A DNA stretch of 45,004 nt from Flavobacteriaceae bacterium (lineage in GTDB: Bacteria; Bacteroidota; Bacteroidia; Flavobacteriales; Weeksellaceae), in assembly GCA_031277475.1 (NCBI GenBank), contig JAITMJ010000039.1:1-45004 (forward strand). The letters are read 5' to 3'. Positions 1 to 45,004 of the stretch are shown in pieces. The notes under the pieces are model-generated. The model was given only the letters and a program-made list of their open reading frames with translations, did no database searches and was not told where the DNA came from. The first letter of the stretch is position 1. Each line of letters opens with the position of its first letter. Position numbers and translations under genes: made by a program.

Positions 1-218
1 TAATACAATTTGCACGGACTATTACTGAAATATTTATATAAAATTACACTTACATTTCGCGAAATATCTTGATGAATTCTTGCCGGAGCCGGACTCATTT
101 TCAAAATTTTACCTTTGATTAATTCCACGCGCTCTTTAAATCGCCAAAGCAAATAATCGGCGTAAGTGTAGGTTTCATCGAGGTTTAGTTCGTTGATGTC
201 GTAAATTAATCGGCTCAT
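1..218 (-). CDS. Uma2-family (DUF820) endonuclease-like protein, N-terminal part
   Basis: The first 72 codons of a gene that runs off the left edge of the window, starting from an ATG 50 bp after the ribD stop on the same strand. The visible part contains YTYADYLLW, then VELIKGKI, then MSPAPARIHQ. This is the typical opening of Uma2/DUF820 proteins, which have a PD-(D/E)XK nuclease fold. The catalytic core lies outside the window, so activity cannot be judged. Uma2 proteins are widespread and poorly characterised, and the family assignment rests on the N-terminal pattern only. Confidence 0.72.
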   Translation of the reverse strand, partial: MSRLIYDINELNLDETYTYADYLLWRFKERVELIKGKILKMSPAPARIHQDISRNVSVILYKYFSNSPCKLY

Positions 219-268
219 TGTGTTGGGATTTTTACAAAAATAATAAAAATATGCTACAGGCAATATGC

Positions 269-1288
269 TTAAGGCTTAAAGCAAAATATTTCATTATCTC
301 TAAAGTTCTGATTTTCAACGGGTTTAAAATTAAAACTCGGTGCTTTTGTTCCGTTTTCCAATTTCAAATTCGGGTTTTTGATGATGATGGTTTCGTCCCA
401 AAGATTGGCATTGATGAATTGTCGGAGCGTAAAACTTCCGCCTTCCACAATCATCGATTGGATTTGGTTTTCATACAATTTTTGCATCAGATTCTCAAGA
501 AAATTTTCCCTTTCAATTTTAATGAATTTCACATTTTTTTCTTCGGAATTTTTAACGGAATTAAACACAAAAGTTTCGGCTTCACCATTGTAAATATTGA
601 AATTTTCGGGAACTTTTAAATCAAAATCAATTAAGATACGCACCGGATTTCTTCCGGAAATTTCTCTTGTCGTCAAACTCGGATTATCGTTGAGTGCCGT
701 TTGTGTTCCTACCAAAATGGCGTGTTCTTCGCTTCGTAATTGGTGAACAAATTGTTTCGTCAAAGCATTTCCGATTTGGCAAGTTTTAAAATTTTTATCC
801 AAAAATCCGTCCGCAGATTCTGCCCATTTTAAAATCAAATACGGTCGTTTTTTTTCATGAAATGTGAAAAAACGTTTGTTCAGCATTTTACATTCATTTT
901 CCAAAACTCCGGAAACCACTTCTATTCCTGCGTTTTCAATGATTTGTTTTCCTTTTCCGTTCACTTTTTCATGGATATCCAAACTTCCAATCACCACTTT
1001 TTTGAAACCGATTTCCACAATTTTTTCTGCACAAGGCGGCGTTTTTCCGAAATGCGAACACGGTTCCAAAGAAACATAAATGGTAGAATTTTTCAGCAAT
1101 TCGGGATTTTTCACGGAATTTATCGCGTTAATTTCTGCGTGTGCTTCGCCTGCTTTTTCGTGAAATCCTTCGCCGATAATTTTTCCGTTGTGTACAATCG
1201 CGCTTCCGACCAACGGATTCGGAAATGTGTTTCCTGCGGCTTTTTTTGCGAGTTCAATGCAGCGTTTTATGTAGATTTCGTGGGACAT
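269..1288 (-). CDS. ribD: Bifunctional riboflavin biosynthesis deaminase/reductase RibD
   Basis: RibD catalyses the second and third steps of riboflavin synthesis: deamination of the pyrimidine ring, then NADPH-dependent reduction of the ribose side chain. It acts in the cytoplasm. The N-terminal cytidine-deaminase-like domain shows the zinc motif HAEINAI near residue 50 and PCSHFGKTPPC near residue 80. The C-terminal reductase domain includes SADGFLD, LVGTQTALNDNPSLTTR and MIVEGG. The open frame extends 14 codons upstream, but the start at MSHEIYIKRC fits the family and gives 339 residues, close to the usual length for this group. No other rib gene is adjacent, which is common in Bacteroidota. 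A MITE-like element begins 63 bp upstream, so its promoter region may have been altered by that insertion. Confidence 0.95.
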   Translation of the reverse strand: MSHEIYIKRCIELAKKAAGNTFPNPLVGSAIVHNGKIIGEGFHEKAGEAHAEINAINSVKNPELLKNSTIYVSLEPCSHFGKTPPCAEKIVEIGFKKVVIGSLDIHEKVNGKGKQIIENAGIEVVSGVLENECKMLNKRFFTFHEKKRPYLILKWAESADGFLDKNFKTCQIGNALTKQFVHQLRSEEHAILVGTQTALNDNPSLTTREISGRNPVRILIDFDLKVPENFNIYNGEAETFVFNSVKNSEEKNVKFIKIERENFLENLMQKLYENQIQSMIVEGGSFTLRQFINANLWDETIIIKNPNLKLENGTKAPSFNFKPVENQNFRDNEIFCFKP

Positions 1289-1342
1289 TTTGATGAGAGA
1301 GAGTGAATTAAACTTTGAATAAATTTTCAATTTCCAACATTA

Positions 1343-1642
1343 ATTTCAACCCAGGCTAAACGCATTAAAAATGTCAATCCACCGTCTTTTTTTAACGCAA
1401 AGTTCGCCATATTTTTATCTTGATTTTTCGAAAGTGCAAAGGCATTTTATTTAGCAAAGGCTTGTGTTCTCTTAATACGTTTTTCCGGTTGCAGAGTGGA
1501 CTTTGCGTTTAAAATATTTTCAAACCCTTTTCAAAAATTCTTTGTGTTAAAATTATACTTAAATACTGAACGATTATTAAATATATTTAATTTATTTGTT
1601 ATGAATATTTAAAATTTTAATGCGTTTGACCTGATTTCAACC
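1343..1642. repeat. 9-bp target-site duplication flanking MITE copy A
   Basis: ATTTCAACC occurs at 1343-1351 and again at 1634-1642, directly abutting both ends of the 282-bp element. The right copy contains the TGA stop codon (TCA on the plus strand) of the acyl-CoA ligase gene. Confidence 0.85.
1352..1633 (+). mobile_element. MITE-like non-autonomous element, copy A (282 bp)
   Basis: The element runs from CAGGCTAAACGCATTAAAA to an inverted end whose reverse complement is CAGGTCAAACGCATTAAAA, so the terminal inverted repeats are about 19 bp with two mismatches. It is flanked by a perfect 9-bp direct repeat. A second, closely similar copy in opposite orientation lies at 7824-8108; the left 170 bp are nearly identical and the right third has diverged. 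There is no open frame of useful length, so it must depend on a transposase elsewhere. The IS family providing it cannot be named from here. Confidence 0.85.
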
Positions 1643-3412
1643 CCTATCATACATTTTATTGTAAAGATCAATGTATTTTTCTTTAATCATTTTTCTTTTC
1701 AAACTCAATTTTGGGGTCAGTTCTCCGCCGTCAATCGACCAAACTTCCGGCGTCAATTCAATTCTTTTGATTTGTTCCCAATTTCCCAATTGTGTATTGA
1801 TTTTTTCGATTTCTTTCTCGATTCTCGCTTTCAGTTCCGGACTTTGAGACATTTCGGCAGGCGTTTCTCCGATGTTCAATTTGTGAAGAACAGCCCAATT
1901 TTTTGCGAAATGATAATCCGGCTGCACCAGAGCAGTCGGCATTTTTTCGCCGTCTCCCACCACCATAATTTGTTCGATAAATTTTGAAGATTTCGCCAGA
2001 TTTTCAATGATTTGAGGTGCCACATATTTTCCGCCGGAAGTTTTGAACATTTCTTTTTTTCGGTCGGTGATTTTCAAAAAACCTTCCTTGTCAATGTGCC
2101 CGATGTCTCCGGTTTTAAAATAGCCGTCTTCCGTAAAAACTTCTTTCGTGAGTTCTTCATTTTTATAATATCCCATAAAAACATTGGGACCTTTTACCGC
2201 AATTTCGCCGTCTTCCAGAATTTTTACTTCCACGTTTTTCAGCGGAAAACCTACGGTTCCTACTTTGGAATGTTGGACGGAATTTACGGAAATCACCGGC
2301 GAAGTTTCCGTCAAACCGTAGCCTTCCAAAATCGGAATTCCGGCGTTTTGAAAAATCTTGTTCAAACGCTCCGAAAGTGCTGCCGAACCGGAAACCAAAG
2401 TCGTGATTTCGCCGCCCAAACCTTCTCGCCATTTGGAAAAAACCAATTTATCGGCGATGATTTCTTTCAATCCCGAAGGTTTTGAAATCGTTTTTTTAGA
2501 TTCGATTAATTTCAATGCCCAAAGAAAAATTTTTGCTTTCAAACCGCCTGCGGAAACGCCTTTATCGTAGATTTTATCGTAAACTTTTTCTATCAATCTC
2601 GGAACCACCGTCATATAATGCGGTTTCACTTCTTTGATGTTTTCGCCCATTTTATCAATACTTTCGGCAAAATAAATCGAAATGCCGTTGGTTTGGTAGA
2701 AATAAAAAATCATTCTTTCAAAAATGTGGCAAATCGGCAAGAAACTCAATGCTCGTGCGGTTTTGAAATCAAAATTAGATTTTTTCGGAATTCTTTCGGC
2801 GGAACCTTTCACGTTGGAAACGATATTGTCGTGCGAAAGCATCACGCCTTTTGGTTTTCCTGTGGTTCCGGAGGTGTAAATAATGGTCGCCAAATCCATC
2901 GCGTGAATGGTTTTGGAAATATCTTCCACTTCATCTTGCGAGGCGGTGTTTTCTCCGGCATCCAAAACTTCGTTCCAATTGGCAACACCGTCGATATTAT
3001 CAAACGAAAAAATACCTTTCAAACTCGGAATGTTGTTTTTGACGTGCATCACTTTTTGGTACAAATCTTTGTCGGACACGAAGCAGAATTTCACTTCGGC
3101 TTCATTAAAAATAAATTCGTAGTCCGCCGGTGAAATCGTGGGATAAACCGGAACCGAAATCACGCCGATTTGTGAAATTCCCAAATCGCAAACTGCCCAT
3201 TCTGTGCGTGTGCTTGTGGTGATGAGCGCAATTTTATCTCCGGGTTTTATGCCGAGTTTCAGCAAACCTCGTGAAAATTTGTTGCCCAAATTCAAATATT
3301 CTTGAGATGAAATTTTTTGCCATTCGCCGTTGTATTTCGTTGAAAACATATCGTTTTTAGGGAAATTTTCGGCGGCAAAACGGGCGATATCGAATAATCT
3401 TGTGAATGTCAT
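1637..3412 (-). CDS. Long-chain fatty acyl-CoA synthetase (AMP-forming)
   Basis: A 591-residue member of the ANL adenylating superfamily that activates fatty acids to acyl-CoA with ATP and CoA, probably at the inner face of the membrane. The P-loop motif IYTSGTTGKPKGVMLSH lies near residues 175-192. The motifs EGYGLTETSPVIS, GYFKTGDIG and ITDRKKEMFKTSGGKYV follow in the usual order, and LSLKRKMIKEKY is near the C terminus. Length and organisation match the long-chain acyl-CoA ligases called FadD or LcfB. I give no symbol because Bacteroidota carry several paralogues. The stop codon lies inside the target duplication of MITE copy A, so the element is inserted precisely at the gene's end without changing the protein. 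Confidence 0.92.
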   Translation of the reverse strand: MTFTRLFDIARFAAENFPKNDMFSTKYNGEWQKISSQEYLNLGNKFSRGLLKLGIKPGDKIALITTSTRTEWAVCDLGISQIGVISVPVYPTISPADYEFIFNEAEVKFCFVSDKDLYQKVMHVKNNIPSLKGIFSFDNIDGVANWNEVLDAGENTASQDEVEDISKTIHAMDLATIIYTSGTTGKPKGVMLSHDNIVSNVKGSAERIPKKSNFDFKTARALSFLPICHIFERMIFYFYQTNGISIYFAESIDKMGENIKEVKPHYMTVVPRLIEKVYDKIYDKGVSAGGLKAKIFLWALKLIESKKTISKPSGLKEIIADKLVFSKWREGLGGEITTLVSGSAALSERLNKIFQNAGIPILEGYGLTETSPVISVNSVQHSKVGTVGFPLKNVEVKILEDGEIAVKGPNVFMGYYKNEELTKEVFTEDGYFKTGDIGHIDKEGFLKITDRKKEMFKTSGGKYVAPQIIENLAKSSKFIEQIMVVGDGEKMPTALVQPDYHFAKNWAVLHKLNIGETPAEMSQSPELKARIEKEIEKINTQLGNWEQIKRIELTPEVWSIDGGELTPKLSLKRKMIKEKYIDLYNKMYDRG

Positions 3413-3612
3413 TTTCTTTAAATTTTTAAAAATGTATTCTGTAAATATATCATTTTTTTAATTCAATCGAGAATAAAATAATTTTTTGGAATTTTTCGAA
3501 ATTACCGATTTTGATAAAAAATCAGCAAAGTAAATAAGCCTTTTGATGATTGTTGTCTCTTTTGTCATTGCGGGCTTGAACTCACAATTTCGTGTTTTTT
3601 TTGTCTTGATTT

Positions 3613-4299
3613 CTAATTCTTGACGAGCAGTCTGAAACCCTCGCCGTGAACGTTGATGATTTCCAAACCTTCGTCGTCTTTCAGCATTTTTCGGAGTTTT
3701 GCGATGTAAACATCCATACTTCTCGCGGTGAAATAGTTTTCTTTTTTCCAGATTTTTCGCAGGGCGAGTTCTCTCGGCATAAAATCGTTTCGGTGGATGC
3801 AAAGCAGTTTCAGCAGTTCGTTTTCTTTGGGAGAAAGTTTGTATTCATTGTCGCCCACTTTCAGTTGCCGCAACATCGAATCGAAATAAATATTGCTGAA
3901 TTTGAATTGCTCTTGTTCTTCGTCTTCCGGCGATGCGCTTCGTTGCAAAATGGCTTTTATTTTGTAGAGCAAAAGTTCGGTGTCGAAAGGTTTTGTGATG
4001 TAGTCATCGGCACCAATTTGATAACCTTTCAAAATATCTTCGCGCATATTTCTTGCGGTGAGGAAAATGATGGGTTTGTTTCTGTCCATCCTTTTCACGT
4101 CTTCGGCAAGAGAAAATCCGTCTTTTATGGGCATCATCACGTCGAAAATGCAGATGTCAAAATCTTTTTCCATAAATTCTTTTAAACCGCGTTCGCCGTC
4201 TGTGGCAAGCGTTACGTCGAAATTATTTATCGTCAAATAATCTCTCAAAACCGCACCAAAACTTTGGTCGTCTTCTACTAATAATATTCGTGTGTTCAT
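3613..4299 (-). CDS. OmpR/PhoB-family response regulator
   Basis: A 228-residue two-component regulator. The receiver domain (about 1-120) has the acidic pair E9-D10-D11, the phospho-acceptor D53 in CIFDVMMP, the conserved T in FLTARN and K in ITKPF. The C-terminal winged-helix DNA-binding domain (about 130-228) contains LSPKENELLKLLCIHRN and MDVYIAKLRKMLKDD. Its likely partner is the histidine kinase at 4775-6325 on the same strand. The two are separated by a four-helix-bundle gene embedded in heptamer repeats, so the usual tight kinase/regulator coupling has been broken. The regulated genes are not evident. Confidence 0.93.
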   Translation of the reverse strand: MNTRILLVEDDQSFGAVLRDYLTINNFDVTLATDGERGLKEFMEKDFDICIFDVMMPIKDGFSLAEDVKRMDRNKPIIFLTARNMREDILKGYQIGADDYITKPFDTELLLYKIKAILQRSASPEDEEQEQFKFSNIYFDSMLRQLKVGDNEYKLSPKENELLKLLCIHRNDFMPRELALRKIWKKENYFTARSMDVYIAKLRKMLKDDEGLEIINVHGEGFRLLVKN

Positions 4300-4303
4300 G
4301 AGT

Positions 4304-4330
4304 AATTAAGAATTAAGAATTAAGAATTAA
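4304..4330. repeat. Heptamer array (AATTAAG)n, left of four-helix gene
   Basis: About 3.5 tandem copies of a 7-bp unit, AATTAAG in plus orientation. The same heptamer in inverted orientation (AATTCTT) is repeated on the other side of the four-helix-bundle gene. Confidence 0.85.
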
Positions 4331-4345
4331 TGTTTTTTATTCTTT

Positions 4346-4705
4346 TTATTTTGTGATTTTTTGTTTAGTTGTTTTTAAAATACTTGCTAAAATTTTTATT
4401 ATTTCTTCAATGTCTTTGTGCAAGGAATTAAATTCTAAATCATTGATATATTTTGTTTTATGAAGAAGTTTCAGCCAATATAATGTTTCAAACGCTTCTT
4501 TGTAGGAAATTTGGAATTTTACTACAAATTCTTTAGCACTGAAAGCCGCTATTCCTTCTTCTATATTTGCTCCTATTGATGTTCCGGATCTCAATAGTTG
4601 TTTTGACATAATGTTCTCTTTCCTTTCACTAATCAGGATTTTATAAAGATTTATAATTCTGACCGAAAAATCGAAAGATTTATTTCTTATGATATTATCT
4701 TTCAT
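4346..4705 (-). CDS. Four-helix-bundle protein (23S rRNA IVS / S23 type)
   Basis: A 119-residue, mostly helical protein of the family first found encoded in 23S rRNA intervening sequences; members also occur as free-standing genes and as accessory proteins of diversity-generating retroelements. Diagnostic stretches are MSKQLLRSGTSIGANIEEG, FVVKFQISYKEAFETLYWLKLL and the helical tail ending in KTTKQKITK. The molecular function is unknown in general. The gene lies between a response regulator and its kinase and is bordered on both sides by inverted arrays of the same heptamer, which suggests later insertion. No reverse transcriptase is nearby, so a retroelement role is unlikely here. Confidence 0.85.
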   Translation of the reverse strand: MKDNIIRNKSFDFSVRIINLYKILISERKENIMSKQLLRSGTSIGANIEEGIAAFSAKEFVVKFQISYKEAFETLYWLKLLHKTKYINDLEFNSLHKDIEEIIKILASILKTTKQKITK

Positions 4706-4778
4706 TTTTAATTCTTAATTTTTAATTCTTAATTTTCAATTCTTAATTCTTAATTCTTAATTCTTAATTCTTAATTAA
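4706..4778. repeat. Heptamer array (AATTCTT)n, right of four-helix gene
   Basis: Roughly nine degenerate copies of AATTCTT, in inverted orientation to the array at 4304-4330. The array starts directly after the four-helix-bundle start codon and covers the TAA stop codon of the histidine kinase, whose last sense codon is the Ser just outside the perfect repeats. Confidence 0.85.
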
Positions 4779-6325
4779 CTACAAGGTAGTTTTATCGTAA
4801 ACGTGCTGCCTTTTCCTTTTTGCGATTCCACGAGAATTTGTCCTTTGTGCAGTTCCACGATTTTTTTCACATACGTCAATCCCAAGCCTTGACCTTTCAC
4901 GTTGTGGATATTTCCGGTTTCCTCGCGGAAAAATTTCTCGAAAATTTTGGTCTTGTTGTGCAGTTCCATTCCAATGCCTTTGTCCGAAATTTCGATGACG
5001 TACCAATTGCCTTCGTTCCATGTTTTTATCTTTATTTCAGGGGCTTCGGATGAATATTTATTGGCGTTGTCCAACAGATTTATCAGCATATTCGAGAGGT
5101 GAAATTCATCTACTTTAAAAATGTATTTTGCGGTGTTAAATTCCTGCGTCAGCGTTCCGTTTCGTTGGGCTACGATTAATCCGAAAGATTCCGAAATCTC
5201 TTTGATGAGTTCGCGGACGTTCGTTTCTTTTAAAAATAATTTCACTTCGTTTCGTTCCAACTTGCTCATATTCAATACATTTTCCACTTGTTTTTTCATC
5301 CGCAGATTTTCCTGTTTGATGAGATTGGAATAGTATTTCACTTTTTCGGGATTGGTCGCAATTTTGTCGTTCACCAAAGAATCCGTAACCACGGAAATGG
5401 TGGCGAGCGGCGTTTTAAATTCGTGCGACATATTGTTGATGAAGTCGGTTTTGATGTCCGAAAGTTTTTTTTGCCGCATCATATAATTGATGGAAATAAT
5501 GTAAATCCCCAAAATCGTGAGCAGCGAAAGCAGCGTTCCGAGCAACATCGGGAAATTATTTTTGGCGAGCGCATAATCTTTTCTCGGAAAAACTACGGAA
5601 AGCGAATACAACGTGTGGTCTTTGCTGTCGGTAAAAAGCGGATAAGAATAGTTAACAAGTGCCGGATAATCCTGAAAAATTTTGTTGGTAACGGTGGTGG
5701 AATTATTATTTTTATCAATGATGGCAAATCCGAATCTTGCTTTTATTCCTTTCATTCTCAATTCTTTAGAAAGCACAGAATCCAAAATTTGGTTGTTCAC
5801 TCTTTTTTCTATCGGGAGGTTAGAAGCGTTCAGTTTTGCAAATTCTCTCAAGTTGTATTCGCCGTTTTCAATGGATTGATCGAGTTCTGCGGTTAAAATT
5901 TCCGGTGTTGAGGAATCTTTTTTGATGCGAATTAAATTTTCATCGGTGTACATTTTCGTGAGGTTCAGGCTGTCTCCTTTTTTGGAAATCGGGATTTGCT
6001 GTTTTTCGATAATGCTTTTCAAATAGGTGATGGAACGTCTGGTAGCCGAATCTTCCACTTGTTGAATCGTAGTTAAAGTCGGCTGATTTTTATCGGAATT
6101 GACGATGCTGTTTGCGAAATTTCGGTTGTCGATGTTCAGGTATTTATCAATTTCGATGTCCGAAATTCTTTTGGTTGAAGTTTCCAAAGCGGCATAAACT
6201 TTATTGGAAAAATCCTGATCCAAAGCGGTGTAATAACTTTTCAGCCAATAATACTGCAACATCACGAAAACCACTAAGGAAATCGTCATAAACACAGAAA
6301 TTATCGGGATAAATCTATTACTCAT
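4775..6325 (-). CDS. Membrane sensor histidine kinase
   Basis: A 516-residue kinase, counting from MSNRFIPIIS; an alternative ATG two codons earlier is possible. There is one N-terminal membrane segment (about 5-28), a long extracytoplasmic sensor region, and a second membrane segment around 260-285 (LLGTLLSLLTILGIYIISI). The HisKA domain follows with the H-box NNMSHEFKTPLATIS (phospho-acceptor about H301). HATPase_c has LLDNANKYSS, ISDKGIGM and GQGLGLTYVKKIVELH. I see no HAMP or PAS domain. It presumably phosphorylates the OmpR-type regulator at 3613-4299. The signal sensed is unknown. Confidence 0.92.
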   Translation of the reverse strand: MSNRFIPIISVFMTISLVVFVMLQYYWLKSYYTALDQDFSNKVYAALETSTKRISDIEIDKYLNIDNRNFANSIVNSDKNQPTLTTIQQVEDSATRRSITYLKSIIEKQQIPISKKGDSLNLTKMYTDENLIRIKKDSSTPEILTAELDQSIENGEYNLREFAKLNASNLPIEKRVNNQILDSVLSKELRMKGIKARFGFAIIDKNNNSTTVTNKIFQDYPALVNYSYPLFTDSKDHTLYSLSVVFPRKDYALAKNNFPMLLGTLLSLLTILGIYIISINYMMRQKKLSDIKTDFINNMSHEFKTPLATISVVTDSLVNDKIATNPEKVKYYSNLIKQENLRMKKQVENVLNMSKLERNEVKLFLKETNVRELIKEISESFGLIVAQRNGTLTQEFNTAKYIFKVDEFHLSNMLINLLDNANKYSSEAPEIKIKTWNEGNWYVIEISDKGIGMELHNKTKIFEKFFREETGNIHNVKGQGLGLTYVKKIVELHKGQILVESQKGKGSTFTIKLPCS

Positions 6326-6737
6326 TTGCATGTTTCAAAAATTCAAAGTTTAAGGTTATCAGCCCCCTGTCCCCCGAAGGGGGAAAAAGTGGCTATGGTT
6401 TACTTTTTATTCTTTTGTCCTTTATCTTTTATCTCAACGTCTATAAAAAACAATTTGTTAAAATTACGAATTTTAAGACAGTAAAAACAAAAATTAATAT
6501 GTTTTCTTAAAATATTTATCTTAAAAACGCGGGTTTTAACAGTTTGTTGTGAAAATGTGTTGAGATTCGAGATTGTGAAAAATCAGGTTTAAACGACAAA
6601 AATAATGATAAAATTCTTTTGATTGCCCATCAATAAATAATTTTGCAATACTCGAAAGTGGCAAAAGTATTCAATAATCAAACTTGTCGTTTATGATTTT
6701 CCGACAATAAATTCCAAAGGAAAAATAACCGAAATTT
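6326..6737. other. Intergenic region with GAA-loop hairpin
   Basis: About 410 bp upstream of the kinase gene and downstream of pheS. It contains an AAGTTTAAGG-type simple repeat near 6340 and a perfect CCCCC-GAA-GGGGG hairpin at 6371-6383. The rest is AT-rich sequence without a convincing reading frame. The kinase promoter must lie here, but I could not locate it with confidence. Confidence 0.6.
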
Positions 6738-7748
6738 TCAAACCGTTTTAAATTGCTCTAACATTCTCACATCGTTTTCAAAAAACATTCGGATGTCGCC
6801 CATTTGGTAAAGCAACATCACAATTCTTTCGATTCCCATTCCGAAAGCATAACCTGAATATTTTTCGGCATCAATGTTTACATTTTGCAAAACCGCAGGA
6901 TCTATCATTCCGCAGCCCATAATTTCGAGCCAGCCGGTTCCTTTTGTGATTTTATAATCGGTTTCGGAGTTCAAACCCCAATAAACATCCACTTCCGCGC
7001 TCGGTTCCGTGAACGGAAAATACGAAGGGCGCATTCTGATTTTGGATTTCCCGAAAAGTTCGGTCGTGAAAAACTGAATGCTTTGTTTTAAATCCGCAAA
7101 ACTCACATTTTCATCAATATACAAACCTTCGATTTGATGAAAAATACAATGCGATCGCGAAGAAATCGCCTCGTTTCGGAAAACTCTGCCGGGTGCTAAA
7201 ATCCGTATCGGCGGCTGATGATTTTCCATATATCGAATTTGCACAGATGAAGTATGCGTTCGGAGCAAAATATCCGGATTCGTTTCGATGTAAAACGTGT
7301 CTTGCATATCTCTCGCGGGATGATATTCCGGAAGATTGAGCGCCGTAAAATTGTGCAAATCGTCTTCGATTTCGGGTCCGTCAGCCACCGCAAAACCGAT
7401 GGATTTAAAAATGTCGATAATTTTATTTTTCACTAAATTAATCGGATGCCTCGAACCCAATTCCAACGGAAATCCGGGTTTTGTGAGGTCGCCTTTTTCC
7501 GAAGATATTGATGAGGAATCCGCGTTTTTAAGTTCATCGAGTTTTAAATTTACGGCTTGTTTCAGCGCATTGATTTTCTGCCCGAACTCTTTTTTTTGTT
7601 CATTCGGAACATCTTTGAACTTTTCAAAAAAATCATTTAAAATTCCTTTTTTCCCGTTGAACCGAATTCGGAACTGCTCGATTTTTTCTTTATCTGAAGT
7701 ATTAAAATCTACAACTTCCACCAATAATTCATCTATTTTTTCTAACAT
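6738..7748 (-). CDS. pheS: Phenylalanine-tRNA ligase alpha subunit
   Basis: A 336-residue catalytic alpha subunit of the heterotetrameric class II phenylalanyl-tRNA synthetase, which charges tRNA-Phe. The N-terminal coiled-coil region (about 1-85) is followed by the class II core: HTSSVQIRYM, RVFRNEAISSRSHCIFHQIEG (motif 2), WLEIMGCGMIDP, and FGMGIERIVMLLY (motif 3). The start MLEKIDELL is preferred over an in-frame ATG ten codons upstream because that extension (HFHRKKKKR) is not family-like and would overlap the probable promoter. pheT is not adjacent; separated pheS and pheT are normal in Flavobacteriia. Confidence 0.96.
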   Translation of the reverse strand: MLEKIDELLVEVVDFNTSDKEKIEQFRIRFNGKKGILNDFFEKFKDVPNEQKKEFGQKINALKQAVNLKLDELKNADSSSISSEKGDLTKPGFPLELGSRHPINLVKNKIIDIFKSIGFAVADGPEIEDDLHNFTALNLPEYHPARDMQDTFYIETNPDILLRTHTSSVQIRYMENHQPPIRILAPGRVFRNEAISSRSHCIFHQIEGLYIDENVSFADLKQSIQFFTTELFGKSKIRMRPSYFPFTEPSAEVDVYWGLNSETDYKITKGTGWLEIMGCGMIDPAVLQNVNIDAEKYSGYAFGMGIERIVMLLYQMGDIRMFFENDVRMLEQFKTV

Positions 7749-7775
7749 CCTTTTCTTTTTCTTTCTGTGAAAGTG

Positions 7776-7783
7776 CAAAAATA
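7776..7783 (-). promoter_or_regulatory. Probable pheS promoter -7 element
   Basis: TATTTTTG on the minus strand, 27 bp before the pheS start, fits the Bacteroidota -7 consensus TAnnTTTG. I see no clear TTG at the -33 position. Confidence 0.45.
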
Positions 7784-7814
7784 CAAATTTTGTGTGAAGG
7801 GATTAATTTAAAGC

Positions 7815-8117
7815 CATAACGTGCAGGTTAAATGCATTAAAATTTTAAACAATTATAATAAATAAATTAAGTATATTTAGTTTTTTATAAATATTTAAGT
7901 ATAATTTTAACGCAAAAAATTTTTAAAAGATTTGAAAATATTTTAAACTAAAGGTCGTTTCACTCAGCAACCGGAAAACGTATTAAGAGAACACAAGCCT
8001 TTGCTAAATAAAATGCCTTTGCACTTTCGAAAAATCAAGATAAAAATATGGCGAACTTTGCGTTAAAAAAAAGACGGTGAATTAATATTTTTTAATGCGT
8101 TTAGCCTGCATAACGTG
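7815..8117. repeat. 9-bp target-site duplication flanking MITE copy B
   Basis: CATAACGTG occurs at 7815-7823 and 8109-8117, directly abutting both ends of the 285-bp element. Its sequence is unrelated to the duplication at copy A, as expected for independent insertions. Confidence 0.88.
7824..8108 (-). mobile_element. MITE-like non-autonomous element, copy B (285 bp)
   Basis: This is the reverse-complement counterpart of the element at 1352-1633. It has the same internal order (a block reading ACGCAAAGTTCGCCATA, a block AGTGCAAAGGCATTTTA, a block AACCGGAAAACGTATTAAG) and the same ends: CAGGTTAAATGCATTAAAA on the left and the inverse of CAGGCTAAACGCATTAAAA on the right. It lies in the divergent spacer between pheS and the subtilase gene, close to the pheS promoter. 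No protein is encoded. Confidence 0.88.
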
Positions 8118-8370
8118 AAAATACGGTTTTTTATAATTTATAACTTTATACGAAAATATCAATTAAAAAAATTGGTTTAAAAATAGAGATACAAAAAATT
8201 ATAAAAAGGTTGGATTTTTTTTTGTTAAAGTTAAGAATATTTTAGAAAGATTGGGTTTGGTCCGGGAAATTACCTGATTTAAACGGTTAAACGGATAGTC
8301 GGAAATACTCAAGTTTAGCCGATTTATAAAATTACGGATTGTTGACATTATCTTTTCTATAAAATTAAAT

Positions 8371-8378
8371 TATCTTTG
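8371..8378 (+). promoter_or_regulatory. Probable subtilase promoter -7 element
   Basis: TATCTTTG ends 17 bp before the subtilase ATG and matches TAnnTTTG. A TTG at 8342 is 26 bp away, longer than the usual spacing, so the -33 element is unclear. Confidence 0.5.
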
Positions 8379-8395
8379 AATTAAAATTTAAAGCA

Positions 8396-10009
8396 ATGAA
8401 AAAATTTCTATTTTCTATTTCGTTCATCATTGGTTTCGGATTTTTTCAAGCGCAAAACACGGAACTTGTTTTTGTTCACTTTAAAGACAAACCGAACAAA
8501 GCCGCTTTTTATGCCAATCCGCTTTCGGAACTTTCGCAGAAATCTTTGGACAGGAGAAGCAATTTGGGAATCCCGTTGAACGACCAAGATGCGCCGATAG
8601 AACCAACTTACATTCAAAACATTCAAAATCTGGGATTTACGGTTGCGGACTCTTCCAAATGGTTGAACGGCGTTATTGTGAATGCTACGGAAGCGCAAAT
8701 CGACATTTTGGAAGATCAATCTTTTGTGGATTCGGTGGAAAGTTTTGTGGTTCATCCCGGAATTCCGTTTGCTCCGGAAAATCATAAAAACAAATGGGAA
8801 AATTTTGAAAATATGTTGCTCACGGAATTTGATTACGGAATCGGTGCCGCACAAATTGACCAAATCAATCTGCGCCAACTTCACCAAGCGGGTTTTACGG
8901 GAACGGGAATCAGTATTGCCGTGATTGATACCGGTTTTCCGACTGTGGATACGGGAAGTGCTTTTTCAAGACTTTGGACAAACAATCTCATCAAAGGCGG
9001 CTACAATTTTGTTTCAAAAAATACCGATATTTACAACCTTTCGCTTAATTCTCACGGTACTATTGTTTTGGGTGTAATCGGCGGATTTTTAAACGGAGAT
9101 TTTGCAGGAGCCGCTCCCGATGCGGATTTTTATCTTTATGCTACGGAAACTACCGCACAAGAAATTCCCGAAGAACAAATTTATTGGATTGAAGCGGCGG
9201 AAGAAGCCGACAGAAAAGGCGTGGATGTGATTACCACTTCCCTCGGATATTCCACTTTTGACGATTCCAGATACGACCTCACTTATGACGATATGAACGG
9301 CAGCGTTTCTTTCATTGCGAGAGGCGCACAAATCGCAGCGGAAAAAGGAATTTTTGTGCTTTCGGCGGCGGGAAATTCCGGGCAGGACAGTTGGCACTAC
9401 ATCATCAGTCCGGCAGATAATGCAAAAGTTTTCACAATCGGAGCCGTAGATTCCGCCGGAAATTCGTCTTCATTTTCGTCTTTTGGTCCCAATTCCGCAG
9501 GCGTTGTGAAACCGGACGGTAGCACGAGAGGCACAAATACGGCAACGGTTTTCGATGATTTCACCACTTTTGCCAGCGGAACTTCTTTGGCAACTCCGCT
9601 TGCGGCAGGCGGCGTGGCGTGTTTATTGCAAGCACTTCCAAATACGATGAGCCGAGAAAATATTAAAAATCTTTTAAAAAATACCGCCTCGCTTGCGCCG
9701 AATCACGATGACCAAATGGGCTACGGAATTTTGAATTTCGGAAAAGCCTACAACGATTTTCTGGCGGTGAATGAAAACCCCGCAAGTGAAAATTTCAAAA
9801 TATATCCGAATCCGAACAACGGAAATTTCTCTGTGGAAAGTTCCGGCGAAGGAAACATTAAAATTCTGGATATGAGCGGAAAATTGATTTACACAGGAAA
9901 ATTAATTAAAGGCAAAACCGACATCAGCCTGAAATTGCCGCCCGGAAATTATCTTGCGATTTCAGAAATCGGCAGAACAAAAGTTTCTGAGAAATTAATT
10001 ATCCGGTAA
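8396..10009 (+). CDS. T9SS-secreted subtilisin-like serine peptidase (S8)
   Basis: A 537-residue secreted protease. An N-terminal signal peptide (MKKFLFSISFIIGFGFFQAQ) is followed by a propeptide-like region, then the S8 catalytic domain. The triad is Asp178 in AVIDTG, His220 in SHGT and Ser397 in SGTSLATP; the oxyanion-hole Asn is in SAAGNSG. The last about 75 residues form a type A T9SS sorting domain starting FKIYPNPNNGNFSV and ending EKLIIR. The enzyme should therefore cross the outer membrane through the type IX system and be anchored or released. Substrates are unknown. It stands alone in its operon. Confidence 0.94.
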   Translation: MKKFLFSISFIIGFGFFQAQNTELVFVHFKDKPNKAAFYANPLSELSQKSLDRRSNLGIPLNDQDAPIEPTYIQNIQNLGFTVADSSKWLNGVIVNATEAQIDILEDQSFVDSVESFVVHPGIPFAPENHKNKWENFENMLLTEFDYGIGAAQIDQINLRQLHQAGFTGTGISIAVIDTGFPTVDTGSAFSRLWTNNLIKGGYNFVSKNTDIYNLSLNSHGTIVLGVIGGFLNGDFAGAAPDADFYLYATETTAQEIPEEQIYWIEAAEEADRKGVDVITTSLGYSTFDDSRYDLTYDDMNGSVSFIARGAQIAAEKGIFVLSAAGNSGQDSWHYIISPADNAKVFTIGAVDSAGNSSSFSSFGPNSAGVVKPDGSTRGTNTATVFDDFTTFASGTSLATPLAAGGVACLLQALPNTMSRENIKNLLKNTASLAPNHDDQMGYGILNFGKAYNDFLAVNENPASENFKIYPNPNNGNFSVESSGEGNIKILDMSGKLIYTGKLIKGKTDISLKLPPGNYLAISEIGRTKVSEKLIIR

Positions 10010-10139
10010 TGAATTACAAATATAAACTTCGAACTTTGTTTTCATTTTTTTGCTAAAGAAGAGAGTTAAATATTTATAGATTAAGTGATTATAAAATAAT
10101 AGATTAAAGAATATCAAATTTTAAACAAATTAAAATAAT

Positions 10140-11279
10140 ATGAAATTCAACACAAAAGTAATTCACGGCGGACAAAGCCATGAACCTTCAACCGGAGCCG
10201 TAAATGTTCCGGTATTTTTCACATCCACATTCGCACAAAAATCTCCCGGAATACATTCCGGCTACGAATATTCCAGAGCGGCAAACCCTACAAGACAGGC
10301 GTTGGAAGACAGTTTGGCAAGCATCGAAAACGGCGCGAAAGGTTTGGCTTTTTCTTCCGGATTGGCAGCCACAGATTGCGTTTTGAAACTTCTGAATGTG
10401 GGAGATGAAATCATCGCTTGCAACGATTTATACGGCGGAACTTACAGAATGTTCACCAAAATGTTTGAAAAATATCAACTGAAATTTCACTTTGCGGATT
10501 TTACGAACATTAAAAATGTTGAAGAAAAAATCAATGAAAAAACAAAACTGATTTGGATTGAAACGCCGACCAATCCGCTGATGAAGTTGGCAGACATCAA
10601 AGCCGTTGCAGATTTGGCGAAAGGAAAAAATATTCTGATAGCGGTGGACAATACGTTTGCTACGCCGTACATTCAAAAACCGCTGGATTTGGGAGCCGAT
10701 ATTGTGATGCATTCCGCAACGAAATATTTGGGCGGACATTCCGATGTGATTGCCGGCGCATTAATCACAAAAAATCTCGAATTGGGCGAACAACTGCATT
10801 TTATTCAATTTGCCGGCGGCGGAATTTTGTCGCCGATGGATTCTTATTTGGTTTTAAGAGGCATCAAAACATTGGCTTTGCGAATGCAAAAACATTCCGA
10901 AAACGGCTTTGAAATTGCAAAATATTTAGAAAATCATCCGAAAGTTGACCGCGTTTTTTATCCCGGATTGAAATCTCATCCTCAACACGAATTGGCTCAA
11001 AAACAAATGCGAGAATCCGGAGGAATGGTTTCTTTCACCTTTAAATCGGGAAAAAAAGAAGATGCCGTGAAATTTTTGGAACAAATTAAAATATTCACGT
11101 TGGCGGAAAGTTTGGGCGGCGTGGAATCTTTGGCGAATCATCCGGCAATGATGACGCACGCTTCCATTCCTGCGGAAAAACGTTTAGAAGCGGGAATCAC
11201 AGACGATTTGGTGAGATTGAGTGTAGGAATTGAAGATGTGGAAGATTTGATTGAGGGTTTGGAAAAAGGGTTTGTTTAA
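10140..11279 (+). CDS. Cystathionine gamma-synthase/lyase-type PLP enzyme
   Basis: A 379-residue member of the Cys/Met metabolism PLP-enzyme family. It shows YSRAANPTR near residue 45, ETPTNPLMKLADI near 140, AVDNTFATPY near 168, the PLP-binding Lys195 in SATKYLGGHSD, and ESLGGVESLANHPAMMTHA near 320. Members make cystathionine from an activated homoserine (synthase), cleave it (lyase), or use related substrates, and sequence alone does not separate these. No methionine or cysteine gene is adjacent to settle the issue. The start fits the family length. Confidence 0.9.
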   Translation: MKFNTKVIHGGQSHEPSTGAVNVPVFFTSTFAQKSPGIHSGYEYSRAANPTRQALEDSLASIENGAKGLAFSSGLAATDCVLKLLNVGDEIIACNDLYGGTYRMFTKMFEKYQLKFHFADFTNIKNVEEKINEKTKLIWIETPTNPLMKLADIKAVADLAKGKNILIAVDNTFATPYIQKPLDLGADIVMHSATKYLGGHSDVIAGALITKNLELGEQLHFIQFAGGGILSPMDSYLVLRGIKTLALRMQKHSENGFEIAKYLENHPKVDRVFYPGLKSHPQHELAQKQMRESGGMVSFTFKSGKKEDAVKFLEQIKIFTLAESLGGVESLANHPAMMTHASIPAEKRLEAGITDDLVRLSVGIEDVEDLIEGLEKGFV

Positions 11280-11379
11280 AGTTTAGAAATTTAAAGAAAT
11301 TTTCTTCCTAAATTTAGAAAATAAAAAAGTTGCATTCAGTAGTTGAAACTACCGCGAAATGTTCATGTCAAAAAAAAAA

Positions 11380-11410
11380 TTGCAGATAAAAAAAATAAGT
11401 TATATCTTTG
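11380..11410 (+). promoter_or_regulatory. rpsT promoter
   Basis: TTG at 11380-11382 and TATCTTTG at 11403-11410 are separated by 20 bp. This matches the Bacteroidota sigma-ABfr consensus (TTG, 19-21 bp, TAnnTTTG), and the -7 element ends 24 bp before the rpsT ATG. Confidence 0.78.
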
Positions 11411-11434
11411 CACCCATATTTTTAGGAAATAGTT

Positions 11435-11689
11435 ATGGCGAATCATAAATCGGCTTTAAAAAGAATCCGACAAAGCAATGCAAAAAGGCTGTTGAACAGA
11501 TATTATCATAAAACCGCAAGAACGGCGATGAAAGTATTGAGAAGTGAAGAAGATAAAAAATCGGCGCAAGATCAATTGCCGAAAGTGATTTCCTTGTTGG
11601 ATAAATTGGCAAAGAAAAATATTATACATAAAAATAAAGCGGCTAATTTGAAAAGTAAATTGACAAAACACGTCAATAAATTGGCGTAA
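11435..11689 (+). CDS. rpsT: 30S ribosomal protein S20
   Basis: An 84-residue, very basic, helical protein that binds 16S rRNA early in small-subunit assembly. The start MANHKSALKRIRQS and internal KAANLKSKLTKHVNKLA are characteristic. It is followed after 12 bp by tRNA-Glu and a strong hairpin terminator, so the two are probably one transcript from the promoter just upstream. Confidence 0.97.
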   Translation: MANHKSALKRIRQSNAKRLLNRYYHKTARTAMKVLRSEEDKKSAQDQLPKVISLLDKLAKKNIIHKNKAANLKSKLTKHVNKLA

Positions 11690-11701
11690 ACATAAAATCC
11701 A

Positions 11702-11773
11702 GGCCCGTTCGTCTATCGGTTAGGACCTCAGATTTTCATTCTGGTAAGAGGGGTTCGATTCCCCTACGGGCTA
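11702..11773 (+). tRNA. tRNA-Glu (anticodon TTC)
   Basis: A 72-nt cloverleaf. The acceptor stem GGCCCGT pairs with ACGGGCT (one G-U pair). The anticodon stem CAGA/TCTG closes the loop TTTTCAT with anticodon TTC. The T arm is GGGGTTCGATTCCCC. The discriminator base is A, followed by CA, so the CCA end is not fully encoded. Confidence 0.96.
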
Positions 11774-11780
11774 CAAAAAT

Positions 11781-11820
11781 AAACGTAACTATTTGATTAT
11801 AAATAGTTACGTTTTTATTT
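11781..11820 (+). terminator. Intrinsic terminator after rpsT-tRNA-Glu
   Basis: A perfect 14-bp stem (AAACGTAACTATTT paired with AAATAGTTACGTTT) with a 6-nt loop GATTAT, followed by a T-rich tail GTTTTTATTT. It could serve the convergent flavin reductase gene as well. Confidence 0.88.
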
Positions 11821-11870
11821 GTGGCACTATCTTAAAATTTTAATGTTTTTCAGACGTATTTTCTAATCGT

Positions 11871-12689
11871 TTATATCAAAGATTTCCACGCTTCTTCAAT
11901 ATTATTTTGATGTAAAAATTCCTGCGCTTTTTTGTGAACAGATTCTTCGGAAGATGCCTTTCCTTCCGGAAGTTTTTCCACGTTGGCGAGCATTCCCAAA
12001 TCGTTTCCGGTGAAGATTTTTGAAAATCTGATTTCATCGGGCAAATTATCAAAACCGATTCCTTTTGTTACTAAAGGTTTCGGAACTTCAAAAAAGTTTT
12101 CGGCGTTGTTTCTGGAATAAATATTTCCACCGAGACGTGCTGCCAAATCCAATTTATTCTGGTCAAGATTTCCATTTTCATCCAAATATTCTTCACGAAG
12201 ATGAACCCTTAAAATTTCACAAATCACCAAATTTCCGGCACCGCCTTCATTTCCAAAAGATTTCACTTCCAATACTTTACACTCAAAATTCACAGCACAT
12301 TCTTCGATGAGTTTCGGCTTTACCAAATCGGCATTTTTCATCGTGAGTCCGGATTTTATAAATTCGTTTTCGTGTTTTTCATATTCCGTGGATGTAAGCG
12401 AAACCTGCTGAATAATATTAAAACTCACCGTTCCAATCACCGCTTCCGAAACTTCGAGAACATTTTCCAGCGTGTGTTTCGTAGTGTTTCCACGAACTCT
12501 TCGAGACGCCGAAAAAATCAAAATCGGCGGAACCGTGCTGAAAATATTATAGAAACTGAACGGCGACAAATTGATGTTTCCGTTTTTGTCAATGGTAGAA
12601 ACCAAAGCAATCGGACGCGGAGCAACAGCCGCTTGCAATACGTTTTGGAACAGTGCGGAAGAAATTTCTTTGGGATTTAATGTTTTCAT
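11871..12689 (-). CDS. Flavin reductase-like (FMN-binding split barrel) protein
   Basis: A 272-residue protein with a flavin-reductase-like domain in the first about 190 residues. Recognisable pieces are AAVAPRPIALVSTIDKNGN, NLSPFSFYNIFSTVPP, SFNIIQQVSLTS and FECKVLEVKSFG. Family members bind FMN in a split barrel and use NAD(P)H, or act as flavin-dependent oxidoreductases of unknown substrate. The C-terminal about 70 residues, ending HKKAQEFLHQNNIEEAWKSLI, look like a helical tail typical of the longer flavobacterial version. No partner monooxygenase is next to it. Confidence 0.85.
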   Translation of the reverse strand: MKTLNPKEISSALFQNVLQAAVAPRPIALVSTIDKNGNINLSPFSFYNIFSTVPPILIFSASRRVRGNTTKHTLENVLEVSEAVIGTVSFNIIQQVSLTSTEYEKHENEFIKSGLTMKNADLVKPKLIEECAVNFECKVLEVKSFGNEGGAGNLVICEILRVHLREEYLDENGNLDQNKLDLAARLGGNIYSRNNAENFFEVPKPLVTKGIGFDNLPDEIRFSKIFTGNDLGMLANVEKLPEGKASSEESVHKKAQEFLHQNNIEEAWKSLI

Positions 12690-12883
12690 TTTTTATTATA
12701 TACCGAATTTTTTGTTTTAATTTTTCAGATGCGAATTTACAGATTTTTTGCAGGATTTTTTATTCAATTTTTGTAATCTGCAAAATAGTTTAAAACAAAT
12801 CTCACACATCAAAAACCTGCCGATTTGTCCTGAAAATTGCTTTGGCAAATGTTTTGAAAACCTAAAACGAAAAAATCATAATT

Positions 12884-13423
12884 ATGTCCGAAAATCACGA
12901 TATATACGATGACGAACAAACGTTTCCCGATGAAAATTCACAAAACGGCGACCCCGAAAATCCTGAAAATCTGACAGAAGAAAAATCTGCACAGGAAGTT
13001 TTGGCAGAAGAAAAAGACCGCTACATTCGGCTTTATGCGGAATTTGAAAACTATAAAAAACGAACCGCAAAAGAACGTATGGAGTTTTTTCAATATGCCA
13101 ACCAAGATATGATGATTTCTATGCTGGAAATTTTAGACGATTTTGAACGGGCAATCAAAGAAATCGCCAAAACCGAAAATGAAACCGATTTAAAAGGCGT
13201 GGAACTGATTTATCAAAAATTCAAAAATAAATTGGCTGAAAAAGGTCTGAAACCGATTGAAGTGAACATCGGCGATGATTTCAACGTGGATTTCCACGAA
13301 GCCATTACCCAAATTCCCGCTCCGAGTGAAGATTTAAAAGGAAAAATCGTGGACGTTATCGAAACCGGTTATCAACTTTACGACAAAGTCATCCGATTTT
13401 CAAAAGTGATTATCGGAAATTAA
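12884..13423 (+). CDS. grpE: Nucleotide exchange factor GrpE
   Basis: A 179-residue cofactor of the DnaK (Hsp70) chaperone that promotes ADP release. It has an acidic, disordered N terminus (about 1-40), a long helix with EKDRYIRLYAEFENYKKRTAKER near residues 43-65, and a C-terminal beta domain with GLKPIEVNIGDDFNVDFHEAI and VIETGYQLYDKVIRFSKVIIG. dnaJ follows on the same strand but is separated by a repeat-rich spacer and a small unknown gene. In many Flavobacteriia the two are closer. Confidence 0.96.
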   Translation: MSENHDIYDDEQTFPDENSQNGDPENPENLTEEKSAQEVLAEEKDRYIRLYAEFENYKKRTAKERMEFFQYANQDMMISMLEILDDFERAIKEIAKTENETDLKGVELIYQKFKNKLAEKGLKPIEVNIGDDFNVDFHEAITQIPAPSEDLKGKIVDVIETGYQLYDKVIRFSKVIIGN

Positions 13424-13737
13424 AATTTTTGAGGTGCGAGGTGCGAGATGCGGGTTTTTAACACTTTGTCAAAGTTCTAAAATCTTTGACAAAGTTTGAT
13501 GAGAGCAAAAGTCCCTAAAAAAGACGAAAAGTCAAAAGCGAGTAAATGCTTTGTCAAAATTTTTGGGAAAAACGTGGGGCGGCTCGAAGAGCCGAATTTT
13601 CATAACCGCAGGTAAGCGAAGCGCAGCCTGCGGAAAAAACAAAATTCCACTTCATTTCGCCCGTAGGGCGACACAAAAAATGTCAAAGTTTTTATTTAAA
13701 CTTTATAAATTTTAACAATAATTAAAAGAAAAAAGAA
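13424..13737. repeat. Repeat-rich spacer downstream of grpE
   Basis: About 310 bp with no gene. It contains a palindrome ACTTTGTCAAAG / CTTTGACAAAGT (13463-13495), a CGGCTC-GAA-GAGCCG hairpin (13580-13594), a CCGCAGG ... CCTGCGG inverted pair around 13605-13633, and TCGCCC-GTA-GGGCGA (13657-13671). The last two have near-identical counterparts in the spacer at 26717-26927. Confidence 0.75.
13463..13495 (+). terminator. Hairpin, likely grpE terminator
   Basis: A perfect 12-bp stem ACTTTGTCAAAG / CTTTGACAAAGT with a 9-nt loop, 40 bp after the grpE stop. There is no strong T tract, so it may instead be a repetitive palindrome that only folds in RNA. Confidence 0.45.
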
Positions 13738-14022
13738 ATGAAATTCACTTTGGATATAAATCATAAAAAGATAACCTTTCAAAGAAATTGGTTTACGGGA
13801 AATTTTACTTATTCGATAGACGGAACAAAGAAAACTTTACAAAGCGCATTAAATCCGTTTACTCATTTTTCTACAGAATTTTCTAAAACTTATGAAGTAA
13901 GAATAGATGATACCGCAATTATCATTGTAAAAACAAGACCTTTTTTATTTGCAGGTTTTAGAGCGCATAATTATAAATTTTTTATAGATGGAAATTTGGT
14001 GAAAAATCTTGATTCGATGTAG
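13738..14022 (+). CDS. Small hypothetical protein
   Basis: A 94-residue protein that I do not recognise. It looks beta-rich with alternating hydrophobic residues (ITFQRNWFTGNFTYSIDG, TYEVRIDDTAIIIVKTRPF, NYKFFIDGNLVKNL) and has no signal peptide, membrane helix or cysteine pair. An all-beta cytoplasmic fold is plausible. It sits between grpE and dnaJ on the same strand after a repeat-rich spacer, which suggests insertion into an older grpE-dnaJ arrangement rather than a chaperone role. Confidence 0.65.
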   Translation: MKFTLDINHKKITFQRNWFTGNFTYSIDGTKKTLQSALNPFTHFSTEFSKTYEVRIDDTAIIIVKTRPFLFAGFRAHNYKFFIDGNLVKNLDSM

Positions 14023-14158
14023 ATTATGAAATCTCAAAATCCAAAAATCAGAAAGGAAACACGGAAAAAATGATAATGAAAAAAATCTATTAATATAAAA
14101 TTAACAAACAAAATCCCCATTTTATTAGAGATTTTCAGGGGGCTTCACATAAAAAAAA

Positions 14159-15292
14159 ATGACTAAACGAGATTACTACGAAATACTGGAAGTTTCCAAA
14201 ACGGCTTCCGCCGAAGAAATAAAAAAGGCTTACAGAAAGCAGGCGATAAAATTTCACCCCGATAAAAATCCGGGAGATAAAGCCGCAGAAGAAAAATTCA
14301 AAGAAGCGGCAGAAGCCTACGAAGTTTTGAGCGACCAAAATAAACGCGCCCGCTACGACCAATTCGGACACGCCGGAGTTGGCGGAAACGGAGGTTTTGG
14401 CGGTTTCAGCGGCGGAATGACGATGGACGATATTTTTGAACATTTCGGAGATATTTTCGGCGGACATTTTTCAAGCGGTTTTGGAGGCGGTTTCAGCAGA
14501 TTCGGCGGAGCGAGAACACCGCAATTTAAAGGTTCCAATCTCAGAGTTCGCATCAAATTGAATCTGGAAGAAATGCTGACCGGAACTCAAAAAACCATCA
14601 AAATAAAAAGATTGAAACTCGCCGAAGGCGTTACCTCAAAAAACTGTCCTTCGTGTGGCGGTTCCGGAATTCAAATTCAAGTTACCAGCACATTTATCGG
14701 TCAGATTCAAACGCAAACCACTTGCAGAACTTGCCACGGACTCGGAAAAATTGCCGATAAAATTCCGCCCGGAGCCGATACTCAAGGTTTGATAAAAAAA
14801 GAAGAAGAAGTTACAATTCAAATTCCGGCAGGAGCAAGAGAAGGCATTCAGTTGAGCGTTCGCGGAAAAGGAAACGATGCGCCGTTTGGCGGAATTTCTG
14901 GAGATCTTTTGGTGGTGGTGGAAGAAGAGGAAGACAAATTAATCAAACGCGAAGGCGACAATCTGCATCAGGAATTGTATATTTCCTTTGCGGAAGCGGC
15001 ATTGGGAACGAAAAAAGAAATTCCGATTTCCGCATCCGGAAAAGTGAAAATCACGATTGAAGCCGGAACACAATCCGGAAAAATTTTGAGATTATCCGGA
15101 AAAGGACTTCCAAATCTCGACGGCTACGGACGCGGCGATATGTTTATCCACATCAACGTTTGGACACCGCAAAAACTCACCCCCGAACAAAAAACATTTT
15201 TTGAACATCAACTCAACAGCGGCGAAATGGCAGCCGAACCTTCCGGAAAAGAAAAAACTTTCTTTGAAAAAGTGAGGGATTTGTTTAGTTAG
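14159..15292 (+). CDS. dnaJ: Chaperone DnaJ with reduced zinc domain
   Basis: A 377-residue Hsp40 co-chaperone that delivers substrates to DnaK and stimulates its ATPase. The J domain (1-70) contains HPDKNPGD with the essential HPD. It is followed by a Gly/Phe-rich linker (about 75-125), then the cysteine-rich region, then the C-terminal substrate-binding and dimer domains ([44 protein letters not shown]). Only two of the four canonical CxxCxGxG motifs are present, C163-C166 and C189-C192, corresponding by spacing to the inner pair that forms one zinc site. The outer pair is missing. Confidence 0.94.
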
Positions 15293-15360
15293 GAGATTAA
15301 ATCTAAAATTTTCAAATTAGAAATAATCCGTATTTTTGTTTCATAAAAAAAATAAATACA

Positions 15361-15804
15361 ATGAAAAAATTAGTAAATATCGGATTTGCAACGGCTATTC
15401 TCGCAATTGCTTTTATGAGTTGCAACGACAATAATGACGACTTTCCGGAAATAAACGAAGTGAACAGAGTGGCTATCGACAGCATAGAAATTATGAAAGA
15501 TTCTGTGGAAGTGGATTCTATGGAAGTCAATGCAATTCAAAAAATTATAACATATTCCGATTATGCTCAAGGCTGCGAAGGATTTTACGGTTACGATTAT
15601 CAAATTGAAGATTTTGACAGATTGGTAACCGCCTACAAATACAAAACCAATTCTTCTTGTGGGCAACCAAAGGCTTTACCGTGGAATTTTGATTTTCGCC
15701 CCAACCAAACCGGAACCTACAATTTCAAATTCTGGAAAGGAAAAGATTCTTTGGATGCAGATGTTTGGATAGAAAAAACAATCGTAGTCGTAGATTCGTT
15801 GTAA
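15361..15804 (+). CDS. Putative lipoprotein of unknown function
   Basis: A 147-residue protein with a lipoprotein signal peptide (MKKLVNIGFATAILAIAFMSC, lipobox Cys21) followed by an Asn/Asp-rich stretch. After the linker, a region with ITYSDYAQGCEGFYGYDYQ and TNSSCGQPKALPWNFDF holds two cysteines that could form a disulphide. The C-terminal part (GTYNFKFWKGKDSLDADVWIEKTIVV) looks like an immunoglobulin-like beta sandwich. It is probably periplasmic or outer-membrane anchored. I do not recognise the family. Confidence 0.8.
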   Translation: MKKLVNIGFATAILAIAFMSCNDNNDDFPEINEVNRVAIDSIEIMKDSVEVDSMEVNAIQKIITYSDYAQGCEGFYGYDYQIEDFDRLVTAYKYKTNSSCGQPKALPWNFDFRPNQTGTYNFKFWKGKDSLDADVWIEKTIVVVDSL

Positions 15805-15848
15805 AAAAATCTGCGAAAACCTAAATTGATTCTAGCAAAATAAGATAT

Positions 15849-15886
15849 ATCAAACCTCTTAACGATGGGGGTTTGATGTAATTTTT
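15849..15886 (+). terminator. Probable terminator after lipoprotein gene
   Basis: ATCAAACC (15849-15856) pairs with GGTTTGAT (15870-15877) across a 13-nt loop and is followed by ATTTTTG. It lies 45 bp after the lipoprotein stop. Confidence 0.6.
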
Positions 15887-15926
15887 GTCTAAATTTATGT
15901 ATTGTCCGCAACAAAAAAACAACGGT

Positions 15927-16763
15927 ATGAAGTATATTTTTCTTGTAATTTTTAATCTTATTTCGTTTAATTATGCCTTTTCTCAGGATAAGATTGAAGA
16001 TTTTTTATTGTGGGATCATCGGCAAACCAAAGTATTGCTGTTGGGAACTTTTCATTTTGAAAATCCCAATTTAGACACTCATAAAAACGAAAATTCGATT
16101 GATATTTTGAATGATTTAAGGCAAGCGCAAGTGCTGGAAATTGTAGATAAAATCAATAAATTCAAACCTACAATTATTTGCTTGGAACGAACCGACAACG
16201 CATCGTTAAACGAAAAATACAATGCCTACATCAAATCAAAATACACATTAACCGCCAATGAAGTGGATCAATTAGGATTTAGAATAGCGAAAATTAATGA
16301 TTTAAAAAAAGTATTTGCAGTAGATGCCACAAGCTATTTGCGAGACAATCTGAAAAAAGATTCCGTTTTGTCCCACATTTGGGACGAAGAATTCTATTTA
16401 GATACAGATGAAGCAAGCCATTGGTCGGAAAAATATTATAATTGGTACAAGTATTTGGACAACAAATCATTAGACCTGTCGCTTTCGGAATATTTAAAAA
16501 TCATTAATCAACCCAAAAACCTGAAATACAATTTGGGAGAGTATTTAGTGGATAGCAAAACAAGCAATCACAACGGACCCGATTTTATTGCTTTGGATTG
16601 GTACGACAGAAATTTACGGATTTTCAACAACATCCTCAAAACAAATCCTACGAGCGAAGACAGAATTTTAATCATATTCGGCAGCGGACACATTCCCATT
16701 CTGCAACATTTGTTTGAAAGTTCGCCACAATTCGAAGTGGTAAATATTCTGGAATATTTGTGA
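15927..16763 (+). CDS. DUF5694-family secreted protein
   Basis: A 278-residue protein starting MKYIFLVIFNLISFNYAFSQ, a clear signal peptide. An upstream in-frame ATG 14 codons earlier would bury it and is less likely. The mature part shows VLLLGTFHFENPN, QVLEIVDKINKFKPTIICLER, VFAVDATSYLR, a Trp-rich central stretch, and DRILIIFGSGHIPILQHLF near the C terminus. This pattern fits DUF5694, a family distantly reminiscent of TraB/GumN-type haem or metalloprotease-like folds because of the conserved GTFHF and GSGHI histidines. Catalytic activity is unproven. It stands alone. Confidence 0.78.
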   Translation: MKYIFLVIFNLISFNYAFSQDKIEDFLLWDHRQTKVLLLGTFHFENPNLDTHKNENSIDILNDLRQAQVLEIVDKINKFKPTIICLERTDNASLNEKYNAYIKSKYTLTANEVDQLGFRIAKINDLKKVFAVDATSYLRDNLKKDSVLSHIWDEEFYLDTDEASHWSEKYYNWYKYLDNKSLDLSLSEYLKIINQPKNLKYNLGEYLVDSKTSNHNGPDFIALDWYDRNLRIFNNILKTNPTSEDRILIIFGSGHIPILQHLFESSPQFEVVNILEYL

Positions 16764-17052
16764 AAAATTAAAACAAAATCCGCGCGTCATCCGCGTGCTT
16801 TCATCTGAAAAATTCTTGTAAATTTAAAAGTTTATTAAAAAGAGAAAATATAAAAAATCTGTGTAATCCGTGCAATCTGTGGGAAATAAAATAATTTTCA
16901 CAAACAAGTTAAAAATTAGAAAATCGTGTTTTTTCGTTTTCAAAAAAATATGTGAAATCTGTGTGATCTGCGGGAAACAATTTTTCACAAATAAATCGAA
17001 AATAAAATCCATGTAAATCCTAAAAATCCGCGTCATCTGCGTGCCTTAAAAA
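16764..17052. repeat. Spacer built of ATCTGTG/ATCCGCG repeats
   Basis: Several imperfect copies of a phrase of the type ATCTGTGNNATCTGTGGGAAA or ATCCGCGTCATCNGCGTG are spread over this spacer (around 16781, 16857, 16950 and 17025). The same phrase recurs at 29247-29360. Reading frames here come from the repeat itself (Thr-Asp-rich) and are not credible genes. Confidence 0.7.
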
Positions 17053-19731
17053 ATGAAATTCTTAGAAAAAAGCGTTTCCGAAATTTTAGAAAAACATCCC
17101 GATTTATCCAATGTCAAACTGATATTTCCGGGAAAAAGACCCGGCGTTTTTATTAAAAAAATCTTGGAAGAAAAACAATATTCCGGTTTTTTGCCGGAAT
17201 TTTTCACGATTGAAGAATTCCTCGAAAACATCGCAAACACACAGGAAATAAAAGGAATTTCGCTTTGGCTTTTCGCTTTCGAGGTTTATGGAAAATCTCG
17301 CCCGTCTGAAAATTTTGCCGATTTTATAAAATGGTTTCCCACGCTTTTGAAAGATTGGGACGATATGCTGAAATTTTCCGAAAACGATACCCAAATTCTG
17401 AAATATCTTTTGGAAGACGAACACCTGAAAAATTGGGGAGAAACTTTGGGAGACGAAGAAAATGCCCGAAAAAAATACCTCAATTTCTGGAAAAAAATGA
17501 ATGTTTTTTTGCCCGAATTAAAGCAAAAACTTCAATCTCAAAATCTTGCAACACGCGGAATGATACACGAAAAAGCAAAACAAAACATTCCCGAATTTGC
17601 AGAAAAAACTCCGGAAAAATATGTGTTTTTGGGATTCAATGCGTTTTCTCCGGCGGAAGAAATTTTAGTAAAAAACCTTTTGCAGCAAGACAAAGCCGAA
17701 TGTTTTTTCAATGCAGACCGGTATTATTTCGATGACGAAAAACAAGAAGCCGGAACGTTTCTCAGAACGTATAAAACGTGGAAAGAATTTAACGGCAATC
17801 GCGAATTTAAGTGGATTGAAGACGATTTTTCCAAACCGAAAAACATCAAAGTTTTTGAAGTTCCGGGAAATGTGGCGCAAACCAAATTGATCCCCGAAAT
17901 TTTAAAAAACATCTCGTTTTCCGAGCGAGACGAGGAAACTGCCATCGTTTTACCCGATGAAAACCTGCTTCCGGCTTTGTTGGATTCGCTTTCGGGTTTG
18001 GATTCCCTAAACATTACGATGGGTTTTCCGCTGAAAAATCTGGCTTTTTCCAATGCCGTAAAACGCGTGTTTTACCTTCAAAAACAATTAGCAAAAAACG
18101 CTTCAACCTATTATTACAACGATGTTTTCCCGATTTTGGAAGAAATGCCGAAATCCGAAAACGATGAAAAAATCATCCGAATTTTTACCGAAAAAGTGGA
18201 GGAAAGAAATATCGTTTTCATCCCGAAAAAAATGATTGAAGAACATTTGCACGAACTCCGTTTTTTTAAACTTTTACAAAAACAAGATGATAAAAATTTG
18301 GTTTCGGAATTTATTCGTTTTTGCGAAGAACTCAGTAGAATAGGGGAGTGCGATGATATTCTCTATGAAAATATTGCACATTTCGAGAAAAATTTTAAAA
18401 TCATCCAAAACCAAATCGGACTTTACGATTTCCCGATTGAAATGGAAACTTTGGAAATTTTAATGAACCAATTGGTAAATTTGGAAAATATTGATTTTCA
18501 AGGAGAACCGTTGGAAGGTTTGCAAGTTATGGGGCTTTTGGAAACGCGACTTCTCGATTTTAAAAACGTGATTATTCTTTCCGTGAACGAAGGAAAACTT
18601 CCGCCGTCAAACTCGCAAAATTCTTATATTCCTTTTAATGTTCGCAAACATTTCGGGCTTCATACTTTTTTGGAAACCGACATCATTTATGCGTATTATT
18701 TTTACCGATTAATTCAAAATTCCGAAAATATCTATTTGATGTTCAATGCTTTAACTTCCGGATTGAACACCGGTGAAAAAAGCAGATTCGTGATGCAGTT
18801 GGAGGTGGAAAGCGGTCGGAACATTGAAAATATCGTCATCGAAAATCCACCCGAACCCGTCGAACAAAAGCCCGTAAAAATTGAAAAAACCGAAAAAGTT
18901 TTAGAGAAATTAAACGATTGGAAACGCCGCGTTTCGGTTTCACATTTGGTGAATTATCTTTACAATCCGATAGATTTTTACCTTTCAAAAGTGCTGAATG
19001 CTTCGGAAATTGATGAAATTGAGGAAGAACTTTCGCAAAGAAATTTTGGAAATCTGATGCACTATTCGTTGCAAAATTTATACGAAAAAATAAAAGGTAA
19101 AGTATTGATTGAAAACGATTTGCAAAAATTACTTCAACAAACAGACGAAGCCATCGAGCGGGCGATTGAACAGTTGAAACATCAGCCGGAATTTTATGAA
19201 CGCGGGATGAATTTCATTCATAAATCTGTGGCGAAAAGAGTTTTGGAAAATATTTTGAATCACGATTTAAACCTCGTAAAATCCGGAAACACATTGGAAA
19301 TCATAGATTTGGAACGAAATTTTCAGGATATTGATTTTTATTTAAACGAAGAAAAAACCGATAAAGTCAGTCTTTACGGTTTTATCGACAGAATCGACAA
19401 ACTGAACGGAAAACTCCGAATTTTAGACTACAAAACCGGAAAAACCAAAAATCTGAAAGTGAAAATAAATGAAGAAAATGCGGAAAATTATTTTTACAAA
19501 GAAGACAAAAAACAAGCGATGCAACTTTGTGTTTATCAATATGTTATAAGCAAAATTCCCGAATTTGAAAATGAGTTCGCTCAAACCGGAATTTGGAGTT
19601 TTGCCGAAGTGAACAAAGGCGTTTCCGTTTTGGAATTTGCAGACGGAAATTTGGATGAAGCCTTGATTTCCGTCCGGAATTTAATTTTAGAAATTCTGAA
19701 TCCGGAAATTGCGTTTGAGGAAAGGGTTTAG
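17053..19731 (+). CDS. AddB-like PD-(D/E)XK nuclease / inactivated helicase
   Basis: An 892-residue protein of the AddB/RexB type, a subunit of a RecBCD-equivalent enzyme that processes DNA ends for recombination. The N-terminal about 600 residues resemble a superfamily I helicase without a Walker A motif; ETRLLDFKNVIILSVNEGKLP (in two pieces) and FRRLIQ-like segments mark it. The C-terminal nuclease domain begins near 630 (VSVSHLVNYLYNPIDFYL), has GNLMHYSLQNLYEK, and ends with the catalytic LYGFIDRID and ILDYKTGK (motifs D and DYK). The usual iron-sulphur cysteine cluster of Gram-positive AddB is not evident. The partner helicase AddA is not adjacent, so the complex must be encoded in two places. 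Confidence 0.87.
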   Translation: MKFLEKSVSEILEKHPDLSNVKLIFPGKRPGVFIKKILEEKQYSGFLPEFFTIEEFLENIANTQEIKGISLWLFAFEVYGKSRPSENFADFIKWFPTLLKDWDDMLKFSENDTQILKYLLEDEHLKNWGETLGDEENARKKYLNFWKKMNVFLPELKQKLQSQNLATRGMIHEKAKQNIPEFAEKTPEKYVFLGFNAFSPAEEILVKNLLQQDKAECFFNADRYYFDDEKQEAGTFLRTYKTWKEFNGNREFKWIEDDFSKPKNIKVFEVPGNVAQTKLIPEILKNISFSERDEETAIVLPDENLLPALLDSLSGLDSLNITMGFPLKNLAFSNAVKRVFYLQKQLAKNASTYYYNDVFPILEEMPKSENDEKIIRIFTEKVEERNIVFIPKKMIEEHLHELRFFKLLQKQDDKNLVSEFIRFCEELSRIGECDDILYENIAHFEKNFKIIQNQIGLYDFPIEMETLEILMNQLVNLENIDFQGEPLEGLQVMGLLETRLLDFKNVIILSVNEGKLPPSNSQNSYIPFNVRKHFGLHTFLETDIIYAYYFYRLIQNSENIYLMFNALTSGLNTGEKSRFVMQLEVESGRNIENIVIENPPEPVEQKPVKIEKTEKVLEKLNDWKRRVSVSHLVNYLYNPIDFYLSKVLNASEIDEIEEELSQRNFGNLMHYSLQNLYEKIKGKVLIENDLQKLLQQTDEAIERAIEQLKHQPEFYERGMNFIHKSVAKRVLENILNHDLNLVKSGNTLEIIDLERNFQDIDFYLNEEKTDKVSLYGFIDRIDKLNGKLRILDYKTGKTKNLKVKINEENAENYFYKEDKKQAMQLCVYQYVISKIPEFENEFAQTGIWSFAEVNKGVSVLEFADGNLDEALISVRNLILEILNPEIAFEERV

Positions 19732-19844
19732 GTTTAGGAAAAAGTTTTATTTTTGATAAATTAAATCGCGGAATATGCATTTGGAAAATTATAAAAATAC
19801 GATTTCAAAATGATTTTTTTTGAATAATTAATTAAATAAAAGAT

Positions 19845-20315
19845 ATGAGTACACTAAAATTAATTTTAACAGTATCAGCAATTGGTTCAATGATGTTCGG
19901 TTGCGGTGAAAATTCTTCCAAAACATCACATTTGAAAGAGGAAAAAATCGAACACAAACATCATCACGAAGATGAAAATTCGGCAGAAAACATTGAATTG
20001 AACGGTGTCGAAAAATGGTTGGTAAATGATGAGATGAAACCTTTTGTTTCGGAATCCGAAACGGCTTTGGAACGATATATTTCCGGTGCATCTTCGGATT
20101 ACAAAACGTTGGCAAAAACATTGGAAGAGAAAAATTCGGAGTTGATAAAAAGTTGTACCATGAAAGGAAAAAGCCATGACGAACTGCACAAATGGCTGCA
20201 ACAGCACCTTGAATTAATCGAAAAACTGAACAAAGCGGAAACCAAGGAAAACGCGGACGAATGGGTTTCAGAACTGAAAACTTCTTTTCAAACTTATCAT
20301 CGGTATTTCCGATGA
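19845..20315 (+). CDS. Putative His-rich lipoprotein
   Basis: A 156-residue protein with a lipoprotein signal (MSTLKLILTVSAIGSMMFGC, lipobox Cys20) and a short charged linker with EHKHHHEDE that could bind metal. The rest is helical: ETALERYISGASSDYKTLAKTL, KSCTMKGKSHDELHKWL and HLELIEKLNKAETKENADEWV, with a CTMKG segment. It resembles small periplasmic helical proteins near metal-handling genes in flavobacteria, but nothing here proves metal binding. Function unknown. Confidence 0.75.
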   Translation: MSTLKLILTVSAIGSMMFGCGENSSKTSHLKEEKIEHKHHHEDENSAENIELNGVEKWLVNDEMKPFVSESETALERYISGASSDYKTLAKTLEEKNSELIKSCTMKGKSHDELHKWLQQHLELIEKLNKAETKENADEWVSELKTSFQTYHRYFR

Positions 20316-20382
20316 GTTTCGGCGAGTAAAAAGATACGTCAAAATTCGCCAAAAACCGTAAAAAAAACGTTAGGGAATTATT

Positions 20383-20390
20383 TATATTTG
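20383..20390 (+). promoter_or_regulatory. Possible promoter -7 element upstream of LRR gene
   Basis: TATATTTG fits TAnnTTTG but lies 165 bp from the LRR gene start, giving a long leader if used. Confidence 0.35.
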
Positions 20391-20403
20391 CCCCGATTAT
20401 TTG

Positions 20404-20535
20404 TTTTGAACTTCGACAGACTCAGCCTGACAAAAGTTCCTTTAAAAGCAGCAAAAATACAGTTTATCACTTTGACAAAGTTTGAGAATATCCAAACCTT
20501 CAAAGTTTTTAAAACCTTGAAGGTTAAAAAAAAAC
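20404..20535. repeat. Flavobacterial intergenic repeats and hairpin
   Basis: ACTTCGACAGACTCAGCCTGAC at 20409-20430 is a version of a phrase often seen between genes in flavobacteria. A CACTTTGACAAAGTTTGA segment follows, then a 9-bp hairpin AACCTTCAA (20495-20503) / TTGAAGGTT (20517-20525). No gene is present before 20555. Confidence 0.6.
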
Positions 20536-20554
20536 AAAATTAGAATATAACAAA

Positions 20555-21895
20555 ATGCAATTGAATTATTTAAAAACAGGCTTGGCTGTGTGCCTGTGTG
20601 CTTTTGCAACGTTTGCAAACGCCCAAAACATAACGATTCCGGATGCCAATTTTAAAGCGGCTTTGCTAAGCCATAATCCTGTTATTGATACCAACAGCGA
20701 CGGCGAAATTTCGCAAGCGGAGGCGGCAGCGGTTGCAAATTTGAACGTAAACAACAAAAGCATTTCTTCTTTGCAGGGAATTGAGTTTTTTACGAATTTA
20801 TCCGATTTACAATGTCAGTTTAATCAACTTTCAATATTGAATCTTTCTAATAATATTAATTTACAAATATTAGATTGTGGTTATAATCAACTTTCAACAT
20901 TGGATTTTTCTAATAATGTTAATTTACAAAGTTTAATTTGTCGTAATAATCAACTTACATCTTTGAATGTTTCCAACAATATCAACTTAACTACACGAAT
21001 ATGGTGTGAATTCAATCAACTTTCAACGTTGGATGTTTCTAACAATATTAATTTAAAATATTTAAGTTGTGGTAATAATCAATTTCCAACTCTGGATATT
21101 TCCAATAATACTAATTTAGAGATTCTTGACTGTTCTTATAATCCATTTACAACAACTTTAGACCTTTCTAACAATGCTAATCTTTTAACTTTAGGTTGTC
21201 GCGGCAGTCAACTTACAACTTTAGATGTTTCTAATAATATTAATTTGCAGAATTTATCTTGCAGTGATAATCAACTTACAACTTTGGACGTTTCTAACAA
21301 TACTAATTTGAAATGGTTAGATTTTCAAAATAATCAGATTGAGATGTTGGATGTTTCTAATAATGTTAATTTACAGCAATTATGGTGTCGAAATAATCAA
21401 CTTTCCACATTGGATGTTTCTAATAATGCCGATTTACAGATGTTGCAATGTGGTATTAATCAACTTGCTTCTTTATTTATAAAGAATGAGGTTAATAAAA
21501 ATTTTATTATAACGACCACAAGTATTAATATAGGTTATAATTTTACAGGTAACCCCAATCTCACATTTATTTGTGTCGACGAAAATCAAGTGCAAGATGT
21601 ACAAGATTATATAACAGAAAACAATATCGGCAACAACCCTGAGGTTTCTTCGGATTGCACCATTATGGCAACACAAGAAATTTCAAAAGACAAGGTTTCC
21701 GTTTATCCAAATCCCGTGAAAAACGTTCTTTATATTCAAAGTTCAAAGTTCAATATTCAAGGTTCGAGGATTTACGATATTTCCGGAAAACTCGTAAAAA
21801 CGTTTAGAGGAAATTCTACAGATGTTTCCGCACTGCAAAAAGGAGTTTATGTTTTGGAAATCGGCGGACAGACAATGAAGTTTATAAAAGAGTAG
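20555..21895 (+). CDS. T9SS-secreted leucine-rich-repeat protein
   Basis: A 446-residue secreted surface protein. The signal peptide (about 1-23, ending FANA) is followed by ITIPDANFKAALL and an EF-hand/dockerin-like calcium loop, DTNSDGEISQAEA (about 45-57). About eleven repeats of roughly 21 residues come next, consensus NLxxLxCxxNQLxTLDVSNN, forming a short internalin-like LRR solenoid; at the DNA level they are near-identical 63-bp units. A C-terminal T9SS type A sorting domain (VYPNPVKNVLYIQ ... MKFIKE) ends it. It is probably an adhesin or ligand-binding surface protein. Repeat number could vary by recombination in frame. Confidence 0.92.
   Translation: MQLNYLKTGLAVCLCAFATFANAQNITIPDANFKAALLSHNPVIDTNSDGEISQAEAAAVANLNVNNKSISSLQGIEFFTNLSDLQCQFNQLSILNLSNNINLQILDCGYNQLSTLDFSNNVNLQSLICRNNQLTSLNVSNNINLTTRIWCEFNQLSTLDVSNNINLKYLSCGNNQFPTLDISNNTNLEILDCSYNPFTTTLDLSNNANLLTLGCRGSQLTTLDVSNNINLQNLSCSDNQLTTLDVSNNTNLKWLDFQNNQIEMLDVSNNVNLQQLWCRNNQLSTLDVSNNADLQMLQCGINQLASLFIKNEVNKNFIITTTSINIGYNFTGNPNLTFICVDENQVQDVQDYITENNIGNNPEVSSDCTIMATQEISKDKVSVYPNPVKNVLYIQSSKFNIQGSRIYDISGKLVKTFRGNSTDVSALQKGVYVLEIGGQTMKFIKE
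20805..21470 (+). repeat. 63-bp LRR-coding tandem repeats
   Basis: Around eleven imperfect 63-bp units, each with a phrase close to AATCAACTTTCAACATTGGA followed by TTTCTAATAATNTTAATTTA. They are in frame and encode the LRR solenoid. Confidence 0.85.
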
Positions 21896-21931
21896 TGGAA
21901 TGAGGTACGTGCTTTTTGCAAGATCGTCTAA

Positions 21932-21962
21932 AAAAAATCCCCGTATTTGTTGGGGATTTTTT
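21932..21962 (+). terminator. Intrinsic terminator after LRR gene
   Basis: AAAAAATCCCC pairs with GGGGATTTTTT across a 9-nt loop; the T run is the 3' half of the stem. It lies 37 bp after the stop codon. Confidence 0.88.
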
Positions 21963-22031
21963 GTTGTTAAAAGCAAAAAGCCATTCGCAAAAAGCAAAAA
22001 TTTTTCCTATTTTTAACAAATTTTTAAACCA

Positions 22032-23432
22032 ATGGTTTTGAGCAGAATCTGGTCGGCGTTCATCATTATCGCGATTTTGGTTGCGGGAATTAAATACATT
22101 TCGTCTGACCATTATAAAAGTATTTTCAACGATATGGTGGTCGGGAAAAATGGTGATACCATTCGGATTGCTGCAAAAAACATCACCGAACTTCCGGCTA
22201 ACATTCAAAACGAATTGGCAAAAAAACCGAATTTCAGCAACGGAAATATTAATTATAAAATAAATTCCTCCACACAAAAAACAGAAATTTACAGAATCCA
22301 AAAAACAGACGGCATCATCGCAACTTCAGATGTAGCCGTAACGATTTGTTTAAAACTCATCGGAATTATTTGTCTGTTTATGGGTTTTATGTCCATCGCC
22401 GAAAAAGCCGGCGGAATCAATCTGCTGTCGAGATTCATCCAACCGTTTTTCACCAATCTTTTTCCCGAAATTCCCAAAAACCATCCCGCTTTCGGACACA
22501 TGTTGATGAATTTTTCCGCCAATCTTCTCGGTTTAGACAACGCCGCAACGCCATTCGGTTTGAAAGCGATGGAAAGCCTGCAAACCCTGAACCCGAACAA
22601 AGAAACCGCGAGCAATTCGCAAATTATGTTTCTCTGTCTTCACGCCGGCGGAATGACGCTGATTCCCGTTTCCATCATTGCGCTTCGGGCTTCGGCAAAA
22701 TCTTTAAACCCGACCGATATTTTTCTTCCGTGTATGATTGCCACTTTTGCCGCAACCACGGCAGCGATGATTATAGTTTCTATTTATCAGAAAATCAATC
22801 TGTTCCGACCGATTATTTTAATGTATGTCGGCGGAATTTCCGGAATTATCGCACTTTTGGTTGTGTATCTTGTCGGTTTAAATAAAGCGGAACTCGACAG
22901 TTTCAGCAGCGCTTTGAGCAACGGATTGATTCTCTTTATTTTCCTCGCCATTATTTTGGGAGCGATTTATAAGAAAATCAACATTTTCGATGCGTTTATT
23001 GACGGCGCAAAAGAAGGATTTTCCACGAGCGTCAGAATTATTCCGTATTTGGTGGGAATGCTAATAGCGATTTCGCTTTTGCGAACTTCCGGCGTTTTTG
23101 AAGTGGTGATTGACGGCATGAAATCCCTCGCAAATATGGTTGCCGTTGATACCAGATTTGTGGACGGACTTCCGACCGCGCTCATAAGACCGCTTTCCGG
23201 TTCCGGAGCCAGAGGAATGATGATGGATGCGATGAATACTTTCGGGGCAGACAGTTTTCAAGGGAAATTGGCGGCGGTTATGCAAGGAAGTTCGGACACC
23301 ACATTTTATGTAATTGCTGTTTATTTTGGAGCCGTAGCCGTGAAAAACACCAGATACACCATAGTTGCGATGCTTCTCGCGGATTTGGTGGGAATCATCA
23401 CTGCGATTGCTTTGGCGTATTTTCTTTTTTGA
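22032..23432 (+). CDS. SpmA/SpmB-type nucleoside-recognition membrane protein (fusion)
   Basis: A 466-residue polytopic protein carrying two 'Gate' (nucleoside recognition) domains in one chain. The N-terminal half matches spore maturation protein A (GFMSIAEKAGGINLLSRFIQP, FGHMLMNFSANLLGLDNAATPFGLKAM, MFLCLHAGGMTLIPVSIIALR). The C-terminal half matches SpmB (FIDGAKEGFSTSVRIIPYLVGML, ALIRPLSGSGARGMMMDAM, GSSDTTFYVIAVYFG). A soluble insertion of about 70 residues follows the first membrane helix. In non-sporulating Bacteroidota this fused form probably acts as a transporter or membrane factor of unknown substrate. It is transcribed alone. Confidence 0.88.
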   Translation: MVLSRIWSAFIIIAILVAGIKYISSDHYKSIFNDMVVGKNGDTIRIAAKNITELPANIQNELAKKPNFSNGNINYKINSSTQKTEIYRIQKTDGIIATSDVAVTICLKLIGIICLFMGFMSIAEKAGGINLLSRFIQPFFTNLFPEIPKNHPAFGHMLMNFSANLLGLDNAATPFGLKAMESLQTLNPNKETASNSQIMFLCLHAGGMTLIPVSIIALRASAKSLNPTDIFLPCMIATFAATTAAMIIVSIYQKINLFRPIILMYVGGISGIIALLVVYLVGLNKAELDSFSSALSNGLILFIFLAIILGAIYKKINIFDAFIDGAKEGFSTSVRIIPYLVGMLIAISLLRTSGVFEVVIDGMKSLANMVAVDTRFVDGLPTALIRPLSGSGARGMMMDAMNTFGADSFQGKLAAVMQGSSDTTFYVIAVYFGAVAVKNTRYTIVAMLLADLVGIITAIALAYFLF

Positions 23433-23551
23433 TAAGATTTAAAATTTTTGATTGATAGCATCTTAAAAGTAGGGGAGAGGAAGGTAGGAATTTAACCTAT
23501 TTTTTAACCAATTTTATTCAAATTATTAATCAAAACTCTAAAATGTAAAAA

Positions 23552-23704
23552 ATGGACAAAACCCAATTCATCTGGGGCTATATTTATCAAAAATTTCCGA
23601 AAGACGAAAATGAAATTCTGAATATTCTGGTTTGTTTGCAGAAATTGCATCAAGAAATTGAACAAATATTTCCCGAAGCGCAGACATTCATTCGTCCCGG
23701 ATAG
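23552..23704 (+). CDS. Small hypothetical protein (50 aa)
   Basis: A 50-residue frame starting MDKTQFIWGYIYQKFPKDE and containing EILNILVCLQKLHQEIEQIFPEA, a probable amphipathic helix. The composition is protein-like, with balanced charged and hydrophobic residues. It follows the SpmAB gene by 119 bp on the same strand. It has no recognisable family and may be a remnant or a genuine small protein. Confidence 0.45.
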   Translation: MDKTQFIWGYIYQKFPKDENEILNILVCLQKLHQEIEQIFPEAQTFIRPG

Positions 23705-23718
23705 GATGAGAACGGATT

Positions 23719-23937
23719 ATATTATGTTAAATAGAATAAATTACTGATTATCAATGTTTTTATTTGTTTAAAATATAGTTAAAACTATGCACTTTAGAGT
23801 ATTTCATTTTCAGGTTCTAAAAATATTTTTGTTGAGTTTGTCATTTACTTTGTCAAGGCTGTAAGCCTATCATCAAATAGCATAGGGCAACTTATAACAA
23901 GAATTTTTCCTATAATCGATATTATGTTAAATAGAAT
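23719..23937. repeat. 19-bp direct repeats flanking a 181-bp segment
   Basis: ATATTATGTTAAATAGAAT occurs perfectly at 23719-23737 and 23919-23937, exactly 200 bp apart. The enclosed sequence holds an AGGCT-GTA-AGCCT hairpin (23856-23868) and CATAGGGCAAC, a phrase common in flavobacterial repeats. No gene is present. Confidence 0.75.
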
Positions 23938-23982
23938 TGGAAATAGATAAAAAAAACAGATTAAACTCTCTTTTTCTAAAAT

Positions 23983-24756
23983 TTATTTCTTAAACGCAAT
24001 CGGAAATTTCACATTTTGATAGCCGTCTAAATCGGCTTTCAGAGAACCGACTGCCAATTCTGCTTTTATGGAAACCGGAATGTGATTGGCATCGTTGGTT
24101 ACCCAAAGTGTAACGCCTTCTTTGTCTTTAAAAACTCTGCCGCTCATCACCGATGGAATGATTTTCAGGCAATTCACTTTTCCAAATTTGGTTTTTATGG
24201 TTTCGGTGTCTGCTACTTTCAGGCGAAAAGGAAACAATTCATCATCAATCCAAATATTTATATCTTTTACGGCACCAACTTTCAATTGAGATGCGTCCAT
24301 ACTCCGCAAATAATAAAACGCCGAAAGCATATCCTGAACGCCTTTTACGGATTTTATGAGTTTGGAACCGTTTTTGGGATTTTTTTTATCGGTTAAAATC
24401 AACGTCTGATTCTCGTGATTAAACGCGGTTTCGTAGTGCTGTTTGTAACTTCCTTCGCTGACGTTTCGCACATAAAAACTCGGCAAACCGGTGTTGTAAT
24501 TGATGTAACTTTCATACAAATCGTCCACTTTGAAAAACGCGCGAACCGCACCCGAAGATCTTCCCGTTCCTTTCACATAAAGATGAGGAAGATTGTTGTA
24601 TGTGGTTTTTGTAGCGGTGAGCGTAGCATTTCCTGCCGTAAAAATTCCGTAGTGAATCCGGTAAGAAAGCACTTCGCCGGATTGAATATTGCCCAGTTGT
24701 TGAGCGAAAAAAAAACCGGTAATTAATAGTGCTATTGATGTAAAAAACGGTTTCAT
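23983..24756 (-). CDS. DUF3108-family exported protein
   Basis: A 257-residue protein starting MKPFFTSIALLITGFFFAQ, a signal peptide; 29 further in-frame codons upstream are rejected because they overlap the preceding gene and mask the signal. The mature chain (GEVLSYRIHYGIFTAGNATLT, LYVKGTGRSSGAVRAFFKVDDLYESYI, INIWIDDELFPFRLKV, VTLWVTNDANHIPVSIKAELAVGSLKADL) is typical of DUF3108, a periplasmic beta-barrel-like family of unknown role. It is the last gene of a three-gene unit with the coiled-coil protein and the Nif3-like protein. Confidence 0.88.
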   Translation of the reverse strand: MKPFFTSIALLITGFFFAQQLGNIQSGEVLSYRIHYGIFTAGNATLTATKTTYNNLPHLYVKGTGRSSGAVRAFFKVDDLYESYINYNTGLPSFYVRNVSEGSYKQHYETAFNHENQTLILTDKKNPKNGSKLIKSVKGVQDMLSAFYYLRSMDASQLKVGAVKDINIWIDDELFPFRLKVADTETIKTKFGKVNCLKIIPSVMSGRVFKDKEGVTLWVTNDANHIPVSIKAELAVGSLKADLDGYQNVKFPIAFKK

Positions 24757-24781
24757 TTTTGGTAGATTTGAGACGAAATTC

Positions 24782-25615
24782 TTACTTGCTTTTAGGTTTT
24801 GCTTTTGGTTTCGGGGTTTCCAAATCCGCGTGGATGAGGTCAATCACATCTTTCATTCTGTCGTTTTCTTCGTTCACCAAATCTTCGTCCACCAGAATTT
24901 TTCCGGAATGTTCGTCTATAATGATTTTTTTTCGCTGAGCGATTTCCATTTGTTTTTGTGGCGGAATCGTGAAAAACGAACCTTTTGCAGCACCTCTTTC
25001 CAAGCCGACTACCGCTAAACCGTTTGCGGAATTTGTACGAATCCTGTTGTATGAAGCCAAAAGTCTGTCATCAATTTTTTCGGAAAATTCTTGGGATTTT
25101 TTCAAGAGATAACCTTCCTCTTTTTGGGTTTCGTCCACCAAATCTTTCAACTCGCTTTTTTTGAATTTCAGATGTTCCTTCAAACCTGAAATCTTGGAAT
25201 CCAATTCGTCCAAAGTTTCTTTTTTGTGAGAAATTTTAGCACCAAATTCATTGATTCTTTTTTCAGCCAACTGAATTTCAAGTTCTTGAAACTCAATCTC
25301 TTTTCCGAGTGCTTCAAATTCTTTGTTGTTTCGCACTTTGTTTTGTTGAGCTTTATATTTGGTAATCAACGTTTTGGAATGGGCTGCAGCCTCAGTTTTC
25401 GCATTGATTTCGTTGTTCAATTCTTTCACTTCCAGCCGAAATTTTTCCGCTCGCTTTTCCAAACCTTCGATTTCATTTTCCAAATCTTCCACTTCTATTG
25501 GCAGTTCGCCTCTTGTATTTCGGATTTCATCTAATTTAGAATCAATGATTTGCAAGTCGTAAAGTGCTCTCAATTTTTCTTCGACAGAAATTTCTTTGAT
25601 GATTTTTTTAGCCAT
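24782..25615 (-). CDS. Coiled-coil protein of the C4-type zinc-ribbon (DUF164) family, cysteines lost
   Basis: A 277-residue cytoplasmic protein. Residues about 5-190 form a long antiparallel coiled coil (EVEDLENEIEGLEKRAEKFR, KTLITKYKAQQNKVRNNKEF). The C-terminal part keeps the family pattern GLAVVGLERGAAKGSFFTIP and IIIDEHSGKILVDEDLV, but the four cysteines that normally build a zinc ribbon at these places are absent, replaced by Ala, Ser and similar residues. A lysine/proline-rich tail ends it. Homologues are often linked to Nif3-like proteins, as here, 3 bp downstream of that gene. The function is not established. Confidence 0.85.
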   Translation of the reverse strand: MAKKIIKEISVEEKLRALYDLQIIDSKLDEIRNTRGELPIEVEDLENEIEGLEKRAEKFRLEVKELNNEINAKTEAAAHSKTLITKYKAQQNKVRNNKEFEALGKEIEFQELEIQLAEKRINEFGAKISHKKETLDELDSKISGLKEHLKFKKSELKDLVDETQKEEGYLLKKSQEFSEKIDDRLLASYNRIRTNSANGLAVVGLERGAAKGSFFTIPPQKQMEIAQRKKIIIDEHSGKILVDEDLVNEENDRMKDVIDLIHADLETPKPKAKPKSK

Positions 25616-25618
25616 ATT

Positions 25619-26716
25619 TTATAAAAAATAATTTACGGGATTTGTATTCCCTTCGGATTTTAAGATTGCAAATTTAGGAAAATTTTCCGACAAAATTTTA
25701 AATAATTGTTGAGTTACAAACTGTTCCGATTCAAAATGTCCGATATCACAAATCAGCATTTTGTTTTCTGCACTAAAAAAATCGTGGTATTTCACATCGC
25801 CCGTCAAGTACGCATCGCATTTTTTGGAAATCGCCGCCGAAATTCCACTCGCTCCGCTTCCACCCAACACGCCGACTTTTTTAATTTTTTTGCCGATGGA
25901 TTCCGAATGTCGAATGATTTTTAAGTTAAAAATTTCTTTCACAAAGTTCAGAAAATCAATCTCTTGCATTTCCGTTTCCAAATCTCCGAACCTTCCCAAA
26001 CCGCAATATTGGTTTTCATTTTCCAGCGAAATAATTTGATAAGCCGTTTCTTCATAAGGATGTGCAGATTTCATCGCCTGCAAAATTTCGTGTTGTTTAT
26101 AATGTTCAAAAATCACGGAAAGCATTTGTTCATCGACGTTTTCTCTTTTGTTTAAAGTTCCCGAAAACGGATTACTGCCTTCTTTCGGACGAAAAGTTCC
26201 ACTTCCGGAAACGCTGAAACTGCATTCGTCGTAGAATCCGATATTTCCCGCGCCCGCCTCGAAAAGCGCGTTTTTTAATTTTTCCGAATGATCTTTCGGA
26301 ACATAAACCTCTAATTTTTTCAGATTAGAAATTTTCGGCATTAAAATGTGTTGATTTTTCAAACCGAGTTTTTCGCAAATTCCAAAATTCACCCCGAAAA
26401 AATCATTATCAAAAGCCGTATGAACGGCATAAATCGCGATTTTATTTTCAATGGATTTCAAAACGGAACGCTCGACATAATTTTTTCCCGTCAAAGATTT
26501 TAAGCCCGAAAAAATAATCGGATGAAAAGCCACAATCAAGTTGCAATTTTTCGTAATAGCCTCGTCCACAATATTTTCCAAAACATCGTGGCACACCAAA
26601 ACTCCTGAAATTTCCCTTTCCGGATTTCCGCAAAGCAAACCCACATTGTCAAAATCTTCCGCTTGACTTATCGGAATTATTTGTTCAAATTCGGTTATAA
26701 ATTCTTTGATTTTCAT
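25619..26716 (-). CDS. Nif3-like dinuclear metal-centre protein
   Basis: A 365-residue protein of the NIF3/YbgI family, whose hexamers hold a two-metal centre. The family signature appears as VLVCHDVLENIVDEAI, IVAFHPIIFSGLKSLTG, AIYAVHTAFDN and, near the end, CDIGHFESEQFV. This long form carries the central insertion (about 130-235) with VYVPKDHSEKLKNALFEAGAG and YEECSFSV-like elements, seen in YqfO-type members with a PII-like domain. Enzymatic activity (GTP cyclohydrolase-like) has been proposed for relatives but is unsettled. It is the first gene of the unit with the coiled-coil and DUF3108 proteins. Confidence 0.9.
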   Translation of the reverse strand: MKIKEFITEFEQIIPISQAEDFDNVGLLCGNPEREISGVLVCHDVLENIVDEAITKNCNLIVAFHPIIFSGLKSLTGKNYVERSVLKSIENKIAIYAVHTAFDNDFFGVNFGICEKLGLKNQHILMPKISNLKKLEVYVPKDHSEKLKNALFEAGAGNIGFYDECSFSVSGSGTFRPKEGSNPFSGTLNKRENVDEQMLSVIFEHYKQHEILQAMKSAHPYEETAYQIISLENENQYCGLGRFGDLETEMQEIDFLNFVKEIFNLKIIRHSESIGKKIKKVGVLGGSGASGISAAISKKCDAYLTGDVKYHDFFSAENKMLICDIGHFESEQFVTQQLFKILSENFPKFAILKSEGNTNPVNYFL

Positions 26717-26927
26717 TTGATTAATGTAACAATTTAATAATGTAACAATTCTTAATTTTTTGTATCGCCCTACGGGCGAATTTTGAAGACTTTTATTCTT
26801 CCACAGGCTCGCGCCTGCGGTTATTCACATTCAGTCCTACGGACTGTTTTCACATTGTCAAAGATTTTCAACTTTGACTTGTAACCCAAATCTCGAACCT
26901 CGAACCCCGAATCTCGTAACTCGAAAA
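26717..26927. repeat. Palindrome cluster between Nif3-like and RES genes
   Basis: TCGCCC-TAC-GGGCGA (26765-26779), a CACAGGC ... GCCTGCGG inverted pair (about 26802-26820), CAGTCC-TAC-GGACTG (26832-26846) and GTCAAAG ... CTTTGAC near 26858-26879. The first two mirror elements in the grpE spacer in opposite orientation. Confidence 0.75.
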
Positions 26928-27380
26928 TCACCTCACAAAAAGCCTTTCATCAAACCCAAAACTTTCAACTTTCAGAATTTTTACCAAACTAAAAAGCGGA
27001 TGTCTCGGATGAATTAAATAATTAAATTCGCCTTGAACTACCGCCGAAGGAACTTTCATCGCAAGAAATTTTCCGCTCTTTGCAAAATTATCGCCAACTT
27101 TTTGAGTTTCATTAAGATAAGGAAAAATATTCCAATTGTGCGGAAGATTTTTTAGTTCAAAAATACTTTCATCCGGAATCTCAATATGCGTGAGACAAAA
27201 ATCCACAGGTAAAATTCCCAACGGAATATGAACCGCAATTTCCGCAACACAAAGCGCGATAGATTCGCCGGTGTAAAGCATCGCAACACCTTTGCTGTTC
27301 CATCTTCCTCCGGCAATTTCAGCACCTTTTCCGCTGAGATCATTAGCATAAATTCTTTTCGAAAGTCTATAAACAATCAT
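26928..27380 (-). CDS. RES-domain toxin
   Basis: A 150-residue RES-family protein, the toxin of RES-Xre systems; characterised members degrade NAD+ and stop growth. It has the RES core: YRLSKRIYANDLSG, GGRWNSKG with the conserved Arg, and YTGESIALCVAEIAVH with the conserved Tyr and Glu, followed by the usual beta-rich C terminus (FLAMKVPSAVVQGEFNYLIHPRHP). It lies 6 bp after its antitoxin gene in the same operon. Confidence 0.93.
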   Translation of the reverse strand: MIVYRLSKRIYANDLSGKGAEIAGGRWNSKGVAMLYTGESIALCVAEIAVHIPLGILPVDFCLTHIEIPDESIFELKNLPHNWNIFPYLNETQKVGDNFAKSGKFLAMKVPSAVVQGEFNYLIHPRHPLFSLVKILKVESFGFDERLFVR

Positions 27381-27386
27381 AAAAAA

Positions 27387-27851
27387 TTATGCTAAAACGC
27401 CGTGTTCAATTTTTGTCAATTCGTCCATCAGGAGAAAAATCCCAAAACTGCTGTCCAAAATTTCCTGAGGTTTTATCTTTCCCAAAGCCAAATTTTCAGT
27501 TTGAAGCCAAATCAAAAAATACTCCGAAGAACCAAAAACCTCTTTCCCTTTAGCATAAAGTATTTCAATTTGCAAAATTTTCTCGGATTGCGGCGTATCA
27601 AAAGTTTTGTCTTCTTTTTGATAGCGGGAAAGCGTTTTTCCGGAAACATGCAAAAACTCCGCCCAATCTTGCATGGAAAAAGGAAGTTTTTTCGACAAAA
27701 CATCAAAAGATTTGTAAGAAATTCCCTGTTTCGCAGTATTCATAACACTAAAAATACCGGCATCCACATAATTTTGAGAATGAGCCGCATAAACCGCCGC
27801 CGGCTCATTAACGACCAATGTTTTTGGCTCGTCCATTTTATATTTTGCCAT
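27387..27851 (-). CDS. Xre/MbcA/ParS-type (DUF2384) antitoxin
   Basis: A 154-residue antitoxin that pairs with the RES toxin and normally represses the operon. A helix-turn-helix region sits near 60-105 (MQDWAEFLHVSGKTLSRYQ) and the C-terminal toxin-binding DUF2384 part reads SEYFLIWLQTENLALGKIKP, EILDSSFGIFLLMDELTKIEHG. The antitoxin-first order and short spacing are typical. Autoregulation through the promoter just upstream is expected by family analogy. Confidence 0.92.
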   Translation of the reverse strand: MAKYKMDEPKTLVVNEPAAVYAAHSQNYVDAGIFSVMNTAKQGISYKSFDVLSKKLPFSMQDWAEFLHVSGKTLSRYQKEDKTFDTPQSEKILQIEILYAKGKEVFGSSEYFLIWLQTENLALGKIKPQEILDSSFGIFLLMDELTKIEHGVLA

Positions 27852-27871
27852 TGTTTTTTATTTTTCTTCCA

Positions 27872-27879
27872 CAAAGATA
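27872..27879 (-). promoter_or_regulatory. RES-Xre operon promoter -7 element
   Basis: TATCTTTG on the minus strand, 20 bp before the antitoxin ATG, matching TAnnTTTG. A GACAAAAGTTTGTATC segment next to it is partly palindromic (ACAAAAGTTTGT) and could be the antitoxin operator. Confidence 0.55.
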
Positions 27880-27911
27880 CAAACTTTTGTCTGAATAAAA
27901 AAGACATTTGT

Positions 27912-28127
27912 CTATTTTTTTTTCAAAAGTTGATAAACCTGAATCACGGATAAAATAGCATTAGGAATTACGACCGGCAATAAATTCGCATAAACTCCGT
28001 AGATTACAAACAAAATACAACCGACGAGATTGATGATTCTTATTTTTCTTAAATCTTTCAGCGCAAAACTCAACACGATAAAAAAAGATGCAGAATAACC
28101 GATGTAATTCACAATTTCGGGCGACAT
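27912..28127 (-). CDS. Small YgjV/SemiSWEET-like membrane protein
   Basis: A 71-residue membrane protein with about three hydrophobic segments: IVNYIGYSASFFIVLSFAL, INLVGCILFVIYGVYANL and VVIPNAILSVIQVYQLL. The pattern DLRKIRIINLVGCILFVIYG resembles bacterial YgjV-type and SemiSWEET-like small proteins, which may form dimers and move sugars or related solutes. The assignment is by pattern only. It precedes the RES-Xre operon on the same strand but is separated from it by the latter's promoter. Confidence 0.7.
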   Translation of the reverse strand: MSPEIVNYIGYSASFFIVLSFALKDLRKIRIINLVGCILFVIYGVYANLLPVVIPNAILSVIQVYQLLKKK

Positions 28128-28259
28128 AACTTATTAAGTTTAAAAAAGAAACAAACCTAATCATTTTCTACGAAATGATGAAATTTTGGAAATTCTATAT
28201 TATTTTTTATTTTGGAGTGAATCAAAAAATATTTTATTTTTACTTTAAATTTTATCATT

Positions 28260-29015
28260 ATGGAAAACAAATCCGCATCAAAACCGATTATTCTGGGAGT
28301 TTCAATACTGTTGGGGCTTTTGGGCTTGGGTTTTTGTATTTTTAAAGGTTTAAAAACTTTTAGCGACAAAGACCGAGTGGTAACCGTGAAAGGTTTAGCC
28401 GAAATGAATATGACGGCAACTTCTGCGACAATCTCACTGAATTTTTCCTTTTCCGGAGACGATTTGCAAGGCATCATCAAACAATCCGAAGATAGAAAAA
28501 ATGCTATTGTCGCGTATTTAAACAATATCGGATACGCCAAAAACGACGTTACGATAGACGATGTGGATGTAACCGACAGGCAAACCTACTACGAAACCCG
28601 ATGGAGAGGCAATGAAGAAATCGAGGTGAAAATAGACCGATACACCGTTCGCCAAAGTTTGTCGGTTTCGGCAAAAGACGTGAAAACTGCGGAAAATAAA
28701 GCCGGACAAATCAATATGGATTTAATCGGAAAAAATTTGACGTCTGCCGTAACCACGAGTTACGCTTTTCCGGAATTAAATTCGATTAAGCCGCAACTCA
28801 TCGCCGAAAGCACCAAAAATGCGCGCGTGGCAGGCGAACAATTTGCGAATGATTCTCAAGCGAAATTAGGAAAAATAAAAACCGCTTCGCAAGGGCAAAT
28901 CACGATTGCCGGAAAATATTATTATGAAGAAGATGCCGGAAATAGCGATGCTCCGAAAGAACCCTACATTCAAAAAGCCAGAGTGGTGAGTACGATTGTT
29001 TTTTTCTTGGAATAA
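28260..29015 (+). CDS. SIMPL-domain (DUF541) protein
   Basis: A 251-residue protein with an N-terminal membrane anchor (about 9-30, ILGVSILLGLLGLGFCIF) and an extracytoplasmic SIMPL domain: RVVTVKGLAEMNMTATSATI at the start, DVTIDDVDVTDRQTYYE in the middle, ARVAGEQFANDSQAKLGKI and QKARVVSTIVFFLE at the end. DUF541 proteins occur widely in envelopes; no common biochemical role is known. It stands alone, with a promoter-free AT-rich stretch before it. Confidence 0.9.
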   Translation: MENKSASKPIILGVSILLGLLGLGFCIFKGLKTFSDKDRVVTVKGLAEMNMTATSATISLNFSFSGDDLQGIIKQSEDRKNAIVAYLNNIGYAKNDVTIDDVDVTDRQTYYETRWRGNEEIEVKIDRYTVRQSLSVSAKDVKTAENKAGQINMDLIGKNLTSAVTTSYAFPELNSIKPQLIAESTKNARVAGEQFANDSQAKLGKIKTASQGQITIAGKYYYEEDAGNSDAPKEPYIQKARVVSTIVFFLE

Positions 29016-29552
29016 TAAATAATTGATTATCAAAAAGTTATTGTTGGTTGAAATCAGGCTAAACGCATTAAAAATTCAGTTTCAAATTTTTATTTCTTGG
29101 GCGTGTCCCTCGCCAAAGCATTGCAGCGGCGAGGGTCGGGCTGTCCGTTGCAATCTTTTTTTTCGCCTCCGCAAAAATCCCAACCGCAAAAAAAAGGATT
29201 TCCACTTCCATCCCTCACGCAAAACCGGAAACTCAAAACAAATTAAATCCGCAAAATCTGCGGGAAAAAATTAGCGAAAATCTGCGGGAAATACAACAAA
29301 AAAAGTAACATCATTTAACACATGAAAATCTGTGGAATCTGTGAAATCTGTGGGAAAAGATTTCATTGAAAATAATTGAAATGATAGAGGCGAAACCGAA
29401 GGTTTCGCCGACACCATAAAAAAAATAAAAATGTAGGAGGCAAATCTTCGATTTGAGGGACAGGGGGATTTTACTGAATCAACAACAATCATAAAAACAA
29501 CACCGCAAATTTTCCTTAAATTCGCAGCAAAATTTTCTAAAAAAATAACACA
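29016..29552. repeat. Long repeat-filled spacer before TonB receptor
   Basis: About 540 bp without a gene. It contains an isolated MITE end (29055-29077), an 8-bp inverted pair CCCTCGCC / GGCGAGGG (29107-29135) within a GGGCGTGTCCC ... GGTCGGGCTGTCCG phrase, ATCTGCGGGAAA/ATCTGTGGGAAA phrases (about 29247-29360), and GAA/TTC-loop hairpins GGCGAAACC-GAA-GGTTTCGCC (29389-29409) and CAAATC-TTC-GATTTG (29441-29455). Confidence 0.78.
29055..29077 (+). repeat. Isolated end of the MITE family (left type)
   Basis: CAGGCTAAACGCATTAAAA, identical to the left end of copy A over 20 or more bases, followed by unrelated sequence. No partner end is seen within several hundred bases. Confidence 0.75.
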
Positions 29553-31847
29553 ATGCCGCAGGTAAAATTCGAGAGGTTTTTAGACGAAAAAATACTAAAA
29601 ACATTAAAATTAATTTTCTTTTTGCTGATTCCCAATCTTTACTTTTCTCAAAATTTAAAAGGAGTTTTCGTTTTGAATGAAAACACAAAAGCACCGATTT
29701 CTTTTGTGTTAATCAGCAATGAAGACGAAAGTTTTCAGAAAAATTCCGATGAAAACGGATTTGTGGATTTTAAGAATTTTAATTCCGAAAATCGCAAAAT
29801 TTATGCCTCGAAAATCGGTTATGAAAAAGAAGAATTTGATTTGGATTCCATTAAAACCGAAAACAATTTCGGCTATATTTTTCTTAATCCCACGGAAATA
29901 AATATTGCAGAAGTTCGGATAAAACCGGATTCCAAAAACTCTGTGTTTCAAACCATTAGCGATTTGGATATCCATTTGAGACCGATAAACAATTCGCAGG
30001 AAGTTTTGCGTTCCGTTCCCGGACTTTTCATCGGACAACACGAAGGCGGCGGAAAAGCGGAACAAATTTTCGTTCGCGGATTCGACACAGATCACGGAAC
30101 CGACATCAACATCAGCGTTGACGGAATTCCCGTGAATATGCCGAGCCATTCTCACGGTCAAGGCTACGCCGATTTGCATTTCGTGATTCCCGAACTTATT
30201 GATCGAGTGAATTTTAACAAAGGTCTGTATTTTGCAGACAAAGGAAATTTCACAACCGCCGGTTTTGTGGAATTTAAAACTAAAGATTTTTTGGAACGAA
30301 ATTTTGCGAAATTCGAAATCGGAGAATTTCAAACTTATCGCGGCGTTTTGGGACTTAACTTGCTAAAAAACAATCCCGAAAAAAACACGAGGCAAAATCT
30401 CATTTTCGCTTCGGAACTCTATCTCACAGATGGATATTTTGATCTGCCGCAAAATCTCAACCGACTGAATTTTCTGTTAAAATACTACGGAAAAATTTCC
30501 GAAAACAATTTCCTTACTGCCAATATTTCAGCGTATTCAAGCCAATGGGACGCTTCGGGACAAATTCCGAAAAGAGCCGTAGAAAACGGAACTATCGGTT
30601 GGTTTGGAGCACTTGATTCCAACGAAGGCGGAAAAACTTCGAGATATAATTTTAATGTTAATTTAAAATCTTACCTGAAAAACGGCGGAAAATTCAGCAA
30701 TCAATTTTACTTTACGAAATATGATTTTGAACTCTATTCCAACTTTACTTTTTTTCTGAACGATCCCGTGAACGGCGACCAAATTCGCCAAAAAGAATCC
30801 CGAAATTTGTATGGCGTTAATTCCGTTTATGAAAAACATATAGATTTATTTAATTTAAAATCAGAAACTTACGCCGGACTTCAATTCAGATTTGATGATG
30901 TGAACGATTTGGAACTCTCGCGAACCAAAGACCGAAATATCACGACTGCTCAACTAAAACTCGGCGATGTGAACGAAATGGATTTGGGATTGTTTTGGTC
31001 TCAAAAAATTTATTTTAACGAAAAATTTGATGTTACCCCGATTTTGCGATTTAATTATTTTAGCAACAAATATTTTGACAAATTGATAAATCAAAATTTC
31101 CAATCCGATGCGCAAATTTTATCTCCGAAATTGGATTTTAATTATCGGTTTAATGATAAAATTCAACTTTATTCTTATTGGGGAAAAGGTTTTCACAGCA
31201 ACGACACGCGAATTGCAGTTGCCGAATCCGGAAAAAAAACGCTTCCTCCTGCTTTGGGAACGGATTTGGGCGGAATTTTTAAAATCGGAAAAAAATTGAT
31301 TTTGCAATCGGCGGTTTGGTATCTTTGGTTGGATCAAGAATTTATTTATGTAGGCGATGAAGCCGTTGTAGAAGCGGGCGGAAAAACACAAAGATTTGGA
31401 ATTGACGTAACGGCGCGCTACGAAATTTTCAAAAATTGGTATGCGGATTTTAATATGAGTTTGGCAAAACCGCGAACTTTGGGCGTTCCCGAAAATGAAA
31501 GTTACATTCCGCGCGCTCCGAAATTTTTGAGTTCCGGCGGAATTACTTATCATAAAGAACTCGGTTTCAACGGCAGTTTGCGCTATCAATGGATGGGAAA
31601 TCGACCGGCGAATGAGGACAATTCCATAGTTTCAAAAGGCTATTTCATTTGCGACGGCGTATTGAATTACACGGCGAAAAAGTGGGAAATCGGATTGGCG
31701 GTTCAAAATATTTTCAATGTAAAATGGATGGAAACGCAGTTTTACACCGAAAGCCGACTGCAAAACGAATCCGCGCCGGTTTCGGACATTCATTTCACGC
31801 CCGGAAATCCTTTTTTCGGCAAAGTGAGTTTTACGTGGTTTTTTTAG
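29553..31847 (+). CDS. TonB-dependent outer-membrane receptor
   Basis: A 764-residue receptor. After a hydrophobic signal (KTLKLIFFLLIPNLYFS, preceded by an unusually long polar n-region) come a carboxypeptidase-regulatory-like domain (about 35-110), a plug domain (about 125-235) with SDLDIHLRPINNSQEVLRSVPG and IFVRGFDTDHGTDINISVDG, then a 22-strand barrel ending KVSFTWFF with a terminal aromatic residue. The plug contains the His-rich PVNMPSHSHGQGYADLHF. The substrate is not known. Its position upstream of hypD and a nickel/cobalt transporter on the same strand makes nickel or cobalt uptake a reasonable guess, not a demonstration. Confidence 0.9.
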   Translation: MPQVKFERFLDEKILKTLKLIFFLLIPNLYFSQNLKGVFVLNENTKAPISFVLISNEDESFQKNSDENGFVDFKNFNSENRKIYASKIGYEKEEFDLDSIKTENNFGYIFLNPTEINIAEVRIKPDSKNSVFQTISDLDIHLRPINNSQEVLRSVPGLFIGQHEGGGKAEQIFVRGFDTDHGTDINISVDGIPVNMPSHSHGQGYADLHFVIPELIDRVNFNKGLYFADKGNFTTAGFVEFKTKDFLERNFAKFEIGEFQTYRGVLGLNLLKNNPEKNTRQNLIFASELYLTDGYFDLPQNLNRLNFLLKYYGKISENNFLTANISAYSSQWDASGQIPKRAVENGTIGWFGALDSNEGGKTSRYNFNVNLKSYLKNGGKFSNQFYFTKYDFELYSNFTFFLNDPVNGDQIRQKESRNLYGVNSVYEKHIDLFNLKSETYAGLQFRFDDVNDLELSRTKDRNITTAQLKLGDVNEMDLGLFWSQKIYFNEKFDVTPILRFNYFSNKYFDKLINQNFQSDAQILSPKLDFNYRFNDKIQLYSYWGKGFHSNDTRIAVAESGKKTLPPALGTDLGGIFKIGKKLILQSAVWYLWLDQEFIYVGDEAVVEAGGKTQRFGIDVTARYEIFKNWYADFNMSLAKPRTLGVPENESYIPRAPKFLSSGGITYHKELGFNGSLRYQWMGNRPANEDNSIVSKGYFICDGVLNYTAKKWEIGLAVQNIFNVKWMETQFYTESRLQNESAPVSDIHFTPGNPFFGKVSFTWFF

Positions 31848-31949
31848 ATATATTTGTTTAAAGTTTCCAAAAATTTTGAAGTGGTTACAAATTGTAACCA
31901 ATTGAGATTACTTGAAATGTATATCAAAACGTTCTTTGTTTTGAATTAA
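31848..31949 (+). pseudogene. Bro-N gene remnant (fragment 1)
   Basis: Directly after the TonB receptor stop, an open stretch encodes VSKNFEVVTNCNQLRLLEM, matching ISENFELVTNCYQLKLLAA of the truncated Bro-N gene at 32489-32773. The two are about 31/37 identical at the DNA level over 31878-31914. There is no start codon or upstream domain, so this is a leftover piece of a Bro-N (phage antirepressor-type) gene. Confidence 0.6.
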
Positions 31950-31961
31950 AACTTGATTTAT

Positions 31962-32462
31962 ATGAAAAAAATAATCCTGTTATTCGCAGTTACCTTATTG
32001 GTTTTAGATTGTCAAGATGGTCCAAAAGCAATGTTTAGTGAAGAATTTGCTTTAATGGACACACGAACACCATTACCATTTAATAACTTAGTCGGAGTTT
32101 ATGAATTAGATAGTGATTCGAAAATAAGGTATAATATTTCTAAATCTGAAAATCTCACCATAACAATAAAAAAAGACACTACGTTTTTAGCCAATAAATA
32201 TCTCGATTTAAGCAATCATTCAATCATAGACTCCAATCTAATTTCAAAAATTTATTACATAGATGGTTATTGGGATAATTCAAATACCTATATTGGATTA
32301 TTTACCGATAAGTTCTGTAGTTCAGGAAGTTTAGATATTTACTATCGAAAAAAAGATAATGTTTTTGCATTATACGCCTATACAAAATCATTGGAAGGAC
32401 AAGAACACGGAGATTATTTGCGATATATAAAAGTAAAAGACGGTGATGTTAAGAAAAAATAA
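31962..32462 (+). CDS. Putative lipoprotein of unknown function
   Basis: A 166-residue protein starting MKKIILLFAVTLLVLDC (lipobox Cys17). The mature region has FNNLVGVYELDSDSKIRYNIS, LTITIKKDTTFLANKYLDL and YIGLFTDKFCSSGSLDIYYRKK, a beta-rich pattern that may be lipocalin-like (GxYxL motif near the start). Its codon use looks more AT-rich than the receptor before it. It lies between two Bro-N gene fragments, suggesting arrival by recombination. I do not recognise the family. Confidence 0.75.
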   Translation: MKKIILLFAVTLLVLDCQDGPKAMFSEEFALMDTRTPLPFNNLVGVYELDSDSKIRYNISKSENLTITIKKDTTFLANKYLDLSNHSIIDSNLISKIYYIDGYWDNSNTYIGLFTDKFCSSGSLDIYYRKKDNVFALYAYTKSLEGQEHGDYLRYIKVKDGDVKKK

Positions 32463-32488
32463 AAAACACAAAATCCATTGTAAATCAA

Positions 32489-32773
32489 ATGATTATGGAA
32501 AATAAAATACAATTATTTGAAAAATTTAAAGTTCGTTCCGTTTGGGATGAAGAGCAGGAAAAATGGTGGTTTTCGATTGTTGACATTGTTGCAACATTGA
32601 CGGATAGCGATTATCAAGCCGCTCGTAAATACTGGAAAGTTTTAAAAGGCAGATTGAAAGATGAAGGCAGCGAGTTGTTTGGTATTTCTGAAAATTTTGA
32701 ACTGGTAACAAATTGTTACCAGTTGAAATTACTCGCAGCAGATGGGAAATATTGCAAAACAGATTGGAAATAA
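32489..32773 (+). pseudogene. Truncated Bro-N (phage antirepressor-like) gene
   Basis: A 94-residue frame with the N-terminal Bro-N domain: KIQLFEKFKVRSVWDEEQEK, WWFSIVDIVATLTDSDYQAA, YWKVLKGRLKDEGSEL, QLKLLAADGKYCKTDWK. Full-length relatives continue well past this point, to roughly 250-280 residues, so the gene is cut short at KTDWK. It ends 46 bp before hypD. Bro-N proteins are DNA-binding regulators of phage and mobile elements. Confidence 0.75.
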
Positions 32774-32819
32774 AAATAATTTAAAGAAACTAAAAAGTTC
32801 GTAAAAATAAATTAAAAAG

Positions 32820-33896
32820 ATGAAATTCCTTACAGAATACCGAAATCCCGAACTCGTGAAACATTACCTTTCGGAGATTGAAAAAACCGCTACAAAACCT
32901 TGGAACATTATGGAAATTTGTGGCGGACAAACCCATTCGCTCGTGAAAAACGGACTTTTGGAACTCCTTCCGAAAAACGTGAGAATGATTCACGGACCGG
33001 GCTGCCCCGTTTGCGTAACGCCGATTTCTTTGGTGGATAAAGCCATTGAACTGATGGAAAAAAATGCGATTTTATGTTCTTTCGGAGATATGGTTCGCGT
33101 TCCGGGCAGCAAAAAATCTTTGCTTCAAGCGAAAGCAGACGGCGGCGATTTGCGGATTTTGTATTCGCCGTTGGAAGCCGTGAAAATTGCCGAACAAAAT
33201 CCCGAAAAGGAAGTCGTTTTTTTTGCAGTCGGTTTTGAAACTACTGCGCCGAGCAACGCTTTGAGCGTGGTTCATGCACAAAAATTAGGACTGAAAAATT
33301 TCTCGCTTTTGGTGTCGCACGTTTTGGTTCCGCCCGCAATGGAAGCCATTCTCAGCGACGAATTTTGCAACATCGATGCGTTTCTTGGAGCCGGACACGT
33401 TTGCACGATTATGGGAACTTCCGAATATTTTCCTTTGGCGGAAAAATACAAAATTCCGATTGTGATTTCCGGTTTCGAACCGGCAGATTTGTTGGAAGCG
33501 ATTTATCACGCCGTGGTTCAGTTGGAAAAAGGCGAACACAAAGTGGAAAATTGCTACACGCGCTTGGTGAAAGACGAAGGAAATCCGGCGGCAAAAAATG
33601 TGGTGAACGAAATTTTTGAAGTGGGCGAACAAGAATGGCGAGGCATCGGAAAAATTCCCGAAAGCGGTTTGGTTTTTCGTGAAAAATACGGAGATTATGA
33701 TGCTTTTCGGAAATTCAACATTAAAACCGAAAATATTGTTGAGGAAAACCGTTGCATTGCCGGCGACATTTTAAAAGGCATCAAAAAACCTTTTGAATGT
33801 CCCGAATTTGGAAAAAGTTGCAACCCCGGAAATCCGCTTGGAGCACCGATGGTTTCCTCCGAAGGCGCGTGTGCGGCGTATTATCATTATTCTTGA
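32820..33896 (+). CDS. hypD: Hydrogenase maturation factor HypD
   Basis: A 358-residue iron-sulphur protein that, with HypC and HypE, assembles the Fe(CN)2CO group of [NiFe] hydrogenases. It is complete: MEICGGQTHSLVKNG with the conserved Cys near residue 38, IHGPGCPVCVTP near 60, FAVGFETTAPS near 139, and the C-terminal cluster-binding cysteines in RCIAGDILKG, FECPEFGKSCNPGNP and SSEGACAAYYHYS. The unusual point is isolation: no hypA, B, C, E or F or hydrogenase structural gene occurs in this window. It is followed by a 49-residue ORF and a nickel/cobalt transporter in a probable operon. Confidence 0.96.
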   Translation: MKFLTEYRNPELVKHYLSEIEKTATKPWNIMEICGGQTHSLVKNGLLELLPKNVRMIHGPGCPVCVTPISLVDKAIELMEKNAILCSFGDMVRVPGSKKSLLQAKADGGDLRILYSPLEAVKIAEQNPEKEVVFFAVGFETTAPSNALSVVHAQKLGLKNFSLLVSHVLVPPAMEAILSDEFCNIDAFLGAGHVCTIMGTSEYFPLAEKYKIPIVISGFEPADLLEAIYHAVVQLEKGEHKVENCYTRLVKDEGNPAAKNVVNEIFEVGEQEWRGIGKIPESGLVFREKYGDYDAFRKFNIKTENIVEENRCIAGDILKGIKKPFECPEFGKSCNPGNPLGAPMVSSEGACAAYYHYS

Positions 33897-33909
33897 TTTT
33901 TTATTAACG

Positions 33910-34059
33910 ATGAAAAAAATTAACAAAATAAAACCGGTTTTACCGAAAACAAAGAAAAATTCGGAGGAAGAACCAAACCCGAATGCTTCGCCGGTTTGCT
34001 ATCAAAACACTACGGAAGTGAGAAAAGAATATCAATTTGAAAATGACCTTGAACCTTGA
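33910..34059 (+). CDS. Small conserved-looking protein between hypD and nickel transporter
   Basis: A 49-residue frame starting MKKINKIKPVLPKTKKN with an Asn/Glu-rich middle and ASPVCYQNTTEVRKEYQFEN. Gaps of 13 bp to hypD and 9 bp to the transporter argue for translation within the operon. The single CY pair (Cys34 region) and lack of hydrophobic segments suggest a small soluble protein. I cannot assign a function; a link to hydrogenase or nickel handling is only by position. Confidence 0.65.
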   Translation: MKKINKIKPVLPKTKKNSEEEPNPNASPVCYQNTTEVRKEYQFENDLEP

Positions 34060-34068
34060 ATAAAAAAA

Positions 34069-34746
34069 ATGCTAATCTATTTATATACAACCATTTATCT
34101 CGGTTTGCAACACGCTTTTGAAGCCGACCATTTATTGGCGGTGAGCAATCTGGTAACCCACAGAAACAATATTTGGAAATCTGTAAAAGACGGAATTTAT
34201 TGGGGAATCGGTCATACTTCCACCATTTTTTTCATCGGAATTTTGATGATGGTTTTCAAATTTCAAATCAGTATGAATATTTTCGGATATTTTGAAGGCG
34301 GAGTCGGGGTGATGCTCATCATTCTTGGGATTTACAGATTTTTAAAATTGTTTTCCCGAAAAAAAAATCAGGAACATTCGCACACGCACATTCATACGCA
34401 CACCTATTCTCACGAACATTCTCATTCTCATTTTCATGAAGATTCTCACGACCATTCTCATCACAGAGCGGCATTTGGCGTAGGTTTAGTTCACGGTTTG
34501 GCGGGAAGCGGCGTTTTAATGGTTTTGGTAATTTCACAAATGAAAAACGCTTTAGACGGCTTGATGTATATTTTGATTTTCGGTCTGGGCTCGATTGTCG
34601 GGATGTTTTTGGCGGCATTTTTGTTCAGCATTCCGTTTGCAAAAAACCTGATGAAATCCGGAAAATTTCAAATTGTTTTGGTGATTATTTCTTCCGTTCT
34701 ATGTATTGTTTATGGCGGAAAAGTGGCAATGGAACAGTTTTTTTGA
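34069..34746 (+). CDS. Nickel/cobalt transporter, NiCoT/UreH-like
   Basis: A 225-residue membrane protein with about six helices. The first helix carries GLQHAFEADHLLAVSNLV, the His-X4-Asp-His metal signature of NiCoT-type transporters; VKDGIYWGIGHTSTIFFIG follows. A cytoplasmic or periplasmic loop (about 103-140) is extremely His-rich (HTHIHTHTYSHEHSHSHFH), as in metal buffers. The second half has GLVHGLAGSGVLMVLV and GLGSIVGMFLAAF. Nickel is the likely substrate because hypD is in the same operon, but cobalt cannot be excluded. Confidence 0.86.
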   Translation: MLIYLYTTIYLGLQHAFEADHLLAVSNLVTHRNNIWKSVKDGIYWGIGHTSTIFFIGILMMVFKFQISMNIFGYFEGGVGVMLIILGIYRFLKLFSRKKNQEHSHTHIHTHTYSHEHSHSHFHEDSHDHSHHRAAFGVGLVHGLAGSGVLMVLVISQMKNALDGLMYILIFGLGSIVGMFLAAFLFSIPFAKNLMKSGKFQIVLVIISSVLCIVYGGKVAMEQFF

Positions 34747-35014
34747 AGCGATAAAATCGCAAACCCAAGCCTTAGAGGCTGTTAAATTTAACTGAAATCA
34801 GTAATAAGTAATAATCTAATATTTTGTATGTTGGGAAATGGCATCGGAAACGGAGGCGTTAAAAAATTTTAAATAATTTTCGTTAAAAAATTTCCATTGT
34901 TTGAGTGGCGGCAAAAATTTAACAATATGTCCAAATCTATCTTTCCGCCCGAGTTTTGGAAATTTTAGAAAATTGTTTAAAATTTTAGCCGAGTTTCCAA
35001 GCCTTGAACTTTTG

Positions 35015-35040
35015 GTTCTTTTGCTTCAAGGCAAAAGAAC
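35015..35040. terminator. Perfect 10-bp hairpin, possible terminator
   Basis: GTTCTTTTGC pairs with GCAAAAGAAC across a TTCAAG loop. It lies 270 bp past the transporter and carries no long T tract on the plus strand, so it may belong to the repeat rather than terminate the operon. Confidence 0.45.
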
Positions 35041-35129
35041 AAAATACAGAAAATCAATGAGTTATATCGAGATTGTAAATTTGTTACAAAAGCGGATATT
35101 CATAAAAATTTAAACAGACTCTTAATTTG

Positions 35130-35137
35130 TATCTTTG
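35130..35137 (+). promoter_or_regulatory. mtaB promoter -7 element
   Basis: TATCTTTG followed by CATCC, 26 bp before the mtaB ATG, fits the Bacteroidota -7 consensus. The -33 region reads TTT/TTA rather than TTG. Confidence 0.6.
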
Positions 35138-35163
35138 CATCCTAAAAATTTCGGAAAATTCCA

Positions 35164-36510
35164 ATGTCTGATTTTTATAAATCCGCCGCTTTTCACACGC
35201 TCGGCTGCAAACTGAATTTTGCGGAAACTTCTACTATTGCCCGACAATTAACAGATTCCGGCTACCAAAAAGTGAGTTTCGACGAGAAAGCGGATGTTTA
35301 TATTATCAACACTTGCTCCGTTACCGAAAATGCGGATAAAGAATGCAAACTCCACGTCAAACGCGCTGTGAAAGCCAATCCGGAAGGTTTGGTGGTGATT
35401 GTCGGCTGCTATGCTCAACTGAAACCGGAAGAAATTTCAAAAATCGAAGGCGTGGATTTGGTTTTGGGAGCGAAAGAAAAATTCAATATTCCGAATTATT
35501 TGAATGATTTGCAAAAGTCTCAAAATCAAAGTATTATACATTCCTGCGAGATTGAAGAAACCGATTTTTTCATCGGAAGTTATTCCATCGGCGACAGAAC
35601 CCGCGCTTTTCTGAAAGTTCAAGACGGCTGCGATTACAAATGCACTTACTGCACAATTCCGTTGGCAAGAGGAATTTCACGAAGCGACACCATAGAAAAT
35701 ATCTTGAAAACCGCACGCGAAATTTCCGAAAAAAACATTAAAGAAATCGTTCTCACCGGCGTAAACATCGGCGATTATGGCAAAGGCGAATTTGGAAACA
35801 AAAAACACGAACATACTTTTTTGGATTTAATTAAGCAACTCGACCGCGTGGAAGGCATTGAGAGAATCCGAATTTCCTCCATCGAACCGAATCTTTTGAA
35901 AGACGAAAGCATAGAATTGGTGGCGAAATCCGAGAAATTTGTCCCGCATTTTCATATTCCGCTGCAAAGCGGCAGCGATGAACTTTTAAAGAAAATGAAA
36001 CGCCGCTATCTCACAAAACTTTACACCGAAAGAATTTCAAAAATTCGTGAAATTATGCCGAATGCAGCCATCGGCGTGGATGTGATTGTGGGATTTCCGG
36101 GCGAAACCGAAGAACATTTTTTGGAAACTTATCATTATCTTAATGATCTCCCGATTTCGTATCTTCACGTTTTCACCTATTCCGAAAGAGAAAATACGGA
36201 AGCCGCCGAAATGAACGGAGTTGTTCCGATTTCCGAGAGAAAAAAACGCAACAAAATGCTGCGGATTCTTTCTGAAAAAAAGAGGATGCAATTTTACCAA
36301 ACTCAACTCGGGAAAACGCTTTCCGTGCTTTGGGAACACGAAAACAAAAACGGAATGATGTTCGGTTTTACGGAAAATTATGTGCGCGTTCAAAAACCTT
36401 TTGACCCCGATTTTGCTAATGAAATCGAGCAAGTTCAACTTCATAAAATTGAAAACGACGGAACGGTTTCCGCAATTCCGGTTTTTGAGAGGTTTCTTGA
36501 GAGAATGTAA
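35164..36510 (+). CDS. mtaB: tRNA N6-threonylcarbamoyladenosine(37) methylthiotransferase MtaB
   Basis: A 448-residue radical-SAM enzyme that adds a methylthio group to t6A37 of ANN-decoding tRNAs. The N-terminal MTTase domain has FHTLGCKLNFAETS, INTCSVTENADKEC and VVIVGCYAQLKPEE with three cluster-binding cysteines. The radical-SAM core has CDYKCTYCTIPLARG (CxxxCxxC). FHIPLQSGSDELLKKMKRRY and VDVIVGFPGETEEHF follow, and a TRAM-like C terminus ends it. The motif spacing fits the MtaB subfamily rather than MiaB or RimO. Confidence 0.94.
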   Translation: MSDFYKSAAFHTLGCKLNFAETSTIARQLTDSGYQKVSFDEKADVYIINTCSVTENADKECKLHVKRAVKANPEGLVVIVGCYAQLKPEEISKIEGVDLVLGAKEKFNIPNYLNDLQKSQNQSIIHSCEIEETDFFIGSYSIGDRTRAFLKVQDGCDYKCTYCTIPLARGISRSDTIENILKTAREISEKNIKEIVLTGVNIGDYGKGEFGNKKHEHTFLDLIKQLDRVEGIERIRISSIEPNLLKDESIELVAKSEKFVPHFHIPLQSGSDELLKKMKRRYLTKLYTERISKIREIMPNAAIGVDVIVGFPGETEEHFLETYHYLNDLPISYLHVFTYSERENTEAAEMNGVVPISERKKRNKMLRILSEKKRMQFYQTQLGKTLSVLWEHENKNGMMFGFTENYVRVQKPFDPDFANEIEQVQLHKIENDGTVSAIPVFERFLERM

Positions 36511-36642
36511 AATACCTCATTCCCGGAAACTACAGGAGTTTTTTTTAGTGATTCCGAGGTTGTCTCGAAAAAGCCACAGATGACCCGGGTTTTACAGATT
36601 TACGCGGAAAAATTATAATAATCTGATATACAGAATCGGGCG

Positions 36643-37758
36643 TTATCTGCGCACCAAAATCTCAAAATCCTGCACTGCATCCAATTTTGGAAACGGATTT
36701 TCGGATTTGTAATATTTTCCGGTGCAGTCGATTTCTTTCCAGCCTTTTTTTTGCGAGCAATCGCCGATTTCCACAACCATCGGCACAAAAGAAATTTCAT
36801 CGTTTCCGGCGTTGATTTCTTCTTTATATTGAACAGCGATGTCTAAAACACAGGGATAATCGGTATTCAATGCTACATTTCTGTAAATGATATCGAAATG
36901 CGTTTCCCGATTTTCCGGAATTTTGAAATAATTTTCCCAACCTTCATCCGAACCTTTCAACCGCGAAATCGCCTTCAAACCTTCGTAAAGAGCGATGGTA
37001 TAAATTTTTCGCGTTCCTTCTCTTTTGTAATCTTCGGGAAAATGTCCGCCTTCAAACAAAATTGTGGGCAAACCGCTTTTCATAAAATTATCGCCGGCGG
37101 AAGTCGGATAAAACTCATCGGAATATCTCGCTATTTGATTGATAATCAAATCTTTAATACTGTTTACGATTTCTGAAATCACTGCCATTGATTTTTTTCG
37201 AGTTGGCGTAATTTCCCGCTCTATATTTTCCGAAGGCGACAAAAACGAGAGCGTCGCCGGATGAACGCCATCCGAACTGAAAATCGTGCGTTGTTCGTGC
37301 AAATTCAAGGCGTAATCGTAGTTTCCGTTCAGTGCCATCTGTTTTAAAATCGGAAATTCTTTGCTCGATTCTTGTAAAAAATCGCGGTTCAAATCTATTT
37401 CCAAAGCATTTCTGCGGCTCCATTTTTCGGCACCGTCGGGATTCAGCATAAAAATAAAATCCAAAGAAATTTCGGAAAAAAGGTTTTGTTTCAATTCGGG
37501 CTGATGTTCCAAACTTTCCCACAAATCCAGCATTGCGTGCGTGGAATTGCTTTCGTTCCCGTGCATTTGAGACCACGCCAAAACTTTTGTTTTTCCGTTT
37601 CCGAAACTCGCTTTATAAATCGGTTTCCCCAAATACGAAGTCCCGACCTGCGAAATACAATCGCCGAGATTCGTCTGCAAGAAAAAAAATAATTTTTCGG
37701 GAGAAATATAGCGGTTTGGAAAATTCGGGTTTTTATGATAAATCAAATCTGTGGACAT
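36643..37758 (-). CDS. M14-family zinc carboxypeptidase
   Basis: A 371-residue peptidase. The zinc ligands are visible in SQMHGNESNSTHAM (HxxE) and a later His in NLHEQRT. FMLNPDGAEKWSRRN and EIDLNRDF carry the substrate-binding Arg/Asn of the M14 fold, and TILFEGGHFPEDYKREG lies near the catalytic Glu region. I see no signal peptide, so it is probably cytoplasmic, as for several flavobacterial M14 proteins. The C-terminal about 110 residues are an additional domain of unknown role. It is convergent with mtaB. Confidence 0.88.
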   Translation of the reverse strand: MSTDLIYHKNPNFPNRYISPEKLFFFLQTNLGDCISQVGTSYLGKPIYKASFGNGKTKVLAWSQMHGNESNSTHAMLDLWESLEHQPELKQNLFSEISLDFIFMLNPDGAEKWSRRNALEIDLNRDFLQESSKEFPILKQMALNGNYDYALNLHEQRTIFSSDGVHPATLSFLSPSENIEREITPTRKKSMAVISEIVNSIKDLIINQIARYSDEFYPTSAGDNFMKSGLPTILFEGGHFPEDYKREGTRKIYTIALYEGLKAISRLKGSDEGWENYFKIPENRETHFDIIYRNVALNTDYPCVLDIAVQYKEEINAGNDEISFVPMVVEIGDCSQKKGWKEIDCTGKYYKSENPFPKLDAVQDFEILVRR

Positions 37759-38109
37759 TGAATATTTTTACGGAAAACAAATTTAATTTATTTTTCCTTA
37801 AATCTGTAATTCACATTTGTAAAAATTCCAAACAATCAAAACTGCCAAAATGTCTGTTAGTAAATTTGTGGATTGCATTATTTTTAATTTAAAATTGTAA
37901 TTAATTAAAAATCAGTTTTTTATATAATTTATCTAAACTTAATTATTAAACTTACTTTAAGTTAAAAATCGCCGCAAAATCCCTATTTGACGGTAAAAAT
38001 TTCAAACACCACTACTCTACTCGTTGATTTGTAAATTGCTTTGCGTAAACATTTGTAAATTTTAATTTGTCGGGAAATAACCTTACATTTGGCGTTATTT
38101 TTATTCATA
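37759..38109. other. AT-rich divergent spacer
   Basis: About 350 bp between divergent genes. TTTGTAAA-like phrases recur (37815, 38030, 38052), and a -7-like element lies just before the TerC gene. I see no gene or convincing RNA. A manganese riboswitch could be expected before TerC-type genes in other phyla, but none is apparent here. Confidence 0.5.
38084..38091 (+). promoter_or_regulatory. TerC gene promoter -7 element
   Basis: TACATTTG fits TAnnTTTG and ends 18 bp before the ATG. The -33 element is not clear. Confidence 0.5.
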
Positions 38110-39201
38110 ATGTCCAACGAAATCATTTTTTTAATCGGATTTTTAGTGTTCATCGGTTTTATACTGGCTTTGGATTTGGGATTATTCGGCAAAAAAGGAA
38201 ACGATATTTCTATGAAACAAGCCGGAATTATGAGTTTTTTCGTGGTAGCATTAGCCGGAGGTTTTTATATCGCACTACTCTACTTCGGACATTATATTCA
38301 CGATATTGATTCCATTGATACGCTGAAAGAAGTTGTTCGCAAGCACCATCATTCCATAAAAATCTATCCCGAAAATTTGGAGCACAGTATTAGTATTTAC
38401 AATCAAAATCTGGCGATGGAATTTTTTACGGGTTATGTCGTGGAATACGCACTTTCCGTAGATAATATTTTCGTGATTTTAATGATTTTCACGTCGTTTA
38501 ATGTTGCCAAAAGCAATTATCACAGTGTTCTTTTTTGGGGAATTTTGGGAGCGATTGCGATGCGTTTTGTGTTTATTTTTGTGGGTGCCGCTTTGATTAA
38601 TAAATTCGGTTGGATTCTTTATGTTTTCGGAATTTTCCTGATTTATTCGGGGATTAAAATGTATCTCGACCGCAACAAACACGAAAAAATCGATACGCAC
38701 GAACATCCGGTTGTGAAATTCGCGAACAAGCATTTTAAGATTCACAATCAATTTGTGGGCAAACATTTTTGGATAAAAAACGAGGGTATTTGGAAAATGA
38801 CGCCGCTTTTTCTGGTGCTCATCATCGTAGAATTTACGGATTTGATTTTCGCAATCGACAGTATTCCTGCGATTTTTTCCGTAACCAAAGACCCTTACAT
38901 CGTTTTCTTTTCCAATATTTTCGCGATTATCGGTTTGCGTTCGATGTTTTTTCTTTTAGCCGGATTTGTGGACAAATTGCGGTATTTGAAAATCGGTTTG
39001 GCGGCTTTACTTTTGTTTATCGGCGTGAAAATGCTGATGCACACTTACCTCGAGGAAATCGGTTTTAAAACCACACACTCGCTCTTAATCATCGTTGCAA
39101 TTCTGGGAACGAGCGTGGTCGCCTCCCTCTTAAATCCCATAAAAATAAAAGATCGTCATCTTCATTTCGATGATAAAAAAGATAGGGATTTTAGGCACTA
39201 A
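38110..39201 (+). CDS. TerC/YkoY-family integral membrane protein
   Basis: A 363-residue protein with about eight to nine membrane helices. Family marks are GYVVEYALSVDNIFVILMIF in the first half and VEFTDLIFAIDSIPAIFSVT in the second, each with the conserved acidic residues (SVDN and AIDS). Relatives export manganese or contribute to tellurite resistance and metallation of secreted proteins. The start MSNEIIFLIG is an ATG; a TTG seven codons upstream is unlikely. A strong hairpin follows the gene. Confidence 0.92.
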   Translation: MSNEIIFLIGFLVFIGFILALDLGLFGKKGNDISMKQAGIMSFFVVALAGGFYIALLYFGHYIHDIDSIDTLKEVVRKHHHSIKIYPENLEHSISIYNQNLAMEFFTGYVVEYALSVDNIFVILMIFTSFNVAKSNYHSVLFWGILGAIAMRFVFIFVGAALINKFGWILYVFGIFLIYSGIKMYLDRNKHEKIDTHEHPVVKFANKHFKIHNQFVGKHFWIKNEGIWKMTPLFLVLIIVEFTDLIFAIDSIPAIFSVTKDPYIVFFSNIFAIIGLRSMFFLLAGFVDKLRYLKIGLAALLLFIGVKMLMHTYLEEIGFKTTHSLLIIVAILGTSVVASLLNPIKIKDRHLHFDDKKDRDFRH

Positions 39202-39245
39202 TATTCAAGGTTTAAAGTTTAAAGTTCAAGGTTTAAGTGTTCTTA

Positions 39246-39279
39246 AACCCTTTCAGAGTTTGAAACTCTGAAAAGGGTT
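39246..39279 (+). terminator. Hairpin terminator after TerC gene
   Basis: AACCCTTTCAGAGTT pairs with AACTCTGAAA(A)GGGTT around a TGA loop, with one bulged A, followed by GTTAATTT. It is preceded by an AAGGTTTAAAGTTTAAAGTTC simple repeat at 39209-39229. Confidence 0.72.
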
Positions 39280-39364
39280 GTTAATTTAAAAATTCTTTAA
39301 GATTACAATAATTTACTTTTGTAAAAAAAGGATTAAACAATTTAAAATTAATTATATTTTAAAT

Positions 39365-41404
39365 TTACTTTTGTAAAAACCTTAATTCAAACTCCGAGCC
39401 ACCGTTTTCTGCGGGTTGAAATTCTATTTTGCAATCTATTGCCTTCGCTAAATCTCGAATTAAATGCAAGCCCAATCCGAATCGTGTTCCTATCGCTGCA
39501 TTTTCGTCGTAAAGTGCGTTCAGTTGTTCTTTTTGAAGTCCGGGTCCGTTGTCTCGAATTTTAAGCAAAATATGGTCGGCGGTTTTTTCGGCACTCCACT
39601 CTACCATCGGATTTTCTGTGTTTGCGAGGGCTTTCAAAGCATTTGCGGTGAGGTTGTACATTATGGTTTTCAAATAATCCTCATCGGTGAAAATGGAAAT
39701 ATTTTGCGGATTGTGGAAAGAAATGTTGATGCCCGAATTTTCGGTTTCGTCTGATAGACGCGATTGTTTTTGCAGCGATGAAAACAAGTGTTCCGCGGAT
39801 ATTTGTTTTTTCTGAGGTTCAAAACGTTGCATTTGGCTTTTGCTCCAGAGCAAGACGGCTTCCATCGTTTCGAGGAGATTTTCGGCGGAAGCGGTAAGTT
39901 GCGTTTGTCGCCGTTCGGATTTTTCTTTATCCAAAACTTCGGGCGCAGATTTTTGCAAATGCAGAAAATTGATGAGATTGGCGATTGGGCTGCGTAAATC
40001 GTGGCTGAGGATTCCGAAAAACGTGGTTTTTACTTTGTTTGCTTCGTCTAATTCTTTGTTCAATTTAAGCAAAATATTGTTATTTTTCTTGCGATTTCGA
40101 CTTTGGTAAAACAGCAAACCTCCGATGATGAGCAACAAGCCCGAACCTGCAATCAGAGCGATTCTCGTGCGTTTTGCGTTGGAAAGTGCGAGTTGATTAA
40201 TTTTTATTTGGCTGTCGCGCAAATCGATTTCTTTTTGGCTTTCCAAAGCGGCAATTTTATTTTTATTTTCCTGTGAGAATAGCGAATCTTCCAATTTTTT
40301 GCCTTCTTTAAAGTTCTTCAAAGCATTTTTATAATCGCCTTTAAATTCTTGAATTTCGGAAAGCGTTGATAAACAATATCTTTTAACATTCAAATAGCCT
40401 TGCTCATCGCAGATATCGATTCCCTCCAGCAAATAATTTTCGGCTTGATCAAGCGGATTATTGATGTTTGGAATTTGTAGATTGGGGTGTATTTTTCCGG
40501 CTTTTATATCTTTTGCAATTTGAAAGTAGTCTTTTGCCAAATCGTGGAGATTGGATGCGTAATTATTTGTATTTGAACCGATACTGTCCCAGATTTTTTT
40601 TGCTGAAAGTTTATATTGAATCCTTTTTTCAATGTTTTTTTCAACATTTCCGAGGTCAACAAACGCTTCTGCTTTCATCATTTTATCGTCATATTTTTCA
40701 AAAATGGATAGTGCCTGTCCGTAATATTTTTTTGCAACAAGCGTATCTTTTTTTTCAAGCGAAATATTTCCCAGCATCATCAAAGGATATCCTTCATCAT
40801 TTTGATTTCCGATTTCGCGTGCAAAAGACAAGGCTCTTTTCGTGTATTCTTCTGCTTTCGGAAGGTTTTTCTGACTGAAATAAATGTTGGATATATTGTT
40901 GTAAATAGGGCTTAACAAATCATTTTGTTTATGTTTTTCTGCAAAATCAAGTGCTTGAAGGAAGTAAGAAAGTGCTTGTGCGTCATTATTTCTACTCGTT
41001 TCGATTGCACCCAAATTGGCTAATGTGGAAGTCATTCCCGTGGTATTTTTGCTTTCTTTAAGCGCATTCAAAACGAGTTTATAAAAATGTACGGCAGAAT
41101 CCAAATTTCCTCTGTTTATTTCTACATTTCCAAGCAGCGTGCAAGATGCCGCAATTCCCCAATTATACTTTATTTTTTGAGAAAGTTTCAAACTTGTGTC
41201 GGCATAATGTTCCGCTTCGTCCAAAGATGAAATGCGATAAAAATCTAAACCGATATCATACAACAATTTCGCTTTTACGCTGTCTTCTTTCGTTGTTTTT
41301 TTCAATTCTGTCAGCAGCGAATCAATGCGGGCTTGTCCGGTTTTTTGGGCAAATCCGCAAACGCCGAGAAATAACAGAATTAGGAAAATAGTTTTTGTTT
41401 TCAT
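39365..41404 (-). CDS. TPR-containing sensor histidine kinase
   Basis: A 679-residue kinase. A signal peptide (MKTKTIFLILLFLGVCGFAQ) is followed by about seven tetratricopeptide-type repeats (about 45-400), e.g. ASCTLLGNVEINRGNLDSAV and NNISNIYFSQKNLPKAEEYT. A membrane helix (about 411-433, LIAGSGLLLIIGGLLFY) leads to a short coiled coil and the HisKA domain with GILSHDLRSPIANL (H468). HATPase_c has YNLTANALKALANTE and FGLGLHLIRDLAKAI. The periplasmic TPR sensor is a common flavobacterial design. No response regulator is adjacent, so its partner is elsewhere. Confidence 0.92.
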   Translation of the reverse strand: MKTKTIFLILLFLGVCGFAQKTGQARIDSLLTELKKTTKEDSVKAKLLYDIGLDFYRISSLDEAEHYADTSLKLSQKIKYNWGIAASCTLLGNVEINRGNLDSAVHFYKLVLNALKESKNTTGMTSTLANLGAIETSRNNDAQALSYFLQALDFAEKHKQNDLLSPIYNNISNIYFSQKNLPKAEEYTKRALSFAREIGNQNDEGYPLMMLGNISLEKKDTLVAKKYYGQALSIFEKYDDKMMKAEAFVDLGNVEKNIEKRIQYKLSAKKIWDSIGSNTNNYASNLHDLAKDYFQIAKDIKAGKIHPNLQIPNINNPLDQAENYLLEGIDICDEQGYLNVKRYCLSTLSEIQEFKGDYKNALKNFKEGKKLEDSLFSQENKNKIAALESQKEIDLRDSQIKINQLALSNAKRTRIALIAGSGLLLIIGGLLFYQSRNRKKNNNILLKLNKELDEANKVKTTFFGILSHDLRSPIANLINFLHLQKSAPEVLDKEKSERRQTQLTASAENLLETMEAVLLWSKSQMQRFEPQKKQISAEHLFSSLQKQSRLSDETENSGINISFHNPQNISIFTDEDYLKTIMYNLTANALKALANTENPMVEWSAEKTADHILLKIRDNGPGLQKEQLNALYDENAAIGTRFGLGLHLIRDLAKAIDCKIEFQPAENGGSEFELRFLQK

Positions 41405-41700
41405 TGTAAGTCATTTTTCGTTTAAAGTTTAAGGTTGAGAGATTTTAGTTTTTAATTCATTAGTAAAATTATTTTTGAGAGTCCATAAGCAATAATCTAT
41501 ATTTAAAAACTTCGGTAAAATTATCTTTTTAAATCAATATATGCTTTGCAAGGTTTTTATTTCAATCCTTTTAAATATTATTCATAATGGTTTTTATTTT
41601 CTGTTTTAAAAACATGACGTTATTATTTTAATTGATAATAACTTCCTTTCCGAAATCATTCCGCAATCATTCCGAATTATTTTTGAAAAGCGTTACAGAA
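41405..41700. other. Spacer with displaced copy of a downstream-gene repeat
   Basis: About 300 bp. The first part has TTTAAAGTTTAAGG-type simple sequence (41421-41434) and AT-rich DNA. The last part (41641-41695) is a second copy of an internal segment of the AlbA_2 gene. Otherwise I see nothing. Confidence 0.6.
41641..41695. repeat. 55-bp duplicate of AlbA_2 gene segment, outside the gene
   Basis: It shares ACTTCCTTTCCGAAATC on the left and TTCCGAATTATTTTTGAAAA plus GCGTTA on the right with 41882-41969 in the same orientation. It holds three 11-bp TTCCGAAATCN units instead of six, so the length difference (33 bp) is exactly three units. It starts only 6 bp beyond the stop codon of the gene. 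Confidence 0.88.
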
Positions 41701-43047
41701 TTATTCATCGAGATTGATTTCCCAACGACCGCCCAATTTTGCACCTTTTCTATAAATTATACCTGCATTTTTCAATTTTGCAATATGATTTTCTATTGTC
41801 CGCGAGGATTTTTTTGCAAGTTTTGCAAGTTGTTCCGCGGAGTATTCCGGATTTTTGCAAATGAAATCCAATGTTTCCACAACTTCCTTTCCGAAATCGT
41901 TCCGAAATCGTTCCGAAATCATTCCGAAATCATTCCGAAGTTCTTCCGAATTATTTTTGAAAAGCGTTATCAAAAATCCGCCGTCTCTTTCAATCAATTC
42001 AGGTTCCGGAAGTCCGGCTTCCACACAAGTTTCTATGATTCGAACGGTTCCGCTTCCCCAAGCATCAATTAATCCGCCTTTGAAACAAACATCGGCAATC
42101 AACGAATTGCGAGGTATTGACGGATGTAAATATCTCAAAGATTCCAAACTTATTTCTTCGGGAAGTACGCCGCTGTTCCATATATTGATTTTATCATCAT
42201 AAACACGAATTTGGATGAAACTTCCCATATAATTGCGATGTATCAACGCATTGAGCAACATTTCACGAAGTGCGAGAGTGGGATATTCACCTTTTTCAAC
42301 ACGAAAAAATCCCTCAAATTGAATGTTGCGAATGAGAAATTTTTGGTTTAATTGTTCTAAAACTTCACGCAACAACACTATGATATTTCCTTCTTGTACT
42401 TCTTGAAAACGTAAATCGGCATCGCTTTTTCCAAACCTGCCAATCTTCGCAAAAGCATTTAGATAAAACTTTCTTGGATCTTTACCAAACAAAATAATAG
42501 CGGCTCGTTTGAGTTTTCCATTTTTGGTAAGCCGCAGTTTATTAAAAATTTCTTCGGTTGTTAAGCCTTCCACATCGGGCAATCTGCCTTTGTCTTTTGC
42601 CATTACCAAATATGCTTTTACCGATTTTTCATCAATATCATCAAAAGTAGCGTCGGTTTCTATGATTTCATCCCAAGTGAAGCCGGATTTTTTCAACAAA
42701 AATTCGTTCAGTGCTGTTCCCGTCAGTTCTTGATTCACACTTCCGCTTCGATAATAATATCTGCCTCGCAAAGAAATCGGCACGGAATAAGGAGGCGTAA
42801 CAATCTCGATAAAATGCTTTTTGAGTTCCTCGTGTAAATTCACTTCAACGGAAACTCCCATCAGGTTTTTGGTTTTGTTGGGAATTTCGTCCATCAGTTT
42901 TTTGTAATCTTTTACATCAACAGTATTTCCGCCGTCGTCTTTACCAATATAAATTTTACCGCCTTGCGCATTGGCAAAACCACAGATTTCTCGCAAAAAC
43001 TCGTCTCGCCAAGAGGATTTGTATTCTATGTTTTGTGTTTCGGGCAT
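41701..43047 (-). CDS. AlbA_2 (Schlafen-type) ATP-binding protein with winged-helix tail
   Basis: A 448-residue protein. The AlbA_2 domain occupies about 1-120 (QNIEYKSSWRDEFLREICGF, NAQGGKIYIGKDDGG, YYYRSGSVNQELTG). A central region and a GHKL-type ATP-binding-like part (about 240-365) contain REMLLNALIHRNYMGSFIQI and FKGGLIDAWGSGTVRIIETC. A winged-helix domain covers about 388-448 (YSAEQLAKLAKKSSRTIENHIAKL). Such proteins are common near mobile or defence genes and are often called putative transcriptional regulators. It is the second gene after a Fic gene, 13 bp away. A frame-shifting-prone 11-bp repeat encodes residues about 366-387. Confidence 0.9.
   Translation of the reverse strand: MPETQNIEYKSSWRDEFLREICGFANAQGGKIYIGKDDGGNTVDVKDYKKLMDEIPNKTKNLMGVSVEVNLHEELKKHFIEIVTPPYSVPISLRGRYYYRSGSVNQELTGTALNEFLLKKSGFTWDEIIETDATFDDIDEKSVKAYLVMAKDKGRLPDVEGLTTEEIFNKLRLTKNGKLKRAAIILFGKDPRKFYLNAFAKIGRFGKSDADLRFQEVQEGNIIVLLREVLEQLNQKFLIRNIQFEGFFRVEKGEYPTLALREMLLNALIHRNYMGSFIQIRVYDDKINIWNSGVLPEEISLESLRYLHPSIPRNSLIADVCFKGGLIDAWGSGTVRIIETCVEAGLPEPELIERDGGFLITLFKNNSEELRNDFGMISERFRNDFGKEVVETLDFICKNPEYSAEQLAKLAKKSSRTIENHIAKLKNAGIIYRKGAKLGGRWEINLDE
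41889..41950 (-). repeat. 11-bp tandem repeats inside AlbA_2 gene
   Basis: Five full units of TTCCGAAATCG/A plus a partial sixth. Because 11 is not a multiple of three, the units are read in rotating frames and give RNDFGMISERFRNDFG. Loss or gain of one unit would shift the frame; three units would not. Confidence 0.9.
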
Positions 43048-43060
43048 AATGCGTTTATTT

Positions 43061-44068
43061 TTATTTCACCACCCAAACTCCGGTTTTGTCGGAGCCTTTT
43101 CGTTCGATGATTTCTAATTGTTTTAATTTTTCGATGTTTCGATAAACCGTAGATGCGTTTATTTTTAATTTTTTTGCGATTTCAGATTGTGAGATATTGC
43201 CGTTTTTTGCAATTAAAGCAATGATTTTTTCTTGCAATTTTGATAATTTTACACCTGCATTTACACTTGCATTTACATCTGCATTTCCAATTTCGCCTTT
43301 TTGATATTTTTCTTTAAATTCCGCCGTTGCCTGCTTGATGGCAGTGAGCATAAATTGAGCAAAAATTCCGCTGTCGTTATGATGTGTAGAACGCCTCAAC
43401 GCTCGATAATATTCTTGCTGATTTTGTGCGATGACGGTTTCAATCGGCAACCACGCAAAAACCGGATTTTCCCGATACAATAAAAGCGTTTGCCACATTC
43501 TGCCCATTCGTCCGTTGCCATCGCTGAAAGGGTGAATAAATTCAAATTCGTAGTGAAAAATACAACTTTTTACCACTTGCGGAAGTTTTGCATTTTCCGC
43601 CCAATCCAATAATTGGCTCATCAACATCGGAACTCTTTGATGAGGCGGCGCAATGTGAACAGGAACTTCTCCGTCAAAAACGCCAACACCGGAATTGCGA
43701 TATTTTCCTGCATCGGAAATCAATTCATTCATCAGCAATTCGTGTTGTTTTAACAAATCTTTTTCTTGGTAAGGATTGCGCTCGAGCAATTCATCGTAGG
43801 CAACAATCGCATTTTTCACTTCCAAAATATCTTTTTTCGGTCCCGAAACGCGCTTGCCGTTCACAATATCGGTTACTTGCGCCAATGTCAAACTATTGGC
43901 TTCAATCCACAAAGACGAATGTATGGTTTTTATTCTGTTTTCTTTTCGCAGTTGCGGCGTTAATGCTTTCTCCCGAATAATATCAATCCGTTCCAAATCT
44001 GCCGCTATTTCGTAAACGGCGTTTAGAATTTCCGGAGTTATGGTAAATATTGGGGCGTAGGTTTGCAT
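43061..44068 (-). CDS. Fic-family protein (AMPylator-type) with helix-turn-helix tail
   Basis: A 335-residue protein. The N-terminal Fic_N region contains SSLWIEANSL, the position of the inhibitory helix (normally S/TxxxEG/N). The Fic core has the full catalytic motif HPFSDGNGRMGR with His179, and a flap strand GVFDGEVPVHIAPP. Fic enzymes transfer AMP or other nucleotides to target hydroxyls. A short linker with NADVNASVNAG leads to a C-terminal helix-turn-helix (SQSEIAKKLKINASTVYRNIEKL). It is the first gene of a two-gene operon with the AlbA_2 ATPase. No known target or antitoxin is adjacent. Confidence 0.93.
   Translation of the reverse strand: MQTYAPIFTITPEILNAVYEIAADLERIDIIREKALTPQLRKENRIKTIHSSLWIEANSLTLAQVTDIVNGKRVSGPKKDILEVKNAIVAYDELLERNPYQEKDLLKQHELLMNELISDAGKYRNSGVGVFDGEVPVHIAPPHQRVPMLMSQLLDWAENAKLPQVVKSCIFHYEFEFIHPFSDGNGRMGRMWQTLLLYRENPVFAWLPIETVIAQNQQEYYRALRRSTHHNDSGIFAQFMLTAIKQATAEFKEKYQKGEIGNADVNASVNAGVKLSKLQEKIIALIAKNGNISQSEIAKKLKINASTVYRNIEKLKQLEIIERKGSDKTGVWVVK
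43252..43290 (-). repeat. 12-bp in-frame repeats in Fic linker
   Basis: Three copies of ACACCTGCATTT (with single changes) code for the NAGV, NASV and NADV units between the Fic and helix-turn-helix domains. Confidence 0.85.
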
Positions 44069-44211
44069 ATTGCTTTGGGCTTATTGCTTTTGGCTTTTGG
44101 CTTTCTGTATTTTCTATTTGAAAGAACACATAAACAAAAAAATATCTCAGTAAAGATAGCAACTTTTTTTCAAGAAATGGCTACTTTTACGGCTTAAAAT
44201 TAATTTAGTTT

Positions 44212-44349
44212 ATGCCTAAAAATCCGATTGAAATTCCGGCAGGAACAATGCTCGAAGACGTAAAATTTCGCAAAAAAATTATCCGAGATTTTTATAAAAA
44301 AAATTACTTAACAACCCACCCCGATTTTCCGGCAATAGTTACTAAGTAA
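44212..44349 (+). CDS. Small ORF (45 aa), possibly a truncated gene
   Basis: A 45-residue frame, MPKNPIEIPAGTMLEDVKFR then KKIIRDFYKKNYLTTHPDFP. It is divergent from the Fic operon. It reads like the N terminus of a longer protein (a hydrophilic opening with an EDVKFRKKIIRDFYKK helix) that breaks off, so it may be a remnant. I do not recognise the family. Confidence 0.45.
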   Translation: MPKNPIEIPAGTMLEDVKFRKKIIRDFYKKNYLTTHPDFPAIVTK

Positions 44350-44416
44350 TCTTTTTCTTTAATGATGCAAAGGTGCAACATATTTTCGTATCTACAAATT
44401 TTCTGTATATTGTTGG

Positions 44417-44440
44417 CAGGTCAAACGCATTAAAATTTCT
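44417..44440 (+). repeat. Isolated end of the MITE family (right type)
   Basis: CAGGTCAAACGCATTAAAAT matches the inverted right end of copy A. Beyond it, phrases such as AAAGGGTTTTAATATATTTC loosely resemble the MITE interior (AAAGGGTTTGAAAATATTTT), so a diverged relative may lie here, but no second end is visible. Confidence 0.65.
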
Positions 44441-44451
44441 TTACAAATAAT

Positions 44452-44600
44452 ATTCCAAAGAAAAGGCTGAAAGGGTTTTAATATATTTCTGTGAGAGCCT
44501 TTGTTTAGAGGGATTGCTTACTTTCTTTTTCAAAAGAGTTCAACATAAGTACAACAAATCAAAAAACGTCTGTATATAGGGACAATCCCTGTTTTGCACT
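44452..44600 (-). ncRNA. Possible structured leftward RNA
   Basis: Downstream of a good leftward promoter, AGGGATTG (5' side, plus-strand 44583-44590) can pair with CAATCCCT (plus-strand 44510-44517) across about 65 nt; a competing local hairpin AGGGA-TTG-TCCCT is also possible. Near the left end AAAGGCT and AGCCTTT can form a terminator-like stem followed by a U-rich TTTTCTTT. No reading frame of note runs through it. A functional RNA is an inference. Confidence 0.3.
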
Positions 44601-44604
44601 TGGG

Positions 44605-44636
44605 CAAAGATACAAAATTGTTGTTAATACAATCAA
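44605..44636 (-). promoter_or_regulatory. Strong-looking leftward promoter
   Basis: On the minus strand, TTG (44636-44634), a 21-bp spacer and TATCTTTG (44612-44605) match both elements of the Bacteroidota promoter. No protein gene lies within 500 bp downstream in that direction except on the other strand. Confidence 0.65.
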
Positions 44637-44740
44637 AATAAAGGCAGAATAATTGTAAAAATTTTTCTGTATTTGGATAACTAAAGATTTCAGCACAGAG
44701 TTTAATTCATTACCAAAATTTCAAATCTGCAAAAACCAAT

Positions 44741-44920
44741 ACGAGATGTAAAACGATTTAACACGAGGTCATAAAAATTATTAACAAGAGTTATAAAATT
44801 ATTTAACACGGGATGTAAAACTATTTAACACGAGGTATAAAAATACTTTACAAGTCAGGTGTAAAATTATTTAATAGGCAGATGTAAAATTCTTTACGAG
44901 AGGTGTAAAAACATTTTATC
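44741..44920. repeat. Array of about eight degenerate 22-bp direct repeats
   Basis: Units of 22-24 bp with consensus ACGAGGTGTAAAATTATTTA plus AC start at 44741, 44763, 44786, 44808, 44830, 44852, 44876 and 44898. A further isolated unit-like sequence (ACGGAGGTCTGAAAAATAAT) lies at 44957. Every unit contains TAA, so it is not coding. There are no spacers, so it is not CRISPR. The spacing equals two helical turns, as expected for an array of protein-binding sites or iterons. Confidence 0.8.
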
Positions 44921-45004
44921 ACTATCAACTATAAACTACTGAAAATCAATATAATTACGGAGGTCTGAAAAATAATTCTCTAATTTTTAATTTTTGTTCC
45001 TAAA

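Follow-up and report, generated by a model that had tools for sequence, protein, structure and literature searches.

Two tracts of 11-bp repeats, one inside a gene and one just beyond its stop codon, raise the question of what such short DNA repeats may do for the protein encoded beside them. They lie in the window, by which we mean the whole 45,004-nucleotide stretch of Flavobacteriaceae DNA that was analysed. A preliminary description of the locus saw in them a candidate for on/off or domain switching. We favour another reading, with a probability of about 0.6: the tract would be an array of binding sites, with the word TTCGGAA, for the adjoining winged helix, and domain and array would form one C-terminal cassette that is swapped as a whole. 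The features concerned are listed in Table 1.

Table 1. Features of the repeat-bearing locus and of the neighbouring Fic gene. Nucleotide positions are those of the window; residue numbers (aa) are those of the 448-aa protein.
Feature	Position	Strand	Basis or remark
AlbA_2/HATPase_c_4/winged-helix gene, 448 aa	41701..43047	(-)	ORF, Pfam, AlphaFold, Foldseek
SLFN_AlbA_2 domain	aa 3-108		Pfam
HATPase_c_4 domain	aa 275-362		Pfam
C-terminal winged helix, type B	~aa 386-448		Sits beyond the linker
Recognition helix core SSRTIEN, aa 414-420	41788..41808	(-)	Motif and alignment; input to the covariation tests
Coding sequence of the winged-helix tail, read as an exchangeable cassette together with the array	41704..41892	(-)	Pfam, relatives, AlphaFold
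In-gene array: TTCGGA six times, one word every 11 bp, 88 bp, translated as the linker TLFKNNSEELRNDFGMISERFRNDFGKE	41882..41969	(-)	
Displaced array: three units and the same borders, 55 bp, 5 nt past the stop codon	41641..41695	(-)	
Fic gene, ending in a repeat linker and a winged helix	43061..44068	(-)	ORF, Pfam; PADLOC SoFic, E 3e-50
Fic linker repeats of 12 bp (coding word AAATGCA x3), immediately ahead of the winged helix	43248..43286	(-)	

The gene belongs to the SLFN_AlbA_2/HATPase_c_4/winged-helix proteins, which are COG2865-like and often annotated as RecG-like. Its product carries AlbA_2 followed by HATPase_c_4, both above their Pfam cut-offs (PF04326, 46.3 bits for a cut-off of 25.3; PF13749, 73.6 bits for a cut-off of 26). 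The C-terminus is a winged helix: AlphaFold models it as helices and then two strands, it matches the type-B HMM, and the Pfam families HTH_24 and HTH_5 score slightly under their cut-offs. The mean pLDDT of the model was 83.5, with the linker (residues 367-385) as a low-confidence helix. The core resembles 3LMM (DIP2311 of Corynebacterium diphtheriae) and, through its AlbA_2 part, Schlafen proteins. 3LMM was the top Foldseek match of the whole model (E 7e-23) and is the sole solved relative by sequence, but it is only 20% identical to the window protein. To our knowledge, neither a function nor an array is known for DIP2311.

Coordinates and unit numbers of both tracts had been given correctly in the preliminary description. 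The in-gene tract lies exactly between HATPase_c_4 and the winged helix and reads NNSEELRNDFGMISERFRNDFGKE on the coding strand, while one of the three displaced units has TGCGGA. The borders, described as identical, are indeed common to both tracts over 26 bp on one side and about 14 bp on the other. Since BLAST within 1.3 kb matched the two tracts with E=2e-14, their resemblance is not due to chance. The displaced copy also contains a 22-bp flank that codes in the gene for TLFKNN, a part of the core, and because this flank is included, the copy probably arose by duplication of the linker array. It was ruled out as a shorter linker that still functions, since translation of its first unit in the frame of the gene gives NNSE and then a stop. 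A genome-wide repeat family was rejected as well, the tract being present only at this locus, apart from one site elsewhere in the genome that has a single mismatch and looks like chance. A phage or plasmid origin was also rejected: the viral contigs with the bare TTCGGA spacing pattern encode unrelated proteins, and a comparison of the cassette with plasmids gave no match.

Simulated recombination between the two copies deleted 241-274 bp, depending on the crossover point, and produced proteins of 368 aa (ending in NNSE), 379, 381 or 392 aa, all without the winged helix. A deletion of about 240 bp that leaves a protein ending near NNSE, as first proposed, is thus one outcome among several, and the predicted loss of the winged helix is common to all. 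Disturbance of the frame by single-unit slippage was also borne out, with a stop after 379 aa when one unit was gained and a frameshifted protein of 428 aa when one was lost; the loss of three units left the gene in frame (437 aa). Moreover, one unit does have CGATT where TGATT would give a stop, and Arg is mostly kept there in relatives. The locus might therefore be phase-variable, with gain or loss of units, or recombination between the copies, switching the winged-helix tail on and off, since any unit change that is not a multiple of three alters or truncates the C-terminus. Out-of-frame tracts do occur naturally (L065 has one unit fewer than L063 and L079, and L068 is one unit off), and C-terminal switching driven by simple sequence repeats is known in Helicobacter canadensis (PMC2823697).

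However, the reading frames of relatives speak against such a switch. Among tract-bearing relatives, picked by DNA pattern and blind to the reading frame, the tract was in frame in 13 of 13 genes with an uninterrupted core (L059, L062, L063, L066, L071, L073, L074, L075, L077, L081, L083, L084 and the window), so that natural out-of-frame variants of an otherwise intact gene amounted to 0/13. With a free-running or unselected 11-bp switch, as many as two in three genes would be expected out of frame. The out-of-frame tracts belong to deleted or partial cores (L060, L065, L068), precede orphan tails (L058, L070) or lack a core (L076). In L079 the core contains a stop, yet the tract is in frame; it is also in frame in L082, where the contig end cuts the gene. 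Most relatives carry 12-bp linker repeats, which cannot shift the frame, and the imperfect units of the window should slow slippage. As in H. canadensis, the tract lies late in the coding sequence, where a change of length would alter the C-terminus, but the tracts of that species are homopolymers (PMC2823697), unlike the imperfect 11-bp units found here, with all uninterrupted relatives in frame. A strain-level comparison of copy number in P. distasonis had one record only, and a search of E. coli with one distant query found no homologue. Altogether, an on/off switch is weakly supported, and we consider it improbable.

Domain switching, the other proposal of the preliminary description, is supported in an evolutionary sense. 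The closest cores, 64-79% identical to that of the window, all bear an unrelated winged helix of type A, which is 11-18% identical to the window tail and is joined by a fixed linker of about 33 nt without repeats. Conversely, the type-B winged helices nearest to that of the window (51-64%) belong to cores that are just 26-61% identical. As judged from these comparisons, the winged-helix tail is an exchangeable cassette, swapped at the linker junction, and the C-terminus changes at a fixed boundary as in Rhs/CDI proteins. When about 85,000 genomes were scanned for the tract pattern, 27 loci emerged, of which about 20 lie directly before a type-B winged helix, and the TTCGGA word and the position of the in-gene array recur in about 20 relatives with this winged-helix type. 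Loci combining tract and type-B winged helix were found in Bacteroidota, Spirochaetota, Cloacimonadota, Nitrospira, Desulfobulbaceae, Omnitrophota and Gammaproteobacteria. Several relatives are housed in type I restriction loci.

Additional tails were also detected downstream. Locus L220 is a single ORF made of a core, 12-bp repeats, a winged helix, a TTCGGAA array and a second winged helix. In L058, L070 and L099, a complete tail and a stop are followed by an orphan tail, and L071 has a second tail fragment; what follows the window gene is an array only, without a winged helix. A second winged helix was present at no more than 700 nt in 4 of 62 loci, for 0.12 expected from the local background. 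The displaced tract could then be a functionless scar, left by tail replacement or by tandem duplication at a repeat-rich linker, and the linker repeats could be ordinary slippage-prone DNA. The exchange of tails at the linker junction, the excess of second winged helices and the stacked, fragmentary or orphan tails of L220, L099, L071, L058 and L070 all agree with this explanation. Moreover, the core-coding 22 bp of the displaced copy fit a plain functionless duplication of a linker segment and thus count against a site array.

As read from the relatives, repeat arrays next to the winged-helix tails are a rule of the AlbA_2/HATPase_c_4 family. Type-B members found by core homology alone usually have period-12 linker repeats (e.g. 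GDKL, GGQD, EKDL, NVVD, ENFT, VETV), and type-B arrays overall have units of 11 or 12 bp, located in the linker and now and then beyond the stop. In type-A members, the linker is free of repeats, and words of ~8 bp form an array that spans the stop codon or comes after it, with a spacing of 11-9-11, which is constant while the word differs, as expected for sites on one face of the helix. A 7-mer in at least three copies was detected in 59% of 44 type-A stop windows versus 1.7% of 422 control windows from the same loci. Repeated 6-mers were found at spacing 11 in 29, at spacing 9 in 24 and at spacing 20 in 23 of the 37 array-type loci (type A minus a group of seven short, different proteins with helices like SQDTALR and no array), compared to about 4%, 5% and 1% of controls, respectively. 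A search with a type-A profile added further loci, including orphan tail modules that retain the array (L234, L239, L257). A functionless scar leaves unexplained the stop-codon arrays of most type-A members and their 11-9 spacing whatever the word.

The position of the displaced copy in the window matches that of the 3' arrays of relatives. By a strict count, type-B members outside the pattern set had a linker array only in 21 cases, a 3' array only in 3, both in none and neither in 7. The window has both, with six words in the linker and two or three past the stop, as does L064 (linker array AAACTTCGGTGA, 3' array AAAGTTCGGAGA), a tail at a contig end without its core. Beside STRAIE helices, a TTCGG array lies in the linker (L108) or, as in the window, on both sides of the tail (L064). 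A first test on 93 loci, which scored only linker repeats copied downstream of a core and so missed L064 and the type-A arrays (these have no linker copy), found a displaced array in the window only; as a frequent feature, a displaced array is unsupported by a test of this design. Two other roles of the 3' array were rejected: a terminator or structured RNA (fold z = -0.96, no Rfam match), and a promoter of the next gene, which is often convergent.

Related repeats were observed in other settings. In L064, two copies of the TTCGG array lie about 3 kb apart with following sequence in common, and one of them runs into the 3' end of an apparent tRNA gene, which suggests tandem integrated elements. 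In another Bacteroidota genome, L118 (G650:C1:23052-23178) is a twelve-unit array of the 11-bp repeat TTCGGAAGYGA, located outside long forward reading frames. On viral contigs, the linkers of unrelated proteins (L131, L136, L155, L163) consist of TTCGGANNNNN 11-bp repeats (RTKSE/RTNSE type), which may follow the same principle.

The array word was then compared with the recognition helix, which was assigned by motif and alignment and not from a DNA-bound structure. In type A, SKATATR is found with TTGGCTCA or GGGCTCA (L047, L103/L236, L106/L227, L109/L230, L257, remotely L112, and on the reverse strand L050), SRNTASN/SRNTATN with AATTGCACA (L087, L094, L105, L256), SERTASR/TERTASR with AACGCCA (L045, L046, L051, L086), SDRTALR/SDRTSSR with TGGCGGA (L048, L093, L102), SNRTAT with ATCACGC (L043, L234), SKRTAT with GTGGGGCAA (the L099 orphan, L239) and KTAYR with TGTCCGAT (L240, and on the reverse strand L249). 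The flipped orientation in L050 and L249 points to double-stranded DNA. The proportion of type-A pairs with a common repeated 7-mer was 2-3% when helix identity was low and reached 65% at an identity of at least 90%. For pairs with a rest-of-tail identity of 0.45-0.70, the word was common in 30-37% when helices were similar versus 5-7% otherwise. Given the rest of the tail, word and helix were correlated in type A (partial Mantel r=0.25, 0/5000 permutations) and, in a strict test omitting the window and the pattern loci (chosen by DNA word), in type B (r=0.26, 0/5000 permutations), in an analysis that controls only for rest-of-tail identity and is liberal in permuting related sequences. Covariation beyond relatedness was thus found in both types, with the linkage of array and tail as a caveat: part of it is shared descent, because array and tail are adjacent and co-inherited.

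Common words were also found between distant type-B tails. L095 (TERTIQR) and L037 (SQRTIQR) have TCGTAGA in common although the rest of their tails is 32% identical; L049 (STTTIEN) and L186 (STTAIEK) have AAGTTGGG in common (rest 38%); and the Fic protein of L224 (SNRTIER) and the AlbA_2 protein L183 (STKTIER) have AAATGTCGG and CGGAGAA in common (rest 34%). Locus L220, found with a protein profile built from the type-B pattern loci and the window, has a helix SSRTIEN identical to that of the window, adjoining five TTCGGAA words. Their spacing is 10/12 instead of 11, so that the peptide differs while the DNA word is kept. With the same helix and the same words in L220, the most fitting reading of the window tract is that of a cognate site array for the winged helix beside it. 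The covariation of word and recognition helix is a further point that a functionless scar does not explain, and we regard a scar as rather unlikely.

The repeats might instead be kept for the peptide, as a helical linker (RNDFGxISERxRNDFG) important to the protein by its length or sequence, the DNA repetition being a by-product. Sequence and length of the linker are conserved in 11 aligned relatives, and AlphaFold draws it as a helix. The conservation of RxDFGxxSERxRxxFG among tract-bearing relatives, themselves chosen by DNA pattern, also counts against a site array. However, L220 retains TTCGGAA words and alters spacing and peptide beside an identical helix, other linker peptides are chemically unlike that of the window (GGQD, EKDL, NVVD, ENFT, GGVI), and the type-A arrays are mostly untranslated. 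A role of the peptide alone therefore appears very improbable.

In the site-array reading, the array would consist of putative DNA sites, TTCGGAA, one per helical turn, for the winged helix encoded next door. Eleven base pairs make up one turn of the helix, and the frame is regained every three units. Type-B arrays, inside the gene just before the winged helix, would double as a translated linker, and type-A arrays would lie at or just after the stop codon; in both cases winged helix and array would move together between cores as a C-terminal cassette. In the window, the array would have been duplicated, giving one copy in the linker and one past the stop. Neighbouring protein molecules may dock cooperatively on the array by means of their tails, so that several line up at the 3' end of the gene encoding them. 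The bound array would most likely control expression of this gene or of its neighbours, possibly by read-through control, local silencing or marking of the gene. Elsewhere in the searched loci, array words were rare and no promoter site was evident; because of this scarcity, classical promoter autoregulation is not evident. A role in the control of defence genes is plausible, because several relatives sit in type I restriction loci. More tentatively, and with less than even odds, a large phylum-crossing family of AlbA_2/HATPase_c_4 proteins, probably also Fic proteins, may use interchangeable cassettes of winged helix and cognate array. The protein would mark or sense its own gene, a tail swap would change specificity and sites together, and helix and array would be readable as a specificity code.

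We know of no case in which the gene of the binder itself contains such an array, or ends with it, and in which array and binding domain travel together. HTH and wHTH proteins that oligomerise on DNA include BldC (PMC5859096), which does so on direct repeats, and the wHTH factor RdfS (PMC11963761). The orphan C-terminal modules of Rhs and CdiA offer another parallel, with a conserved N-terminal part, exchangeable C-terminal domains and displaced downstream C-terminal fragments without start signals, and there the main gene and the orphan can recombine through shared sequence (Koskiniemi et al. 2014, PMC3967940). The present family likewise has a conserved N-terminal part, exchangeable C-termini, displaced downstream fragments in some relatives and shared sequence for recombination, but the exchanged part is a winged helix with a repeat array, not a toxin with its immunity gene, and no recombinant was observed. 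TrlG of Photorhabdus has the same AlbA_2 and HATPase_c_4 core and was likewise misannotated as recG; its report deals with temperature restriction, in passages that describe neither a swapped tail nor a site array (PMC7554251).

A search of the open-access literature found no description of arrays of this kind; the preliminary description had not noticed that arrays beside the tail are the norm of the family and track the recognition helix. If the arrays are binding sites, every genome presents a protein and its DNA target next to each other, which would amount to a natural, experiment-free training set on winged-helix specificity. The repeat linkers of the family (GDKL, TPQV, TSEK etc.) would then be explained as DNA elements and not as peptide features, and there would be a first handle on what the widespread, restriction-linked AlbA_2/HATPase_c_4 proteins do at their own genes.

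The neighbouring Fic gene has the same layout as the AlbA_2 gene, with a linker of 12-bp repeats (AAATGCA) followed by a winged helix (NASTVYR). Two more Fic-like proteins, each with a repeat-like linker and a type-B winged helix, are encoded on contigs C9 and C123 of the same genome (L221, L222), and L221 shows a repeated ATAACCT word past its stop. On contig C133, also of this genome, an AlbA_2 remnant with a type-A tail (L248/L225, SDRTARR) has a TTTGTCCGAAG array after its stop, beyond which another AlbA_2 frame starts and ends at once. The L224 restriction locus contains adjacent genes, several of them with repeat arrays: hsdS, an AlbA_2 gene carrying KTVD repeats, a Fic gene carrying TSEK/MSEK repeats and, after NVGE repeats, an hsdR-like frame. 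Upstream of the Fic gene of the window, near the window end, a tandem array of 22/44-bp units occupies positions 44741-44910. Finally, ten copies of the 7-bp word ATTCTTA (4704-4776) abut a histidine kinase gene (4775-6331, minus strand) at its 3' end.
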